DNA of 64,000 nt from Natronobacterium texcoconense. GTDB taxonomy: Archaea > Halobacteriota > Halobacteria > Halobacteriales > Natrialbaceae. Positions 1 through 64,000 of the stretch are shown here, one piece after another. The stretch lies in contig NZ_FNLC01000003.1 in the NCBI RefSeq assembly GCF_900104065.1, positions 62,001 to 126,000 on the forward strand, given 5' to 3'. Within the stretch, counting starts at the first letter, position 1. Each line of letters starts with the position of its first letter. A program made the translations under genes and the position numbers. The notes beneath the pieces are model-generated. The model saw only the letters and a program-made list of their open reading frames with translations, was not told the origin of the DNA and did no database searches.

Positions 1-994
1 TTACGAGTTGTTTGCCGATGTTGTCGCCTTCGAAGAGTCCCAGGAACGCGTCGGGGGCGTTCTCGAAGCCCTCGACGACGTGTTCGCGGTACTGGACGTC
101 ACCGTTCTGAACGAACCTCGAGAGGCGCTTTAGCGCCTGACCCCACCGCTGCTGGTAGTCGCTGACGAGGAACCCCTCGACGGTCGCGCGGGATTCGATG
201 AGTTTCGCGAGTTTTCGGGGGCCGGTCGGGACGTCGGTCGCGTTGTAGAGTGCGATCTGGCCGCAGACGGCGACGCGGGCGTCGACGTTCAGCCGCGGCC
301 AGACGGCGTCCGTGATCGGGCCGCCGACGTTGTCGAAGTAGCAGTCGACGCCGTCGGGACAGGCGTCGTCGATCGCACCGGAGAGGTCGTCGGTCTCCCT
401 GTAGTTGATCGCCGCGTCGAAGCCGAGGTCGTCGGTGAGCCAGTCGACTTTCGCCTCGCTGCCGGCGGTGCCGACGACGCGTGCGCCCGAGAGTTTAGCG
501 AGTTGGCCGACCACGGAGCCGACCGCACCGGCCGCGGCGGAGACGACGACCGTGTCGCCAGGCATCGGCTCACAGACGTCGTTCAGCCCCCAGTAGGCCG
601 TCACGCCGGGCATTCCGAGGACGCCAAGCGCCGTCGAAATCGGGCCGTGGTCGGGGTTCACTTCCTGGAGGTCGCCGGCGTCGGCGACGGCGTGTTCGGC
701 CCACAGGAGTTCGCCGGTGACGATATCGCCCTCGTCGAACGCCGCGCTGTTAGACTCGAGTACTTCGCCGACGACGCTGGCTTGCATCGGGTCGCCGACG
801 TCCCACGGTTCGGCGTAGGATTCGGCGTCGCGCATCCGACCGCGCATGTAGGGGTCGACCGACTGGTAGAGCGTCTTCACGAGTATCTCGTTCGGGCCGG
901 GCTCGGGTCGATCGACGGTCACGAGTTCGAAGTTGTCATGGGTCGGTTCGCCGACGGGACGGCTGGCGAGTCGCCACTGGCGTGTCTGAGCCAT
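1..994 (-). CDS. NADP-dependent MDR oxidoreductase, partial (3' end beyond left edge)
   Basis: A zinc-independent medium-chain dehydrogenase/reductase of the prostaglandin reductase/CurA type, which reduces alpha,beta-unsaturated carbonyls or quinones with NADPH in the cytoplasm. The start at 994 gives MAQTRQWRLASRPVGEPT, a typical N-terminus for the family. The GroES-like half carries KTLYQSVDPYMRGRM. The nucleotide-binding Rossmann motif AAAGAVGSVVGQLAKLSGA begins near residue 153, followed by DCYFDNVGG. The frame is still open at base 1 after 331 codons and the family is about 335-345 residues, so only a few C-terminal residues are missing. It diverges from the carbonic anhydrase gene, with 153 bp between starts. 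The physiological substrate cannot be read from sequence. Confidence 0.85.
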   Translation of the reverse strand, partial: MAQTRQWRLASRPVGEPTHDNFELVTVDRPEPGPNEILVKTLYQSVDPYMRGRMRDAESYAEPWDVGDPMQASVVGEVLESNSAAFDEGDIVTGELLWAEHAVADAGDLQEVNPDHGPISTALGVLGMPGVTAYWGLNDVCEPMPGDTVVVSAAAGAVGSVVGQLAKLSGARVVGTAGSEAKVDWLTDDLGFDAAINYRETDDLSGAIDDACPDGVDCYFDNVGGPITDAVWPRLNVDARVAVCGQIALYNATDVPTGPRKLAKLIESRATVEGFLVSDYQQRWGQALKRLSRFVQNGDVQYREHVVEGFENAPDAFLGLFEGDNIGKQLV

Positions 995-1147
995 ACCGAA
1001 AGGTGAACGCGCCGACAGGTGAAGATTTGGCTCCCGGCACTCCCCCGTTCGCGACTCACGGTCCGCGTCGCAAACGCTCGAAGACCGACGTTCCCACCCC
1101 TCGAGAGCGCATCGAACCTTTTTGCTCCTGTCCGTGTAAGTTCGGCT

Positions 1148-1849
1148 ATGGGAACGACTCGCAAGTTCCTCGAGGAGCTACTTGCCGGCAACCAGCGCCA
1201 CGTCGAGTCCCTCCCCGACGATTACTTCGCCGAGGTTCAGACGAGCCAGCATCCGGAGACGGTCGCGATCTGTTGCTCCGACTCGCGAGTCCCACAGGAA
1301 CACATGTGGGGGTTCGATCATCCGGGAGTGGTCTTCACGCCGAGTAATATCGGTAACCAGGTCTGGGACGAGGACGACGGCGAGCGGATCGTCGACGGCG
1401 GGGTGCTGTATCCGATTCACCACACCGACACCGACGCCGCAGCCGTCGTCGGTCACACGGGCTGTGGGGCCGTCACCGCGGCCTATCGGGTCGCGACCGG
1501 CGGAGAGCTACCCGGCCCGCAGGGTGTCGACAAGTGGGTCGAGATGCTCGTTCCCGTCATCGAAGAGGCCCTCGAGAGCGACCTGATCGACCGCAGCGTG
1601 GCCGACGAGCGGGTGATCGACCAGCTCGTCGAGTACAACGTCGACTACCAGGCGGGGTTCCTCCGCGAATCAGAGGACGTCCCGGACGACGTCGACGTCT
1701 ACGGCTTCGTCTACGACTTTCAGGGAGTGTACGGCAACGAGTACGGGCGGGCGTACCTGGTCAACGTCAACGGCGAGACCGACTCCGAGCGGATCGGCGA
1801 GTTGATTCCCGACGAGTTCGCGACGGCGACCGAGAGCCTGCTGTACTGA
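1148..1849 (+). CDS. can: beta-class carbonic anhydrase
   Basis: 233-residue zinc enzyme interconverting CO2 and bicarbonate. Catalytic and zinc residues are visible: C43, D45 and R47 in CCSDSRVPQEHMW, and H103 and C106 in GHTGCGAV. The upstream frame is open to 1019, but MGTTRKFLEELL at 1148 is preferred because it begins the family's conserved N-terminal helix and the upstream extension is Arg/Pro-rich. No signal peptide, so it is cytoplasmic. It lies within 400 bp of the DabA/DabB inorganic-carbon transporter genes (opposite strand, convergent), which fits a joint role in building a bicarbonate pool. Whether the bicarbonate feeds carboxylases or pH balance is not shown. Confidence 0.93.
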   Translation: MGTTRKFLEELLAGNQRHVESLPDDYFAEVQTSQHPETVAICCSDSRVPQEHMWGFDHPGVVFTPSNIGNQVWDEDDGERIVDGGVLYPIHHTDTDAAAVVGHTGCGAVTAAYRVATGGELPGPQGVDKWVEMLVPVIEEALESDLIDRSVADERVIDQLVEYNVDYQAGFLRESEDVPDDVDVYGFVYDFQGVYGNEYGRAYLVNVNGETDSERIGELIPDEFATATESLLY

Positions 1850-1893
1850 CCGAGGTCGGTATCGTTTTGTCACTCGTGGCGAAACGATCGACT

Positions 1894-2112
1894 ATGCGGA
1901 ACCGTTTCGAGTCCGACGTCGGCTTTTACTACGCTGTCGGCGCGTTCACGATCACGATCTTCGTCGTCGGACTGGCCGTGCTCACCGTGGTCGCGCCGGC
2001 CGGCATCGGCACTCGAGAACTCGTCGGGCTCGTGATCGGCTTCACCCTGTTTATGCTCGTGTACTTCGTCTCCGTGGCAGTCCACCATCTCGAGGATCTC
2101 GAAGAGCTATAG
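1894..2112 (+). CDS. small two-helix membrane protein
   Basis: A 72-residue protein with two predicted membrane helices (about residues 13-35 and 43-63), a short charged N-terminus (MRNRFESD) and an acidic tail ending HHLEDLEEL. It starts 44 bp after the carbonic anhydrase stop on the same strand, so the two may be co-transcribed. I recognise no family; small proteins of this size are common next to transport genes in haloarchaea. Its TAG stop lies inside the left end of an 84-bp palindromic repeat, so the repeat defines the gene's 3' end. Function unknown. Confidence 0.7.
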   Translation: MRNRFESDVGFYYAVGAFTITIFVVGLAVLTVVAPAGIGTRELVGLVIGFTLFMLVYFVSVAVHHLEDLEEL

Positions 2113-2191
2113 TAGCCACTGCAAGTCACTGCACACCTGATCGCACGACAGCTGTGCGATCAGTGTGTAAATCGTTGTAGTTGTTACTATA
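2108..2191. repeat. 84-bp palindromic element, family 1, copy 1
   Basis: An imperfect palindrome starting TATAGTAGCCACTG and ending CAGTTGTTACTATA in the sense of the other copies (here the arm reads GTAGTTGTTACTATA). The centre is a second inverted repeat around GATCGCAC/GTGCGATC. Two more 84-bp copies lie at 40279-40362 (inverted) and 46859-46942. This copy sits between convergent genes and contains the stop codon of the upstream 72-residue protein. It could act as a bidirectional terminator, a REP-like element or a MITE. No transposase is nearby. Confidence 0.85.
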
Positions 2192-2220
2192 TAATCGCCC
2201 GAAAGCCCTCGAGTCGGGAA

Positions 2221-4644
2221 TCAGTCCGAGGTCACGGCGGTGCCGACCCGTTGCTGCGGTGTCGCCGGCTGTGCCGGCGGCTCCCACTCGAGGTCGCCCT
2301 GGTAGTGGAACATCTGGTTGTCCTGGGTGGGGTCGACGACGGTCAGGTTGCCTATCCAGCCGTTGTCGACGAGGCGTTCGACCTCGAGGTGTTTCCGGAG
2401 AATCTCGGTCACGCGCTCGACTGGCGCGTGGATCACTGCGGTCAGGCGAAGCGGCTGATGGTACGGTTCGTCGTCGGCGGCTTTCAGCGACTGTAGCGGG
2501 AGGCCGGTCATCAGGTCGCCGCCGTTGCCCTGGACGACGCCGACGTTGCCGACCGGGTTCTGGGTGACCTTCGAGCCGCTACCGTAGACGCCGTTGTCCA
2601 CGGTTGCGAAGTAGTACTGGTTGTTGATCCACTGGGTGACCACGAGCGGCCCCGCCATGATCAACTCGAGTGCGTCGCCGTCGGGGTCGGTCGTCCAGTC
2701 GTAGGAGTGGAGGAACGCCCGTCCCGAGAGGTCTTCGTCGTCGGTCAGTTCGCGCGGGCCGATGACGAAGGAGGCGTTGCCGGCCAGCCCCCACTCGGGT
2801 CGGGTCTCACCCCAGTCGACCGCGCGGCGAGCCGTCTCGCGGATGGGGTCGTCGGGGTCCGCGCCGGTCAGCGTCTCGCTGCGCTCGGCGGCTGCACCGG
2901 CTCGAGCAGCGTCGAGGTCCGCTCGCAGTTGCTCGAGGTCCTCGCGGTGGCTCTCGGGAACGTCGCCGTCGAAGAGGGTGATCTCGTCGGTCGTCGTGTT
3001 GTGTTCGGCTCCGACGAAGACCGTGTCCTCGGGGATTGAAAACCCGCGCTGGCGGAGTTCGGTCTTGACGCTCTCGTCGTTACAGATTTTTGCGAGCACG
3101 CGTGCGTTCGGGCCGCCGGGGTTGCCGGCACAGGCGCCACAGTCGAGACTCGAGTCGAACGGGTTGTTCGTCGTGTGACTCGCGTGGCCCGCGAAGACGA
3201 CCAGGCGGGCAAACTCCGTCCACCCCATCAGTTCGAAGGCAGACTGTGCGTACTCGACCTTCTCGTCGTGGCTCATTCGCGGGTACTCGAGCGTCGGGGA
3301 ACAGAACTCGTGGGGGCTCGGGACGCGCTCGTCGACGGCATCGCCGAGTTTGTAGAGCGCGGACGGGGCGAGCGTCCGTGCCGCCAGCGCCGAGCCGTAG
3401 GCGCCGCCGCCCCCTTCGACGAACGGGAACGCGGCGACGACGTTGGTCTTGAGACGCTTGAAGTGTTTCCGGGTCGCGTGCACCAGCCCGTGCCACTGAT
3501 CGTGAGTCGTCGCGTGTTCGCCGTGGTCGGTCTCGGGTTCGTCGGCGATCAGGTGCTGGGCCTCGACGATCGGCGGGCAGGCGTCGGTGACGGCGTCCGA
3601 GTCGTAGCCCTCGTACTGCATCGGGATGCCGAAGAAGCCGGCGTAGCCGTGAGTCTCGTAGTTGCCCTGCCGCTCGACGTGTCGGCGGATGATCTCCGAG
3701 CGCGTGTCGATACAGAAGACGAGTTGCGCGTCCGGGCGTTCGCCGTCGCCGTGTGACGACTCGGTGACGGTTTCGTCGACGTCCGCGAGGAGCCGGCGAC
3801 GGTAGCTTTGCTCCCAAGCCGACAGCCAGATTTCCTCGAGAGGGACGTCGTCGTCAGCGGTTGCGCCAGTGTCGTCGTCGCTCACGTCGGCGTTTTCGGG
3901 CGTGATCGGCGCGTCCAGCATATCACAAAGCACCAGTCGCACACCCAGATACTCCACTAGCGTGATCGGGTACGCCGACTGCCACGGGTCGGCGCCGTCG
4001 TCGTCCGATCGCTGCTTGATGAACCCGGTCCAGCCGGGCAGTGCGGCGAGGTGGTGCTCGAGAACGTCGTCCCAGCGGGAGTTAGGATACTCCTCGAGGG
4101 TCTCCTCCAGTGCGTCCATCGCCGTCTCGGGCAGTTCGTCGGCGTCGTCGCAGGGTACGTCGCCGTCGTGGGCCGCTACGGAGCGCCAGGCGGCGTAGAA
4201 CCCGTCCTCGCGGTTCGGCATCGGCCAGGCGGCCTGTCCCTGATCGAGGAAGGCCGCGAGCCACTTCGAGAGCACGCGGTCGACCGTCTCGGTCGCGTCG
4301 TCGACGTCGCGGCCGCGGTCGGTCTCGCGGTCGGCCAGTTCCGCGAGCAGCGTCTCCGGATCGTCGTCGATCCCGTGGGCGGCGAGTTCCTCGCGCAGTA
4401 GGTCGGGGTCGATCCGGTCCTCCTCCCAGGCGCGACGGAAGATCGCGGGTCGGGGGTAGCCGCGGCCGCCGAACAGCCGTTCTCCCTCCGCGACGGCCTC
4501 GTGGAACGGCCGGTCCTCGAACCCCGAGAGGGGGTTGGCGGTGACGAAGGAGTGTAGCGGCCAGACCGACCCGATGCGATCGGACGCACGGTCGATGCTG
4601 TCGGTGATCCGGTCCTGGAACGTCTTCTCGTGGGCTTGGGTCAT
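2221..4644 (-). CDS. dabA: DabA-type inorganic carbon transporter subunit (DUF2309/UPF0753)
   Basis: 807-residue cytoplasmic subunit of the DAB complex. In bacteria DabA has a beta-carbonic-anhydrase-like zinc site and works with DabB to take up CO2/bicarbonate using the proton gradient. The metal site is conserved: C311 and D313 in FCIDTRSE, H487 in FAGHASH and C502 in LDCGACAGNPGG. The 15-residue H-to-C spacing matches the characterised bacterial protein. Large acidic insertions (about residues 235-265 and 275-290) look like salt adaptation. Its ATG overlaps the TGA of dabB (ATGA), so the two are translationally coupled. The assignment is by family; transport in archaea is inferred. Confidence 0.92.
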   Translation of the reverse strand: MTQAHEKTFQDRITDSIDRASDRIGSVWPLHSFVTANPLSGFEDRPFHEAVAEGERLFGGRGYPRPAIFRRAWEEDRIDPDLLREELAAHGIDDDPETLLAELADRETDRGRDVDDATETVDRVLSKWLAAFLDQGQAAWPMPNREDGFYAAWRSVAAHDGDVPCDDADELPETAMDALEETLEEYPNSRWDDVLEHHLAALPGWTGFIKQRSDDDGADPWQSAYPITLVEYLGVRLVLCDMLDAPITPENADVSDDDTGATADDDVPLEEIWLSAWEQSYRRRLLADVDETVTESSHGDGERPDAQLVFCIDTRSEIIRRHVERQGNYETHGYAGFFGIPMQYEGYDSDAVTDACPPIVEAQHLIADEPETDHGEHATTHDQWHGLVHATRKHFKRLKTNVVAAFPFVEGGGGAYGSALAARTLAPSALYKLGDAVDERVPSPHEFCSPTLEYPRMSHDEKVEYAQSAFELMGWTEFARLVVFAGHASHTTNNPFDSSLDCGACAGNPGGPNARVLAKICNDESVKTELRQRGFSIPEDTVFVGAEHNTTTDEITLFDGDVPESHREDLEQLRADLDAARAGAAAERSETLTGADPDDPIRETARRAVDWGETRPEWGLAGNASFVIGPRELTDDEDLSGRAFLHSYDWTTDPDGDALELIMAGPLVVTQWINNQYYFATVDNGVYGSGSKVTQNPVGNVGVVQGNGGDLMTGLPLQSLKAADDEPYHQPLRLTAVIHAPVERVTEILRKHLEVERLVDNGWIGNLTVVDPTQDNQMFHYQGDLEWEPPAQPATPQQRVGTAVTSD

Positions 4645-6137
4645 TGGTCGTATTCCTCCTTGGTGGTGAGCACGGTCGCAGGAGCCGGTTGCGAGAGGTT
4701 CAGCAGTGTGACGTAGAGGCGCTCGCTCGAGCGGTGCCAGCCGAGTTCCGTCGCGAGGTAGGCGCCGACGAACGCGGCGACGACGAGGTAGTGAGCGACC
4801 GTCAGTTCGGTCGGGGCGTAGGTCATCGGCACGCTCGCGAGCATCGTCGAAACGGCGTTGAACGTGACGGCGTAGGCACCGATCGCGGTGAGGACGACTG
4901 CCGGGACGCTGACGAGCCTGACCGACGAGGGCAGCGTCGTCCGGTGGAGGATGTCTCGAGCCGCGGTCAGCGTCGTCAGCACGACGACCAGCGTCAGCAC
5001 GATGCCGCTATCGAGCGTCACGGACAGCCCCGACAGCTTGCCGGTGAGAACCATGAAGAGCGCGCCACCGCCGACGGCGGTGAGGAGACTGACAGCGGCG
5101 CCCGAGAAGCCGAGGTTGGTGTGAGACCCACGTTTGGGCGCGGTGTGTTCGACGGACGCGCCCGACGAGAGGAAGAGATACGCCTTGTAGCAGCCGTGCA
5201 GGATGAGGTGAGCGATCGCGGCCGAGAAAAAGCCGAGACCACACTGCATGATCATAAACCCCATCTGGGCGAGCGTCGAGCTACCGAGTTTGCGTTTGAC
5301 GTCGGTCTGAACGAGTACCATCGCCTGGCCGAGCAGAGCGCTGAACGCGCCGACGATGACGATCAGCGACATGACGGCGAGTTCGGTGCCGACAAGCGGC
5401 GCGAACCGGGTCAGCAGGATGCCGCCCGCGTTCACGAACCCGGCGTGCATCAGCGCCGAGGCGGGCGTCGGCGCCGTCATCGAGGACAGCAACCAGCCAT
5501 GGAACGGGAACAACGCCGACTGGACGATCGCGGCGAAGAAGATGCCGCCGACCGCGACGAACCCAATCGTCGTCGGGACGGCCTCGAGCGCCCCGAGAAC
5601 TCCAGTGATCGAGGTCGACCCGGTCGTCCAGACCAGCAGGCCGAGCGCGCCTGCGAGCAACGCCGTGCTCGCGAGGAAGTACGCCGCGGCGAGCCGACCG
5701 GCGATCTGGGCCTGCTTCCAGCGGCGGTCGTGGCCGATCAGCGAGGCCATCAGCAGTCCCATCGCCAGCCACGCCGTCGCGAACAGGGCGACGTGGTCCG
5801 CCGCGGTCAGCGTCATGACCACGAGCGTGAACGCGAACACGGTGGCGAAGAACCGCTCTACGCCCCGGTCGCCGGCCATGTAGCGTCGCGAGTAGCTGTG
5901 GACGATGCCGCTGAAGAAGGTGACCACAACCCACATGACCGTCGTCAGCCCGTCGACCACGAAGACGCCGGGAACGCCCCACTGGTAGCCACGGAAGGCA
6001 GTGAGCGCGAGCACCACGAGGCTGGCGCAAAAGAGCGTCCAGACCGACCAGGTCGACGCCCGCGGCACCCACGAATGCGGCGGCGTCGACGTTTCGGAGA
6101 GCTGTACGCGATCCTGTGAACTCGTTTCGTCTGACAT
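4641..6137 (-). CDS. dabB: DabB-type proton-conducting membrane subunit (NuoL/MrpA-like)
   Basis: 498-residue polytopic membrane protein of the NADH-quinone oxidoreductase subunit 5 / Mrp antiporter family, with about 13-14 helices. It carries the conserved stretch SRRYMAGDRGVERFF and later VKRKLGSSTLAQMGFM, typical of NuoL-like proton channels. The start at 6137 (MSDETSSQDRVQ) is chosen over an in-frame start at 6305 because the extra 56 residues are Cys/Arg-rich and unlike the family. Being directly upstream of and overlapping dabA identifies it as the membrane partner of the inorganic-carbon pump rather than a complex I subunit; no other nuo or mrp genes are nearby. Confidence 0.9.
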   Translation of the reverse strand: MSDETSSQDRVQLSETSTPPHSWVPRASTWSVWTLFCASLVVLALTAFRGYQWGVPGVFVVDGLTTVMWVVVTFFSGIVHSYSRRYMAGDRGVERFFATVFAFTLVVMTLTAADHVALFATAWLAMGLLMASLIGHDRRWKQAQIAGRLAAAYFLASTALLAGALGLLVWTTGSTSITGVLGALEAVPTTIGFVAVGGIFFAAIVQSALFPFHGWLLSSMTAPTPASALMHAGFVNAGGILLTRFAPLVGTELAVMSLIVIVGAFSALLGQAMVLVQTDVKRKLGSSTLAQMGFMIMQCGLGFFSAAIAHLILHGCYKAYLFLSSGASVEHTAPKRGSHTNLGFSGAAVSLLTAVGGGALFMVLTGKLSGLSVTLDSGIVLTLVVVLTTLTAARDILHRTTLPSSVRLVSVPAVVLTAIGAYAVTFNAVSTMLASVPMTYAPTELTVAHYLVVAAFVGAYLATELGWHRSSERLYVTLLNLSQPAPATVLTTKEEYDQ

Positions 6138-6611
6138 GCTTCGATTTCGTCGTGCGACCAGGCCGGGCGATAGGACCGACAGCACGCCGCAGCCAGCGTG
6201 ACCGATCTGGTCGTTTCTGCACGCTACTTGAACAAGGCAGTTATTATATCCACTGGTTCGAACAAAACGTTCGTTATTCAGTCCCGCGAAGATCAACCTG
6301 GTCAATGGTTCGTGCTCTCACACCAGGGGAAAGTCGTCCCGAAGTCGGGCGATTCCTATCACCCGTTCGCGAGTTCCGGACGCGGACGAAGACGGCAAAG
6401 CTGTCCGTTCCCACCTGCGCGGAACCGAGTTCGACGACTCGACGTTCACTGAATCGAGGTACAGATCAATTAGTTAAAAACGCTGCTAAACGCGAACGAT
6501 GTGGCGAGTATTGCGAGGAAATCGAACGATCCGTCACGAAGACGGTGCAGGTCGATCAGTTCGTGGTGATCGAGTCGACGCCGCTCGAGTCGATCCGCGG
6601 TCGATCGACGG
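6138..6611 (-). promoter_or_regulatory. dabBA upstream region with candidate TATA box and operator
   Basis: A 474-bp stretch without a convincing gene. On the minus strand TATAATAA (6241-6248) is a likely TATA box, which would place the dabBA transcript start about 80 nt before the dabB ATG. Just upstream of it is a perfect 5-bp inverted repeat with 5-bp spacer, CGAAC-aaaac-GTTCG (6259-6273), a plausible operator for the neighbouring Lrp protein. A second A/T-rich patch (about 6466-6482) lies near the Lrp gene's 3' end. Small frames here have atypical composition and no start signals, so I reject them. Confidence 0.4.
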
Positions 6612-7076
6612 CTACTCGTCGGAGAACTCGTCGAACGTAGTCGCCTCGTGGCTGCGGACAAGCACCTCGTCAGTGATCGTCAACCCGAGATCCGACAGTT
6701 CCTGTGCAACCGGCGTGATGTCCCGGTCGGTCTCGCCGACGGCAGTCACGAGAAGGTTCTCCTCGCCGGTGACCAGTTCCTGGACCGAGATGACCCCCGG
6801 AATCTCCAGGGCCTCCTCGATGTAGTCCCCGCGCTCGGGAATCGCAGCGGTACAGAACAGGAGCATGCGAATCGGATACCCTGACTTCGTGTAGTCGATG
6901 TCGGCACTGTAGCTCTTGATGATCCCCTCGGACTCCAGGCGCTGGATGCGCTTTCGAACGGTGCTCGAGGAGGCCTCTGTCCGTTCGGCGATGTCGCCGG
7001 ACGAGAGGTTCCTGGCCTCCTGCTGGAGCGCGTAGAGGATCTCACGATCGACCGCGTCGAGATCGTACTCGGTCAT
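6612..7076 (-). CDS. Lrp/AsnC-family transcriptional regulator
   Basis: 154-residue DNA-binding regulator. The N-terminal winged helix-turn-helix (about residues 5-60) includes LDAVDREILYALQQEARNLS, and ASSSTVRKRIQRLESEGIIK forms the recognition helix and wing. The C-terminal part (about 65-140) is a RAM-like ligand/oligomerisation domain with the usual beta-alpha-beta pattern. Minus-strand CTTATATTTC at 7095-7104 is a TATA box about 24 bp before the ATG, giving a leaderless transcript. It is upstream of dabBA on the same strand but separated by 474 bp, so it probably has its own transcript; control of dabBA is an inference from position only. Confidence 0.88.
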   Translation of the reverse strand: MTEYDLDAVDREILYALQQEARNLSSGDIAERTEASSSTVRKRIQRLESEGIIKSYSADIDYTKSGYPIRMLLFCTAAIPERGDYIEEALEIPGVISVQELVTGEENLLVTAVGETDRDITPVAQELSDLGLTITDEVLVRSHEATTFDEFSDE

Positions 7077-7207
7077 ACGTTCCGTTTACTGTGGGAAATA
7101 TAAGGGGCTTCGGCTGTCCGACCGGACGAATACGTGGCGTTCCCGAGCGCGTTCGCCCGTATTCCGCTCGAGTAGCCGTATCTCGCGCGTCGTCACGACC
7201 CGGAGCG

Positions 7208-7213
7208 TTTATA
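7208..7213 (+). promoter_or_regulatory. TATA box of the cold-shock gene
   Basis: TTTATA, 28 bp upstream of the cspA ATG at 7241. A short GAGG at 7235-7238 precedes the start, so the leader is only a few nucleotides. Confidence 0.6.
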
Positions 7214-7240
7214 CGTCTCCGTCCGTTCTCTTTAGAGGCA

Positions 7241-7435
7241 ATGGCGAAAGGAACCGTTGATTTCTTCAACGACACTGGCGGCTACGGATTCATCGAGACT
7301 GAGGACGCGGACGACGACGTGTTCTTCCACATGGAAGACATCGGCGGCCCGGACCTGGAAGAAGGTCAGGAACTCGAGTTCGACATCGAGCAGGCCCCCA
7401 AGGGCCCGCGCGCGACGAACGTCGAGCGCCTGTAA
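7241..7435 (+). CDS. cspA: cold-shock domain protein
   Basis: 64-residue single cold-shock (OB-fold) domain binding single-stranded nucleic acid. RNP1 is seen as GGYGFIETEDA and RNP2 as VFFHMEDI. The start at 7241 gives MAKGTVDFFNDTGGYGF, the standard N-terminus; the frame is open further upstream but that part is unrelated. The protein is strongly acidic, as in other haloarchaeal Csp proteins. It has its own TATA box and diverges from the Lrp gene. Probable RNA chaperone; monocistronic. Confidence 0.94.
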   Translation: MAKGTVDFFNDTGGYGFIETEDADDDVFFHMEDIGGPDLEEGQELEFDIEQAPKGPRATNVERL

Positions 7436-7541
7436 GGCGGAATTCGTACGGTATCGGCACTTGACTGCAGTATTTCACGCCCCTGAGCGACGGCTCTGCC
7501 GTTCGTCGGGGTTTTAGTAGCTGCGTTGCCGATCTGAGACT

Positions 7542-7913
7542 ATGTCCAATCCCGATCCACTGATCCGCGCGAGCGACGAGATCGAGTACGAGTCCGTCGA
7601 CGCCGCCGACGGCCTCGAGAAGGGCGTCCTGATAAACGAAGACCACGGCGCGCCGAACTTCGCGATCCGACGGTTCGTTCTCGAGGTCGGCGCCGAGGTA
7701 CCGGAACACACCAACGAGGTCGAGCACGAACAGTACGTTCTCGAAGGCGAGTACACCGTCGGTATCGAGGGCGAGGAGTACGAGGTCGCGGCCGGCGACT
7801 CGCTGCTGATCCCCGCCGGCACGGTCCACTGGTACCGCAACGAGAGCGGCGGACCCGGTGCCTTCCTCTGTGCGGTGCCGAACGGCGACGACGAGATCGA
7901 ACTGCTCGAGTGA
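7542..7913 (+). CDS. cupin domain protein
   Basis: 123-residue single-domain cupin. Motif 1 is seen as PEHTNEVEHEQYVLEGEY (His and Glu metal ligands) and motif 2 as AGDSLLIPAGTVHWYRN. The metal site is therefore complete, suggesting a metalloenzyme or small-ligand binding protein, but the fold covers many activities and no substrate can be named. It follows cspA by 106 bp and converges with the DUF2062 gene. Confidence 0.88.
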   Translation: MSNPDPLIRASDEIEYESVDAADGLEKGVLINEDHGAPNFAIRRFVLEVGAEVPEHTNEVEHEQYVLEGEYTVGIEGEEYEVAAGDSLLIPAGTVHWYRNESGGPGAFLCAVPNGDDEIELLE

Positions 7914-7950
7914 GTTTCGGCTCGGATCGACCACTGGCGAGAAGCTCGGA

Positions 7951-8463
7951 CTACTCCGAGCGGGACTCCTGAGCCTTCGTGACGAGTTCCTCGACCGCCT
8001 CGTCGATCACTTCTGCGACCTCGGTCGACTGATATCGAGCCGCAAGACGGTAAACGACGACGTAGCTCACGACCGTCGCGACCGCCGCCAGAATGAGGTT
8101 CCCGACGAGCAGACGCAGAACGATTTCGGGGCCGGCGCTGAAGGAGGCGCCAGTCATCGAGACGCCGTCGACGGGGCCTAACAGGAACACGCCGACCGCG
8201 AAGCTCGCGACGTAGACGCCCCACTTCACCACGGGATTGAACACGAGTACCGATGCGAACAGGGCGAGTTTGCTCACCCAGCTGACGGCGTATCCGATCG
8301 CCACGAACAACAGGAGCCCAGCCCCGAGTGTCGGCAACATCGTGACGAACGCGCCTACGGCGAAGCTCCCGGCGAGCTCGCGCGGCGTAGAATCCTCCCT
8401 GAACGCCTCGTGAAGGTCGTCGCGGATCCGATCGGCGTATCGACCGAATCGAGCCCTACTCAT
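7951..8463 (-). CDS. DUF2062 membrane protein
   Basis: 170-residue protein with an amphipathic N-terminus (MSRARFGRYADRIRDDLHEA) and four or so hydrophobic segments. The DUF2062 core is recognisable in GSFAVGAFVTMLPTLG and the FNPVVKWGVY stretch. The family is widespread and of unknown biochemical role; some members accompany glycosyltransferases or lipid enzymes, but no such gene is adjacent here. The C-terminus (residues about 145-170) is charged and cytoplasmic. Confidence 0.85.
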   Translation of the reverse strand: MSRARFGRYADRIRDDLHEAFREDSTPRELAGSFAVGAFVTMLPTLGAGLLLFVAIGYAVSWVSKLALFASVLVFNPVVKWGVYVASFAVGVFLLGPVDGVSMTGASFSAGPEIVLRLLVGNLILAAVATVVSYVVVYRLAARYQSTEVAEVIDEAVEELVTKAQESRSE

Positions 8464-8633
8464 AACGAGTGTTCACTTCCCGTTACGGGTAATTAAAACG
8501 TAGGAGAGAGGAAAACCCGAGGGACTGTGGCACGCAGTTGTCAGTTCTCGGAGCGGTTCGTCGTACGGTGACAGCCCGGCGACCGTAACCCGAGTCCGAA
8601 TCGCTCAAGTACGCTAACGGTCTATCCGGTATC

Positions 8634-10700
8634 GTGTCGCAGCAGGTTCAGGAGGTCGAAACGATATTCTGCCACGAGACGGGCGACGACTACCTGGTGG
8701 TCGTCAAGCGAGACGGCGAGCGGCTGTTCCGGGCACGGGTCGTCCTCTCCGAGACGTCCGCTGGCCCACGGCCCGCGAAGTTCCGGCTGAAACAGGGCTC
8801 GAGCGAGGAACCTCGCCAGCCCGACGAGTTCGTCGAACTCGCACGACTCGCGAAACGGATTCGCATCTCCGAACAGACCTCGCCCGCCGCACGCGAGGAA
8901 TTCATGGAGATGCTCGCGGGCTACCAGCTCGAGGACAAGGCAAAGACCGTCCGGACCTGCCGCTACTGTGCTTCTGCGGGTCGATACTCGCCAGTCACGA
9001 CCGACACCGCGGTCAAAGACGACGAGGACTGGATCTGCCGGGACTGCGCTCGCCAGGAACTCGAGCGCCAGCTCACCTACAGCGGCGGCGGCGAAGTAAC
9101 GGGATCGGCGAAAGAACGTCTCGAGGAACTGATGCTCGAGGTGCAGGATCTCCAGCGGATCGTCAACCTGCTGCAGGGACAGCTCGATCCCGACCTGACG
9201 AAGTTCGATACGATCTCGGCGACGACCGACGAGGTCGATCCCGTCCGGGTGGACTCGTTGAACCTGCATCCGGGATTACAGAACCTGCTCGAAGACCGGT
9301 TCGAGACGCTGCTTCCGGTCCAGAGCCTCTCGGTCGATCACGGTCTCTTTGATGGCGACGATCAATTGGTCGTCTCCGCGACGGCGACGGGGAAGACGCT
9401 CGTCGGCGAGATGGCCGGCATCAATCGCGTCCTGAACGGCAAGGGGACGATGCTCTTTCTCGTCCCACTGGTCGCGCTCGCGAACCAGAAGTACGAGGAC
9501 TTCCAGGACGAGTACGGCCACCTCGTCGACGTCTCCATCCGCGTCGGTGCGAGCCGAATCGCCGACGAGGGCGAGCGGTTCGACCCGAACGCCGACGTCA
9601 TCGTCGGCACCTACGAGGGGATCGACCACGCCCTCCGGACTGGCAAGGAGATGGGCGACATCGGCACCGTCGTCATCGACGAGGTCCACACGCTCAAGGA
9701 GGAAGGACGTGGCCACCGCCTCGACGGACTGATTTCGCGGCTCAAGTACGCCTGCGAACAGCGAGCCAAACGACGTGACGACTACGGGGGCGCACAGTGG
9801 GTCTACCTCTCCGCGACCGTCGGCAACCCCGAACAGCTGGCGGGCGTGCTCGAGTCGAAACTCATCGAGTTCGAAGAACGTCCAGTTCCCATCGAACGTC
9901 ACGTCACCTTCGCCAGCGGCCAGGAGAAGGTCCGCATCGAGAACAAACTCGTCCGACGCGAGTTCGACACCGAGTCCTCGAAGGGGTATCGCGGCCAGAC
10001 GATCATCTTCACCAACTCCCGCAGGCGATGTCACGAGATTTCGCGGAAACTCGAGTACTCCTCTGCACCCTATCACGCCGGCCTGGACTACAAGCGCCGG
10101 AAGAAGGTCGAACGGCAGTTCGGTGATCAGGATCTCGCGGCGGTCGTGACCACCGCTGCGCTGGCTGCCGGTGTCGACTTCCCGGCCTCGCAGGTCGTCT
10201 TCGACTCGCTTGCCATGGGAATCGAGTGGCTCTCGGTCCAGGAGTTCCACCAGATGCTCGGCCGTGCAGGTCGACCCGATTACCACGACAAGGGGAAGGT
10301 GTACGTCCTCGTCGAACCCGACTGCGCGTACCACAACTCGATGGAGGGGACCGAAGACGAAGTCGCCTTCAAGCTACTCAAGGGGGAGATGGAACCGGTG
10401 ATGACCGAGTACGACGAGGCAGCAGCCATCGAGGAGACGCTCGCGAACGTCACGGTCGGCGGCAAGGCCGCCAAGTCGCTCAACGACCGGATGCTCGGCG
10501 AGATTCCGACCAAACACGCCGTCGGAAAACTCCTGCAGCACGACTTCATCGACGGCTTCGAGCCGACGCCGCTCGGTCGCGTCGTGACCGAACACTTCCT
10601 CGATCCCAGCGAGGCGTTCATGCTACTCGACGGGATCCGGAAGGACGCCCATCCCTACGAACTCGTGGCCGACATCGAACTCCGGGACACGGACCTCTAG
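8634..10700 (+). CDS. Ski2-like DEAD/DEAH superfamily 2 helicase
   Basis: 688-residue helicase. The N-terminal region has a zinc-ribbon-like pair CRYC (about 104) and CRDC (about 132), followed by a coiled segment. Helicase motifs are complete: Walker A SATATGKT (248-255), DEVH (349-352), YLSATVGN, IIFTNSRRR, and motif VI QMLGRAGRPDY. ALAAGVDFP and the RAGRP pattern place it in the Ski2/Hel308 clade. It probably unwinds RNA or DNA with ATP; which is unclear. The GTG at 8634 is chosen as start because MSQQVQEVETIFCHETG fits haloarchaeal homologues and no ATG is nearby. It ends before a strong inverted repeat. Confidence 0.85.
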   Translation: MSQQVQEVETIFCHETGDDYLVVVKRDGERLFRARVVLSETSAGPRPAKFRLKQGSSEEPRQPDEFVELARLAKRIRISEQTSPAAREEFMEMLAGYQLEDKAKTVRTCRYCASAGRYSPVTTDTAVKDDEDWICRDCARQELERQLTYSGGGEVTGSAKERLEELMLEVQDLQRIVNLLQGQLDPDLTKFDTISATTDEVDPVRVDSLNLHPGLQNLLEDRFETLLPVQSLSVDHGLFDGDDQLVVSATATGKTLVGEMAGINRVLNGKGTMLFLVPLVALANQKYEDFQDEYGHLVDVSIRVGASRIADEGERFDPNADVIVGTYEGIDHALRTGKEMGDIGTVVIDEVHTLKEEGRGHRLDGLISRLKYACEQRAKRRDDYGGAQWVYLSATVGNPEQLAGVLESKLIEFEERPVPIERHVTFASGQEKVRIENKLVRREFDTESSKGYRGQTIIFTNSRRRCHEISRKLEYSSAPYHAGLDYKRRKKVERQFGDQDLAAVVTTAALAAGVDFPASQVVFDSLAMGIEWLSVQEFHQMLGRAGRPDYHDKGKVYVLVEPDCAYHNSMEGTEDEVAFKLLKGEMEPVMTEYDEAAAIEETLANVTVGGKAAKSLNDRMLGEIPTKHAVGKLLQHDFIDGFEPTPLGRVVTEHFLDPSEAFMLLDGIRKDAHPYELVADIELRDTDL

Positions 10701-10717
10701 TACCGTTCCAACCGTCG

Positions 10718-10763
10718 ACTGATGCGTCGAATCGAACCACACCGCTGGATTCGACGCATCAGT
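10718..10763. terminator. 16-bp perfect inverted repeat between convergent genes
   Basis: ACTGATGCGTCGAATC (10718-10733) and its exact complement (10748-10763) enclose a 14-nt loop. It lies 17 bp after the helicase stop and 17 bp before the hydrolase stop, so it could end or stabilise transcripts from both sides. Confidence 0.55.
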
Positions 10764-10780
10764 TCAGTCTTGGACCGCCA

Positions 10781-11755
10781 CTAGTCGCCGTCCAGAAATT
10801 CTCGAACGATCGTTGCCGTCTCGTCACCCGGTTCCAGGAACGGAACGTGGCCGCAACCCTCGAGGACGTGAAACGACGCCTCGGGCATCCGTTTTGCGAC
10901 TGGCTGGCCGACTTCGGGGTCGAACAGCGCGTCAGCAGTCCCCCAGACGAAACACGTCGGCCGGTCGATGGTGACCACTTCCTCGCGAATGTCGAAAATG
11001 GGATCCATCCGACCGAAGGAGCCGGCCATCGTGGAGTACGATCGCTGACTCTTCTCGTTGCCCGGTATCTCACCGTTCGCCGCTATAAGTTCGTAGTAGG
11101 TCTCCGAGATAGCCGAGTCGTCCTTGACGATGAACTGTTCGATCCGGCTTTTCGCGCTCTCGATGGGGTCACCACGTCCCATCAGCCAGAGAAGGAGGCG
11201 GTTGACTCCCCGCACTGTCAGAAGCCGCCAGACCACTGGAAAGTCCCTCGTGAGCCCGCCAGGACCGCCGACGAGACAGAGCCGGTCCACGCGGTCGTGG
11301 TCGAGTTCGAGGAAGAACGCCTGGAGGCCGCCCAGCGAGTTGCCGACGACGTGCGGACGATCCACGTTCAGTTCGTCCAGCAATTCGACCAGATACGTCG
11401 CGAGGAACGACCGAAGGTGACGGTCGCGATAGCTCGGCGTCGCGGACAGCCCGCGCCCCGGCCTGTCGGGGAGGATCACGCGGTAGTCGTCCGCGAGTGC
11501 CGGAATCATCGGCAGCCACGTCGCGCCGGTCGTCGAACTCCCGTGTAGCAGGAGGACGGGGTCTCCGTCCGGATCACCAGCCTCGAGGTAGTGTACCCGG
11601 CCGGCGGCGTCCGTCTGGACGACCCGTGACTCGACCTCGAGACCGTGCTCGTCGGCAAGCGCCTCCTGGAGGTCGGCGTACCGTCGTTCCGCTGCTGTCG
11701 GCCAGTCGTCGGGAGACAGCGACTCGCCTCGCGGGAGTTGTTCGTCGGTCGCCAT
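10781..11755 (-). CDS. alpha/beta-hydrolase
   Basis: 324-residue alpha/beta-hydrolase fold enzyme. The oxyanion region is LLLHGSSTTGATW, the nucleophile elbow GNSLGG holds the catalytic Ser, FVWGTADALFDPEVG supplies the Asp and GCGHVPFLEPGDE the His. The start at 11755 (MATDEQLPRGES) is preferred to one at 11806 because the upstream 17 residues are not conserved-looking. It may be an esterase, C-C hydrolase or haloperoxidase-like protein; the sequence does not decide. It is convergent with the helicase gene. Confidence 0.85.
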   Translation of the reverse strand: MATDEQLPRGESLSPDDWPTAAERRYADLQEALADEHGLEVESRVVQTDAAGRVHYLEAGDPDGDPVLLLHGSSTTGATWLPMIPALADDYRVILPDRPGRGLSATPSYRDRHLRSFLATYLVELLDELNVDRPHVVGNSLGGLQAFFLELDHDRVDRLCLVGGPGGLTRDFPVVWRLLTVRGVNRLLLWLMGRGDPIESAKSRIEQFIVKDDSAISETYYELIAANGEIPGNEKSQRSYSTMAGSFGRMDPIFDIREEVVTIDRPTCFVWGTADALFDPEVGQPVAKRMPEASFHVLEGCGHVPFLEPGDETATIVREFLDGD

Positions 11756-11872
11756 ACCGGAGCGAGTTCTCTCGAGCGCCTTAGTTATTCTGGTAGAGAG
11801 TAACACTCATTCCAGATTTCGGTGGTGTCGACCGTTCTCCGTGATGAGCGGATGGGGGGAGAAAACTGCAGT

Positions 11873-12130
11873 TCAGGGAACGAATGCAACGCCGAAAAGA
11901 GACAGCAAGATGACGAGCAACGACCCCGGGACGCCGCCGAGCGCGACGATGACGAGTACAATCGGTGTTACTGCGACCGAAAGACCGAAGACGGCCTGAG
12001 CGAGGAACAACACGAGCAGGCCGACGACCGCGTTGACGATGAACGGCCGAACCGTCTGAATGATCGTAGAGGCACCGAGAACGGCGGCGAGAACGAGGAC
12101 CAGTAGGATGATCTCGAGTCCTGTAACCAT
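11873..12130 (-). CDS. BofA-like small membrane protein
   Basis: 85-residue, almost wholly hydrophobic protein starting MVTGLEIILLVLV. The segment RPFIVNAVVGLLVLFLA and TPIVLVIVALGGVPGSLLV match the pro-sigmaK processing inhibitor BofA family as annotated in haloarchaea. Archaea lack sigmaK, so the bacterial role cannot apply; the protein is an integral membrane protein of unknown function. The start at 12130 is chosen because the upstream in-frame extension overlaps the tRNA-Pro gene. Confidence 0.82.
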   Translation of the reverse strand: MVTGLEIILLVLVLAAVLGASTIIQTVRPFIVNAVVGLLVLFLAQAVFGLSVAVTPIVLVIVALGGVPGSLLVILLSLFGVAFVP

Positions 12131-12213
12131 ACTCGACTGTACGCTGTCGACGACCAAAACCGTTCGGCACGGAACGAAACCCTTTATGCTATCCACCCAG
12201 AAGTGGGGGGTAC

Positions 12214-12286
12214 GGGATCGTGGGTTAGCCTGGTATACTTCGGGCCTTGGGTGCCCGTGACCCCGGTTCAAATCCGGGCGATCCCA
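12214..12286 (+). tRNA. tRNA-Pro (anticodon TGG)
   Basis: 73-nt tRNA without CCA. The acceptor stem pairs GGGATCG with CGATCCC. The anticodon stem is CGGGC/GCCCG around the 7-nt loop CTTGGGT, giving anticodon TGG. The T arm is CCGG TTCAAAT CCGG and the discriminator base is A. No intron is seen. The last 22 nt of the tRNA plus 29 nt downstream are repeated 121 bp further on. Confidence 0.95.
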
Positions 12287-12315
12287 TTCATTCTGTCGCG
12301 AACAAACTCGTGAGC
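12265..12315 (+). repeat. tRNA-Pro 3'-end direct repeat, left copy
   Basis: 51-bp segment covering the T-arm and acceptor 3' strand of tRNA-Pro and 29 nt of downstream flank. It is repeated at 12386-12436 with 42 identical bases, two mismatches, then seven more identical bases. Confidence 0.8.
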
Positions 12316-12385
12316 GACGAATTCATAACGATCGGTCGATTTGAACTAGACCGAGGTTCTGCGCGAAGCGCAGGTTCTCGGGCGT

Positions 12386-12436
12386 GGTTCAAATCCGGGC
12401 GATCCCATTCATTCTGTCGCGAACAAATACGTGAGC
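12386..12436 (+). repeat. tRNA-Pro 3'-end direct repeat, right copy (partial tRNA)
   Basis: Second copy of the tRNA-Pro 3' end and flank, offset by exactly 121 bp. It lacks the 5' half, D arm and anticodon, so it is not a functional tRNA. Duplication of a tRNA 3' end is the usual scar of integrase-mediated insertion, or a tandem duplication. The remaining stretch to 12573 holds no gene that I can support. Confidence 0.75.
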
Positions 12437-12573
12437 AGCAGCAATCTGATAGAGTCGTCGTGTACGTCGAAAGGCGTCGACTCCAGCAACGACACCCAGT
12501 GGAATCGAGACTGCCCCATCCCGTGTGAACCAGCGTTGTCGAACAAGTCGGCTTCAGGAAGCGAAACGGTAAC

Positions 12574-13020
12574 TCAGACTTCCTCGATGAGGATGTCGTT
12601 CGTCGTGTAGTCGTTCCGGTTTATTCGGTCGATATCGATCACGACTTCCTGGCCCGACGTATCCGCGTCGAACGACTCGTTCGTGCTGCCCTCAGCGACG
12701 ATATTCTCTTCGCCGTCCAGCAACCAAATATCGACGTCGGCAGTGATTGCATCGTCTTCGTTCGTGTTTCCGATCGTGAGAACGACTTCGTCGACATTAT
12801 TTCCGGGTCCCTCGTAGGAGACGTCCTCTATTTCTAAATCCGAGGGTGTTTGCTCGACGTCACCAGTGGTGATACTGATAGTCTCGGAGAATCCACCGAT
12901 TGCGGGAGCAGCAACACCAGTCCCCATGAGTGAACCAATTATCAGTACGCCTACCACTGCCGGAATTGTCAACCTACTCCACAATTTTGAATTACTATTC
13001 CCAGATGTTATATCGCCCAT
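12574..13020 (-). CDS. exported hypothetical protein
   Basis: 148-residue protein with a charged N-terminus, a hydrophobic segment (about residues 17-38, LTIPAVVGVLIIGSLMG) and an AAPAIGG region that could be a Sec signal-peptide cleavage site. The mature part is Asp/Asn/Thr-rich and predicted all-beta (EVVLTIGNTNEDDAI), like a surface or secreted domain. GC is lower than in the flanking genes and it sits just beyond the duplicated tRNA-Pro end, which may indicate acquired DNA. No family recognised. Confidence 0.7.
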   Translation of the reverse strand: MGDITSGNSNSKLWSRLTIPAVVGVLIIGSLMGTGVAAPAIGGFSETISITTGDVEQTPSDLEIEDVSYEGPGNNVDEVVLTIGNTNEDDAITADVDIWLLDGEENIVAEGSTNESFDADTSGQEVVIDIDRINRNDYTTNDILIEEV

Positions 13021-13470
13021 AACCCTACAAATAATATAGTAATTGGATTATTTTAATACTTCTCTATTCTGATGGAGATGTACTATAGTCATATCGGGCG
13101 GTGTTTTCCGAGCGGTAGCGATCGATCATCGAGGGTTCTGCCGTGAGCAAACTCGCGAACAACAACGATCCAGTGACGTCCCTCGTCCTGAAGGCTATAT
13201 TTTTCCCCAGAGATTCCTGTGGGCACTCTCGAAGAAATACGATCCAGACGAGCATTTCCCAGAAGCCTCGCGTTTGACGGCCGCTACTCGAGTCGCTACC
13301 TAACCCGAACCGCTCTACTGTCCCTACTGGACGATTCGATCGGCGACGACGTATCAGCGACAAGACTTATGCTGCCGTCGTTAGCACTCGGTACTAACCT
13401 GCCCTCCAGGTCGCGGCGACGGTCACGAGCCGACGATCATCGTCGGACGAGCGTCGCGAACGCGAAACAC
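13021..13470. other. intergenic region, no gene supported
   Basis: 450 bp between divergent genes. The first 45 bp next to the exported protein are A/T-rich (promoter of that gene on the minus strand, around 13025-13060). AAGACTTATG near 13361-13370 may be the TATA region of the HTTM gene. Overlapping short frames on both strands have shadow-like composition and are not reported as genes. Confidence 0.4.
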
Positions 13471-15039
13471 ATGACTAGGACCCAACGACAGGATCACAGT
13501 CGGACAACCGAACTCCACGATCGGCTCTGGCAGGGTCTCGAAACCCTCCGCCGTCACGCTCGAGCCCGCCTCGAAATCGACACTCGCGCACTCGCCGCCC
13601 TCCGGATCGCACTGGGAACGATCATCCTGCTGGATCTGTTCCACCGGGCGGGGTCGCTCGAGGTGTTCTACACGGACGCTGGCGTCTACCCGCTGGCGGC
13701 CTACGAGAGCACCTACGGGCGGTACACTGGTCTCTCCCTGCACGCGGCCTCCGGCGAACTGTGGTTCCAGCAGTTGCTGTTCGCGATCGCCGGCCTGTTC
13801 GCGGTCGCGTTGATCCTGGGGTATCGGACGCGGCTGGTCGGGTTCGTCTCGCTCGTCTTGCTGTTCTCGTTGCACGCCCGAAATCCCGCCGTACTCAACG
13901 GTGCGGACCGGCTGTTTCGCGTCCTGCTCTTCGTGGCGCTGGTGACACCGCTCGGCGAACGCTGGTCGGTCGACGCACTCCGTCGCGGCTCGGCCCGGCG
14001 GACCGTCGTCGGGTTCGGAACGGCCGCGTTGCTCGCTCAGCCAATCGTCGTCTTCACCCAGAACGCGATTCTCAAACACGAGGGCGAACGGTGGTACGCC
14101 GGCGAAGGAATCGGGGTCGCGATCACCGACGACGCGATGACGATCTTTCTGGGGAACCATCTCGGCGCGTACCCCGGACTGCTCGAGGCCCTCAACTGGG
14201 CGTGGGTCACCCTGCTTGCGGGTTCGGCGGCGTTTCTCCTGCTGACTCGAGGGTGGCTTCGCGTGCCGGTCGTCTTCGCCTATCTCGGCGCGTTCGCCGG
14301 GTTGTTGCTGTCGTTTTCGGTCGGGCTGTTTCCGTTCGTCCTCGCGGCCGCGGTGCTGCCGTTCCTGCCGACGCAGTTCTGGGACGCACTCGAGCGGCTG
14401 GTCCCGGCTCGAGTGGCTCACTGGCAGCCACGAACGTCGTGGCTGGGTCCCGTCGGACGGCCACCGCTCGAGTGGCGTGTGCTCGAGACACTCAGGCAAC
14501 GTGGACGCGACGACGTCGCCTCGTTCGTCACCGACTACGGCCGATCGTTTCTGACGATTGCCGGCGCTCTCGTACTCGCCTGGATACTGCTCTTCGGTGC
14601 GGCCCACGTCTCCAGTTACGACGTCCCCGACGAGATCAACTCGCCACATCTCAACGAACAGCGGTGGGGACTGTACGCGCCCGACCCCTCCGAATCGTAC
14701 GACTGGTACGGCACTGAAGCCCGGCTGGAAGACAGATCGTCGGTCGGGGCGTTCGGTGACGAAAATATCACGGCCGACAGACCGCCGGATGCGTCCCAGG
14801 AGTACGAGGACTTCCGGGAGCGGAAGTATCTGGAGAGCGTCCGTGATTCCGGCTGGGGCGACTCGGAGGGGATCATCGCGACGAGTTACGCTGACTGGGC
14901 CTGCGAGCAGGCTATAGAGGAGTATGGCGACGACGAGGTCGACCGGGTGATCATCTACCGGTTCAACCAGCCCCAGCCACTCGAGGGCGAGTACGAGGAA
15001 GATTCGACGCACTACACGGTCATCGAGCGCTCCTGTTGA
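13471..15039 (+). CDS. HTTM-domain membrane protein (vitamin K carboxylase-like)
   Basis: 522-residue protein with an N-terminal multi-helix HTTM domain (about residues 30-340), recognised by DTRALAALRIALGTIILLDL, then EVFYTDAGVYPL and FSLHARNPAVLNGADRL. The family is related to the membrane part of gamma-glutamyl carboxylase and is scattered through bacteria and archaea by transfer. The C-terminal 120 residues are a soluble acidic domain after a last helix near 435-455. The carboxylase active site cannot be confirmed by eye. The start at 13471 (MTRTQRQDHS) is chosen over upstream in-frame starts that extend into the promoter region. Confidence 0.82.
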   Translation: MTRTQRQDHSRTTELHDRLWQGLETLRRHARARLEIDTRALAALRIALGTIILLDLFHRAGSLEVFYTDAGVYPLAAYESTYGRYTGLSLHAASGELWFQQLLFAIAGLFAVALILGYRTRLVGFVSLVLLFSLHARNPAVLNGADRLFRVLLFVALVTPLGERWSVDALRRGSARRTVVGFGTAALLAQPIVVFTQNAILKHEGERWYAGEGIGVAITDDAMTIFLGNHLGAYPGLLEALNWAWVTLLAGSAAFLLLTRGWLRVPVVFAYLGAFAGLLLSFSVGLFPFVLAAAVLPFLPTQFWDALERLVPARVAHWQPRTSWLGPVGRPPLEWRVLETLRQRGRDDVASFVTDYGRSFLTIAGALVLAWILLFGAAHVSSYDVPDEINSPHLNEQRWGLYAPDPSESYDWYGTEARLEDRSSVGAFGDENITADRPPDASQEYEDFRERKYLESVRDSGWGDSEGIIATSYADWACEQAIEEYGDDEVDRVIIYRFNQPQPLEGEYEEDSTHYTVIERSC

Positions 15040-15110
15040 GTCCGTTGCGGTGAGATTTCGACGGCGAAGCGGCAATGAGATTTAAGAGGGTCGTATCACG
15101 TCCCGTATGT

Positions 15111-16331
15111 ATGGGGGCAGGGACCAAGCTGTTGTTAGCCGTTCTCGGAATCGTACTCGTCATCGCGTTGCTCTCGGCGAATCTCGTCGTCGCAACCGAC
15201 CGAACCGTCCTCGACAGCGAGTTCGTCAAGGACACCGCCGAAGAGGAAGGACTCTACGCCGTGCTGGCAGAAGAGATTCAGGGGAGTGCCCAGCAGAGCA
15301 CACCGGCCAGCAGTAGCGGTGTAGCGGCAGGTAGCTCGCACGGGGACATCGTTCAGACGGCAGTGACCGAAGAAGAGATTCAGACCCAGGGCGAGGAAAA
15401 CATCGACCGGTTGTATGCGTTCCTCCACGGAGAGACCGACGAACTTCGTCTCGAGATCGATCTCGATGGGATCAGCCAGAACGTGATCGACGAACTCGAG
15501 GACGAGATGGCTGACCCCGACCTCCGCGACGCCGGTTTCCCGCAGGGTGAAGAGATCGAGGAGATGGCAGCGAGCGAGGAGCAGTTCGACCAGCATCGCG
15601 AGGAGTTCAGAGAGGAACAAAAGGAGCGGATGCAGGGCGACGGGGATCGCGAGGTGAGCGACGAAGAACTCGACGAGCGAATGGAATCGATCCGCATGGA
15701 ACTCTACACCGAACGCGACGAACGACTCCAGCAGGAGTTCCATCAGATAGACGACGACGCAGATATCGAAGAGCCCGCACACGCGCTGATGACGGCGCGG
15801 ATCGACGCACTCACGGGCGAAATCGAATACGACGAGTACGTCGTCGAAGTCGAGTCGGCGAAAGAGGAGTTCGGAAACGCACTCGTCGCTGCCATCGAGG
15901 ACGAACTCGAGAACGAGGACAAGATCGACCTGACCGAGGATATGGACGACGACGCGATGGAACCCCTCGAGATGGGACAGGAAGTCGTCTCCATAGTGAG
16001 TCTGCTGGCGATCGCGTTACCCCTCGTAACCCTCGGTATCGTCGGCCTGATGGCGTGGCTATCGTCGCCGTCCACTGCAGCCATCTCGACCGGGTTCGTT
16101 TCGACGCTCGTCGGAACAGCAGGCGTCGCCGGTGCCTACTTCGCAGGTGACCAACTCGAGTCACTGCTTGCCGGTGGAGACGCACCAGCAGCGATGACCG
16201 ACTTCGCGCTCGGCATCGTTTCGGGCGTCCTGGATGCACTCACCGTCCAATCTGTGGTCTTGCTCGTGGCGGGTATCGGACTGATCGTCGTGGGAATCGC
16301 GGTTCGGCGAGGGCTGATCCTCGAGAACTGA
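15111..16331 (+). CDS. membrane protein with large acidic extracellular/coiled region
   Basis: 406-residue protein. One N-terminal helix (about residues 4-28) is followed by about 250 highly acidic, Glu/Asp/Gln-rich residues with heptad-like coiled-coil stretches (EEQFDQHREEFREEQKERM), then three C-terminal helices (about 285-308, 315-340, 378-400). TTTAAG at 15081-15086 is a TATA box 30 bp before the ATG at 15111, supporting this start over the one at 15075. No family recognised. It follows the HTTM gene by 71 bp with its own promoter. Confidence 0.75.
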   Translation: MGAGTKLLLAVLGIVLVIALLSANLVVATDRTVLDSEFVKDTAEEEGLYAVLAEEIQGSAQQSTPASSSGVAAGSSHGDIVQTAVTEEEIQTQGEENIDRLYAFLHGETDELRLEIDLDGISQNVIDELEDEMADPDLRDAGFPQGEEIEEMAASEEQFDQHREEFREEQKERMQGDGDREVSDEELDERMESIRMELYTERDERLQQEFHQIDDDADIEEPAHALMTARIDALTGEIEYDEYVVEVESAKEEFGNALVAAIEDELENEDKIDLTEDMDDDAMEPLEMGQEVVSIVSLLAIALPLVTLGIVGLMAWLSSPSTAAISTGFVSTLVGTAGVAGAYFAGDQLESLLAGGDAPAAMTDFALGIVSGVLDALTVQSVVLLVAGIGLIVVGIAVRRGLILEN

Positions 16332-16648
16332 ATCGAACATCGGTTTCGCCGCTCGATTCCGACTGGTCGCTCGAGCTACGAACGGGAGTCCAGCCAACGA
16401 TGATGTCGGCCAAAACGCATAGGGAATATATACATACACCTGGATGATAAAGTAAGAACGCGGCCACGCGGAGGACGACAGGGACGACAGGGATCCCGGC
16501 GTGTGCGTCTCCGACGTGGCCCGGATTTCATTCCTGGTCACTCGTTCCCGAGTGCGACGAGTGTCGATCGGCTCGAACTTCGTCGACGGAACCAGTTTCG
16601 CCCCGCTTTGCCCACATTTATACGCCATGGCGACCCTATCACAGTGCA
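16332..16648. promoter_or_regulatory. mcm upstream region with TATA box
   Basis: 317 bp without a gene. TTTATA at 16617-16622 lies 27 bp before the mcm ATG, so the mcm message is probably leaderless or nearly so. An A/T-rich patch at 16427-16452 (GGAATATATACATACACC) could be a promoter for an unrecognised short transcript, but I see no coding sequence following it on either strand. Confidence 0.5.
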
Positions 16649-19600
16649 ATGGCGCAAGCGGGAAATTCAGAACTCGTCGACTCGTTCGAGCAGTTCTTCC
16701 GCAACTACTACGACAACGAGATCAAGCAGCTTGCGCAGCAGTACCCCAACGAACAGCGGTCGCTCCACGTCGACTGGCAGGACCTCTACCGGTTCGATCC
16801 CGACCTCGCGGACGACTTTCTGAACCAGCCCGAACAGCTCCAGCGGTACGCCGAAGAAGCCCTCCGGCTGTACGACCTCCCGATCGACGTCAGCCTCGGC
16901 CAGGCCCACGTCCGGGTCCGGAACCTCCCCGAAACCGAGTCGCCCGAGATTCGCGAGATCCGCGCCCGCGACATGAACGCCCTCATTCAGGTGCGAGGGA
17001 TCGTCCGGAAAGCCACCGACGTCCGCCCGAAGATCGAAGAAGCCGCCTTCGAGTGCCAGCTCTGTGGTACCCTCACTCGCGTACCACAATCGAGCGGCGA
17101 CTTCCAGGAACCCCACGAGTGCCAGGGCTGTGAACGACAGGGGCCGTTCCAGGTCAACTTCGACCAGTCCGAGTTCGTCGACTCCCAGAAACTCCGCATC
17201 CAGGAGAGTCCCGAAGGACTGCGCGGCGGCGAGACGCCCCAGTCGCTGGACGTCCACGTCGAGGACGACATCACCGGCGAAGTGACGCCCGGCGACCACG
17301 TCTCCGCCACCGGCGTCCTCCGGCTCGAGCAACAGGGCGACGGCCAGGACAAGTCTCCAGTCTTCGACTTCTACATGGAGGGGATGTCCGTCGAGATCGA
17401 GGAAGAGCAGTTCGAGGACATGAACATCACCGACGAGGACAAGAAAGAGATCTACGAGATCTCGAATCGGGACGACGTCTACGAGAAGATGATCGGCTCG
17501 ATCGCACCCTCGATCTACGGCTACGACCAGGAGAAACTCGCGATGATCCTCCAGTTGTTCTCGGGAGTCACGAAACAGTTACCCGACGGCTCGAGGATTC
17601 GTGGCGACCTGCATATGCTTCTGATCGGGGACCCGGGTACCGGTAAATCGCAGATGCTGGGCTACATCCAGAACATCGCCCCCCGCTCGGTCTATACTTC
17701 CGGTAAGGGTTCGTCCTCGGCTGGTCTCACGGCCGCCGCCGTCCGCGACGACTTCGGCGACGGCCAGCAGTGGACCCTCGAGGCCGGTGCGCTCGTGCTC
17801 GCCGACCAGGGGATCGCCGCGGTCGACGAGCTCGACAAGATGCGGTGTGTCACAGGAGACACCCTAGTCCATACCGGGAACGGAATCGAACCAATTCGCG
17901 AACTCGCGCACGAAGCGATGGCCGAGGGTTCGATCGAGGAACTCGAAAACGGGCGGACAATCCGAGACGTCAATATAGACGTCTGGACGATGACAGAAGA
18001 TGGGAACGTAGTCAAACGCGATGTTCTCGCGATTCACGAATACGATGCACCAGACGAACTCTGGAACGTCGAACTAGAGAGTGGCGAACAGCTAACGACT
18101 ACTGCAGACCATCCGTTCTTCGTTTTGGAGGATGGAAAACGCGAAGAACGTCACGCTCGGGAGCTTCACGAAGGCGACTGGGTGTACGTGCCCGAGAAGA
18201 TTCCAGCGGGGATCACGGACGGCGGAGTCAGCGTCCTTCCAGCCGCCAATACGGACTCGAAAACCGATCAGATAACCGCCGCTCACGGGGCGATTTTAGG
18301 CTATATCGCCGGTGACGGCAACATCTTCTACGATCGAGAAGCCGGGAGCTACGGATTCCGGTTCACGAACAAAGAGGCGGAACTCCTGAGCGACTTCGAA
18401 GAAGCTTGCGCGGAGGCGTTCGATACGCAAGCCGTTCGCCATCCAAGCGAGCAACGAAGTGACGGTGTCGAAACAGTCCGCGTCCACGGAAAACAGTACG
18501 TCGACGAACTTCTCGAATCAGGTGCGAATCTCGAGAGCTACGATGGAAAGCGGCTCCCCGAGAAGGTAACGAACGCATCCCGTGAGACGAAAGCAGCATT
18601 CGTTCGTGCGCTTGCAGATTCCGAGGGGACAGTCGATGAACGGGCTGTCAAAATTCACTCCTCGAGTTACGAACTGCTCCTCGGAACGAAGATGCTCCTG
18701 CTCGAGTTCGGGATCTCGAGCCAGATTCAGACACGTGATCGGGGCAGTAAACGTGACTTGTTCATACTCGCGATCACATCCGATCAGTCACTCGAAGCGT
18801 TCGAGCGACACATCGGGTTTACTCTCGATCGGAAACAGCGTGCGCTGGAACATGCCTGCGAACGAACGACAGGAACCCGAACCATCCTAGACGTACTGCC
18901 CGAGTGCGGTGAGTTGTTCGAACAGGCGCGTGGCGCACTTCGATTACATCAATCCGAATGTGGCCCCGAAAGTGACGCAACCTACTGTAACTTCGAAAAC
19001 GGGGATGCAAACGCGTCGCTCCGACTCTCAAAAACGATACTCGAGACGTTCGAAGAGAGAAAATCCACAGCCAGCGATCATTACGAAGAACTCGGGTCCG
19101 AGACGTCGTGGGAACGTCTCGCGGAACTTCGAGAGCAGTATCACGTCTCGCAGCGGGAGTTGGCTGCAGAAATGTCAATTTCACAGCAGCAGTTGTCCGC
19201 TCGATGGGGCACCGATACTGACCTTCGAGAGCGAGTTCGAGAGCGGCTTCGCAACCTACTCGCGACGCCCGCATCGGTCGATCTCGATCCGCTTCGAACG
19301 TTGATTAAGAGCGACGTAAAGTGGCGTCGTGTAACTGCGGTAGGGTCGGTAGCGTCACGAGAACACACCGATACCAGGGTGAAAGTTCTCGAACAGCAAC
19401 TGGCCGACGAGATCGGCGTATCCACTGTCGATTCGGTTCGTGAGTGTGCGCATTCCTTGCTCGAAATGACCGAGCCGGCCGAGACGTGGGAGGAACTTCG
19501 GGACCGACTCGAGAGCTACGGTATTTCGTTCCAACAAGTTGCCGCAGAGATGGACGTCGCAGGATCGACCGTGTCACGGTGGTTCTCGGGAGCCGTCGAC

Positions 19601-20677
19601 GTCGACAACTTCGATACCGTCCGATCCGTCTGTGAAGAGTTGTTCGAGGAAAAACGACGGCGGATCGCGGCACTCGTAGAAGAGATCAAACGACGGGAGC
19701 AGCCGCGAGTGTACGATCTCACCGTCGAAGGAACACACAACTTCATCGCTAATGGCATGGTCGTCCACAACTCCGAAGACCGCTCCGCCATGCACGAGGC
19801 CTTAGAGCAGCAGAAAATCTCCGTCTCCAAGGCAGGTATCAACGCCACCCTCAAGTCCCGCTGTTCGTTGCTCGGCGCGGCAAACCCCAAGTACGGTCGA
19901 TTCGACCAGTACGAACCCATCGGCGAGCAGATCGACCTCGAGCCGGCGCTCATCTCGCGGTTCGACCTGATCTTCACGGTCACCGACCAGCCCGACGAGG
20001 AGAAAGACCGCAATCTGGCGGAGCACATCCTCACTACCAATTACGCAGGCGAGTTGACTACACAGCGCGAGCAGATGACCAACCTCGACGTCAGTGAGGG
20101 GGAAATCGAGGAGATGACCGAGCAGGTCGACCCCGTGATCGACGCCGAACTCCTCCGAAAGTACATCGCCTTCGCGAAGCAGAACTGCCATCCGCGGATG
20201 ACCGAGGAAGCCCAGGAGACGATCCGGGATTTCTACGTCAACCTGCGATCCAGAGGAACGGACGAGGACGCTGCTGTCCCCGTCACCGCACGGAAACTCG
20301 AGGCGCTGGTTCGACTCGCGGAAGCGAGTGCCCGCGTGCGGCTCTCGGATACGGTCGAGCAGCGCGACGCCGAGCGATCCGTCGAGATCGTTCGTTCGTG
20401 TCTGCAGGATATCGGCGTCGACCCCGAGACGGGCGAGTTCGACGCGGACATCGTCGAGGCGGGCACCTCCAAATCACAGCGCGATCGGATCAAGAACATC
20501 AAACAGCTTATCAGCGACATCGAGGAGGAGTACGACGACGGGGCGCCGGTCGACATCGTTCTGGAACGAGCCGAAGAAATCGGCATGGACCAGACCAAAG
20601 CGGAACACGAGATCGACAAGCTCAAACAGAAAGGCGAGGTCTACGAGCCGAGTACGGACAACTTGCGGACGACGTAG
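16649..20677 (+). CDS. mcm: MCM replicative helicase, intein-containing precursor
   Basis: 1342-residue precursor; removing the intein (residues 400-1041) leaves a 700-residue MCM, the usual haloarchaeal size. It is the hexameric 3'-5' replicative helicase. The N-terminal domain (1-250) has a zinc finger with CQLC and CQGC pairs. The AAA+ domain has Walker A GDPGTGKSQM, then ADQGIAAVDELDKM (Walker B), which is where the intein interrupts. After the intein SEDRSAMHEALEQQ continues, followed by sensor 1 GAANPKYGRF and the arginine finger SRFDLIF. The C-terminus (about 1265-1342) is a winged helix. Activity must depend on protein splicing. Confidence 0.95.
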   Translation: MAQAGNSELVDSFEQFFRNYYDNEIKQLAQQYPNEQRSLHVDWQDLYRFDPDLADDFLNQPEQLQRYAEEALRLYDLPIDVSLGQAHVRVRNLPETESPEIREIRARDMNALIQVRGIVRKATDVRPKIEEAAFECQLCGTLTRVPQSSGDFQEPHECQGCERQGPFQVNFDQSEFVDSQKLRIQESPEGLRGGETPQSLDVHVEDDITGEVTPGDHVSATGVLRLEQQGDGQDKSPVFDFYMEGMSVEIEEEQFEDMNITDEDKKEIYEISNRDDVYEKMIGSIAPSIYGYDQEKLAMILQLFSGVTKQLPDGSRIRGDLHMLLIGDPGTGKSQMLGYIQNIAPRSVYTSGKGSSSAGLTAAAVRDDFGDGQQWTLEAGALVLADQGIAAVDELDKMRCVTGDTLVHTGNGIEPIRELAHEAMAEGSIEELENGRTIRDVNIDVWTMTEDGNVVKRDVLAIHEYDAPDELWNVELESGEQLTTTADHPFFVLEDGKREERHARELHEGDWVYVPEKIPAGITDGGVSVLPAANTDSKTDQITAAHGAILGYIAGDGNIFYDREAGSYGFRFTNKEAELLSDFEEACAEAFDTQAVRHPSEQRSDGVETVRVHGKQYVDELLESGANLESYDGKRLPEKVTNASRETKAAFVRALADSEGTVDERAVKIHSSSYELLLGTKMLLLEFGISSQIQTRDRGSKRDLFILAITSDQSLEAFERHIGFTLDRKQRALEHACERTTGTRTILDVLPECGELFEQARGALRLHQSECGPESDATYCNFENGDANASLRLSKTILETFEERKSTASDHYEELGSETSWERLAELREQYHVSQRELAAEMSISQQQLSARWGTDTDLRERVRERLRNLLATPASVDLDPLRTLIKSDVKWRRVTAVGSVASREHTDTRVKVLEQQLADEIGVSTVDSVRECAHSLLEMTEPAETWEELRDRLESYGISFQQVAAEMDVAGSTVSRWFSGAVDVDNFDTVRSVCEELFEEKRRRIAALVEEIKRREQPRVYDLTVEGTHNFIANGMVVHNSEDRSAMHEALEQQKISVSKAGINATLKSRCSLLGAANPKYGRFDQYEPIGEQIDLEPALISRFDLIFTVTDQPDEEKDRNLAEHILTTNYAGELTTQREQMTNLDVSEGEIEEMTEQVDPVIDAELLRKYIAFAKQNCHPRMTEEAQETIRDFYVNLRSRGTDEDAAVPVTARKLEALVRLAEASARVRLSDTVEQRDAERSVEIVRSCLQDIGVDPETGEFDADIVEAGTSKSQRDRIKNIKQLISDIEEEYDDGAPVDIVLERAEEIGMDQTKAEHEIDKLKQKGEVYEPSTDNLRTT
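17846..19771 (+). mobile_element. MCM intein with LAGLIDADG endonuclease and two HTH regions
   Basis: 642-residue in-frame intein, residues 400-1041 of the precursor. It begins at C400 (CVTGDTLVHTGNG, block A) and ends VEGTHNFIANGMVVHN (blocks F/G) followed by Ser, so the splicing residues Cys, His-Asn and Ser+1 are intact. Block B is TTTADHPFFVLEDG. LAGLIDADG-type motifs are LGYIAGDGN (550-558) and FVRALADSEGT (651-661). About 270 residues between the endonuclease and block F hold two helix-turn-helix-like stretches: SQRELAAEMSISQQQLSARW (within 827-854) and FQQVAAEMDVAGSTVSRW (within 954-980). Most LAGLIDADG inteins are shorter and lack these. Confidence 0.92.
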
Positions 20678-20774
20678 TCGACCACGAATCGGTTTGTAAT
20701 GGCTCGACGTCGAGGACGTACTGGCAGCTACCGGACTTTCGTCGACGCCACGTAGACAGCGGGAGAGACTCGAG

Positions 20775-21508
20775 TCAGAGGTCCCTGAGATCCCTCACTG
20801 TCGATCGGATCGTCACTGGGGCGACGTCTGCTGTCTCGGCTGCAGCGGCCTGCGTGATCGAGGGCCACTCTTCGCGTTCGCCGGCGGCCTTGTAGAGACA
20901 GGCAGCGGCGACGCCGCTCGGGTTGCGACCGCCGATCAACCGCTGCTCGAGCAGCGCCGTCACGTGTTCGCGGGCGCGGCGTTCGACGTCGGTTCCGAGA
21001 TCGAGTTTCGAGGCGTACCGTGGGAGATACTGGGTTGGGTCGATCGGTCCCGTCGGTAGTCCGAGTTCCCGGTTGAGGGCCTTGTATGCGACCTGTAGTT
21101 CGTCGCAGTCGGCACGCGCGACGGCGGCGATTTCGTCTACCGTTCGGGCGATAGATCGAGTTCGACAGGTCGCGTAGATAGCTGCAGCGGCGAACCCCTC
21201 GAGTGATCGGCCCTGGAGCAGGTCGGCTGACTGGGCGGATTCGAACAGGGCACACGACTGTTCGCGAACGGAGTCGGGAAGTGAGAGATGGGAGTTGACG
21301 CGCCTGATTTCGGCGAATCCGTAGACCTGGTTGCGCTCGGCTTTCGAGGAGATCCTGGCCCGGTTGTGTTCTCGGCGCAGACGCGCGATCTGGCGGCGCT
21401 TGCGACCGGTGAGTCGGGAGTTGTAACTCGAGTCGGAGCCCTTCCCGTAGCCGATCTCCGTCGAAAGTCCGCGATCGTGTCGTGATCGCGTCAGTGGAGC
21501 ACCGGTCC
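20775..21508 (-). pseudogene. tfb: C-terminal fragment of TFB, separated by an inserted element
   Basis: Reading from the 32-bp repeat, this frame gives RTGAPLTRSRHDRGLSTEIG, which is the B-linker of a TFIIB homologue, then both cyclin folds (ISSKAERNQVYGFAEIRRVN, LEGFAAAAIYATCRTRSIAR, NPSGVAAACLYKAA) to a normal end at 20775. The zinc ribbon and start codon are missing. They lie 3.1 kb away at 24620-24844, with the same 32 bp at the break. The frame upstream of the repeat meets a TGA at about 21578-21583 without an ATG. TFB recruits RNA polymerase at TATA promoters; haloarchaea have several copies, so loss of one is tolerable. Confidence 0.88.
21477..21508. repeat. attachment site copy in tfb (attL/attR), 32 bp
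   Basis: Starts GTGTCGTGATCGCGTCAGTG and is identical over 32 bp to 24647-24678. On the minus strand it encodes RTGAPLTRSRH of TFB. It marks one junction of the integrated element; the period between copies is 3170 bp. Confidence 0.9.
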
Positions 21509-22549
21509 TTACTTTGAACGGGTTTTCCCTACGCGAATCCCTTACGTCGCGGACTCTCGGCCGAGATCGACTACGGAACCATCACATACCAGACCGGAAT
21601 ATCCCTTTGCAACGTTCATCGGATGAACGGGGATCGTGGCCGTCTGGGGTTCGGTCGTCACAACAAACCCTCAGCAAATAATTCTAGGGGACTTTCGAGG
21701 CGACAACTCTGATCATATCCTGTTGTAGCCCCCAGAAAACGCTTAAATGGACCTGACCCTTATCTAAGGCTAACCGATTCAAGGAATGTACCCTGGGAGG
21801 GTACCAGATGTTCTCAACTGGTTATACTCTCCCAGTGACCTTGAATCTTGCCTGAACCCCTAGAAGGAACCTGAAATAACGGTTGCTGTCAAAGGCACTT
21901 GAGTAAGGGAGAATCCGTGAGGGACTCTCTGAAACGCATACAGTTGTGGTCTGGGGGATTAGGGGGTTAAGCCCAACTCGAGTAATACCGAGCCAGAGAT
22001 CTAGTCGCAGCTCTACGATAGCAGTAAGGGCCGTGATTCTTGGTCCGACCGAAGGGGACCGCACCGATACCCACAGTAAGGAAGGTCCCCGGTGGGAGGA
22101 GGACCGAAGAGAAGTCGACCTTAGGGAGACGAACCGGAGCGTTTCGTTAGTATAGATATAGTATGTCTACTACTGTCCCGTCCCTAACTGGGGATCGGTA
22201 GCTGTCCTTTAGTGAAACAGTCCCTACTATCTTTTCGGCAAGCCAGTTACCGCAAAGGATTCGGTGTGATCCCCAGTCCTATTGTGGGAATCGGTGCGGT
22301 TGTCGGTAGTATTCTTAGCGGTATTGTGGCTATTCTCGCAAACCTGCCTACCAATTGGAGTGTCGCTGCTGGCCTTTCCCCAGTAGTATGTATCTAGTTA
22401 CGTTACCCCCTATTGTTGGTTTGTAACCTTCGAGTGGTGCTAGGTCGAAGTGCCGTCAGACCCCCGTACTGTCGCTTTTATTTCTCGATACCGTACCTGT
22501 TGGTATGTGTTCCCGGAAACTAACGTCAAGTAATCGTGGTCAGGTGAAC
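21509..22549. other. structured non-coding portion of the tfb element
   Basis: 1041 bp without a strong gene. It holds GTACCC-tggga-GGGTAC (21788-21804), overlapped by an alternative pairing CTGGGAG/CTCCCAG (21793-21799 with 21829-21835), and an ACTGGGGATC/GATCCCCAGT pair (about 22188-22197 and 22268-22277). A TATA-like CTTAAATG lies near 21741. It also has a 31-bp TFB-like stretch in reverse orientation (21548-21578). Reasonable roles are replication origin, recombinase arm sites or a structured RNA; none is shown. Confidence 0.45.
22266..22397 (+). CDS. possible very small membrane protein of the element
   Basis: A 43-residue frame from a GTG at 22266 with one hydrophobic helix (VGIGAVVGSILSGIVAILA). 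An in-frame ATG at 22212 would add 18 polar residues. There is no clear ribosome-binding site, so it may be spurious. It is listed because small single-helix proteins are usual in archaeal viral and plasmid elements. Confidence 0.3.
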   Translation: MIPSPIVGIGAVVGSILSGIVAILANLPTNWSVAAGLSPVVCI

Positions 22550-22759
22550 ATGGCGGATCATGCGGTTGAGGTAATCGTCTCGGTCTTGGTGGCCGCACTG
22601 CTTGCGGCGTACCTAATCCCGATCCCGATTGAGCACCTGTCCGACGTCGACACTTCGGCCTGGACGTCCGGCGCGGCAGAGTTGTGGGGGCTGCTGTCGG
22701 TGATGATCGTCTTGGCCATGTTCCTGTTTTTCGTTCAGGTGGCCATCCGTTCGAGGTAA
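22550..22759 (+). CDS. two-helix small membrane protein of the element
   Basis: 69-residue protein starting MADHAVEVIVSVLVAALLAA. It has two predicted helices (about residues 6-24 and 43-63) joined by a polar loop with DVDTSAWTSGAAELWGLL, ending in a basic tail. AGGTGAAC directly before the ATG at 22550 looks like a ribosome-binding site and favours this over an in-frame start at 22505. Two hydrophobic segments in about 70-90 residues are seen in small capsid-like or membrane proteins of archaeal spindle-shaped and pleomorphic viruses, but I see no specific match. Confidence 0.65.
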   Translation: MADHAVEVIVSVLVAALLAAYLIPIPIEHLSDVDTSAWTSGAAELWGLLSVMIVLAMFLFFVQVAIRSR

Positions 22760-22801
22760 TCTCCCTTTCTTCCCTGCGATGATACGGAATTCGGTGTGAT
22801 C

Positions 22802-22830
22802 GGTTCTGACTTTAGGCTAAAGCCGGAACC
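22802..22830. terminator. hairpin between convergent element genes
   Basis: GGTTCTGACTTTAG followed directly by GCTAAAGCCGGAACC, pairing at 12 of 14 positions, between the ends of the 69-residue and 88-residue genes. Likely transcript end signal for both directions. Confidence 0.45.
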
Positions 22831-22852
22831 ACCCAATCAGGTTTTGGTGCGA

Positions 22853-23119
22853 CTATATATCTATAGATTGTCTTTCACATTCTTGGAGTATTTCTTCTTC
22901 ATCAAATTTCTCGATCACTTCCCCTAAGGCGTCACCTCCGTGTTCAAGTCCAGGCTGTCTTTCTATTTTTTCATGTTCGATGAGAACTATCCTACTTTCA
23001 TCTTCTTCGTAAGATATCCACCCCGAATCTGAGGGACCACTCGTCATTAGTATATCACTATATTCGATGGATAATTTTGCTATTTTGAGATCGTCTTCGG
23101 TCAATTCGGACACATCCAT
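22853..23119 (-). CDS. small acidic hypothetical protein of the element
   Basis: 88-residue protein starting MDVSELTEDDLKIAKLSIEY, soluble, acidic, and of markedly lower GC than host genes. The last third (EVIEKFDEEEILQECERQ) is a likely helix. No family recognised and no DNA-binding motif seen. Same strand as the downstream-facing membrane protein and recombinase genes of the element. Confidence 0.6.
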   Translation of the reverse strand: MDVSELTEDDLKIAKLSIEYSDILMTSGPSDSGWISYEEDESRIVLIEHEKIERQPGLEHGGDALGEVIEKFDEEEILQECERQSIDI

Positions 23120-23233
23120 ATGTCACCGATTGTCAAAGTGCAATATCAACCCCCTACCTGCAATTGCTATAGCCAGATCTGCCAAATCAGTAATATGGTT
23201 TCAAGAAAAATAGCCGGATGGCTACGCTATCCC

Positions 23234-23422
23234 CTACAGCAGTCTCCCGAACATCCCAACGAACATCGTAACGAGGCCTATGATAAGTGCCATTACGATA
23301 ATTTCGGGAAGGATGCTGATGTAGCCATCGACGCTAAAACCGAGTAACGCTGCAATCGGTACGAGGCCCACTGCTCCGGCCACAATTGCAGCGAATATGT
23401 CATATGATTTCTTTCCTGTCAT
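23234..23422 (-). CDS. small membrane protein of the element
   Basis: 62 residues from MTGKKSYDIFAAIVAGAVG, with two hydrophobic helices (about 8-27 and 36-58). In-frame starts at 23452 (ATG) and 23482 (GTG) would add 10 or 20 polar residues. I chose 23422 because an A/T-rich TATA-like TTAAAAATT lies near 23457-23465 inside the longer version and AGGGGG precedes the ATG. Unknown function; the size and topology are like membrane proteins of small archaeal viruses or plasmids. Confidence 0.55.
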   Translation of the reverse strand: MTGKKSYDIFAAIVAGAVGLVPIAALLGFSVDGYISILPEIIVMALIIGLVTMFVGMFGRLL

Positions 23423-23566
23423 GCTTTTTGTCGCCCCCTGCGGTTCCCCCATACCAATTTTTAACTTCAATTCATCAACCACCGCAAAAGGCGGTCAATC
23501 CTATCACAAGCAGTGATATAATACTTACCCTACCAATATGAAAGTGAAACTAGTTACTAAGTGGGA

Positions 23567-24586
23567 TCAGATATTTTCTAAGTAACCACGTCGCTTCTCC
23601 ATCTTTTCACATTCAGTCATTTGGTTATAATGTTTGTCGATCACGTCGGGGCTGACGTCACAACGATCAGAGACAACTGTCTCGGGGACGTCGTTACGAC
23701 AGAGATAGGTAATGGCCCCACGACGGACGTCATGGGGACTGACGACAGACGGACACTGTGCCGCATAGTCGTTGTCTGTGGCCGCTTTACACTCAGACGG
23801 ATGTTCACCATGGGGGCAGTCCTTCGATACCTCACATGGCCGTGTATACCGATATACAGTCCGTCGAACAGTAATCACAGACGGTCGACCGAATTGAGTA
23901 GTCACCAGCGGCCTACGACCATAGTCGTCTGTCACGTCGTCTCTGTGATGGCTCAAATAGTCGCCTATGACCGTTGCAGTCGATTCTTTGAGTGAGATGT
24001 GCCGTTCTCCTCCCGTTCCGTTCTTTAGCGGTGTATCGGTTTCTGGCCGGTGTGAGAGAGAAATGTATGGGACGTCCGTCTCTGTTGGCTCGAGGATAAC
24101 ATCACTGACGTCAATAGATCGTAAGGCTCCCAGACGGATACCAGTCGACCATAGCAGTAGGATAACGACGTGATGCCGCTGTGCATAGTTGAATCGCTCG
24201 AGATAGTCGAGTATGTCGCTGGCCCGTTCTGACGAGAGTATACGGTCTCTGCTACTGTCCGCGTTCGGCTGTAATGCTCGCAGTCTGTCGGCCAGTGAAT
24301 CGTCACAACAGTCGATAGCAGCTGCCCACTCGAGTAGATTCACGACGTCATTGAGACGATGCAGTACGGTCTTGTCGGCTATGCCTTGCTCAACGTTGTG
24401 TAGCTTGTATTGGTGTAGATGCATCGGCTGGACGTCGTCTAACGTCTCTATATCGTCTCTGTCGTCACACCAGTCGACGAACATCCCAATACGGGAGCGA
24501 ATGCTTTTCACTGTCGATGCCGCTAATTCCGATTGTCGTTCACTGAGGTACATACTCAGTGCATCCGACGGGGTTAAGTCTGTCAT
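23567..24586 (-). CDS. tyrosine recombinase/integrase
   Basis: 339-residue phage-type integrase. A SAM-like core-binding domain (about 1-95, with LTPSDALSMYLSERQSELAA) precedes the catalytic domain. Catalytic residues are visible: Arg in STGIRLGALRSID, the HxxR box in SPHDVRRGAITYL, and the nucleophile Tyr in VIDKHYNQMTECEKM. A Cys/His-rich insert CPHGEHPSEC is seen in many haloarchaeal integrases. It lies 60 bp inside the right-hand attachment repeat and is not split by integration, unlike SSV-type integrases. It should catalyse integration and excision at the 32-bp site in tfb. Confidence 0.93.
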   Translation of the reverse strand: MTDLTPSDALSMYLSERQSELAASTVKSIRSRIGMFVDWCDDRDDIETLDDVQPMHLHQYKLHNVEQGIADKTVLHRLNDVVNLLEWAAAIDCCDDSLADRLRALQPNADSSRDRILSSERASDILDYLERFNYAQRHHVVILLLWSTGIRLGALRSIDVSDVILEPTETDVPYISLSHRPETDTPLKNGTGGERHISLKESTATVIGDYLSHHRDDVTDDYGRRPLVTTQFGRPSVITVRRTVYRYTRPCEVSKDCPHGEHPSECKAATDNDYAAQCPSVVSPHDVRRGAITYLCRNDVPETVVSDRCDVSPDVIDKHYNQMTECEKMEKRRGYLENI

Positions 24587-24619
24587 CGGTCACACACACT
24601 TTCGCTAAACCCCGTCCGA

Positions 24620-24844
24620 CTACGATACCCGTATAGCCGATAGAGAGTGTCGTGATCGCGTCAGTGGAGCACCGGTCCGTCGGCGGTCGGTTTCCTCATC
24701 CTCGAACGAGCGCCACTCGGGGCCGTGATCGATTGCATCCTCCCCAAAGACGAGTCCACATTCCTCGCAGATCGTTTCGGTATCGACTTGCCGCAACGTG
24801 CCGTTACATTCGGGACAGCTGTGGTTCGTATCGGTTCCCGCCAT
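24620..24844 (-). pseudogene. tfb: N-terminal fragment of TFB ending inside the element
   Basis: Starts MAGTDTNHSCPECNGTL at 24844, with the TFIIB zinc ribbon (CPEC and CEEC pairs) and the B-reader PEWRSFEDEE. It reaches RTGAPLTRSRH at the attachment repeat and then runs nine codons into the element (SLSAIRVS, stop at 24620). TTTAAATAC on the minus strand (24885-24893) is its TATA box. A 74-residue zinc-ribbon/B-finger peptide could therefore still be made. The cyclin folds needed for TBP-DNA binding are 3.1 kb away at 20775-21508. Confidence 0.88.
24647..24678. repeat. attachment site copy in tfb, 32 bp
   Basis: Identical to 21477-21508. On the minus strand it encodes the same TFB residues, here joined to the zinc-ribbon half. 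It marks the second junction of the integrated element, beside the recombinase gene. Confidence 0.9.
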
Positions 24845-25019
24845 CGGTAATCGTAATTCCGTATGCAAGTTTGATCTCGTCAATGTATTTAAACTAATGG
24901 AATTGTAGTAGAATTAACAGCCGGCGAGCGACTGGTTACAGACGTCCACACGATCCAACACTCAGCGGGTCGTTTTATCCGGTTACTCGTGATATGCGCG
25001 GATGGTATTCAGACGGCAG

Positions 25020-25790
25020 ATGACCGACAACAGCGAGTCGACGAATCCGAATCGACGCCAGACTGGGAGCACCGAACGATCGATGCCGAAAGCTACTCAC
25101 GTCGCCACCATGACGTGGCGAGACGGGCTGTTCGCCCACTGGCCCGTCGATCCCGACGACGTACGGCCACACGTCCCCGACGAATTGACGCTTGACACTC
25201 GAGATGGACAGGCCTGGGTCAGCGTCCTGCCGTTCGTTCTCACGGACGTCGGCCTCTGGGGAACGCCACCGCTTACTCGAACCGCGTTTCCGGAACTCAA
25301 CGTCCGAACGTACGTCCGGTATCGGGGGGATCCGGGGTTGTTCTTCTTCAGTATCGACCTCGGGAATTCGCTCCTCGCGACGCTCGTCGCCCAGACGACG
25401 CGCTTGCCAGTGACCTACGCACGGATGCGCGTCGGAACTGACGGGAGGGAGGTCGCGTTCTCGAGTCGTCGGCGACGATCCAGAACCGACACCGACGTCG
25501 GCCGGTTTTCCGCGACGTACCGACCGACAGGGGAGGCCACCAGGACCGACGAGGGAAGCCTCGAGTACTGGCTCACCGAACGACGGCGGTTCTACGCGTC
25601 GGAGGCTCGCGGCGTCTTGACGGCAGAGATCGCACACGAGCAGTGGCCGCTCCAGCCGGTGGATGCGACGATCCACGAGAATACGATGTTCGAGGCGAAC
25701 GGGCTCCCGACTCCGTCGGCGGAGCCGGTCTGTCACTTCTGCCGAGAACTCTCGATGACGGGATCGATCCCCCGTCGACTGCGGAACTGA
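25020..25790 (+). CDS. YqjF-family protein (DUF2071)
   Basis: 256-residue protein matching the YqjF/DUF2071 family: MTWRDGLFAHWPVDPDDVRP, then AFPELNVRTYVRYRGDPGLF and FFSIDLGNSLLA. The family is conserved and cytoplasmic but its reaction is unknown; it is distantly related to acetoacetate decarboxylase folds. TTTTATCC near 24974 is a TATA box about 45 bp upstream of the ATG at 25020; a later Met (MPKATHVATMT) is a possible alternative. It ends 10 bp before a palindromic repeat shared with the convergent gene. Confidence 0.82.
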   Translation: MTDNSESTNPNRRQTGSTERSMPKATHVATMTWRDGLFAHWPVDPDDVRPHVPDELTLDTRDGQAWVSVLPFVLTDVGLWGTPPLTRTAFPELNVRTYVRYRGDPGLFFFSIDLGNSLLATLVAQTTRLPVTYARMRVGTDGREVAFSSRRRRSRTDTDVGRFSATYRPTGEATRTDEGSLEYWLTERRRFYASEARGVLTAEIAHEQWPLQPVDATIHENTMFEANGLPTPSAEPVCHFCRELSMTGSIPRRLRN

Positions 25791-25800
25791 GACCGACCTC

Positions 25801-25881
25801 ATACGGTTTGCTGTAAGTCATTTCTGGCGCAACCGCGATCCGAGCGGCGGTTGCGCCGTAAATCGTTACAGCAATCCGTAT
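25801..25881. repeat. 81-bp palindromic element, family 2, copy 1
   Basis: Starts ATACGGTTTGCTGTAAGTCA and ends with its near complement CAGCAATCCGTAT. The centre pairs GGCGCAACCGC with GCGGTTGCGCC. A close copy is at 58323-58404. It separates convergent genes, and its right end forms the TGA stop of the minus-strand enzyme gene. Confidence 0.85.
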
Positions 25882-26876
25882 CAGACGCCGTCGACGCCGA
25901 TCAAATCGAACGTGGTTCCGTTGTCGTTCTCGAGAGCGTGTTCGTAGACGACGTGTGCGGCTGCGACGTCCTGGATGGCCAGGCCGGTCGAGTCGAAGAC
26001 CGTAACGCCGGTGTCGTCAGTGCGGGCGGCCTTGTCTCCGACGACGAGTTCGCCGATCTCCCCGTGGATGTCCGAATCGGAGAGGACGCCCTCGTGGTAC
26101 GGGACGTTGATCTCGCCGGAGTGAGTGCACTGTTCGTGGTCGTCGATGACGATCGTCGCCTCGCGCAGGAGGTCGTCGGCGAGTTCGTGCTTCCCTTCGG
26201 CGTCTGCCCCCATCGCGTTGATGTGGGTGTGGTCGGCGACGTCGTCGGGACCGACGATCGGGTTCTCGACCGGCGTCACCGTCGAGACGACGTCGCAGTG
26301 GCCGGCCTCGGAGATGGAGCCAGCGCGGACGTCGAACTCGTCGTCGAAGGCGTCGATGAACGCCTGGGTTCGCTCGTCGTCTTTGTCGGCAACGACGACC
26401 TCCTCGATCGGTCGGACCTCGCTGATCGCCTCGAGTTGCGTGTACGACTGGACGCCAGCGCCGACGATGCCCATCGAGGTGGCGTCTTCGACGGCGAGGT
26501 AGTCGGTCGCGACGGCGGCGGCAGCACCGGTCCGCTTCATCGTCAGTGCGGTGCCGTCCATGATGGCAAGCGGGAACGCGGTCTCGGGGTCGGAGTAGAT
26601 CATCGTCCCGAGGACGGTCGGCAGCTCGTGTTTTTCGGGGTTGTCGGGGTGGACGTTGACCCACTTGAGCCCGGCGGCGTCCCACTCACCGGTGTCGAGG
26701 TAGGCGGGCATCGATCGGAAGTCACCGTTGTACTGTGGCAGGTCGATGTAGGACTTGGCCGGCATCTGGGAGTCGCCGCGCTCGAAGGCACCGAAGGCCT
26801 CCTCGATTGCCTCGACGACCGCGGACATTCGTGCGTTCTCGTCGACATCGTTGCTGTCCAGCAGAAGCGTGTTCAT
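25881..26876 (-). CDS. ornithine cyclodeaminase / alanine dehydrogenase-like enzyme
   Basis: 331-residue NAD(P)-dependent enzyme of the ornithine cyclodeaminase/mu-crystallin family, which includes archaeal alanine dehydrogenases. The substrate region has AYLDTGEWDAAGLKWVNVHP and MDGTALTMKRTGAAAAVATD. The Rossmann motif is GIVGAGVQSYTQL, followed by VSTVTPVENPIV. The start at 26876 (MNTLLLDSNDVDENA) is preferred over 26963 because it begins the conserved N-terminal strand. Activity could be alanine dehydrogenase, ornithine cyclodeaminase or an imine reductase; sequence alone does not separate them. The stop codon is part of a palindromic repeat. Confidence 0.88.
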   Translation of the reverse strand: MNTLLLDSNDVDENARMSAVVEAIEEAFGAFERGDSQMPAKSYIDLPQYNGDFRSMPAYLDTGEWDAAGLKWVNVHPDNPEKHELPTVLGTMIYSDPETAFPLAIMDGTALTMKRTGAAAAVATDYLAVEDATSMGIVGAGVQSYTQLEAISEVRPIEEVVVADKDDERTQAFIDAFDDEFDVRAGSISEAGHCDVVSTVTPVENPIVGPDDVADHTHINAMGADAEGKHELADDLLREATIVIDDHEQCTHSGEINVPYHEGVLSDSDIHGEIGELVVGDKAARTDDTGVTVFDSTGLAIQDVAAAHVVYEHALENDNGTTFDLIGVDGV

Positions 26877-27166
26877 GTTCGGCGAATATTGCGGGAACCT
26901 ACTTATTGGTAGTGAATTGTCGGAGGGCTCGTGCAAAATGTGAGCAATCGATGACAACCGCAACTTCGACGGCTAAATTGCGGTCGAGGTGTGTATCGGG
27001 TCAGGGAGTTACGACGAAAGAAGCATGTGGGCCGACTCGAGTCGGCGATCAAGGGTTCGAACGGTGGTTCCCTCCGTTTTCACCGCGAGGGCCGCAGGCC
27101 CGAGCGGGCCGACGACTGATGTGACGTCGCGCGAAGCGCGGCGGAACGGAGGGCGGAGGCTTTTAT
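26877..27166. other. intergenic region with long-range inverted repeats
   Basis: About 290 bp with no coding sequence I can support. CCCTCCGTT (27070-27078) pairs with AACGGAGGG (27145-27153), and the enclosed DNA holds GC-rich hairpins such as GGGCC-gcag-GCCC and CGCGC-gaa-GCGCG. GGCTTTTATAC at about 27158-27168 resembles a plus-strand TATA box pointing at the 3' end of the thermosome gene. It could encode a structured RNA or be a repeat relic. Confidence 0.35.
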
Positions 27167-27217
27167 ACTAAATTTTGCCGAGGGCCGCCTTCGGCGGCCC
27201 GCAGAGCAAAATTTAGT
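27167..27217. terminator. nested inverted repeat after the thermosome gene
   Basis: Outer arms ACTAAATTTTGC (27167-27178) and its perfect complement (27206-27217). Inner stem GGGCCGCC-ttc-GGCGGCCC (27182-27200). On the minus strand it begins one base after the thermosome stop codon, so it is a probable terminator or RNA-stabilising hairpin. Confidence 0.6.
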
Positions 27218-27218
27218 C

Positions 27219-28892
27219 TCACATCATGCCGCCCATGCCACCGCCCATGCCGCCCATGCCGCCGCCCATACCGCCGCCGGCAGGCATGTCTTCGTCATCG
27301 TCGTCGTCGGCGACTGCGAGGTCGCCTGCGGCGATGACGTCGTCGATGCGCAGCAGCATGACGGCTGCTTCGGTGGCGGATTCGATGGCCTGGGTCTTGA
27401 CACGCAGCGGCTCGTAGACGCCTTCCTCGGCCATGTCGATGGTGTCGCCGGTGTAGGCGTCGAGGCCGGCGGCCTCGTTGCCGCCGTCGTGGTCGGCACG
27501 GAGCTCGACGAGCGAGTCGATGGGGTCCAGTCCGGCGTTCTCGGCGAGGGTGCGTGGGATGACCTCGAGTGCGTCGGCGAACGCTTCGACGGCGAGCTGT
27601 TCGCGGCCGCCGACGGAGTCGGCGTAGTCACGCAGGGCGAGCGAGAGGTCGACTTCGGGTGCGCCGCCGCCGGCCAGCACCTGGCCGTCCTCGACGGTGG
27701 TGCGGACGACGCCCAGCGAGTCCTCGATGGCGCGGTCGACCTCGTCGATGACGTGTTCGGTGCCACCGCGGAGGATCAGGGTGACGGCCTTGGCGTCTTC
27801 GACGTCCTCGACGAAGATGCGCTGGTCGCCGGCGATCTCCTTCTGGGCGACGCTGCCGGCGAAGCCGAGGTCGTCCTCGGTGAGGTCGGCGGTGCTCGAG
27901 ACGGGCGTAGCGCCGGTCGAGCGGGCCAGCTGATTCTGGTCGCTGGATTTGACGCGGCGGACGGCGATGATGCCCTCCTGGGCGAGGTAGTGCTGGGCCA
28001 TGTCGTCGATGCCGCCGTCGACGAAGACGACGTCGGCGCCAGCGTCCGCAATCTCGTCGACCATCTCCTGGAGCTGAGCTTCTTCCTGCTCGAGGAACTG
28101 CTCGAGCTGGTCGGGGTCGGTGACGTTGACCTCGGCGTCGATCTCGGTCTCTTTGACCTCGAGGTCGCCGTCGATGATCGCAACCGAAGCGTCCTCGGTG
28201 AAGTACGGCATGTTCTCGGAGACGCGTTCCTTGTCGACGATGACGCCCTCGACGAGTTCGGACTCGTCGATGGAGCCGCCGACGACCTTCTCGACGCTGA
28301 TGTTGTCGGTGTCGATGTCGCCGTCGTCAGCGACGGTCTGGACGGCCTCGACGACCATATCCGCGAGCAGGTCACGGGAGCTTTCGGCGCCCTTGCCGGT
28401 CATCGCGGTGGCGGCGATCTGGTGGAGGATCTCGTCGTCGTCCTCGTCGACCTCGATGGCGATTTCCTCGAGGGCTTCGGTGGCTTCTTCGGCGGCCTGG
28501 CGGTATCCCTGGGCGAGGGTGGTCGCGTGGATGTCCTGGTCGAGGAGTTCCTCGGCCTGGCTGAGGAGTTCGCCGGCGATGACGACGGCGGAGGTGGTGC
28601 CGTCACCGACCTCGTCCTCCTGGGTCTCGGCGACTTCGACGATCATGTCGGCCGCCGGGTGGTCGATCTCCATCTCCGAGAGCAGCGTCACACCGTCGTT
28701 GGTGACGATGACGTTGCCCGAGGAGTCGACGAGCATCTTGTCCATCCCCTTCGGACCGAGCGTGGTCCGTACGGACTCGGCAACGGCTTTGCCGGCCTGT
28801 ACGTTCATCGATTGTGCGTCTTTGCCGGAGGTCCGCTGGCTCTCCTCCGAGAGAACGATAAGGGGCTGGTTGCCCATCTGCTGTTGTGCCAT
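27219..28892 (-). CDS. ths: thermosome subunit (group II chaperonin)
   Basis: 557-residue subunit of the archaeal CCT-like chaperonin, which folds proteins in an ATP-driven double ring. Nucleotide-binding motifs are [16 protein letters not shown] and [15 protein letters not shown]; the start [19 protein letters not shown] and the Gly/Met-rich tail ([15 protein letters not shown]) are standard. Length is normal. Haloarchaea have two or three paralogues; which one this is cannot be settled here. Monocistronic, with a TATA box at 28919-28927 and a strong 3' hairpin; heat induction is likely from the family. Confidence 0.96.
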
Positions 28893-28918
28893 AGTCGTCC
28901 GAAGGATTGATTGCTATT

Positions 28919-28927
28919 CTATATAAA
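28919..28927 (-). promoter_or_regulatory. thermosome TATA box
   Basis: TTTATATAG on the minus strand, about 27-35 bp upstream of the thermosome ATG at 28892, giving a very short leader. Confidence 0.6.
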
Positions 28928-29093
28928 TGTTTCCCAATTGCCCGAATCGAATGGGTCGAAGTCGCTTCATCCAGGTGGTTTCGAGCAACTCGCGCTACGG
29001 GTATTTATTAGGGAACTGGCCTCTCGAGGGCGATCGGAAACGCGAGTAGAAGCGAGGGTCGAGCGGACGGATACAGGCGGTGAATCGGCGACG

Positions 29094-29657
29094 TCAGCTA
29101 TCGGACGCTCCGCCGGGGAATCGGTGGTACTCCAGCCCCTGATGTTTCATTTCGTTGTGTCGCTCCTCGAGGAACGAGTAGACGGTGCCGTGGGGAGCAC
29201 CGTCGAGGATCATTTCGGCTGCAGTGCGGACGGCGTCGACCTCTTCGGGCGTGCCGATGATCCCGAGTGTCGAACCGTAGATGACGACCGAGGCACCGGT
29301 AAGTTCCTCCATCAGTTCTCGAGTGCGCCCGTTCTCGCCGATGAGTCGGCCCTTCTGTCGTTGCAGGTCGTTTTTGTTGCGGGCGGCGGCGTCGATGTCG
29401 ACGACGTCGAACATCATCATCTCGTCGTCCAGGAGGGTGAGTGCATCCTCGGGCGCGAATCCGCGGCCGATCGCACGGACGATTTCGGGCCCTTTGAGGC
29501 CGAGAACGGGGTCACCGACGGTCTCGATGGCGACGGAGCCGTTCTCCGAGTCGATGTCGAGTCGAACCTCTGCCTGGGACTCGATTTCGCGCATCGTCTC
29601 ACCGCCCTGGCCGATAAGAACGCCAATCCGGTCCTGCGGAATCTTCACGTGCTGCAT
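29094..29657 (-). CDS. KH-domain RNA-binding protein (Dim2/Pno1-like)
   Basis: 187-residue protein with two KH domains. KH1 carries PQDRIGVLIGQGGETMREIE (GxxG = GQGG) and KH2 carries RQKGRLIGENGRTRELMEEL (GENG). It matches the archaeal homologue of Dim2/Pno1/Krr1, which binds the 3' end of pre-16S rRNA during small-subunit maturation. In many euryarchaea this gene is next to eIF1A and RIO1; here RIO1 is 5 kb upstream in another operon. Start at 29657 (MQHVKIPQDRIG) is standard. Confidence 0.93.
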   Translation of the reverse strand: MQHVKIPQDRIGVLIGQGGETMREIESQAEVRLDIDSENGSVAIETVGDPVLGLKGPEIVRAIGRGFAPEDALTLLDDEMMMFDVVDIDAAARNKNDLQRQKGRLIGENGRTRELMEELTGASVVIYGSTLGIIGTPEEVDAVRTAAEMILDGAPHGTVYSFLEERHNEMKHQGLEYHRFPGGASDS

Positions 29658-29737
29658 ATGTTCTACGTAGTGGCCCGGCCAGTTTAAGGCCTTGGTCCGG
29701 ACAGTTCCCTCGAGATGGGACCGTTCGAACCACCGGA

Positions 29738-30241
29738 TTACTCGAGAACGGACCGGAACCGAACCGATTCCGAGAGCGTATCCAGAATCGCGACGGTTCG
29801 ATCGTCGTCGGCTGTCGTCGGGAAGTGAGCACCCGGGTTGACGACCGTCGTCCGTCCGTTTTCGGAGAGTTCGGTGACGTGATGGTGGCCGTAACAGACG
29901 ACATCGTACTCCTCGGCGGCGGCGATGGCCTCCACCTCGGCTTTCGACTCGCCGTGGAGGACGGCCATCGAGAGCCCGTCGAACTCGAGGTCGGCGAACC
30001 GGCCGTGGAGTTCGCTCTCGCCCCCGAGTGCGTCGAACGCCGCCTGAAGGTTGCGCGCGTCGCCGTCGTTGTTCCCGAGGACGCCGTGGAGTTCGAATTC
30101 GCCGAAGTACGGCGGGATCAGCGGCGCGACGAAGTCGCCACAGTGGACGACGATTTCGACGCCCTCGTCGGCGAAGATTTCGGCCGCTCGCTCGGTTGCC
30201 TCGACGTTGTCGTGGGTGTCGGAGACGATCCCGATGTTCAT
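29738..30241 (-). CDS. YfcE/MJ0936-family metallophosphoesterase
   Basis: 167-residue calcineurin-like phosphoesterase. Metal ligands are visible in GIVSDTHDN (D, H), VVHCGDFV (GD), LGNNDG (GNxD), VLHGES (H) and CYGHHHVTEL (GHxH). The start at 30241 (MNIGIVSDTHDN) places the first metal motif at the N-terminus as in the family. It probably cleaves phosphodiesters such as 2',3'-cyclic nucleotides; the natural substrate is unknown. Downstream of the TRAM-like gene by 40 bp on the same strand, so possibly in its operon. Confidence 0.9.
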   Translation of the reverse strand: MNIGIVSDTHDNVEATERAAEIFADEGVEIVVHCGDFVAPLIPPYFGEFELHGVLGNNDGDARNLQAAFDALGGESELHGRFADLEFDGLSMAVLHGESKAEVEAIAAAEEYDVVCYGHHHVTELSENGRTTVVNPGAHFPTTADDDRTVAILDTLSESVRFRSVLE

Positions 30242-30281
30242 ACCTGAGTAGGTAACGTCGACCCTGAAAACGATTGGGTCG

Positions 30282-30557
30282 TCAAGCCGTGTAGGAACTC
30301 TCCCCGACGACCTCTCGGAACTCGCCACGGCCCGTCGACTTCTCTTCGTCGAACGACGTCACTTCCACGCGAACCCGTTTCTCGACGTGGGCGGGATCGA
30401 CGCCCTCGACGTACAGTCGGGTGTCACCGACGTTGACGACGCCGATGCCGTCCCCGTCGTACCGGGAGACGAAGACGTTGACCTCCGTTCCCGGTTCCAG
30501 CGACGGGGTCGTCGACCGGAACTGCCATCCCTTGAAGTACTTCTCGAGCAGGCTCAT
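30282..30557 (-). CDS. small TRAM-like OB-fold protein
   Basis: 91-residue protein starting MSLLEKYFKGWQFRSTTPSL. The core GTEVNVFVSRYDGDGIGVVN followed by TRLYVEGV resembles a TRAM/OB fold, as in the haloarchaeal DUF7513 group. Likely RNA or nucleic-acid binding, not proven. Its ATG overlaps the TGA of the antiporter gene (ATGA at 30554-30557), so the two are translationally coupled, an odd pairing of a transporter with an OB-fold protein. Confidence 0.8.
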   Translation of the reverse strand: MSLLEKYFKGWQFRSTTPSLEPGTEVNVFVSRYDGDGIGVVNVGDTRLYVEGVDPAHVEKRVRVEVTSFDEEKSTGRGEFREVVGESSYTA

Positions 30558-32099
30558 ACTCGCGCCACCTCCTCTGACTCGCGGTCGATGAGGTATTCAC
30601 GGCCGAACCCGGTCAGTGCCGAGAGGACGAAGACAGCGACCAGCAGCCAGCCGTGGAAGACGAACGGGAACACGTCGACCGGGTTGACGACCATCCCTGC
30701 CTCGAACCAGTCGTATTCGGCGGGAAGGCCCTGCATCGCCTCGAAACCGACCAGGACGCCGCCGGACCACGGGAAGATGTAGCCGAGTGCCGCCGTCTGG
30801 GCGTCGAGGATGTTCGCGCCGCCGGTAGCCGTTGATGTTGAACCGCTCGCCGACCTTCGAGATGTAGGGGCCGATCGCGATCTCGGCGGCCGTGTTGATC
30901 GTGATTGCAGCGTTGATCAACGCCGAGGAACCGACCATCGTCAGTTCGGCGTTCCGGACGTTCGTCGCCAGCCGATCGAACGAGAAGTCGAGAATCGCCT
31001 CGAACGCACCACCCCGGATCATGATCTGTGCGCCCGCAATGATGAACAATATCAGGATCGCGAGCGCGAAGAAGCCCTCGATTCCCGCGAGCAGGCTGCC
31101 GCCGACGCCGACCTGGTCGGGTTCGACAACCTCGAGGATCGGGAGGAACTCGAGCGGTTCGACGAGCGGTCCATCCGCCGGTGCCTGGAAGACGAGCATG
31201 TCACTCGCTGTTGCGAGGCCAAACACGAGGTTGAGCACGACCGCGGCGATGATCCCCCACGAGATCGCTTCGATGATGTGCCGGCCCGCGACAGCGGTAC
31301 CGATGACGACCCCCATCGAGACCAGGTGAACCAGTCCGGCGGGTTCGGCCGCTGCGGCGATGATCTCCTGTGGGTCGCCGACGACATCGATCCCCGGCAT
31401 CGCGCCGCTTGCGAGGATGTACGCCGGAAACGCGATCAGAGCGGCGATCAACGCGTACTTGAACCGCGTCGCGACGACGCCACCGATATCCGAATCCTGC
31501 GTGACTGCGCTGACGATCGTGGTGTCGCTTACGGGCGCGAGGTTGTCGCCGAAGATCGCCCCCGAGAGAATCGCACCGAACGTGAGGACGGGATTGGCTC
31601 CGAGGAGGATGCCGGCCGGGAAGAACAGGACGACGAACGCGATCGTCGTCCCGTATCCAGTCCCGATTCCGGTCGCGAGCACTGCCGCCAGGACGAACGT
31701 AATCGCCGGGAACATCGTCGCGCCGACGCCGCCGACGTCGGCCAGCCAGACGAGCCCCTCGACGAAGCCGCCGGCCTGCATCGTCTCCGCGAACATCCCT
31801 GCCCACAGCCAGGCGACGACCGCTGTCACCGCGACCGGCTGAGTCATCCCCTCGAAGATCGTGTTCGCGTACCCGGTCCATGACCCCTTCACGAAGAACA
31901 TTCCCAGAATGAGCGCGATCAGCATCCCGATCGTCAACCCGGTCGTATCGGCCACGCGCCACAGCGCCGTCTGGACGATCGCCCAACCGATGAAAAACGC
32001 GATCGGGAACGCACTCATCCCGCGGCCGCCGTAGAACTCGAGTTCCACCCCGTCGGTCGCGGTATCGAACTCGTCGGTCGGATCGGTACTAGCCACCAT
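30554..32099 (-). pseudogene. nhaC: NhaC-family Na+/H+ antiporter with a single-base frameshift
   Basis: Polytopic antiporter of the NhaC family (about 514 residues if corrected), starting MVASTDPTDEFDTATDG at 32099. It has GTGYGTTIAFVVLFFPAGIL and IFGDNLAPVSDTTIVSAVTQ, the family's ion-binding region. The frame is lost after ERFNINGYR: one extra base in the run CGGCGGCGCG near 30816-30824 gives Arg/Pro-rich nonsense. The next frame continues correctly as ANILDAQTAALGYIFPWSGG through the last helices to 30554. This may be a true mutation or a sequencing error in a GC repeat. Confidence 0.88.
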
Positions 32100-32226
32100 G
32101 CATCATGGTCCGATTCCGAACAACACGACATCGTATTTCAACCTGTGTGTGAAAACCACAGCATAACGACCCGTAACGGGCGCTAGTAGCCCATTAGCCG
32201 AACGATCACTGTTGTAAGCTTTCGTT

Positions 32227-33459
32227 TCAGTCGGATCTCGTCGTCATCGGAACTCCGGCCCGCTCGAGCGGTCGTCGGCGCTCGCCGTCGGTCAGTCGAT
32301 AGGGCTCGAGTTCGTCCTCGAGACCACCCAGCGCGTCGCGCCCGCGTTGGTGGGCCGTCAGGAAGGCTGTGATCCGGTCGATCGCGGTCGCTTTCAGTTC
32401 GCCACTAGGCAACTCTCCAGCGCGATACTGCTTTGCAATGCGCTCGAGTTCCTCGTCGTCTTCCTCGAAGAAGAATCGGAGGTACTGGAACGGGACGTCT
32501 ACGGTTGGATCGCCGCCGTGCTCGCGGTGTTCCTCGAGCGTCGCCCGACCGCCGGTGTAGGCGTGTTTGCGGATCGTCGTCGCGACGGTCTCGGGATCGG
32601 CGGTGAGTTCGATCGATGGCACGTCGCCGGAGGAACTCATCTTGCCCGGCCCCTCGAGGCTCGGCAGGAAGCGCCCGAGCAAGGCGCCAGGCTTGTCGAC
32701 GGGCAGAGACTCCTTCGTGGCGACGTCGCGACAGATTCGGACGTGTGGGTCCTGATCGATGGCGATAGGGACGAGCGTCGGCTGACGACCGTCGACGAGC
32801 TGGGGGAGCAACAGATGCGTCGCCTGCACGGCGGGATAGAACTGCAACCCGATCGTGTCTTGCTCGCCGTAGACGGCCTCGACGGTGGCCGGCGTGAGGT
32901 AGTTCGCGAGTCGAACCGCGAGCGGGTAGATCACGTCCGCGTCGGCCGTGTCGATCACGATCCGCGTACGCTCGGGATCGAAGCCGACGGCAAGAATATC
33001 GCGGAGATTGTCGCGCGTGTGCTTGCCGATCGACTCGAACGACTGATCTTTCGCGAGGTACTTCTCGTCGTCGGACAGCGGAACGTAGACCATCGCGCCC
33101 GTCTCCTCCTGAAACCGCTTCGCGAGATACAGCGGCAGGACGTGCCCCAGGTGCATCGGACCCGACGGTCCTCTCCCCGTCACGATGGCGTGGGGTTCGC
33201 CCGTCTCGGCGGCCTCGAGGTACCGATCGACGCCCCGGCCGGCGTAGAAGATCCGCCGGCGCAACATCGGATGCTCGGGAAATCGTCGGATCTGCTCGTC
33301 CGTCAGCGGGTCTGCGCCGAACCGCTCGAGCAGTTTGTCGTAGTCGATCTCGCCTTTGACTGCGTAGGGAGTGACGGTGAACTCGCCGTCGATAGGCGTC
33401 TTCGAGCCGGAGTTCGTCTCGTCGTCGATGCTGTCGGTCGTATCAGGTTGCTCCGTCAT
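32227..33459 (-). CDS. trpS: tryptophan--tRNA ligase
   Basis: 410-residue class I aminoacyl-tRNA synthetase of the archaeal TrpRS type. The HIGH-like box is GRGPSGPMHLGH and the KMSKS-like loop is GKMSSSGDVP. The start at 33459 (MTEQPDTTDSIDD) is chosen because the 37 upstream in-frame residues are Trp/Arg/Pro-rich and unlike the family. Haloarchaea often have two trpS copies; this one looks complete. Separated by 220 bp from the upstream RNA ligase gene, so it probably has its own promoter. Confidence 0.92.
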   Translation of the reverse strand: MTEQPDTTDSIDDETNSGSKTPIDGEFTVTPYAVKGEIDYDKLLERFGADPLTDEQIRRFPEHPMLRRRIFYAGRGVDRYLEAAETGEPHAIVTGRGPSGPMHLGHVLPLYLAKRFQEETGAMVYVPLSDDEKYLAKDQSFESIGKHTRDNLRDILAVGFDPERTRIVIDTADADVIYPLAVRLANYLTPATVEAVYGEQDTIGLQFYPAVQATHLLLPQLVDGRQPTLVPIAIDQDPHVRICRDVATKESLPVDKPGALLGRFLPSLEGPGKMSSSGDVPSIELTADPETVATTIRKHAYTGGRATLEEHREHGGDPTVDVPFQYLRFFFEEDDEELERIAKQYRAGELPSGELKATAIDRITAFLTAHQRGRDALGGLEDELEPYRLTDGERRRPLERAGVPMTTRSD

Positions 33460-33571
33460 CGTATCGTGATATCGGCTGCAGCGGCTAGCGGGTGATTCAA
33501 TCGAGAAGAACGGAGGGAGCAACCGTCGCCACGACCACGGGTTAGGCCACGTCGTCCGCCACGACGACACT

Positions 33572-33620
33572 GTCCGCTCTCGAGGGAGTCTGCCAGCGCC
33601 ACCAGCACTCGAGAGCGGAC
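33572..33620. terminator. 13-bp perfect inverted repeat upstream of trpS
   Basis: GTCCGCTCTCGAG (33572-33584) and its exact complement (33608-33620), 23-nt loop. It lies 60-108 bp after the RNA ligase stop and 113-161 bp before the trpS start, so it may end the RIO1-ligase message or lie in the trpS leader. Confidence 0.45.
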
Positions 33621-33679
33621 GTCATCGAGTGGGTGTCAGTTCGCATCAGCAAAGAGTGTTTTGTCCTGCTCGAACGCTG

Positions 33680-34531
33680 CTACGTTCCGTTTGACCGATC
33701 CTCGAGAAACGCCCGCGTGAGTGCGCCGACCTCGGACCGAAACTCGTCCAACTCGACGCTGCTCTCGCCGTGGTCGAGCCGCCGGTGAGCCTCCCGAAGG
33801 ATATCCTCGAGCACGCGTTCGTAGAGCGTTTCGAAGGTGACGGGTCGATCAGCGTCCTCGAGTCTGGTCGCCAGTTTCTCGAGTCGGCTCCGCGTTGTGT
33901 ATCTCGCTGCCAGCTCTTCCGTGGACGTGTCGAACGGCGTCAGTTCGTCGGCGTCCCCGAAATCGGGATGGAGAAGCTTCGCACGGCGGCCCCGTTTGTC
34001 CCGAATCACGACGCCTTCGGCCGGCCCGTCGTACCATGCCGACTGCGGAATCGCGTACGAGCCGGGGTCGAAATCTCGAGCGCGGCGCTCCTGTTCGAAG
34101 ACGTTCACCGACTCGAGGCCGATCCCGTCGAAGATCGCCTGCACTGCGTCCGGCGGACGGAACGTTTCCGCGTCGGCCGACCAGACGTCGACGCCGAGAA
34201 ACGACGGCATGCGCTCCCAGTCGTAGTCGATCGTTCGGTAGCTGGTCGCCTCACCGAAGAAGACGACGTCCTCGACGTCGTCGACAGCGTTCCGGAGTGC
34301 CTCACGATCGAGGTTCTCTCGAACGTGGCGAACGGCGTGCTGGTACGGTTCGGGCACGTCGTCGGGGTCGTCGTAGACCCTGTTTCGATCGCCAAAGCGG
34401 ACGAGCCCCGACTTCTGCAACTGGAACCGAAGGTGTGCGCCGTCGATCTTCTCGAGCAGCCACAGGTGACCCTCCTCGAAGAGATCGCTCGGTGCAGCGT
34501 CGACCGATGGAATAGCCGGATACGCTTTCAT
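33680..34531 (-). CDS. RNA ligase family protein (ATP-dependent nucleotidyltransferase)
   Basis: 283-residue protein of the covalent nucleotidyltransferase superfamily, most like Rnl2-type RNA ligases. Motif I is EKIDGAHLR with the adenylated Lys at residue 28, motif III VVFFGEATS, motif IV AEGVVIRDKRG and motif V KLLHPDF. The C-terminal 90 residues are helical. It should seal 3'-OH/5'-phosphate RNA ends using ATP. It begins 2 bp after the RIO1 kinase stop on the same strand, so the two are an operon; a link to rRNA or tRNA end repair is suggested by that, not shown. Confidence 0.87.
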   Translation of the reverse strand: MKAYPAIPSVDAAPSDLFEEGHLWLLEKIDGAHLRFQLQKSGLVRFGDRNRVYDDPDDVPEPYQHAVRHVRENLDREALRNAVDDVEDVVFFGEATSYRTIDYDWERMPSFLGVDVWSADAETFRPPDAVQAIFDGIGLESVNVFEQERRARDFDPGSYAIPQSAWYDGPAEGVVIRDKRGRRAKLLHPDFGDADELTPFDTSTEELAARYTTRSRLEKLATRLEDADRPVTFETLYERVLEDILREAHRRLDHGESSVELDEFRSEVGALTRAFLEDRSNGT

Positions 34532-34533
34532 CG

Positions 34534-35403
34534 TCAGTCTCGAGACGGATCCGGCTCCGGACTCGTCACGAACTCGAGTAACTCGTCGGGGTCGGTCTCG
34601 AGGCCCTGCCGGGAGAAGAAACTCGCGACGTTCTCGCAGTCGCGCTCTAAGAAGTCGCGGCTGTTGGGGTGGTGGACGGTGACGGCCTGGCCGACGTCGA
34701 TGATCACGAGTTGCCCTTCGTCGAAGACGACGTTGTACTCGCTCAGGTCGCCGTGGATGATCCCGGCGGAGTAGAGCCGACGCATGTACTCGCGCATGAC
34801 CTCGTAGGCCGTCTCGGGGTTCTCGATGTGGACCTCGCCGAGTCGCTTTGCGCGGCCCTCCTCGTTACCGATGTACTCCATCACGAGGACGTTACGCTCG
34901 GCGGCGATCGGTTCCGGGACACGGACGCCGGCCTTCTGTGCCCGCCGGAGGTTCGCGAGTTCCTTCTTCGTCCAAGCGAGCACGACGTCTTTCTTCTTGC
35001 CGCCCAGTCCTTCGAACCGTGGGTCGCCCTCGAGGTAGTCGCGCATCTGCCGGAAGTTCGAGGCGTTGATCCGGTAGACTTTGACCGCGACCTCGCGGCC
35101 GTCGCCCTGCGCGTGATAGACGTTAGCCTCCTTGCCCGTCGACAGCGGGCCGCCGAAGGCCTCGACGTAGCCGTCCTGGACGAGTTTGTACAGTGCTGCC
35201 AACGTTGCGTCGTCGAACACCGACTGCTCGACCTTGAACTGGTCGGCGTCTTTGATTCGCTCCTCGAACTGCTCGAACTTCCGATCGCGTTTGCGAGCGA
35301 TCCGATCGGCCTCGGTGTCCGTGACGTCGATCTCTTCCCACTCGTCGCCTGGCGTCTCGGCTTCCTCGAGGTCGACCAGACCGTATTCCGTTCCCTGTCC
35401 CAT
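34534..35403 (-). CDS. rio1: RIO1-type serine protein kinase
   Basis: 289-residue atypical kinase/ATPase of ribosome small-subunit maturation. The P-loop is STGKEANVYHA, the catalytic loop HGDLSEYNVVF and the metal-binding loop IIDVGQAVTVHHP, all diagnostic for RIO1. An N-terminal acidic extension (about 1-45) precedes the RIO domain. First gene of a two-gene operon with the RNA ligase. Active-site residues are intact. Confidence 0.95.
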   Translation of the reverse strand: MGQGTEYGLVDLEEAETPGDEWEEIDVTDTEADRIARKRDRKFEQFEERIKDADQFKVEQSVFDDATLAALYKLVQDGYVEAFGGPLSTGKEANVYHAQGDGREVAVKVYRINASNFRQMRDYLEGDPRFEGLGGKKKDVVLAWTKKELANLRRAQKAGVRVPEPIAAERNVLVMEYIGNEEGRAKRLGEVHIENPETAYEVMREYMRRLYSAGIIHGDLSEYNVVFDEGQLVIIDVGQAVTVHHPNSRDFLERDCENVASFFSRQGLETDPDELLEFVTSPEPDPSRD

Positions 35404-35663
35404 CTAGGCGCGTCTACGGACTGGGTGCGGGTAAAGACTGGGTATCGTTCGATCGACAGCGAACACAGTCGTCGACACCGATACGTCGAAAGCCCTCGTC
35501 TCTCTCGAGACAGCCTCGCCGTTTCAGTCCACCAGGCGTCGGAAAGTGAATCGGTAGGAACACCCATTGGGCGGCCCCGTCGACGCCCGCCCTTTTTCTC
35601 GGCGTCGGTGGTAGCCCGGAGCATGACCGAATCGGACGCGACTCAGACGACGAGGGCAAAACC

Positions 35664-36032
35664 GTGACCGAGTACGACGTGACCCTCGAGTGGCCGGACG
35701 GCCGAACCGAGACGGTCGCGGTCGATCCACGGGAGACGGTGCTCGAGGTAGCGCTACGGCAGGGAATTCGACTGCCGTACGACTGCCGAGAGGGGACCTG
35801 TATCACCTGCGTCGGCCGGGTTCTCGCGGCCGGCGAGGATGATACCCCCGACGCGGAGGAAGCAGTCGACGCCGCCGACGTGTTCGACTATCGACGCCAG
35901 CCCAGGGCGCTCACCGAGCGCGAGCGAGCGGACGGCTACGTCCTGCTGTGTATCGCCGTACCGCGGGACGACTGCCGCGTCGCGGTCGGGCCGATGGTTC
36001 GTGCCGAAGTGGGCGACAGTCCGTGGAGCTAA
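35664..36032 (+). CDS. [2Fe-2S] ferredoxin
   Basis: 122-residue plant/halobacterial-type ferredoxin. Cluster ligands are C41, C46 and C49 in CREGTCITC and C96 in YVLLCIAV. It carries an acidic insertion (about 57-70) as in halophilic ferredoxins. The start is a GTG at 35664 (MTEYDVTLEWPDG), since no in-frame ATG is close. Electron carrier; the partner is not indicated by the neighbours. Ends 60 bp before ligA. Confidence 0.9.
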   Translation: MTEYDVTLEWPDGRTETVAVDPRETVLEVALRQGIRLPYDCREGTCITCVGRVLAAGEDDTPDAEEAVDAADVFDYRRQPRALTERERADGYVLLCIAVPRDDCRVAVGPMVRAEVGDSPWS

Positions 36033-36056
36033 CCCGCGGTCGGCCGACTACAGTAA

Positions 36057-38186
<2,130 letters not shown>

Positions 38187-38262
38187 CAGCACCAGCTACG
38201 TCTCACAGCTACGAGCGAGTACCCGGCGAACGTTTGTCCGCAGCCGCCTGTAATACGTGCGT

Positions 38263-38538
38263 ATGTCGAACGCGGATACGAACAGCGGGTCAGATCCCGA
38301 AAAGACGAATATCAACATCAGACTCACGGAAACCTTCCTCGAGGACATCGACGCAACGTGGAAAGAAGAGGGGTACAACAGTCGCAGCGAGTTCATCCGC
38401 GACGCACTCCGGGACGCCGTTCGTCATCCGGAGCTAACGCGTGAAAGCTGGAAAGAGATCGCAGCCGTAGAACACGCACGGCGGACCGGCGAGAGCGAGA
38501 CGTTCACGCGCGACGAGATTCTCGGCGACGATGAGTGA
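38263..38538 (+). CDS. ribbon-helix-helix antitoxin-like protein
   Basis: 91-residue protein with an RHH/CopG fold: beta strand TNINIRLTETFLEDID, then EEGYNSRSEFIRDALRDAV. The acidic tail after residue 65 (SETFTRDEILGDDE) is of the type that neutralises a toxin. The gene overlaps the start of a RelE-like gene by 8 bp, the usual antitoxin-toxin order. The ATG at 38263 is preferred to a GTG six bases upstream. Because the toxin is interrupted, it may now act only as a DNA-binding repressor. Confidence 0.85.
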   Translation: MSNADTNSGSDPEKTNINIRLTETFLEDIDATWKEEGYNSRSEFIRDALRDAVRHPELTRESWKEIAAVEHARRTGESETFTRDEILGDDE

Positions 38539-38812
38539 GGAGTGAACCTGGCAGTTCCGAGCACCTGCAAAGCGGACGTACGACGACCTCGAAGATCACG
38601 CTAAAGACCGTATCGCGGACAAGTTAGACGAAATCGTCACCGACCAACGGCGTGATCCGGACGACTATCTCGAGCCACTGACCGGCGTTCCACATTCAAA
38701 GCTTCGTATCGGACAGTTCCGGCTCGGTGCTTCGTGCGATCATGAGCAGAAAATTCTCGACATCTACACTATCGAGCGCCGTAGCGGTGCGTACAAGCCA
38801 GGCGACGACTGA
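38531..38812 (+). pseudogene. RelE/ParE-like toxin with in-frame stop at codon 5
   Basis: The ATG at 38531 overlaps the antitoxin. Codons read M-S-E-E, then TGA at 38543-38545 where homologues have Trp, then an intact 88-codon frame: TWQFRAPAKRTYDDLEDHAK, the core SKLRIGQFRLGA, and the basic tail IERRSGAYKPGDD. Total 94 codons, normal RelE size. RelE/ParE toxins cleave ribosome-bound mRNA or block gyrase; this one cannot be made full length unless the stop is read through. A single G-to-A change explains the lesion. Confidence 0.85.
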
Positions 38813-38859
38813 TAGCCGACGACTACTCCGTGAAGGCGAAAGGAGAGACAATCCGTCAA

Positions 38860-39042
38860 TTACTCTTCGCTCGCTATCTGCCGGCCACTCTTCGCGCGTA
38901 ATTGGGCGTCGATGGCGATGTCGTTGTGGAGTCGGTTCTCCTTACAACTGCCGAACCGGTCGACGTACTGCTCGATTGACCGTTGAGAGTGCCCGTCCTC
39001 AAAGTCACAGAGTAATGCGACGACGGACAGACGAAGTGCGAT
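38860..39042 (-). pseudogene. truncated open frame beside the ligA 3' duplicate
   Basis: A minus-strand frame giving VVALLCDFEDGHSQRSIEQY, then VDRFGSCKENRLHNDIAI and ending RQIASEE at 38860. It looks protein-like rather than like a GC shadow, but it has no start codon and its 5' end runs into the duplicated ligA tail at 39039. It could be the C-terminal remnant of a gene brought in with the insertion. Family not recognised. The rest of 38813-39175 holds nothing else that I can support. Confidence 0.35.
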
Positions 39043-39100
39043 CGTCGACGAAGACGAGTTCCGGGAGTTGCTGGCGGAGTACGGGATCGACCTCGAGTAG
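39039..39100 (+). repeat. second copy of the ligA 3' end
   Basis: 62 bp aligning without gaps to 38125-38186 with 55 identities, in the same reading frame: VDEDEFRELLAEYGIDLE then TAG, versus [18 protein letters not shown] in ligA. Several differences are silent, so it comes from a related ligA allele rather than a recent copy. Confidence 0.85.
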
Positions 39101-39175
39101 GGTCGAACAGCGGAGCACTGGAGCAGACGTGTAAAGAGAACAAGTTTTTATTCGAACCTATTCGAATCCGGGACT

Positions 39176-39928
39176 ATGCCCTCCCTGTCGGATTCGTTCT
39201 CGCCACTCCAGCGCGATCTGTTCATCGCCGCTCTGGCGATCGTACTCGTTACCGCTCCGTTCTGGTTCGGCGTCTTTGGTTTCGGCGAGCCAGTCGCGAC
39301 CTACGAGCAAGCGGAAGTTATCGTCGACGACGAGACCGTCGAGTTCGAGGGCGATCCATCGTACGGTTCCGTCCCGATCAGCGAGGACATCGCCTGTTCG
39401 GGCAGCATACTGTACGAGACACGGACCTGTGCCTTCGAGGCACAGCTCACCGACAACGAAACCGTACCGACCGGTATCAGAACATCAGGAACAGCAACTC
39501 ATGGATTCTCATACGAAGAGTATCGATACGCTCGCGTCGACGGCGGAGTGTATGAAACGACGTATACGGTCGAAGAAGACCCTCCGGACGACATGAACCA
39601 GGTGCACGTCGACCTCAAGCCGGCCGATCCAGACGACGTTCTCGAGTCGGTCTCGATCGATGCCGAGCGCAGTACGCTCTCCGAGGTCGTCCGTGAAACG
39701 CTCGAGACCGGTAAAGCGGAAACCCGCGGTGAAGTCGACGTACCGGAGACGCCGATCGCAACCGACGACGGCTACTATCGCGTGTATCAATCAGGGACGA
39801 CCCAGCCATCACAGCGAGACGAGGCAGTACGGAGTCTCGCATGGTTCGGCGGACCAGTCGTCGGATTATTGCTCTTCTATCACCTCTCCGGGCGGATAAC
39901 GTACGTCGATCGCGTGAAACGGGACTGA
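39176..39928 (+). CDS. membrane-anchored hypothetical protein
   Basis: 250 residues with a helix near each end (about 15-36, LFIAALAIVLVTAPFWFG; about 222-240, FGGPVVGLLLFYHLSG) and a central acidic, beta-rich domain of about 180 residues, probably outside the cell. Two Cys (in IACSGSIL and TRTCAFEA) could form a disulphide. TTTTTATTCG at 39145-39154 is a TATA box about 25 bp before the ATG, giving an almost leaderless message. No family recognised. Confidence 0.72.
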   Translation: MPSLSDSFSPLQRDLFIAALAIVLVTAPFWFGVFGFGEPVATYEQAEVIVDDETVEFEGDPSYGSVPISEDIACSGSILYETRTCAFEAQLTDNETVPTGIRTSGTATHGFSYEEYRYARVDGGVYETTYTVEEDPPDDMNQVHVDLKPADPDDVLESVSIDAERSTLSEVVRETLETGKAETRGEVDVPETPIATDDGYYRVYQSGTTQPSQRDEAVRSLAWFGGPVVGLLLFYHLSGRITYVDRVKRD

Positions 39929-39974
39929 GCCGTCGGCCGGGAATATTTTTCCTGCGCGCCCCCGTGTCTCCCGT

Positions 39975-40283
39975 ATGGCCGATCCCGACCTCGTCCTCTA
40001 CGAACTCGCGGGCTGTCCGTACTGCATGAAAGTTCGGCGGGCACTCGAGGACCTCGGACTCGAGTACGAGTCCCGCTCCGTCCCTCGAGCCCGGAACGAC
40101 CGGACCGCCGTCTACGAGACGAGCGGACAGTACGGCGTGCCGGTACTCGTCGATCACACGAACGACGTGGAGGGAATGCCGGAGAGTGACGACATCGTCG
40201 CGTACCTCTACGAGGAGTACGGCGACGGTCAGGAGCCGCCGCCGTCGGGACTGGTCGGACGACTGCTAACGCGGCTGTTATAG
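39975..40283 (+). CDS. glutaredoxin/GST N-terminal domain protein
   Basis: 102-residue thioredoxin-fold protein. The redox motif CPYC (residues 14-17 in YELAGCPYCMKVRRAL) and the cis-Pro region YGVPVLVDH are intact, followed by PESDDIVAYLYEEYG as in GST N-terminal domains. Likely a thiol-disulphide oxidoreductase; haloarchaea use gamma-glutamylcysteine rather than glutathione. Its TAG stop is formed by the left end of a palindromic 84-bp element. Confidence 0.88.
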   Translation: MADPDLVLYELAGCPYCMKVRRALEDLGLEYESRSVPRARNDRTAVYETSGQYGVPVLVDHTNDVEGMPESDDIVAYLYEEYGDGQEPPPSGLVGRLLTRLL

Positions 40284-40362
40284 TAACAACTGAAACTGTT
40301 TGCACACCGATCGCACCGCTATCGTACGATCGGGTGCGCACTGACTGTCAGTGGCTACTATA
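40279..40362. repeat. 84-bp palindromic element, family 1, copy 2 (inverted)
   Basis: Starts TATAGTAACAACTG and ends CAGTGGCTACTATA, the reverse orientation of copies at 2108-2191 and 46859-46942. It supplies the TAG stop of the plus-strand glutaredoxin-like gene and the TAG stop of the minus-strand ArsA-like gene, filling the whole convergent gap. Confidence 0.88.
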
Positions 40363-41359
40363 GACGGCGTTCGGCGGGCAACTGCTCTGCGATCGACCAC
40401 ACCGCCTCGAGCCCCTGCACTTCCCCCTCGAGTTCGGGCAACGTGACGACCTCGAGGTCCGGAAACGTCTCCCGGATCTCGGCAACGCGTTCCTCGTGGC
40501 GCTGCCGGCGCGACTCGCACCGACTGCAGCCGTCGGTCGGGTCCTCGAGCACCCGGTTGACGACGAGTCGCTCGATGGGGACCTCGTCCTCGCGGAGCTG
40601 AGCGACGAGTCGCTCGGTCTCGGCGATGGCCATCCCCTCGGGGACTGTGACGACGCGGAACTCGGTCCGTTCGGGGTCGGTGATCAGGTCGCGGGCGCGC
40701 TCGAGTCGGGCCTGGAACGCCGCGAGGTCGTCCTCGTCGTCGCCCTCGGTTGCCATCGCGGACATCGGACCGAGGACGGCGGTTCGTGCGGCGGTTCCGA
40801 TCCGGCGAACCTGACCACGCAGCGAGCGGGTCGTCTCGAGTGCGAGCCCCATCACCTCGGGCGTGTCGAACAGCCGCAGTGTGTGGCCCGTCGGTGCGGT
40901 GTCGAAGACGACGACGTCCCAGCGGTCGGTCTCGACGTACTCGACGAGCAGGTCCAGTGCGGCGAGTTCGTCGCCACCAGCCGGCGTCCCCGCGGCGAAG
41001 ATCCGCTCGACCTCCTCGTCGGTGAGGCGAATGCCGGCGCCACGGAGGTCCGAGGCCAGCGCTGTCGCCAGTTTCTCGTATCGCTTCGCTCGAGTGTCGG
41101 GATCGATCTCGGCCGCCCAGAGTTCGCCCGCCCAGGTCGTCGCATCCGGCTCTGGATCGATGGCTTCGAACGACTCGTCGCCGATTTCGGCCGGTTCCGG
41201 ACCGAGATCGATCTCGAGCGAGTCGGAAAGGGAGTGTGCGGGGTCGGTCGAGACGACCAGTGTCTCGTGGCCGGCGTCGGCCAGTGAGAGAGCGGTCGCG
41301 GCCGCACAGGTCGTCTTCCCGACGCCGCCTTTCCCGCCGTAGAAGAGACAGGTGGTCAT
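40358..41359 (-). CDS. ArsA/GET3-family ATPase
   Basis: 333-residue P-loop ATPase of the ArsA/TRC40 group. The deviant Walker A is GGKGGVGKTTCAAA (residues 9-22) with the signature lysine, switch I STDPAHSLSD and Walker B VVFDTAPTGHTLRL. A CSRC pair sits late in the protein (DGCSRCESRRQRHEE), like the Cys pair used for dimerisation in Get3-type proteins. It may target tail-anchored membrane proteins; an arsenite role is unlikely because no arsenite permease is nearby. Confidence 0.9.
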   Translation of the reverse strand: MTTCLFYGGKGGVGKTTCAAATALSLADAGHETLVVSTDPAHSLSDSLEIDLGPEPAEIGDESFEAIDPEPDATTWAGELWAAEIDPDTRAKRYEKLATALASDLRGAGIRLTDEEVERIFAAGTPAGGDELAALDLLVEYVETDRWDVVVFDTAPTGHTLRLFDTPEVMGLALETTRSLRGQVRRIGTAARTAVLGPMSAMATEGDDEDDLAAFQARLERARDLITDPERTEFRVVTVPEGMAIAETERLVAQLREDEVPIERLVVNRVLEDPTDGCSRCESRRQRHEERVAEIRETFPDLEVVTLPELEGEVQGLEAVWSIAEQLPAERRL

Positions 41360-41432
41360 TCGGACTCGAGTACGACCGAGAGCGCCCTAAACGTCCGGTC
41401 CGGTTGCAGTGAGTGTTACGTCGTCCGTACCG

Positions 41433-42095
41433 TTACCCTTCGATCGGTTGCTGGGAGCGTGGACCGGACGAGTCACCGCGATTGGTACTCGACCAGTGGT
41501 CGACCATCGCACCGATGCCGAGAAAGAGGACGAGGAAACCGAGTACGAAGTTGACCAGTGGAATGTTGACGACGAGCGCGCCGACCACGAGCGCCAACCA
41601 GAGGTTCGCCTCGCCGCCCCTGATTTTCCGGAGCAGGTACGAGCCGACGACGATCGTTCCGATCGTCGAGCCGACGTAGAGGAACAACACTCCGGCGAAG
41701 AAGGCAATCATGAGAAGCAATACGATCGGCTCCGGCACACCCAGTTCGACGAGTATGAGGACTACGAACATCAGGAAGAAGATGCCGACGAACCCGATAA
41801 CGATCGATCCGAACCCGAGCGCCACCGATCGAATCGGTCGATCGAAGCTTCGCTGTTCGATCGCACGGACGTACGACCCGGAACGAATCACTTCCGAGAC
41901 GACCAGTACGATGAGCCCGAACGCGATACTGAACGCGACGTAAACCACGTACATGACGACCGCGAGAACGGCGAGGGCAGCGAGTCCCGCTTCGGGCGAC
42001 ACTGGTTCGGGCTCGGCCTGTGCGAGGACAGTCGTGGGAATCAGCGTCAACAGGACAAGCACCGAGACGAGCGCGTGACGGAGAGGGCCGAACAT
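41433..42095 (-). CDS. polytopic membrane protein with signal peptide (DUF8173-like)
   Basis: 220 residues: a signal-like N-terminus (LRHALVSVLVLLTLIPTTVL then AQAEPEP) and four to five helices, with FDRPIRSVALGFGSIVIGFV and GSYLLRKIRGGEANLWLA between them. The arrangement resembles haloarchaeal bactofilin-associated/DUF8173 membrane proteins. Function unknown. It lies between the ArsA-like gene and the ABC exporter on the same strand with gaps of 73 and 88 bp. Confidence 0.72.
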   Translation of the reverse strand: MFGPLRHALVSVLVLLTLIPTTVLAQAEPEPVSPEAGLAALAVLAVVMYVVYVAFSIAFGLIVLVVSEVIRSGSYVRAIEQRSFDRPIRSVALGFGSIVIGFVGIFFLMFVVLILVELGVPEPIVLLLMIAFFAGVLFLYVGSTIGTIVVGSYLLRKIRGGEANLWLALVVGALVVNIPLVNFVLGFLVLFLGIGAMVDHWSSTNRGDSSGPRSQQPIEG

Positions 42096-42183
42096 AGTCC
42101 GACGTTGACTGAACGATCATTAAATCTTTCCAAGACGTTCGATTGCGGTCATACAGGACGAAAACAGAGAATGCAGAAAGCTC

Positions 42184-43131
42184 CTACAGGTCGACGCGGT
42201 CGAACCGGTAGAGTGCGATCGCGACCGGGACGACGATCCAGAACAGCAGGATCAGGAACGAGAACCAGTCCTGCAGGAAGATCGGTAGCTCGCCGCCGAA
42301 CATCTGTTCGGTGAGATCGACCTGCAGTTCGATCAATTCGACGTCAGTCGCGAGCGTCAGGACGCGACCGTAGGCCTCACCGGGATCCAGGTTGAGGATG
42401 AGATACGTCCAGTCGGGCAAGCGTTCGGCCTGGATCTCTTGACCCTGAATTTCGGCCGTGTAGGAGACGGTATCGAAGAAGAGGAACTCCCGCTGTGCGA
42501 GTTCGTTGAAGACGGTCGAGAGCGTGTTCCAGACGACGTAAAACATGACGAATACACCGACCATCGCTCCACCGGCGACGGTCGTCGAACGAGTGACCGA
42601 CGACAGGGAGACCGCGATGCTCGTGTACGCGATGCCGTAGATGATCGACATCGCGAGCAGACCGACGTAGTCGGCGACGTCGAACGTCCCGAGAATACCG
42701 GCGACGACGACGGCAGCGAGGACGAAGCCGACGATCAATGAGACCGAGAGCACCGCGGATCGACCGAGGAGTTTCCCGAGCAACACGTCCTTCCGAGAGT
42801 GAGGCAAAGAGAGCAACACCTTGATGCTGCCGGACTCGCGCTCGCCGGCGATCGACTTCCAGCCGAGTATCAGCGCGATCAGCGGAATGATCAGACGAGT
42901 AATTTCGCTCACGAAGAACACGAGTATCGAGGTCCGCTCCGCCTGGGCAGCGAGGTCTTCACCGAAGTACGAGATAACGCCCGTTACGGTGACCAGCAGC
43001 GTAAAGAAGAAGAGACTCAGTCCCCAGAACATCCACGACCGGATCGAGTCCTGGAAGTCCTTCTTCGCGACGGCACGGATGCTATCGACGTTGATCGAAC
43101 TCGAGGGCGTCGCGTCGGTCTCCGAACTCAT
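42184..43131 (-). CDS. ABC-2 type transporter permease
   Basis: 315-residue permease with six helices and a large extracytoplasmic loop (about 180-265). The N-terminal KDFQDSIRSWMFWGLSLFFF and AGERESGSIKVLLSLPHSRK are typical of ABC-2/NatB/CcmB-like exporters. Its start overlaps the stop of the ATPase gene (ATGA at 43128-43131), so they form one exporter. The cargo is not indicated; haloarchaea have many such pairs. Confidence 0.9.
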   Translation of the reverse strand: MSSETDATPSSSINVDSIRAVAKKDFQDSIRSWMFWGLSLFFFTLLVTVTGVISYFGEDLAAQAERTSILVFFVSEITRLIIPLIALILGWKSIAGERESGSIKVLLSLPHSRKDVLLGKLLGRSAVLSVSLIVGFVLAAVVVAGILGTFDVADYVGLLAMSIIYGIAYTSIAVSLSSVTRSTTVAGGAMVGVFVMFYVVWNTLSTVFNELAQREFLFFDTVSYTAEIQGQEIQAERLPDWTYLILNLDPGEAYGRVLTLATDVELIELQVDLTEQMFGGELPIFLQDWFSFLILLFWIVVPVAIALYRFDRVDL

Positions 43132-44060
43132 CGTGGAGCCACCTCCGAGCCCGTCGTGTACGACTGGAAGACGTCCTCGAGCGACGCCTCCCGCGTCGAG
43201 AAGTCACGGACCTCGATGCCGCGGTCCTCGAGTTCGCCGAGCACCGCCGTCTTCGAGCCGTCGACGGCGATGGCGAGGGTGGTGTCGGCACCGTCGGCGT
43301 TCTCGACCGTCGCGCTCGCGACGTCCCCGAGCGACCGGACGGCCTGTAGCGCGTCGTCGTCGATCCGGTCGACGGTGACGCGAAGCGTCGTCCCGCCCTC
43401 GAGTGAGTCCCGGAGCCCCTCGACGGAGTCGACGGCGACCATCTCGCCGTTCCGGAGGATACCGACGCGGTCGCAGACGGCTTCGACCTGTTCCATGCTG
43501 TGACTCGAGAAGAAGACGGTGGCGCCGCGGTCGTTCTCTGCGCGGACGATTTCGCGCATCTCGCGGGCACCGTTGGGGTCGAGCCCGGTCGAGGGTTCGT
43601 CCAGAATCAATAGGTCGGGTTCGCCGACCAGCGCCATCGCGAGCATGAGCCGCTGGGCCATCCCCTTCGAGTAGCCGCCGGCTTTCTTGTCTGCAGCGTC
43701 GGCGATGCCGACTCGCTCGAGGAGGGCGTCGGTGTCGGCGTCGGCGCCTTTCGATTCGATCGCGAACTCGAGGTGTTCGCGGCCGGTGAGCCGCTCGTAG
43801 ACCTGATAGCCCTCGGGGAGGACGCCGGTCCGCGATCGGATCTCGCGGCTGTTCCCCTGGGCGTCGAGGCCGAGGACCTCGACTCGGCCAGCAGTCGGGC
43901 GGACGAAGTCGAGCAAGACGTTGATCGTCGTCGACTTTCCAGCACCGTTGGGGCCGAGGAAGCCGAACACCTCACCGTCCTCGACCTCGAACGAGAGGTC
44001 CTGGAGAGCGAGGGTCTGACCGTACGATTTGGTCAGTCCGTCGACTGTAATAGCGGGCAT
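43128..44060 (-). CDS. ABC transporter ATP-binding protein
   Basis: 310-residue ATPase. Walker A is GPNGAGKSTT, the signature YSKGMAQRLMLA, and Walker B DLLILDEPSTGLD followed by the H-loop SSHSMEQ. The start at 44060 (MPAITVDGLTKSYGQ) is favoured over 44117 because it begins the first strand of the fold. The C-terminal 90 residues are the accessory domain seen in drug/CcmA-type exporters. Works with the overlapping permease. Confidence 0.93.
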   Translation of the reverse strand: MPAITVDGLTKSYGQTLALQDLSFEVEDGEVFGFLGPNGAGKSTTINVLLDFVRPTAGRVEVLGLDAQGNSREIRSRTGVLPEGYQVYERLTGREHLEFAIESKGADADTDALLERVGIADAADKKAGGYSKGMAQRLMLAMALVGEPDLLILDEPSTGLDPNGAREMREIVRAENDRGATVFFSSHSMEQVEAVCDRVGILRNGEMVAVDSVEGLRDSLEGGTTLRVTVDRIDDDALQAVRSLGDVASATVENADGADTTLAIAVDGSKTAVLGELEDRGIEVRDFSTREASLEDVFQSYTTGSEVAPR

Positions 44061-44147
44061 AGCTGTGTGGTCGTGTCGTTCCCCGATAAGGTTTGTCACT
44101 TCTGCTCGATAATCCACGCTAATCGGCAGATGGAAGGAACGAGCGGC

Positions 44148-44411
44148 CTATATCGGCTCGTTCGGATCGTATCGTTGCGACGTTCGTTCGACCTCCGTCA
44201 CGTATCGCTCGCGTGTCTCCTCGTCGTCAACCCGCTCGAGCTGATTTTCCTCGATCGACTTCGCCGCGGTCACCTTCGAACCGGTCGCAGCCGACGCAGC
44301 GAGTTCTCGGCGATAGACGTACTCGCCGTCTTCGGTGGCGTAGGCCAGCGTGACCAGCCCCTTGTCGTCGTAGTCGCGTTCGACCAGCCAGCAGCGAATC
44401 TTCTCGGTCAT
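44148..44411 (-). CDS. small conserved haloarchaeal protein
   Basis: 87-residue soluble protein starting MTEKIRCWLVERDYDDKGL. Strands at the N-terminus (LVTLAYATEDGEYVYRREL) are followed by a charged helix (ENQLERVDDEETRERYVTEV). The start at 44411 is chosen over one eight codons upstream. It diverges from uvrC with 88 bp between starts. I recognise it only as a conserved type; no function known. Confidence 0.72.
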   Translation of the reverse strand: MTEKIRCWLVERDYDDKGLVTLAYATEDGEYVYRRELAASAATGSKVTAAKSIEENQLERVDDEETRERYVTEVERTSQRYDPNEPI

Positions 44412-44499
44412 ACACGGGTCTGTGGCGTCGAGCACCGAGAAAGTACCGCGTCGGTTCCGATGAGTCAGGCTGAAACCCGTTGCCTCCCTAGGGCCGCCG

Positions 44500-46257
44500 A
44501 TGAACGCCGAAGGGGTTCGCGAGCGTGCAAGCGAGTTGCCGCGTGAGCCCGGCGTCTACCAGTTCCAGGAGGACGATACGACGCTGTACGTCGGGAAGGC
44601 GGTCGACCTCCGGAGCCGGGTGCGGTCGTACGCCGACCCACGGTCGGCACGAATTAGCCGGATGGTCGACCGCGCCGACGGCCTCGAGATCGCCGTCACC
44701 GACACCGAGACGCAGGCCCTGTTGCTCGAGGCGAACCTGATCAAGCGCCACCAGCCCCGGTACAACGTCCGGCTGAAAGACGACAAGTCGTACCCGATGG
44801 TCCAGTTGACGGACCACGAGGCGCCGAGGATCGAGATCACTCGCGACCCCGACGAGTCCGCGACCGTCTTCGGCCCCTACACCACCAAGAGCCAGGTGGA
44901 GACCGTCGTGAAAGCGCTCAGGGAGAGCTACGGCGTCCGTGGCTGTTCGGACCACAAGTACGCCAACCGCGACCGGCCCTGTCTCGACTACGAGATGGGC
45001 CTCTGTACCGCACCCTGTACTCGCGAGATCGATCTCGAGAGCTACGCCGAGGACGTGACCGCAGTCGAACGCTTCCTCGAGGGCGAGACAGGCATCCTCG
45101 CGGACCCGCTACGCCGGGAGATGGAAGCCGCCGCCCAGGGCCGGAACTTCGAGCGCGCGGCGAACCTCCGGGACCGACTCGAGACCGTCGAGGCGTTCCA
45201 CGGCGAGGGCGGCGAGGCCGTCCAGTCGGTCGGCGACGAACGAGCAGTCGACGTCCTCGGCGTCGCCATCGAGGGGACGGACGCAACCGTCGCTCGTCTG
45301 CGTGCCGAGGACGGCAAGCTCGTGGATCGGGAGCGACACACACTCGAGGCGCCGACGACCGACGGTGCGGGAGACGACGAAGGCGGCGTTCCGGCCGTTC
45401 TCGCGGCCTTCATCGTCCAGTACTACGCCGAACGGGAACTCCCGGACGCACTCTTGCTCCCCGAACGCCACGGCGACGAGGAGGTCACGGCCTGGCTCGA
45501 GGCCGAGGGCGTCTCGGTTCGCGTGCCGGGTGCCGGCCGAGAGGCCAAACTGGTCGAACTCGCGCTCAAAAACGCCCGGCGCAACGTCGGTGGCCGCGAC
45601 GAGTGTGCGATGCTCGCCGAGGCACTCGACCTCGAGACCGGCCGCGTCGAGCGCATCGAGGGGTTCGACGTGAGCCACGCCCAGGGGAAGTCGGCGGTCG
45701 GCAGCGACGTCACGTTCGTCGACGGCAGCGCCGAGAAAGCCGACTATCGCCGGAAGAAACTCACCGACGAGAACGACGACTACGCGAACATGAAGACGCT
45801 GCTCGAGTGGCGCGCCCGCCGTGCCGTCGAGGGACGGGATGACCGGCCGGACCCCGATCTGCTGTTGATCGACGGTGGGGAAGGGCAACTCGAGGCGGCC
45901 CGCGACGCGCTGGCCGAAGTGGGCTGGGACGTGCCTGCCATCGCGCTCGCGAAGGCCGAAGAGCGCGTCGTGACGCCCGATCGAGAGTACGCCTGGCCGA
46001 GCGACGCACCCCACCTGCATCTCCTCCAGCGCGTACGCGACGAGGCTCACCGCTTTGCAGTGCAGTATCACCAGACGATCCGCGACGACGTGAAGACGGT
46101 ACTCGACGACGTGCCCGGGATCGGCCCCGAGACGCGAAAGCGACTGCTCGGGCGGTTCGGCAGCGTCGAGAACGTCCGCGAGGCGAGCGTCGACGACCTC
46201 CAGAGCGTCTCGGGTGTGGGAGAGAAGACTGCACAGACGGTCAAAGAGCGACTGTAG
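44500..46257 (+). CDS. uvrC: UvrABC system protein C
   Basis: 585-residue nucleotide-excision-repair nuclease, complete. The GIY-YIG domain starts at about 18 ([20 protein letters not shown]); a UVR motif lies near 205 ([20 protein letters not shown]); the RNase H-like second nuclease contains [15 protein letters not shown]; the C-terminal HhH is [16 protein letters not shown]. It makes the dual incisions with UvrB, whose gene is 9 kb away (53075-55132). Monocistronic by position. Of bacterial origin, standard in haloarchaea. Confidence 0.96.
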
Positions 46258-46330
46258 CATCTCCTCGACCGGCCACGCGAAAAGTCGGATCAACAACACA
46301 TATATGGTTCCGTAGTGTAGCGTCGTCAAT

Positions 46331-46873
46331 ATGAACGAGTTCGCCCGTGCGATGGTCGTCCCCTTCTTCATGGCCCTCTTTCCGGCAGTCTGGTTCGTGA
46401 ATCGCAATCTGACGACAGCACAACTCCCGCCGACGGTCGAGTCGAGCGCCGGACTGATCCTGCTCGGACTCGCCGGCTCGGTCGTCGGGTCGGCCGCCAT
46501 CGCAGCCCTCCTCGCATTCGTCGGGCGGGATCGATCCGTCACATCGGAAGAGCTACCGTACCGACAGCGGATCTTCCAGCCGGATACCGACGCCCTCGTC
46601 GTCTTCTTTGCTCTCGTCGCGCTCTGTGCGGGCTGGGCGCTGGTCGCGTTCACCGGCATCGGCCCAGCCGTCCTCGGCGACGTACTGACGTTCGCCATGA
46701 TCCTGCCCGGTTTGCCGCTGCTCGTTCTCGCTCCGCTCGCTATCCACTCAACTATCGCGACGATCGTCGGTCTCGCCGCCTGCGCTCTCTGGCTCTCCGT
46801 CCTCTCGGTCGGCACCGCCGAACTCACCCGGAGACGCTCCGGAAATCCGACCGATAACTATAGTAGCCACTGA
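46331..46873 (+). CDS. membrane protein, four helices
   Basis: 180 residues with hydrophobic segments at about 8-24, 42-64, 92-115 and 128-160. A short loop RDRSVTSEELPYRQRIFQPD lies between helices 2 and 3. No family recognised. The final residues, after RRRSGNPTDN, are YSSH and the stop: these codons are read from the first bases of an 84-bp palindromic repeat, so the repeat has rewritten the C-terminus. Confidence 0.72.
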   Translation: MNEFARAMVVPFFMALFPAVWFVNRNLTTAQLPPTVESSAGLILLGLAGSVVGSAAIAALLAFVGRDRSVTSEELPYRQRIFQPDTDALVVFFALVALCAGWALVAFTGIGPAVLGDVLTFAMILPGLPLLVLAPLAIHSTIATIVGLAACALWLSVLSVGTAELTRRRSGNPTDNYSSH

Positions 46874-46942
46874 AAGTCAGTGCGCACCCGATCGCACGAC
46901 ACCGGTACGATCAGTGTGCAAACAGTTTCAGTTGTTACTATA
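46859..46942. repeat. 84-bp palindromic element, family 1, copy 3
   Basis: Same orientation as copy 1 (2108-2191), starting TATAGTAGCCACTG and ending GTTGTTACTATA. It encodes the last four residues and stop of the preceding membrane protein. Its right end, TTACTATAG, lies about 33-40 bp before the eIF1 start and could serve as that gene's TATA box. Confidence 0.88.
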
Positions 46943-46974
46943 GGGCTATTGCTCTGGAGCACCTGTATCGACAC

Positions 46975-47274
46975 GTGTCCAACGACGACGACGAACTCGA
47001 CGATTTGCTCGACGAACTCGACAGCCAGGGCGACCTCGACGCCTCCCAGCAAGTACTATCGATCCGAACCGAGAGCAGGCGGTACGATAAGCCGGTGACG
47101 ATCGTCGAGGGGTTCGACCTCGAGACGAGCGAGATCAAGTCTCTCGCTTCGGAACTCAAGCAGTCGGTCGGCGCGGGCGGGACGGTCGACGACGGCCGAA
47201 TCGAACTCCAGGGCGACCACCGGGACCGGGTTCCCGACTTGCTCCGGGAGCGTGGCTACGAGGTGCGTGAGTAG
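46975..47274 (+). CDS. translation initiation factor eIF1/SUI1 homologue
   Basis: 99-residue SUI1-domain protein. An acidic N-terminus (about 1-25) precedes the fold: RRYDKPVTIVEGFD, LKQSVGAGGTVDDGRIELQG, GDHRDRVPDLLRERG. The GAGGTV loop is the hallmark basic-loop region of SUI1. It helps select start codons on the small ribosomal subunit. The start is GTG at 46975. Because the 84-bp repeat ends only 32 bp upstream, the promoter probably lies in the repeat. Confidence 0.93.
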   Translation: MSNDDDELDDLLDELDSQGDLDASQQVLSIRTESRRYDKPVTIVEGFDLETSEIKSLASELKQSVGAGGTVDDGRIELQGDHRDRVPDLLRERGYEVRE

Positions 47275-47323
47275 CAGTTACGTTCGCGAACGATCGAACC
47301 GGGTAGAGACGTAGTCAGCAAGA

Positions 47324-47329
47324 TTATAT
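47324..47329 (+). promoter_or_regulatory. TATA box of the 56-residue gene
   Basis: TTATAT, 24-29 bp upstream of the ATG at 47353, fitting a leaderless transcript. Confidence 0.55.
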
Positions 47330-47352
47330 CTCTTGCGCGAATCGTCCACGTC

Positions 47353-47523
47353 ATGCCAGCGGAGCCTCTCGCCGCGTTTCCAGCCGCAACGGTCGTATTC
47401 GAAGACGGAAAGGAAGTGGACAACGTCGCCGTGAAAGTCTATCCGAACTGGATTCAGGTTCGCGGGGAAACCTCGAGTAGCTACTATTCTCGAGAGAGCA
47501 TTCGCGCAGTCCACGGCGACTGA
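47353..47523 (+). CDS. very small conserved-type protein (56 residues)
   Basis: Starts MPAEPLAAFPAATVVFEDGK and continues with WIQVRGETSSSYYSRESIRA to a stop at 47521. It is predicted to be a small beta-sheet domain. A well-placed TATA box and the sensible amphipathic pattern support it over the longer antisense frame on the opposite strand. No function known. Confidence 0.65.
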   Translation: MPAEPLAAFPAATVVFEDGKEVDNVAVKVYPNWIQVRGETSSSYYSRESIRAVHGD

Positions 47524-47789
47524 TCGTCTCTCTGGTTCGGCCGGTTGCATACGAATTCAATCTGTCGTGAGTGTCGTCCGGATCACGAGAAAGAACGATG
47601 ATTGTTCAGTGGTAACATTCAACTGCCGGCCGGCCGGCGAACCACGGGGAATATGGGGGCATCCCCGTGGTCGTGGGGCCCCTCCCCTTTTCGGACAGGC
47701 GCTACTGCCAGCAGTTTCGGAAGTTCGAAGGCTGCTAGCCTAACAGCGCCGGTAACAGTACTTTGCCAGTCGATGTGGTAGTGACGAAC
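47524..47789. other. GC-rich structured intergenic region
   Basis: 266 bp without a gene. It has a CCGGCCGGCCGG run (47626-47637), a 9-bp hairpin CCACGGGGA/TCCCCGTGG (47642-47650 with 47662-47670) and GGGGCCCC (47675-47682). A longer antisense frame here has shadow-like composition. The hairpins could be the terminator of the small gene or part of a non-coding RNA. Confidence 0.35.
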
Positions 47790-48272
47790 ATGGAGATTCG
47801 TCCAGCCACCCACGACGACCGCGACCGGATCCGCGAGGTCGCCCGCGAAACGTGGCACGACACCTACGACGAACTCGAGGCCGAGACCATCGACGCCACC
47901 ATCGACGAGTGGTACGGCGACGACGCGCTCGAGACGGCGATGACCAAACCCGGAACCGCGTTTCTGGTCGCCGAACGCGAGAAAGAGGTCGTCGGCTTCA
48001 CCCACGGCGTCGTCACCGAGGAGGAAGGCGACATTTTACGGCTGTCCGTCCACCCCGACTATCAAGACGAGGGGATCGGGACTGCACTCTACGAGCGCCT
48101 GCGCGAGGACCTCCAGGACTTCAACATGGAGCGGATGCGCGCGATCGACCTGGCCTCGAACGAGGAGGGCAAAGGGTTCTACGAACACCACGGCTTCGAG
48201 GTGACCGGCGAGGACACCGTCGAAATTGGTGACGAGGAGCGGACGGAAGTGGTGTACACGCTGGAACTGTAA
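47790..48272 (+). CDS. GNAT-family N-acetyltransferase
   Basis: 160-residue acetyltransferase. The acetyl-CoA-binding motif A is RLSVHPDYQDEGIGTALYER (QDEGIG loop), followed by LASNEEGKGFYEHHGFE. The ATG at 47790 (MEIRPATHDDRDRIREVA) matches the fold's first strand, so an upstream in-frame GTG is rejected. It may acetylate a protein N-terminus, amine or antibiotic-like molecule; substrate unknown. Confidence 0.9.
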   Translation: MEIRPATHDDRDRIREVARETWHDTYDELEAETIDATIDEWYGDDALETAMTKPGTAFLVAEREKEVVGFTHGVVTEEEGDILRLSVHPDYQDEGIGTALYERLREDLQDFNMERMRAIDLASNEEGKGFYEHHGFEVTGEDTVEIGDEERTEVVYTLEL

Positions 48273-48416
48273 CGAAAGCGTATCCACAGTCGGCAAGGAA
48301 CCGCGTCCGACGAATCGGCCCACCGGCCCTTCTTCTCGTGGTCGGTCACGTACCCGGGACTCCCCCATAACTATTGATGAGAAAACATATTATGGATGAC
48401 TCTGTAAGGGAGGAAC

Positions 48417-49199
48417 ATGACAGGAAAGCAGACGATACTGTGGCCGGTAAACGTCCTGTTCCGTCCCTCCTCGTTCGTAGAACTCGACCCCGATCAGGAA
48501 GCCGCGAACACGCTCGATGCGATCACCACCGCCGTCTGGCTCACGGGGTTTTACTTCGTGAACTTGCTGCTGTATGCCCTTCCACTGACGCTCGCCGGGT
48601 TCGGCATCCGGGACGGAGCAACGACGCCAGCGGCCGTCACCGCTGCCCTGTCTCCGCTCGGCGTCGATCCCGGCACGATCTGGCAGTTCTCGAGTGCGCT
48701 GGTCACGAACAGTGCATTCTTGCTGCTCGCGACGATCCTCACCTTCGTCACGTTCCACGTCGGGATGGTCCTCACCCGGAGTTCGAAAGGCGTGATCCGG
48801 TCGCTACAGGCCGTGAGCTACTCGAGCGGGATCTACCTGGCAGTGATGTTCTCGACCGTCGTCTACGTCTCGACCGAGTCCGGACTGGCCGTCGCCGAGG
48901 AGTTCCTCCTCTGGATTCAGACCGCGTTCATCCAGTTTTTCATCGATCTCGTCGGTACTGACCTCGTTCCGCCGGTCGAGGCGAGCCGGCCGGAGCTTGC
49001 CGCCATGAGCACGCTCGAGCAGGCGATCCTGACGGTGCTGTTGCTCTCGATGATGTACTTCCTGTACGTGCTGTACGTCGGAGCACGGACCACGCACGAC
49101 GCGACGCGGTTCGAAGCACTCGTCGCGACGGGTTTCGTCCTCCTCTCACCGGCACTGTACGTTCTCGGAGCGATCTACCTGACGGTCGGCGCACTATGA
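48417..49199 (+). CDS. YIP1-family membrane protein
   Basis: 260 residues with about five to six helices, beginning MTGKQTILWPVNVLFRPSSF, which matches the Yip1 pattern of a cytosolic start before the helices. The family is linked to membrane trafficking in eukaryotes; the prokaryotic role is unknown. Its stop overlaps the start of the PH-domain gene (ATGA at 49196-49199), so the two membrane proteins are translationally coupled. Confidence 0.82.
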   Translation: MTGKQTILWPVNVLFRPSSFVELDPDQEAANTLDAITTAVWLTGFYFVNLLLYALPLTLAGFGIRDGATTPAAVTAALSPLGVDPGTIWQFSSALVTNSAFLLLATILTFVTFHVGMVLTRSSKGVIRSLQAVSYSSGIYLAVMFSTVVYVSTESGLAVAEEFLLWIQTAFIQFFIDLVGTDLVPPVEASRPELAAMSTLEQAILTVLLLSMMYFLYVLYVGARTTHDATRFEALVATGFVLLSPALYVLGAIYLTVGAL

Positions 49200-49846
49200 C
49201 CGAACAGGACGAGGTCACCGGTGACGAATCCAGTGGCGCTGTCGAAGACACCACCACTGGCGGCGACAACCGTACCGAACGGGACGGAGACGAATCGTCC
49301 GAAGAGCCGGTCACCGTCGCGTTCGAGGACGATCCGTCGGAAGGGCGAGACGTTCTCTCCGGCGATCTGCGGTACGAGACGACGCCGATGCTTCGACCCG
49401 TGGTCGTGATGCTCGCGACCGTCCTCGTCGGCGGTTCGGTCGCGATGGCGATCCCCCTGCTCCGACCCGACCTGTTCGGCGATCCGGTGCTCGCCGAAAT
49501 CGTACTGTACGCGGTCGCCGTTCTGGTCACGGTGACGGTCGTCAGGTACGCGATACGCCTCGTCGTTCTGGCCCGGACCAGATACGAGATCCGAGAGGAC
49601 GCGCTCGTTCGCCGCTACAGTCTCGCGTACAAGCGAACGGTCCGGAAGATACCGATAAGCAAGCTCAGGGGCCACGAGTTCACCCAGAGCCGGTACCAGG
49701 CCTGGCTCGACGTCGGAACGATTCGGCTGCTGACCGCCGGGACGAACCGCAGTCTCGGATTCCTGGCGTTCGAACACCTCAAAGACCCCAAGGTCGTCGA
49801 ACGAGAAATTCAGACGTTGCTCGTCGAGCGCGAAACTGAAGAGTAG
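49196..49846 (+). CDS. bacterial-type PH-domain membrane protein
   Basis: 216 residues: an acidic disordered start (about 1-60), two helices (about 68-90 and 99-122), and a PH-like domain from about 123, recognised by RTRYEIREDALVRRYSLAYK, RKIPISKLRGHEF and DVGTIRLLTAGT. Such proteins are anchored with the PH domain in the cytoplasm. Coupled to the YIP1 gene; function unknown. Confidence 0.82.
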   Translation: MTEQDEVTGDESSGAVEDTTTGGDNRTERDGDESSEEPVTVAFEDDPSEGRDVLSGDLRYETTPMLRPVVVMLATVLVGGSVAMAIPLLRPDLFGDPVLAEIVLYAVAVLVTVTVVRYAIRLVVLARTRYEIREDALVRRYSLAYKRTVRKIPISKLRGHEFTQSRYQAWLDVGTIRLLTAGTNRSLGFLAFEHLKDPKVVEREIQTLLVERETEE

Positions 49847-49909
49847 GTTCGCGAATCGAGAACGATCTGTGCTTCGAGCCGGAATGAACTGTCTACGAAC
49901 AGCAAGAGC

Positions 49910-50767
49910 TCAAGAATCGTCGGCTGATTCCTCGAGATCGATTTCGATCACCGCTTCGCCATCGTCGCGTGACGGAACCAACGCTTCGTCGATCGTCTCT
50001 TCGTCGGTGCGGGCTTCGACCGTCGTCTCGTTCTCGAGGAGCGAGTAGCCGTGTAGCTCGAGCGTATCGGCACGGTAGAACGCTTCGTGATCGAGAAAGA
50101 GGAGGTCGGTCCGTCGATCGTCGGTGCCGAGCCAGCGACCTCGCTCCCCGTCGAACTCCTCGAGTCGGTCGTCCTCGATCGACTGTGCCGGATACGCGCC
50201 GGCGTCGAATTCGACGTCCTCGTCGGAGCCAACGTCGTACGTCGCAATGACGTCGTCCCCGTCTCGCAATCGCAGTTCGAAACAGGCAAAGGCAAGGTTT
50301 CGGGTGTCGGCCGACGTATCGGCGTGGTCGGCGGGCACGAACGTCTCTTCCCACTCGAGGGTCAGTGGCTGGCCAACGACGGCGAACGTCCCGGCCCACT
50401 CGTCGAACGATTCGTGATATCGGAGTTCGACGGAGAGCCGTCGTTCGCCCGGTTCGAACAGCGTTATCGCGGTCTCGAACTGCCTCGTCGAGCCCGGCTC
50501 GAGCGTCACTTCTTCGATACTGGCGAGTCGGTCGTCGACGTCGACGGCAACCCGAACGTCCTGCTCTTCGTCACCTTCGTAGGCGATCTGCATGTCGACG
50601 GGAACCGGTTCGCGAGCACGCGTCTCTTCGGGGACCGTGACGTCTTCGATCGTCGGCACGAGCGGGCCATCGTCCGCGGCGAATCGCATACAGCCACCCG
50701 TTCCGACCGCGAGCAGCGGGGCACCGACGACGAAACGCCGTCTGGACCAGGCGTCTCGATCGTCCAT
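49910..50767 (-). CDS. Tat-type lipoprotein, hypothetical
   Basis: 285 residues with a twin-arginine start (SRRRFVVGAPLLAVGTGGC) and a lipobox Cys at about 26, so exported folded and lipid-anchored on the outside. The acidic mature part is beta-rich and may be an immunoglobulin-like fold (ETAITLFEPGERRLSVELRY). No family recognised. It diverges from the PKD surface protein gene with 141 bp between starts; TATATG near the ATG region supports a separate promoter. Confidence 0.75.
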   Translation of the reverse strand: MDDRDAWSRRRFVVGAPLLAVGTGGCMRFAADDGPLVPTIEDVTVPEETRAREPVPVDMQIAYEGDEEQDVRVAVDVDDRLASIEEVTLEPGSTRQFETAITLFEPGERRLSVELRYHESFDEWAGTFAVVGQPLTLEWEETFVPADHADTSADTRNLAFACFELRLRDGDDVIATYDVGSDEDVEFDAGAYPAQSIEDDRLEEFDGERGRWLGTDDRRTDLLFLDHEAFYRADTLELHGYSLLENETTVEARTDEETIDEALVPSRDDGEAVIEIDLEESADDS

Positions 50768-50908
50768 ACGAGAAGGTTAGATTCCCAACACATATATCCG
50801 ACGGCTTTCAGGACAGTATGGCGATCGAGCGATCGGCGCTCGATCGCGCGAAATCCTGTACCGCGCGTCGAAAACATTCTTCATGTCCGTAATCTAACTA
50901 CTGAGTGA

Positions 50909-53038
50909 ATGTACGGGTCCCCAACACCGACGAGGTGGTGTCTCGTCGTTGCCCTCCTCACAGTCATCGCCGTACCGCTACTCGCGGGAACAGGCCTCGC
51001 CTCGGCGACAACCGACGCAGAGCAACGAGTAGACGCCGGCCAGGAGCAACAGGCGTCCGTCCTCGCGAACGAGGGGAACGAATCGTCGGAGAACGAAACC
51101 GCGGTCGACCCGACCGCCTCGTTCGATGCACCCTCCTCGATCGAAGCCGGGACGTCCGCGACGTTCGACGCCTCGAGTTCCGATCCCGGAGACGACGAGA
51201 TAGCGGGATACGTCTGGCGGGTCGACGAGGGCGACGGCGAACACATGGAGATCACCTCGAGTCCGACCTACGAGTACACGTTCGAGGAACCCGGATCGAC
51301 GGAGGTTCACCTCGAAGTGATAACTGACGACGACCGACGCGACGAAACCACCGAGACGGTTCGCGTCGCCGTACCGACCGTCGAAGGGACGGTCGTCCAC
51401 GCCGGCGACGAGGTCGGCGACCACGACGTCGTCCAGTTGCTGGACGGTGACGAAGAGGTCGCCACGACCGAAACCGGCGACGACGGCTCGTTCACCCTGT
51501 CTCCGGACGATCCCGGAACGTACGACCTCGTCTACGTCGACGAACGCGTGCTCGAGGGCGACGAACTCGTGCGAAACGACCTGGTCGACTTCTACGCGAT
51601 CGAGTCGGTCACCATCGAGGACGCTGAAACACCCGTCGACGTCGGGACGGTCACCCTCCCGGAGTCGAACCGGCTCCACTGGTACGTCCGCGATTCGGAG
51701 TCGGAAACCGGAATCGAGAACGCGACGGTAACCTACACGCACAGCAACGGCGGTGCAACGGTCAGCCACACGACGACGACCGGTCCGGACGGTAACGCGG
51801 GGCTGATCGGGATCGGCGACGAAATCGAAGTCGAGACGCACGGTCCGGAGGGATACCACGACGTGGAGTCGCCCGAGCGAGTAGACCTCGACAGAAACGA
51901 AAGGAAGACCGTCTACCTCGACGGGGCGATCACCGGATCGTTCGACGTCGATCCAGAACCGGTTCCGATCGGCGAAAACGCGAGCGTGACCCTCGAAGCG
52001 GAGACGGGGACCGCCGAATCGATAACCTGGTTCGTCGACGGAGCGCAAGTGGCGACGGACAACCAGTCGATCGAAGTCTCGGCGACGGATCCGGATCCGA
52101 TCGACGTTTCCGCGAGTCTCGAGGGCGAAAACGACGGTACAACCACCGTCACGAGGTCGATTCCTGTAGACACACTGGACCGAGAACTACGCCTCGAGGT
52201 GCCAGACCGGACCAACACGCACGAACCGTTCGCCGCGACCGCGATCCACGAGGTCGAACAGCGAAACGTCAGCGTCGAATCCTACAACTGGCAACTGCAC
52301 GACGAGAGTGGGGAACGACTCGAGATAACACGGTCCTCCTCGCCGACCACGGAGTTTGCAGTCGAATCGCTGGGCGACTACACCGTCTCGGTCGTGGTTC
52401 GAGACGAGTTCGACGTCACGAAATCGACGAACGCGACGATCGAAGCCGACGCGATACCCTCCTGGGCCGAATCCGGCGCGTCGCACGTCGAGATCGGCGA
52501 CGTCGAGATGCCACTCTCGCTCGAGGGAGGTTCGACGACCTCGATCGACGTTACGGCGACGAACACCGGCGATGTACCGGATCTGGTCGACGTCACCGCC
52601 GAAAACGAGACCTCGACCGTCGACCGGACGACCCTCGAACTCGGCAGCAACGAGACGGGGTCGGTCACACTCGAGTACACGCCACCGAACCGACCCGGGA
52701 ACTACACGCTAACCGTCTCGACGGCTCACGATCGGGTCCAGGAGTCCTACACCGTCACCGCGAGTTCGAACGAAACGGACGACGGCCAGGCTGCGAACGC
52801 GACCGACGGCGATCCACAGGAACTCGACCTGTTGCCGACGCCGTCCGTCGGTGCTGACATCAGCGCGGTTTCGGTCTCGCGGGATCGACTGGGGAGTGTC
52901 GTACTCGGGACTGCGACGACAACTGTTCTCGGCGGGTTCGGTCTCCTTGGATACGTCGTCTACACACGACCGAAGGAGAGCGGAGTGGATTGGTTGGCGT
53001 CGAAGAGAGAGCCTCCGAAGGCGGACGAGTCACAGTGA
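50909..53038 (+). CDS. cell-surface protein with PKD domain and C-terminal anchor
   Basis: 709 residues. A Sec signal peptide (about 1-33: WCLVVALLTVIAVPLLAG), a PKD domain (about 65-150: ASFDAPSSIEAGTSATFDAS and PTYEYTFEEPGSTEVHLEV), a carboxypeptidase-like/CNA-B beta domain (150-250), further Ig-like repeats, and a CARDB-like domain near 520-610. A single C-terminal helix (about 662-685, LGTATTTVLGGFGLLGYVVY) anchors it with a short basic tail inside. Likely an adhesin or S-layer-associated protein. Confidence 0.82.
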   Translation: MYGSPTPTRWCLVVALLTVIAVPLLAGTGLASATTDAEQRVDAGQEQQASVLANEGNESSENETAVDPTASFDAPSSIEAGTSATFDASSSDPGDDEIAGYVWRVDEGDGEHMEITSSPTYEYTFEEPGSTEVHLEVITDDDRRDETTETVRVAVPTVEGTVVHAGDEVGDHDVVQLLDGDEEVATTETGDDGSFTLSPDDPGTYDLVYVDERVLEGDELVRNDLVDFYAIESVTIEDAETPVDVGTVTLPESNRLHWYVRDSESETGIENATVTYTHSNGGATVSHTTTTGPDGNAGLIGIGDEIEVETHGPEGYHDVESPERVDLDRNERKTVYLDGAITGSFDVDPEPVPIGENASVTLEAETGTAESITWFVDGAQVATDNQSIEVSATDPDPIDVSASLEGENDGTTTVTRSIPVDTLDRELRLEVPDRTNTHEPFAATAIHEVEQRNVSVESYNWQLHDESGERLEITRSSSPTTEFAVESLGDYTVSVVVRDEFDVTKSTNATIEADAIPSWAESGASHVEIGDVEMPLSLEGGSTTSIDVTATNTGDVPDLVDVTAENETSTVDRTTLELGSNETGSVTLEYTPPNRPGNYTLTVSTAHDRVQESYTVTASSNETDDGQAANATDGDPQELDLLPTPSVGADISAVSVSRDRLGSVVLGTATTTVLGGFGLLGYVVYTRPKESGVDWLASKREPPKADESQ

Positions 53039-53074
53039 CTACACCAGAAGCGTCGATACCGAACGCTACGACGC

Positions 53075-55132
53075 TCAGAACTCCTCGGTCGGCGGCGCGA
53101 TCCCTTCGTCTTCCTCACTCTCGAGGTCGAACTCCTCACGCACTTCCCGAATTCGATCCCGAATATCGGCCGCGAGTTCGAACTCGAGGTTGCTCGCGGC
53201 TTCTTCCATCCGGTCCTCGAGTTCGGCGATGTAACGGGCAGCTTCCTCCTCGTCGTCGATCGAGCGGCCGGAGACCTGCGTGGTTTCGGTCTTGCTGCCG
53301 GGGAGGTTCGTCTCGCCGACTTCCTTCTCGATCGTGGTTGGTTCGAAGCCGTGTTCTTCGTTGTACTCCTGCTGAATGGTCCGGCGACGCCGGGTTTCCT
53401 CGATCGCGGATTCCATCGCGTTCGAGGGGTCGTCGGCGTAGAGGACGACCTTCCCGTTGACGTTTCGTGCGGCCCGACCCATCGTCTGGATCAGGGTCGT
53501 CTCCGAGCGCAGGAACCCTTCCTGGTCGGCGTCGAGAATCCCCACGAGCGAGACCTCGGGGATGTCCAGTCCCTCCCGCAGGAGGTTGATCCCCACGAGG
53601 ACGTCGATCTCGCCGAGTCGCAGCGAGCGGATGATCTCGTGGCGCTCCAAGGTGTCGGTCTCGTCGTGCATGTACTCGACGTCGACGCCGGCCTCCTCGA
53701 GGTATTCCGTGAGGTCCTCGGCCATCCGTTTGGTGAGCGTCGTCACCAGCGTGCGCTCGTCGCGCTCGATGCGCTCGTCGATGCGGTCCATCAGGTCGTC
53801 GATCTGGCCGCTGGCCGGCGACACCTCGACCTCGGGGTCGACGAGGTGGGTGGGCCGAACGATCTGTTCGACGACCTGGTCGCTGTGCTCGGTCTCGTAG
53901 TCGGCTGGCGTCGCGCTGACGTAGAGGGTCTGGTTCGTCTTCTCCTGGAACTCCTCGAACGTGAGCGGTCGGTTGTCGTACGCAGTGGGGAGTCGAAACC
54001 CGTTCTCGACCAGCGAGTCCTTGCGGGACTTGTCGCCGGCGTACTGGCCACGAACCTGCGGAAGGGTCACGTGGGACTCGTCGACGACGGTGAGAAAGTC
54101 GTCCGGGAAGTAGTCCAGCAGAGTGTACGGCGCTTCTCCCGATTCCCGATCCGAGAGGTAGACGGAGTAGTTCTCGATCCCCGAACAGTAGCCCGTCTCC
54201 TGCATCATCTCGAGGTCGAACGTCGTCCGCTCCTCGATGCGCTGGGCGGCGATCATGTCACCCTTGCGCTCGAAGTACGAAATTCGCTTGTCGAGGTCCT
54301 CGCGAATCTCCTCCATCGCACGCTCGAGTTTCGTCTCCGGAATCGAGTAGTGCTCCGCCGGGTGGATGAGGACGGCCTGCTGGTCGCCCTGGGTGGTCCC
54401 CTCGAGGGGATCGACCTTCACCATGCGGTCGATCTCGTCGCCCCACAGTTCGACGCGTACCGCGTAGCGGCCGTACATCGGGTAGATCTCGATGGTATCG
54501 CCGCGCACTCTGAAGGTACCCTGCGTGAAGTCGACGTCGTTGCGCTCGTAGTTCAGGTCCACCAGCCGCGCCAGCAGTTCGTCGCGGCCAACCTCTTCGC
54601 CGACCTCGAGGCGCATCGACATGTCGACGTAGTTGCGCGGGTCACCGAGGCCGTAGATGGCGGAGACGGAGGCGACGACGATCACGTCCTCGCGCGTCAG
54701 GAGCGAGCGGGTCGCGCTGTGCCGCAGGCGGTCGATTTCGTCGTTGATCGAGGCGTCCTTGTCGATGTAGGTGTCGGTCTGTTCGACGTAGGCCTCGGGC
54801 TGGTAGTAGTCGTAGTAGGAGACGAAGTACTCGACGGCGTTCTCGGGGAAGAGGTTCCGGAACTCCTCGTACAACTGCGCCGCGAGCGTCTTGTTGTGGG
54901 CGATCACCAGCGTCGGCTTCTGTATCTCCTCGATCGTCCACGAGACGGTGTTGGTCTTGCCCGAGCCAGTCACGCCCAGCAGGGTTTGCTTGTCCATCCC
55001 CTGCCGGAAGCCCTCGGCCAACTGTTCGATCGCCTCGGGCTGGTCGCCCGCCGGTTCGAACGGTGCATCGACCTCGAACGGACGGTCGACGTCGGGACGG
55101 TCCGGCTGTAGCGGCCCTCGAGAGTCACTCAT
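53075..55132 (-). CDS. uvrB: UvrABC system protein B
   Basis: 685-residue helicase-like damage-verification subunit, complete. Walker A is [13 protein letters not shown]; the beta-hairpin region is [10 protein letters not shown]; motif II is DESHVTLPQ; motif VI is [14 protein letters not shown]; the C-terminal UVR domain that binds UvrC lies at about 630-670 ([19 protein letters not shown]). The start at 55132 ([14 protein letters not shown]) is chosen because the 50 upstream codons are Ser/Arg-rich and unlike the family. uvrC is on the opposite strand 7 kb away. Confidence 0.95.
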
Positions 55133-55309
55133 TATCGGGTTCAGGGACTCGAGACACTTGACGCGCTCGCATGACGAACGTGGCCGACTTGCCGATTCGC
55201 TCCGTTCTTCGGAGACCTCATTCACCGTCTGCTGGTGACCGGCGTTGGACTCCGAAAAGAGGATTCGTCGAGTGGCGTTCACTCCGGTGACAATCCGACG
55301 CTACCGCGA

Positions 55310-56404
55310 CTAATACTGCTTCTCGGTCGGTGCTGCCTTCTCTTTGCCGTCGGCAACCTGCTTCTCGTCCGCTTTCGGCTCGGCTTCCTTCTTCGCTACC
55401 GGTTCGTCACGTTTCTTCTCGTCCGGTTCGACGTCTTTCGGTTCGTCAGCTGGTTCCTTCTTTTCGTCGACAGGCTCGTCTTTCTTCGGTTCGTCGGCTG
55501 GTTCCTCCTTTTCGTCGACAGGCTCGTCTTTCTTCGGTTCGTCGGCTGGTTCCTCCTTCTCGTCGACAGGCTCGTCCTTCTTCGGTTCGTCCGCTGGTTC
55601 CTCCTTCTCGTCCGTCGGGTTGTCGCCCCCTTCGGCATCCAGCGGGCCGTCGACCGCCAGTTCGACCGTGAAGTCCCGATCGGTCACGTCTTCGGGCGGC
55701 TCGAGGTACCCAATCGCGTAGCCGGTGTAGACACCGCCGGCATCGAGGTCGACGTCGAACGTCGCCACGTCGGTCTCGGGGTCACCGGCGGGTCGAATCG
55801 AGAGGGTGTAGGAACCGGCGGGAACCGCGAGGTACTCCGAGACGTCCTCGAACGAGACGTTCTCGACCAGCGGCGCGTCGTCGGCCCAGATGTCGACCGC
55901 GGGGGCATCGGGCGAGAAGTGTGCGGCCCGGACGAACGCCGCATCCTCGCCATCCTCGGGGAGCGGATCGGCGTCGACGAGAATCTCCGGTCGGAACGTC
56001 TCGGCCTCGAGTTCGCCGATCGCCGCGACCGTGTAGTAAGCCGCCTCAACTGCGACCTCGTCCTCGAAGACGACGGCGTCGGGATCGCCAGCGGCCGTGA
56101 TTGCAACCGTGTACGTCCCGGGTTCGAGCTCGAGGTACGGCGAAATCTCACCGTACGCGAAGTCCTCGAGCACCGGCGCGCCGTCGACGTAGACGTCCAC
56201 GTTCGGCGCGTCCGGCGAGAAGTGTGCGACCCGGACGAACGCCGCGTCGACGGGTGCTACCGGCTTCTCGTCGTCTTCAACTGGTTCCTTCGGCTCCTCT
56301 TTCGGACCGTCGTCGTGTTCTTTGGCGAACGCAGTGCCACTGGCGACCGTGAGGCCACCCGCGAAACCGATCGTCTTGAGCGCCGAACGTCGTGATACGG
56401 GCAT
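55310..56404 (-). CDS. Tat-exported protein with two DUF4397 domains and a repetitive tail
   Basis: 364 residues. The start at 56404 gives a Tat signal SRRSALKTIGFAGGLTVASG with an AFA cleavage site. Two DUF4397 domains follow (about 55-150 and 155-250), each beginning FVRVAHFSPDAPNVDVYVDG or the closely similar FVRAAHFSPDAPAVDIW. The last 110 residues are a Lys/Glu/Pro/Asp tail with a 16-residue repeat DEKEEPADEPKKDEPV. Secreted or wall-associated; the tail could bind the S-layer or act as a spacer. Confidence 0.85.
   Translation of the reverse strand: MPVSRRSALKTIGFAGGLTVASGTAFAKEHDDGPKEEPKEPVEDDEKPVAPVDAAFVRVAHFSPDAPNVDVYVDGAPVLEDFAYGEISPYLELEPGTYTVAITAAGDPDAVVFEDEVAVEAAYYTVAAIGELEAETFRPEILVDADPLPEDGEDAAFVRAAHFSPDAPAVDIWADDAPLVENVSFEDVSEYLAVPAGSYTLSIRPAGDPETDVATFDVDLDAGGVYTGYAIGYLEPPEDVTDRDFTVELAVDGPLDAEGGDNPTDEKEEPADEPKKDEPVDEKEEPADEPKKDEPVDEKEEPADEPKKDEPVDEKKEPADEPKDVEPDEKKRDEPVAKKEAEPKADEKQVADGKEKAAPTEKQY
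55440..55614. repeat. 48-bp tandem repeat inside the DUF4397 protein gene
   Basis: Units begin at 55440, 55488, 55536 and 55584 (about 3.6 copies), each starting GGTTCGTC and encoding 16 residues of the acidic/basic tail on the minus strand. A coding minisatellite; copy number may vary between strains. Confidence 0.85.
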
Positions 56405-56704
56405 GATACGTGAGAGTAGGAGGACCGTGTTCTGAAAAAGCCGGTAGTCAGTATCAGGAGTTGTTTCACCGTTTCCGGCGATATCGGATCGGAAATGTCG
56501 GAATGAAACGCTGTACCGGCCCATTGACACGATACCAACAGCGTCCAGAATTCGGGCTCGGAGACATCCGTCGGTCGTCGACGACCGGTAACTCCTGCGT
56601 ACACCGGTGTAGGATGACGTTTCTCCGGCCTCGAGTACGTACGCCGACGGTACGTGGCCCGTGCTCGGCCAACGATTATGGGACCGGTCGTGGAAGCGGC
56701 GTCC
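56405..56704. other. intergenic region, nothing coding
   Basis: 300 bp between divergent genes. ACGATTATGGG at about 56674-56684 is a weak TATA-like site some 25 bp before the downstream gene's start. I see no RNA gene, repeat or credible small gene; frames on both strands look like GC shadows. Confidence 0.35.
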
Positions 56705-56971
56705 ATGTCCGAACAACTGAAACGAGCCCGCGACGACCTCGAGCAGGCGGCGAAATCGGCCGACGACGACGTTCGAGGGGAGATCCACGAAACCGCGGAC
56801 GCGTTCCGCGACTACGTCGTCGGCGACCACAAACCGGACCACGCAGTTCTCGACCAACACCTAAACGACATTCGACAGCTCAGCGAGCGGGCGGACGGGA
56901 ACACCGAGGATCAGCTCGAGAGCGCGCTCGAGGCGGCCGAAGAGTACCGGGAAGGAGTGGATCAAGCGTAA
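56705..56971 (+). CDS. small helical acidic protein (DUF7553-type)
   Basis: 88 residues, starting MSEQLKRARDDLEQAAKSAD, almost entirely helical and probably a helical bundle (AVLDQHLNDIRQLSERADG). Resembles small conserved haloarchaeal proteins annotated as DUF7553. No catalytic motif. It converges with the orc1 gene 44 bp downstream. Confidence 0.72.
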   Translation: MSEQLKRARDDLEQAAKSADDDVRGEIHETADAFRDYVVGDHKPDHAVLDQHLNDIRQLSERADGNTEDQLESALEAAEEYREGVDQA

Positions 56972-57015
56972 CTGGCTCTCACCTTTCGGGCGGCAACTGA
57001 CGGGCCCACGGCCTC

Positions 57016-58146
57016 TTACTCGAGTCGGTCCAATACGGCGTCTTTTTCGTAGGCCAAGGACAGCGACCGGGAACGTCCGCGACCGTCGACCTCCGTGTAC
57101 TCGGCCTCGATCAGCCCGAGCTGGTCGAGTTTGTTGACGATTTCGGAGTATCTGGTGTAGCCGAGGTTGGTGCGTTCGTGGAACGCCTCGTAGACGTCGC
57201 CGGCCTGGTCGCCGTCGTTGTGGGCGATCACCTCGAGCAGCGCTCGTTCGTTGTCGGTCAGCCCCGAGAGGCTTCGCGAGAGGTTGACGTACTTCGAGGT
57301 CTGGTAGGCATCCTCGACGTCTTCGCGTTCGACGGTTCGGCTGGCGCGCATCTCGGCGTTCAGCCCCGCCCGCCGCAGGAGGTCGATCCCAACCCGCAGG
57401 TCGCCGCTCTCGGCGGTGAGTTCAGCGACGTACTCGAGGGTCTGGCGGCCGATGACGCCGTCGTTGAAGCCGCGTTCGACTCGTTCGTCGAGGATGTCGA
57501 CGATCTCGGGAGCGTCGTAGACCGGGAAGTAGACGTCTTCGGGCCGGAAGACGCTCTGGACGCGGGAGTCGAGTTCGTCGATGACGTCCAGGGCGGGGTC
57601 GGAGGAGACGACGATGACGCCGATCTTCGCGCCGGGGTGTTCCTCGTGGGCCCGCAATAGCGAGTACAGCGCGTCACTGGCTTCGTTTTCGTAGAACAGG
57701 TAGTTGACGTCGTCCAGCGCGACGACGAGGGTTCGGTCTTCCTCGACGAGTTTCTCCGCGATCTGGCCGAACAGTTTCTTGAACGAGATGCCCGACGACG
57801 GTGGTTCGTAGTCGAAGGTTCCCTCGAACAGCCGGGAGAACACCGAGTACCGCGTCGAGTTGACCTGACAGTTGACGCGGATGGTCCAGACGTCGCTGGT
57901 CTGGGTGCCGATCTCGTCGAACAGCTTCTGGATGGCCGTCGTCTTCCCCGTCCCGGGCGGGCCACGGACCATCACGTTCAGCGGACGTGATCCCCGAACC
58001 GCCGGGCGCAGGGCGTACGTGAGCGTCTCCATCTGGCCCTCGCGGTGTTTGAACGTCTCGGGGACGTAGTCGATTTCGAAGACGTGCTCGTCTCTAAAGA
58101 CGGATTCGTCCCACGACAACATCCCCTCTTCGGGGTCGTCTGCCAT
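57016..58146 (-). CDS. orc1: Orc1/Cdc6-type replication initiator
   Basis: 376-residue AAA+ initiator. Walker A is GPPGTGKTTAIQ (Lys 68), Walker B TLVVALDDVNYLF, sensor 1 VSSDPAL, followed by the lid and a C-terminal winged helix (about 300-375). The start at 58146 (MADDPEEGMLSWDES) is preferred because the 55 upstream codons are Arg-rich and unlike the family. Haloarchaea encode many Orc1 paralogues; this one may serve an origin or be a regulator. I find no origin-recognition-box repeats in the flanking 300 bp. Confidence 0.93.
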   Translation of the reverse strand: MADDPEEGMLSWDESVFRDEHVFEIDYVPETFKHREGQMETLTYALRPAVRGSRPLNVMVRGPPGTGKTTAIQKLFDEIGTQTSDVWTIRVNCQVNSTRYSVFSRLFEGTFDYEPPSSGISFKKLFGQIAEKLVEEDRTLVVALDDVNYLFYENEASDALYSLLRAHEEHPGAKIGVIVVSSDPALDVIDELDSRVQSVFRPEDVYFPVYDAPEIVDILDERVERGFNDGVIGRQTLEYVAELTAESGDLRVGIDLLRRAGLNAEMRASRTVEREDVEDAYQTSKYVNLSRSLSGLTDNERALLEVIAHNDGDQAGDVYEAFHERTNLGYTRYSEIVNKLDQLGLIEAEYTEVDGRGRSRSLSLAYEKDAVLDRLE

Positions 58147-58322
58147 TACTTTCACCACGCTCACGAAACCACTTAGTTGTTCGTAGAGCGACGGAAGATC
58201 GACCACAGCCCGAACGCAGCGAACACACGAACGAGGGCGTCGAGGAGCGTGGTCTCCACGTGAGAGACGTCCTCCTCGAGAGCGATTGCGACCGTTCGGC
58301 GTCGCTCCCACAGGGACCAGAC

Positions 58323-58404
58323 ATACGGTTTACTGTAAGTCATTTCCGGCGCAGCCGCCGCATGGGTCGCGGTTGCGCCGGTAAACCGTTACAGCAATCC
58401 GTAT
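58323..58404. repeat. 82-bp palindromic element, family 2, copy 2
   Basis: Starts ATACGGTTTACTGTAAGTCA and ends CAGCAATCCGTAT; the centre pairs GGCGCAGCCGC-type bases with GCGGTTGCGCC. It matches the element at 25801-25881 over nearly all its length. Its right end provides the first base of the TGA stop of the minus-strand DUF1059 gene. Confidence 0.85.
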
Positions 58405-58571
58405 CAGGCCAGTTCGATCCGCTCCACGTCTCGCTCGAGGTCCGCCGTCTCGATCCGGCCCCTGTGGACCATGCGGGCGTGTGCTCGTGCCAGTCGTTTC
58501 ACCTCGTCGGCACTGCCCGAGCGGATCAGGAACTCACAGCGCCCCTCCGAACACTCGAATTGGTACACCAT
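58404..58571 (-). CDS. DUF1059 small protein
   Basis: 55-residue protein MVYQFECSEGRCEFLIRSGS, with two Cys in the first strand and a helix VKRLARAHARMVH. This is the DUF1059 pattern, common as small stand-alone proteins in archaea and bacteria. Function unknown; a metal- or redox-binding role is possible from the conserved Cys/His. It ends exactly at a palindromic repeat. Confidence 0.82.
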   Translation of the reverse strand: MVYQFECSEGRCEFLIRSGSADEVKRLARAHARMVHRGRIETADLERDVERIELA

Positions 58572-58653
58572 ACCATAGAGGAATTTTCGCCAGCAGGAAG
58601 GGCTACGCCTTGCAGACGACGGGCACTACGCACCCGAGGAATCGTCGGCGACC

Positions 58654-60078
58654 TCAGAGCCAGCCGTTCTCGGCGCGGTCGACGAGCACCGAATCGGCAC
58701 TTTGCCAGTCGTCGCTCGCCCGCTCGAAGACGACCGTCGCTCGCTCGGTAGCGGTCTCGAGAATCTCGTCTTCGTCGGCTGTCTGGAGTCGTCCGTCCTC
58801 GAGAACCACCTCGCCGTCGACGACGACCGTCTCGACGACGCTTCCCGAACCGCCGTAGACGAGGTTCGGTACCGCGGTGTGTAGCGGCTCCGAGACGGTC
58901 GGCGCGACCGAGGGATGCTCGAGGTCACAGACCACGAGATCCGCGCGTTTGCCCTCCTCGAGGGAACCGACGCGGTCGACGATGCCGAGCGTGCGAGCGC
59001 CCTCGATCGTCCCGACGCGAAGCGCCGCCCACGCGGGGAACGCGGTCGGATCGGTGCGTTTCGTCTTCGCGAGCAAGGCCATCGTCCGGAGTTCTCGCAG
59101 GAAGTCGTGTCCGCCCGGCCCTGGTGCCTGATCGGTCCCGATGCCCGCGACGCCGCCGCGGTTGCGGTAGTCGACTATCGGCGGCGTAATTCCGTCGATG
59201 GCGGCGATCGAACTCGGGTTCGCGGCCATCCGAACGCCCGCCTCCGCGAGTCGACGGCGCTCCTCCTGGGTCGCCCCGTGGAGGTGGGCCGCGAGCAGCC
59301 GGTCGGAGACCAGCCCGAGGTCCTCGAGGACGCTCACGGTCGTCTCGTCCTCGCCGTAGCGGGCCTCTATCTGGCGCTGTTCGCGCTCGCCCTGTGCGAC
59401 GTGCATGTGGATGCCGCGGTCGCGGTCCTCGGCGCGGTCGCGGATCTCCTCTAACAGTTCCGGCGGCACCATATCGAGCGCCTGCGGCCCGTACAGACAG
59501 GAGACCCGGTCGTGGTCGACGTAGGCGTCGAACAGGTCCTCGTTGCGCTCGAGTCCCGCTCGTCCCTGTGTCTCGTCCAGCGGATACGGGTCGTCGGGTC
59601 CGAGGTCAGCAGCTGCGTCGTCGACGGCGTTGATCGTCTCCGCGGCGACGACACGAGCGCCGAGGGGGTCGTGGGCCGCGTCGACGATCCGGCGTGCATC
59701 CTGCGTGTACTCGCCGACCGTCGTCACGCCCGACCGGAGCGCCTCGAGGACGCCCAGCCGTGCGCCGGCGATGCGGTCCTCGTGTTCCATCGCTTCCGAG
59801 AGCGGGCCGAGCGCGCGGTTCATCCACTCGATTTCGGGGACGTCCTGTGCGCCGCCGCGCAGCAGCGTCAGGTCGGTGTGGGCGTGGACGTTCACCAGTC
59901 CGGGCATCGTCACCCGACCCGAGCCGTCGATCGTCCGGTCGGCGTCGCCCTCGAACTCATTCGCCGGTCCGACGAACGCGATTTCGCCGTCCTCGATTGC
60001 AATCGTCGCGTCCTCGAGAATACCGAGTCGGTCGTCGGCCATCGTGAGCGCGAGCGTGTCGGTGATCGCGAGGTCCAT
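58654..60078 (-). CDS. amidohydrolase (Atz/Trz, MTA/SAH deaminase-like)
   Basis: 474-residue metal-dependent hydrolase. Metal ligands are H65 and H67 (VNVHAHTDLT), His in HMHVAQGEREQRQ and AAHLHGATQEE, and Asp in GIGTDQAPGPGGH. The subfamily deaminates adenosine derivatives such as S-adenosylhomocysteine or 5'-methylthioadenosine, or dechlorinates triazines; haloarchaea usually have the deaminase type. The HAH in place of the common HxH-with-T, and TDQAP rather than TDGAASN, differ from well-studied MTA deaminases, so the substrate is uncertain. Confidence 0.88.
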   Translation of the reverse strand: MDLAITDTLALTMADDRLGILEDATIAIEDGEIAFVGPANEFEGDADRTIDGSGRVTMPGLVNVHAHTDLTLLRGGAQDVPEIEWMNRALGPLSEAMEHEDRIAGARLGVLEALRSGVTTVGEYTQDARRIVDAAHDPLGARVVAAETINAVDDAAADLGPDDPYPLDETQGRAGLERNEDLFDAYVDHDRVSCLYGPQALDMVPPELLEEIRDRAEDRDRGIHMHVAQGEREQRQIEARYGEDETTVSVLEDLGLVSDRLLAAHLHGATQEERRRLAEAGVRMAANPSSIAAIDGITPPIVDYRNRGGVAGIGTDQAPGPGGHDFLRELRTMALLAKTKRTDPTAFPAWAALRVGTIEGARTLGIVDRVGSLEEGKRADLVVCDLEHPSVAPTVSEPLHTAVPNLVYGGSGSVVETVVVDGEVVLEDGRLQTADEDEILETATERATVVFERASDDWQSADSVLVDRAENGWL

Positions 60079-60181
60079 ACCGACCCGTCGGCAGAGGGAT
60101 ACGTAAAGTCACCTCGAGCGTGCAGCAGCCATTGTTAATCCAACCAGTAGAGTTACTAACCCCGGTCCGTTCGTCTCGAGT

Positions 60182-60493
60182 ATGGAAACGATCGATGCGA
60201 GCGACCTGCTTCCCGCCGAACGGCTCCGAGATAGCGTCCTCGAGGGCGAAATCACGCAGATCCATCGCGGTGATCCACACGCCGAGGAAGGCGACACGTT
60301 CGAAATCGACGGAACGACGTTCGAGGTCCTCGAGGTGACCGAACGTCGACTCGGTGATCTCACCGACGAGGACGCCCAGGCCGAAGGATCGGACGACCTC
60401 GAAGCGTACAAACGGCGGATCGAACGAACTCACGACACCGAGTGGGACGACGAGAGTACCGCGTTCCTGCACCGATTCGAACCCGTGGCGTAG
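60182..60493 (+). CDS. ASCH-domain protein
   Basis: 103-residue protein starting METIDASDLLPAERLRDSVL. The ASCH fold is recognised by RGDPHAEEGDTFEIDGTTFE and VLEVTERRLGDLTDEDAQAE, ending DDESTAFLHRFE. ASCH domains bind RNA and some are endonucleases or coactivators. Leaderless by position: TAGAGTTACTAA-type A/T bases lie 25-35 bp upstream. Divergent from the amidohydrolase gene. Confidence 0.85.
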   Translation: METIDASDLLPAERLRDSVLEGEITQIHRGDPHAEEGDTFEIDGTTFEVLEVTERRLGDLTDEDAQAEGSDDLEAYKRRIERTHDTEWDDESTAFLHRFEPVA

Positions 60494-60608
60494 CTCGAGT
60501 TGCCAATGTGAGAGAATCAAGGCTGAATCGTCGGTTCGGGAGTTACTTGGAGTCGATGCTGTTCCGGTTCGACTCGACGAGAGTGAGCAGATAGAGCTCT
60601 GTACCGAT

Positions 60609-60644
60609 AGTATCTGTAGTATCGATAGTATCGTTAGTTACGTT
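60609..60644. promoter_or_regulatory. 9-bp iterated sites upstream of the winged-helix gene
   Basis: AGTATCTGT, AGTATCGAT, AGTATCGTT and AGTTACGTT follow one another with an exact 9-bp period (starts 60609, 60618, 60627, 60636). The block lies 45-80 bp before the regulator's ATG, beside A/T-rich DNA (ATTATCATC). It looks like an operator for that regulator or the gene's own promoter. Confidence 0.5.
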
Positions 60645-60689
60645 ATTATCATCACAGTACTGACAATAGGTCGGAAAGTACGGGAAGAT

Positions 60690-61022
60690 ATGCCACGACA
60701 CATGGTTCCTCCAGTGGAGCAGTCGCTCGATACAGAAACCGTGCTCTCGCTGCTCAGTGACGAATACGTCAGCGAAATTCTCGAGGCGCTTACCGACGGT
60801 CCAGCCACGGCAACAGAGCTGACGGAACACTGCAGTGGCTCGAAAGTGACGGTCTACCGGCGATTGAACAGTCTCGAGGAGAACGACCTGGTCGAGGTAA
60901 CGACCGACATCAAGTGCGACGGCCACCACTGCAAGGTGTATCGCAACGCAATCAACGAGATAACGGTCGCAGTAACGGACGATGGGCCCGAGTTAGAGGT
61001 CGTACGGACGAGTGCTCGGTAG
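60690..61022 (+). CDS. winged helix-turn-helix transcriptional regulator
   Basis: 110-residue ArsR/TrmB-like wHTH protein. Helices ETVLSLLSDEYVSEILEAL and ATATELTEHCSGSKVTVYRR give the HTH, and LVEVTTDIKCDGHHCKVYRN the wing. The pair CDGHHC may bind metal or be structural. Starts at 60690 (MPRHMVPPVEQ) or 60702 are possible. Probably autoregulated through the 9-bp repeats. It converges with a Tat lipoprotein gene 14 bp downstream. Confidence 0.85.
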   Translation: MPRHMVPPVEQSLDTETVLSLLSDEYVSEILEALTDGPATATELTEHCSGSKVTVYRRLNSLEENDLVEVTTDIKCDGHHCKVYRNAINEITVAVTDDGPELEVVRTSAR

Positions 61023-61036
61023 TTGTCGCGTCGGTA

Positions 61037-61558
61037 CTACTCCTCGACGTACTCTCCGATGTCGGTGAACTCCTGAATCACGACGACCTCGATCGGGCCG
61101 TTTGCACCGTCCGCCCCGAGCAGGACCGCGATGTGATCCTCCTCCGTGTCGGTAATCTCGACCGTCGCCTCTGCGGTCGTTTCCCCATCAATCGCACTGT
61201 CCTCGTCGAGCGTGATCGAAACGACGTACTCCCCGTCGTCGGTGAACACGTCCGCGTAGACCTGACCGGAGTCCTCGTCGACGTCGTCGTCCTCCTCGTC
61301 CTCTTCGGGGACGACCTCGAACTCCTCGTCCAGGACGAGCGTCTCGCTTGGGTCGGTCACCTCGATCGAGCCGGACAGCTCCTGATCCGTGCCGTTGAAT
61401 ACGTTTACGTCGTCGAGAACAAGGTCTCCAAGGAAGTTAGCGACCGAAGCACAGCCGGCGAGTGCGACTGTCCCGGCCCCGGCTCCGAGGGCCAGAACGG
61501 TTCGACGAGTGTACGATCGATCGGCAGATGCGGGGGTGACATTCGGGGTGTTCGTCAT
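61037..61558 (-). CDS. Tat-type lipoprotein, hypothetical
   Basis: 173 residues from MTNTPNVTPASADRSYTRRT, with a twin-arginine signal (TRRTVLALGAGAGTVALAGC) and a lipobox Cys. The mature domain is acidic and beta-rich (LDEEFEVVPEEDEEDDDVDE then VYADVFTDDGEYVVSITLD), like haloarchaeal ligand-binding or Ig-like lipoproteins. The start at 61558 is chosen because the frame upstream is open but lacks signal features. Function unknown. Confidence 0.78.
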   Translation of the reverse strand: MTNTPNVTPASADRSYTRRTVLALGAGAGTVALAGCASVANFLGDLVLDDVNVFNGTDQELSGSIEVTDPSETLVLDEEFEVVPEEDEEDDDVDEDSGQVYADVFTDDGEYVVSITLDEDSAIDGETTAEATVEITDTEEDHIAVLLGADGANGPIEVVVIQEFTDIGEYVEE

Positions 61559-61632
61559 CGACCAGGAGTTGGCGGACGATCCATATAGCCCCCGCAGTGC
61601 AGTTTCTGAGTCGGAAAACAGACCGGACCAGG

Positions 61633-63666
61633 TCACTCGAACTTCTCGAGCAACCGATCGTAGAAGGCGGGGGCGGCAACCGTCTCGGAACCGCCGTTTG
61701 TCGCCGCCTCGCCGGCGTCCGTCGCCAGTTTCTCCACGATCAGTTCCGGCGTCGACCGCGCGAGATGGTCTTTGACCGGCGAGCGGTTCACCTCGAGTTC
61801 GCCGTCGACCAGTCCGACCGCTTCGATCCCGTCGACGGTGACGTCGAAGTCGGCCATCTCCTGAATCTCACCCGCGAGGTGGGAAACGAACACCGCAGTC
61901 GCGTCGTTCTCGGAGAGCGCCTCCAGGATGCCGGCGATGATCTTCGCGCTCGCACCGGGTTCGGTGATACTCTCGAGTTCGTCGACGAGGACGAGTGATC
62001 CCTCGCCGCTCTGGGCGAGGTCAGCGAACTCCCGGACGGTCGACTCGAACGCGCCGGCGTCCAGCGTCCCCTGGGTTTTGGCGTGATAGTGGAGGTCGTC
62101 GAACCGCCGCAGGCGGGCGTCGTCAGCCGGCACCGGTAGCCCCATGTGTGCCAGCACGACGACGCTCGCGACGAGATCCAGCAGCGAGGTCTTCCCACCG
62201 CTGTTGACCCCCGACAGTAGAGTGACGCCCGAAACTCCGTAGTCGACGGGGTCGATCTCCTCGAGTGGTTCCTCCAGTACTGGGGACTGTCCGTTCTCGA
62301 TCTCAAATCCGGTGTCGGCGTCCCACTCGAACTCGGGCATCGTACACGCGAAGTCCGCGGCGAACCGGGCGATCGCGAGTTCGACGTCGAGTTCGAGTGC
62401 TTCCCGGACGAGCGTGCGAGCGGTCTCGCGCTGATCGGCGAGGTCGGCCGCGAGGTCACGTTTGAGCCGGCCGGCGCGTCGTTCCTTCGCTGCAGTGAGT
62501 TCCTCCCGCAGTCTACTCACGACGTTCTCGTCGCGCTCGACCGGGAACGTCGGCTCGTCGACGAACGCGCGGCGAGCGATCTCGGCCTCGCCAGGGCCGA
62601 GGTCGAGCGCCTCGACCAGGTGATCGCGGGCGTCCTCGACTGCTGCAGCGTACTCGTCGGCGAGTTCCCGCGAGAGCAGGGAGTCGACGCCCGCGCCGCG
62701 TTCGACCAGCGAGAGCAGGTCCGCGCCCTCGATAGTGACGTCCTCCTCGCGAATCGCCTCGCGGAGCCGATCGTTGGCGATGCTCTCTGCCGTGCTCGCG
62801 GCCGTCTCGAGGTCGTCGATCGCGATCGTCAGGCGGTCGAGTTCCTCGTCGCCCGCGACGGCGCCGTCCTCGCCGAGTTGCTCGAGTCCCTCCTCGAGCG
62901 CATCGAGATCGGCGTCAGCGTCGGCGTCGATCTCGAGGTCGGCGGCGCGGTGGACCTCGATCGCCGCCCGGATGCGATCCCGGTTGCGCGCGAAGAAGGC
63001 GAGCGGGCGCTCGGGGACGATCTCCGCGGGGTTTTCGAGGGCGTCGGGCCTGACCTGGACGTCGCCTTCGATCGTGACGCCCGAGAACGACTCGTCGATC
63101 GCGACCACCGTCGAGTAGCCACGGGCGAGTTCCGCGAGTCCCTGGGCGTCGTCGACGATTTCGACGGAGAGTTCCGGGATCGCCTCTCGAGCCTCGCTGT
63201 AGCGTTCGGCGTCGGCCGTCGCCAGACACCGCTCGCGGACCCGGACGTCGCCGGGCTGGACGAGCGGGGAGACGCCGTCCAGAGCCTCGAGAAGGGCAGG
63301 GTCGGGATCACGTTCGACGGCGTCGCTCGTGAACTCCCGGACCTCCTCGATGCGCGAGCGGCGCGGACTCGGGTAGAACGTCTCGACGCGCTGGGCGGCG
63401 TAGTCGGTGACCGTTCGTTCCTTGAGTAGTCCGAGGACCTCCCGGTAGATCTCGCGCGCGCGGTCGGTCGCGAGAAAGCCACCCGGATCGTCGTGTTTGG
63501 CTCGAATCGCTCCGCGGGCGACGCGGACGGCCCGCCCCTGGTTGATACCGGGCGCAGTCGCGATCGTCGCGACGTCCCCCTCCCGGAGCGCGCGCTCGGG
63601 TTCGTCGAGTTCCGACAGTGCCCTGGCGGTCTTCTCGCCGACGCCCGGGATCGACTCGAGATCCAT
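61633..63666 (-). CDS. MutS-family ATPase with N-terminal helix-hairpin-helix
   Basis: 677 residues. The N-terminal HhH (LESIPGVGEKTARALSELD, about 2-55) is followed by a long helical region with clamp-like coils (about 60-470) and the MutS ATPase: Walker A GVNSGGKTSLL (Lys 492), Walker B SLVLVDELESI, and the composite site around VFVSHLAGEIQ. It lacks the mismatch-recognition domain I and the Smr nuclease of bacterial MutS2, so it belongs with the archaeal MutS2/MutS5-like group. Probable role in DNA repair or recombination control. Confidence 0.85.
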   Translation of the reverse strand: MDLESIPGVGEKTARALSELDEPERALREGDVATIATAPGINQGRAVRVARGAIRAKHDDPGGFLATDRAREIYREVLGLLKERTVTDYAAQRVETFYPSPRRSRIEEVREFTSDAVERDPDPALLEALDGVSPLVQPGDVRVRERCLATADAERYSEAREAIPELSVEIVDDAQGLAELARGYSTVVAIDESFSGVTIEGDVQVRPDALENPAEIVPERPLAFFARNRDRIRAAIEVHRAADLEIDADADADLDALEEGLEQLGEDGAVAGDEELDRLTIAIDDLETAASTAESIANDRLREAIREEDVTIEGADLLSLVERGAGVDSLLSRELADEYAAAVEDARDHLVEALDLGPGEAEIARRAFVDEPTFPVERDENVVSRLREELTAAKERRAGRLKRDLAADLADQRETARTLVREALELDVELAIARFAADFACTMPEFEWDADTGFEIENGQSPVLEEPLEEIDPVDYGVSGVTLLSGVNSGGKTSLLDLVASVVVLAHMGLPVPADDARLRRFDDLHYHAKTQGTLDAGAFESTVREFADLAQSGEGSLVLVDELESITEPGASAKIIAGILEALSENDATAVFVSHLAGEIQEMADFDVTVDGIEAVGLVDGELEVNRSPVKDHLARSTPELIVEKLATDAGEAATNGGSETVAAPAFYDRLLEKFE

Positions 63667-63804
63667 AGTTCTCGAGGATCGTATCAAACCGAAGCGAGAA
63701 AAAGTTCCCGCCCTGCTCCCGTATTCGTGACACTTATCCCCACACTTCGGCCCCCTTGCGCGATCCGGGTCCGTCGTTATCCCGTCGCCGCGATAAGGAC
63801 GAAT

Positions 63805-64000
63805 ATGCCACTCAAACGACTCCTCGGCTCGAGAGCGACCCGGTCGCTGACGGTCGTCTCGGTACTCAAGGAAGCCAAACGAGCGTTCGATCGGAACAAG
63901 CGGACCCGCGCACTCCTGTTGCTCGGCGTCGCCGTCCTCGCCTGGAAGTGGACGGTCGTCGGACTCGCCGCGCAGGGCGTCGTCAAACTGCTCCGCAGCG
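63805..64000 (+). CDS. small membrane protein, partial (runs off right edge)
   Basis: 65 codons seen from MPLKRLLGSRATRSLTVVSV, with one helix (about 38-56, LLLLGVAVLAWKWTVVGLAA) and a basic N-terminal half. The frame is still open at the last base. No family recognised. It diverges from the MutS-like gene with 138 bp between starts. Confidence 0.6.
   Translation, partial: MPLKRLLGSRATRSLTVVSVLKEAKRAFDRNKRTRALLLLGVAVLAWKWTVVGLAAQGVVKLLRS

Follow-up and report, generated by a model that had tools for sequence, protein, structure and literature searches.

A gene for the general transcription factor TFB lies in two pieces in the 64,000-nucleotide stretch of the Natronobacterium texcoconense genome analysed here (the window), which raises the question of what separated the pieces and whether they can be rejoined. 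The 5′ half (24620..24844, minus strand) encodes the zinc ribbon and the start of the B-reader (PF08271, E 4e-13; aligned to orthologue residues 1-66), and the 3′ half (20775..21508, minus strand) encodes the B-linker and two cyclin repeats (PF00382, TFIIB repeats, E 2e-31). The gene is interrupted by a 3,170-bp element bounded by perfect 32-bp direct repeats. Repeat comparison placed the host-side copy at the 5′-half junction (24647..24678, minus strand) and the element-borne copy at the 3′-half junction (21477..21508, minus strand), 3170 bp apart. A preliminary description had reported a 3.17-kb element splitting tfb, with same-strand halves and identical repeats at these positions, and the comparison bore this out. 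The 5′ half continues for 7-8 codons inside the element to a stop at 24620. The 3′ half comprises 244 codons and, from its upstream stop to about codon 181, has no in-frame ATG, GTG or TTG. A putative TATA-like box of the gene, TTTAAATA, was found at 24886..24893 (minus strand). As read, the paralogue is inactivated by the insertion.

Joining the repeats gives a single 299-aa TFB frame. This joined protein is collinear with the intact orthologues at 31 compared loci, with 72-88% identity (88% to the congener G003), and carries the PF08271 zinc ribbon and two PF00382 cyclin-fold stretches in one chain. The gene is split and its frame is exactly restorable, as the preliminary description had also claimed; the search of related genomes that it had suggested found the tfb uninterrupted at this site. 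Neither half contains a stop or frameshift, and the dN/dS of both halves against congeners was 0.07-0.14, comparable to intact pairs, a low value that is equally expected from a recent insertion. The genome encodes nine TFBs, so that eight others are left besides the interrupted paralogue. The same paralogue is frameshifted in genome G124 and disrupted by an insertion and stops in G055, suggesting that its loss is tolerated. Its breakage by other routes elsewhere favours the view that the target paralogue is dispensable.

The presumed crossover site (21470..21490) consists of 7-bp perfect inverted arms, CGCGATC and GATCGCG, around a 7-bp spacer, GTGTCGT, and the start of the att repeat coincides with the spacer edge. 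The repeat is exactly the host's own tfb allele, and in other species at most 29 of the 32 positions agree with it. Cycling of the element within the host species would lead one to expect such a match.

Just inside one att repeat, by 60 bp, lies a gene for a 339-aa IntSNJ2-type tyrosine recombinase (PF00589; 23567..24586, minus strand), so the enzyme proposed in the preliminary description was found where it had been placed. IntSNJ2 relatives covered 99% of this integrase, with 43.5% identity for HHPV4 and 40% for SNJ2. The catalytic set R150, K187, H284-x-x-R287 and Y319 is invariant across the family alignment, and the first arginine and the HxxR motif align to XerD. Judged from its sequence, the recombinase is an intact member of the IntSNJ2 family. 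On the opposite strand (22505..22759, plus strand), the element encodes an 84-aa protein with two hydrophobic helices that matched the His1-type spindle-virus capsid family PF25665 (E 2e-20; 72.9 bits against a cut-off of 27) and was 52% identical to the annotated MCP of Halorubrum spindle-shaped virus BLv25. Solved structures gave no match to this short membrane protein, whose assignment as a capsid comes from sequence profiles. The other predicted genes are an 82-aa two-helix membrane protein (23234..23482, minus strand) with a weak homologue in G155, an 88-aa acidic protein (22853..23119, minus strand) with homologues in G105 (60%) and G121 (44%), and a weakly supported 61-aa possible membrane protein (22212..22397, plus strand), an ORF for which the family search gave no significant match. 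Family search of the element found no replication gene families, and an Rfam search of 21400-24900 returned no known RNAs. The element has a G+C content of 50%, a foreign value compared with 61% in the flanks, and is present in one copy in the assembly. Its coding density is about 62%, and that of two capsid-bearing relatives 45-51%; low coding density is also compatible with decay.

The same capsid and integrase families occur together in elements of 2623 and 3141 bp in two other haloarchaeal families, where they sit in tRNA-Tyr and tRNA-Arg, respectively, with intact att repeats. The minimal content of capsid plus integrase at 2.6-3.2 kb is seen in three families at different targets. In these mini-elements the att repeat is 29-35 bp long and lies 60-140 bp before the integrase start. 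No larger provirus carrying the element's capsid was found among some 500 or more different genomes, and two scans of genome contigs gave no haloarchaeal matches. Scans of viral contigs for the capsid, the integrases and the att pattern also returned no relatives, a weak negative given peptide patterns that were perhaps too strict. No helper virus was matched in four host genomes in a search that used one BLv25 protein as query and had no positive control. The IntSNJ2-type integrase family itself is present in most haloarchaeal genomes examined.

Inverted-repeat comparison revealed a further feature beside the att site. Within the element end, at 21547..21576, lies an inverted copy, matching at 26 of 30 positions, of the tfb codons across the crossover (RGLSTEIGYG), whose counterpart in tfb is at 21445..21474. 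An inverted copy of the non-repeat half of the target gene adjoins att in all three capsid elements and in a 7.9-kb element of G136, with scores of 22-29, compared with at most 13 for shuffles and mostly 6-9 for controls. This is a previously undescribed feature. It is not general to the integrase family, being missing from eight other family elements and from the tfb element of G135. A conserved structured RNA in this region was likewise rejected, as unusual stability appeared in the G212 copy only. The preliminary description had mentioned neither this inverted copy, nor the spindle-virus capsid gene, nor the relatives in tRNA genes.

The tfb site has been used more than once. In a second species (G136), the 7.9-kb element is inserted in tfb at the identical crossover base, using the same spacer edge, and its integrase is the closest to that of the present element (52% identity; sister, support 100/97). 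In a third species (G135), a 2.8-kb element lies in tfb about 15 bp from the crossover. Such insertions were seen in only three of about 120 genomes of the family. That two other species have different elements at this site or very close to it indicates a recurrent attB, and this recurrence supports mobility of the element. Insertion at the equivalent spot of other TFB paralogues was also considered, and the single pattern match proved to be an intact gene in which H-N replaces H-D. On the same strand, the integrase gene immediately follows the tfb 5′ half, and when integrated it is probably transcribed through that half from the tfb promoter; the integrase of G136 is also placed behind the tfb promoter.

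Taken together, we consider it likely that a dispensable tfb paralogue is split by a mini-element that integrated site-specifically and that either descends from spindle-shaped viruses of haloarchaea or is a satellite of them. The integrase would have recombined the 7-bp crossover site within the R-S-R-H-D-R codons of tfb, and the insertion would separate the zinc ribbon from the TFB core. While the element is integrated, the paralogue would be off, with the 5′ half giving a zinc-ribbon stub at most and the 3′ half lacking a start codon. If the element were excised at its identical repeats, the 299-codon tfb would be re-formed exactly and a 3170-bp circle set free, and such precise repair is plausible from what the sequence allows. 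A broader proposal holds that these are a new class of archaeal elements of about 3 kb with capsid and integrase, whose att carries an inverted target copy that helps them to recognise the target or to stay integrated, and of which one branch has specialised on tfb, with the paralogue switchable by excision; we regard this as tentative and rather doubtful.

A full-size spindle provirus in tfb might instead have shed most of its genes, leaving a fossil and a tfb pseudogene. The low coding density, the several unassignable ORFs and the lack of a recognised replication gene would suit such a remnant, but the integrase, the capsid gene and the att repeats at both ends have stayed intact, neither tfb half bears signs of decay, the same minimal content recurs at different targets in three families, and the large genome set holds no bigger provirus with this capsid, which makes the explanation unlikely. 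The preliminary description had gone further and proposed that the element could act as a reversible switch, with excision bringing back the TFB paralogue and so possibly changing global transcription. In such a regulatory switch, controlled excision would turn the paralogue on, much as with the Listeria comK prophage. The site-specific integration and exactly restorable frame of that claim stood. An att copy equal to the host allele, tfb halves free of decay, an integrase behind the tfb promoter here and in G136, and recurrent use of the site would also agree with it. The switch itself did not fare as well, and we hold it to be improbable: eight further TFBs are encoded, the paralogue has been lost by frameshifts in G124 and by insertion and stops in G055, and the insertion is limited to three of the roughly 120 family genomes.

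Two other origins of the repeats carry far less weight. A transposon making a 32-bp target-site duplication would also leave a repeat identical to the host allele; the enzyme, however, is a tyrosine recombinase, the relatives use tRNA gene 3′ halves, a hallmark of att integration, and two independent tfb events share exactly one crossover edge, so a transposon is very improbable. The chance of an assembly artefact or chimera is negligible, as nothing positively supports one, the element lies within a 494-kb contig, and different DNA interrupts tfb at or beside this spot in three separate genomes.

The site-specifically integrated mini-element shares its integrase family and direct-repeat att with the IntSNJ2-type proviruses of pleolipoviruses (SNJ2, HHPV4, Halfgib1 and Harhisp1), which have tRNA targets in common with its relatives. 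These proviruses are 12-19 kb, whereas the element is about 3 kb with a spindle-type capsid. Harhisp1, Halfgib1 and Humcor2 have an annotated attP of 13-15 bp beside the integrase 3′ end, unlike the att before the integrase start seen here, and SNJ2 has recombination accessory proteins in front of its integrase, whereas no accessory gene was recognised in the element. The short attP near the integrase 3′ end and the accessory genes characterise those viruses and not the enzyme as such. The PF25665 capsid family is common to the element, His1/Halspiviridae and the 13-kb BLv25. BLv25, however, is about four times larger, matches none of the element's other proteins and is without an annotated integrase, whereas the element is integrated and carries one; the further viral genes and replication gene of Halspiviridae were not found here, and their genome size of 13-15 kb is not reached. 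pSSVx and pSSVi are small satellite plasmids of Sulfolobus spindle viruses, some of which integrate; they are not known to bring a capsid gene and are larger than the element. Both they and the element are small and linked to spindle viruses, but the element carries a capsid gene. In bacteria, excision of phi10403S from Listeria comK, with its phenotype, has been demonstrated as active lysogeny (PMC6872733). There too a transcription-factor gene is split with a precisely restorable frame, although the recombinase, the size and the domain of life differ. Archaeal integrations into protein genes include those in HMG-CoA reductase (BJ1), a cation efflux gene (Msmi-Pro1) and an AsnC regulator (NitGar-E6) (PMC8371274), where attB lies within coding sequence as it does here; in tfb, the same codons are used in three species. 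Genes for TFB or other general transcription factors are not among the integration targets named in that review (PMC8371274).

The inverted copy of the target next to att, an unexplained feature of these elements, can be tested. Elements pared down almost to a capsid gene and an integrase would, for archaea, be some of the smallest derived from viruses, which raises the question of their replication and spread. Repeated use of the same tfb codons makes it possible to test directly whether a global regulator can be lost reversibly.

The preliminary description had proposed that a tfb gene, which encodes the general transcription factor TFB, is split by an insert between identical repeats, and this was borne out. 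Two identical copies of the repeat GTGTCGTGATCGCGTCAGTGGAGCACCGGTCC were located at 21477-21508 and 24647-24678, 3170 bp apart, and both tfb halves were identified by Pfam. Read along the minus strand, on which tfb is encoded, the half with the zinc ribbon begins at 24844 and enters the repeat at 24647-24678, and the cyclin-repeat half begins within the repeat at 21477-21508. The claim that joining the repeats gives an exact frame also held, as deletion of one repeat and the insert in silico produced a 299-aa TFB collinear with 31 intact orthologous loci, with end-to-end or near end-to-end alignment and 72-88% identity (88% with a congener, G003). In a family search, 121 of 125 genomes were found to carry the orthologue or a paralogue close to it, mostly as full-length frames; the window genome has nine TFBs, including the split one. 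The dN/dS of the window halves against congeners was 0.07-0.14, equal to that of intact-copy pairs, and decay is absent from both halves.

The element carries a tyrosine recombinase gene (23567-24586), whose product keeps R150, K187, H284, R287 and Y319 in alignment. These residues are its catalytic set, which maps partially onto XerD, and sequence comparison placed the enzyme among the integrases of haloarchaeal viruses, alongside IntSNJ2 and HHPV4. An 84-aa protein (22505-22759, plus strand) belongs to the His1 virus capsid family PF25665 (E 2e-20) and shares 52% identity with the annotated MCP of the Halorubrum spindle-shaped virus BLv25. The other ORFs, of 82, 88 and 61 aa, match no named family, and homologues of the 82- and 88-aa ORFs are scattered over three further genomes from the host's family. 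G155, another haloarchaeon, has three copies of the 82-aa membrane protein homologue (L186, L187 and L188), situated inside long stretches of its genome that are nearly identical. The G+C content is 0.50 in the element versus 0.61 in the flanks. A strong imperfect hairpin lies at about 21775-21847 in the gene-poor end (the 110 nt around it fold at about -40 kcal/mol); it is possibly an origin or packaging signal, or nothing. In the neighbouring MCM helicase gene (16649-20677, 1342 aa), an apparent intein was observed (CVTGDTLVHT ... HNFIANGMVVHN).

The same tfb was found to be hit repeatedly. G136, from another genus of the host's family, has a 7936-bp element interrupting the orthologous gene (L084/L085, from 11058 onward); the 35-bp repeats of this insertion end at the same base as those of the window, the edge of a 7-bp spacer. 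This spacer sits between inverted arms (CGCGATC-N7-GATCGCG in the window) within codons for R-S-R-H-D-R. The G136 integrase is the nearest to that of the window (52%), and the tree places them as sisters (support 100/97). A degenerate pattern for this junction type matched only the window and G136 among 392 genomes. The same tfb is interrupted about 15 bp upstream in G135 (L078 5391-9128), by a 2.8-kb element that has a repeat of only about 7 bp and, in the opposite orientation, an integrase more distant from that of the window (45%). The 3' half has gained an in-frame start in G135 (GTG) and G136 (ATG), from which a TFB without zinc ribbon could be made; the window 3' half has no in-frame start. 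The paralogue is disrupted by frame changes in G124 (L080 4072-4967), and in G055 (L083 2965-5326) by stops as well as a 1.5-kb insert close to codon 120, suggesting that it is dispensable at least at times.

The window repeat agreed with the tfb of its host at all 32 positions, against at most 29 in other species, and the G136 repeat at all 35, against at most 33. Strand exchange accounts for identity of the 7-bp spacer only, and 25 further bases are identical too. Since the repeats match their own host's tfb best, the attachment site (att) copies are fitted to the host allele, a fit which suggests repeated cycles within species.

Only three of 392 haloarchaeal genomes, including the window genome, passed the PF25665 cut-off. 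The other two elements lie in tRNA-Tyr of G212 (L124 9121-11772, 2623 bp) and tRNA-Arg of G349 (L125 9223-12394, 3141 bp), both with intact att repeats and a same-family integrase, and their sole recognisable genes are the His1-type capsid and the IntSNJ2-type integrase. No further capsid carriers were detected in the families of G212 and G349 (170 and 146 genomes searched) or in the plasmid collection, and the haloarchaeal genomes searched yielded no larger provirus that encodes this capsid. The compact capsid-plus-integrase pattern points to a minimal element more than to random decay, although it comes from only three cases and coding density is low.

The element end adjoining the non-repeated part of the target carries an inverted copy of that part. 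In the window it measures 30 bp (21547-21576 versus 21445-21474, 26/30); beside att, G212 has 29 bp (97%) matching the tRNA-Tyr 5' half and G349 49 bp (80%) matching the tRNA-Arg 5' half, and a clear copy is also present in G136. The arm spacings in window, G212, G349 and G136 are 72, 77, 71 and 39 nt. Match scores were 22-29, versus 12-13 for the best of 500 shuffles each and 6-10 in direct orientation. Eight further elements carry an integrase of this family and have att on the matching side of its gene; with boundaries that are partly unproven, they scored 6-9 at the best candidate repeat, except for one chance repeat in L174 (14); the G135 tfb element scored 8. The four positives are spread over two integrase clades, so simple inheritance along with a single integrase does not explain the trait. 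Once the element is integrated, a long inverted repeat lies around the att copy (fold z -3.2 to -6.8), which follows from the arrangement itself. The inverted copy could serve as an accessory recognition arm or lock the integrated site, or it may be left over from capture of the target. In G212, the inverted tRNA-Tyr piece (L124 9155-9245) is enclosed by an 8-bp outer stem, GAATACGC/GCGTATTC, and has a tRNA-like three-way fold (z about -5).

These comparisons established the split, the exactly restorable frame, the integrase and capsid homologies and the recurrence, and the insert is a genuine mini-element, related to spindle viruses, in a tfb attachment site that is used recurrently. Its integrase would have inserted it at the 7-bp spacer. 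The integrase gene begins 33 bp past the stop of the tfb stub on the same strand and is probably transcribed from the tfb promoter (putative promoter sequence TTTAAATA, 24886-24893); in G136, too, the integrase gene closely follows the 5' half. A review of archaeal tyrosine recombinases gives a few protein-gene targets, TFB being unmentioned (PMC8371274); prophage excision restoring a regulator gene is established for Listeria comK (PMC6872733), and in Caldiarchaeum a small recombinase-bearing element disrupts a tRNA gene (PMC3293823). A literature search of partial coverage found nothing on capsid-plus-integrase mini-elements or BLv25. Judged from its sequence, the mini-element is probably mobile, recently or still; its excision would restore tfb, and a role as a tfb switch is a hypothesis. 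Greater novelty lies in the class of mini-elements and in the inverted copy of the target.
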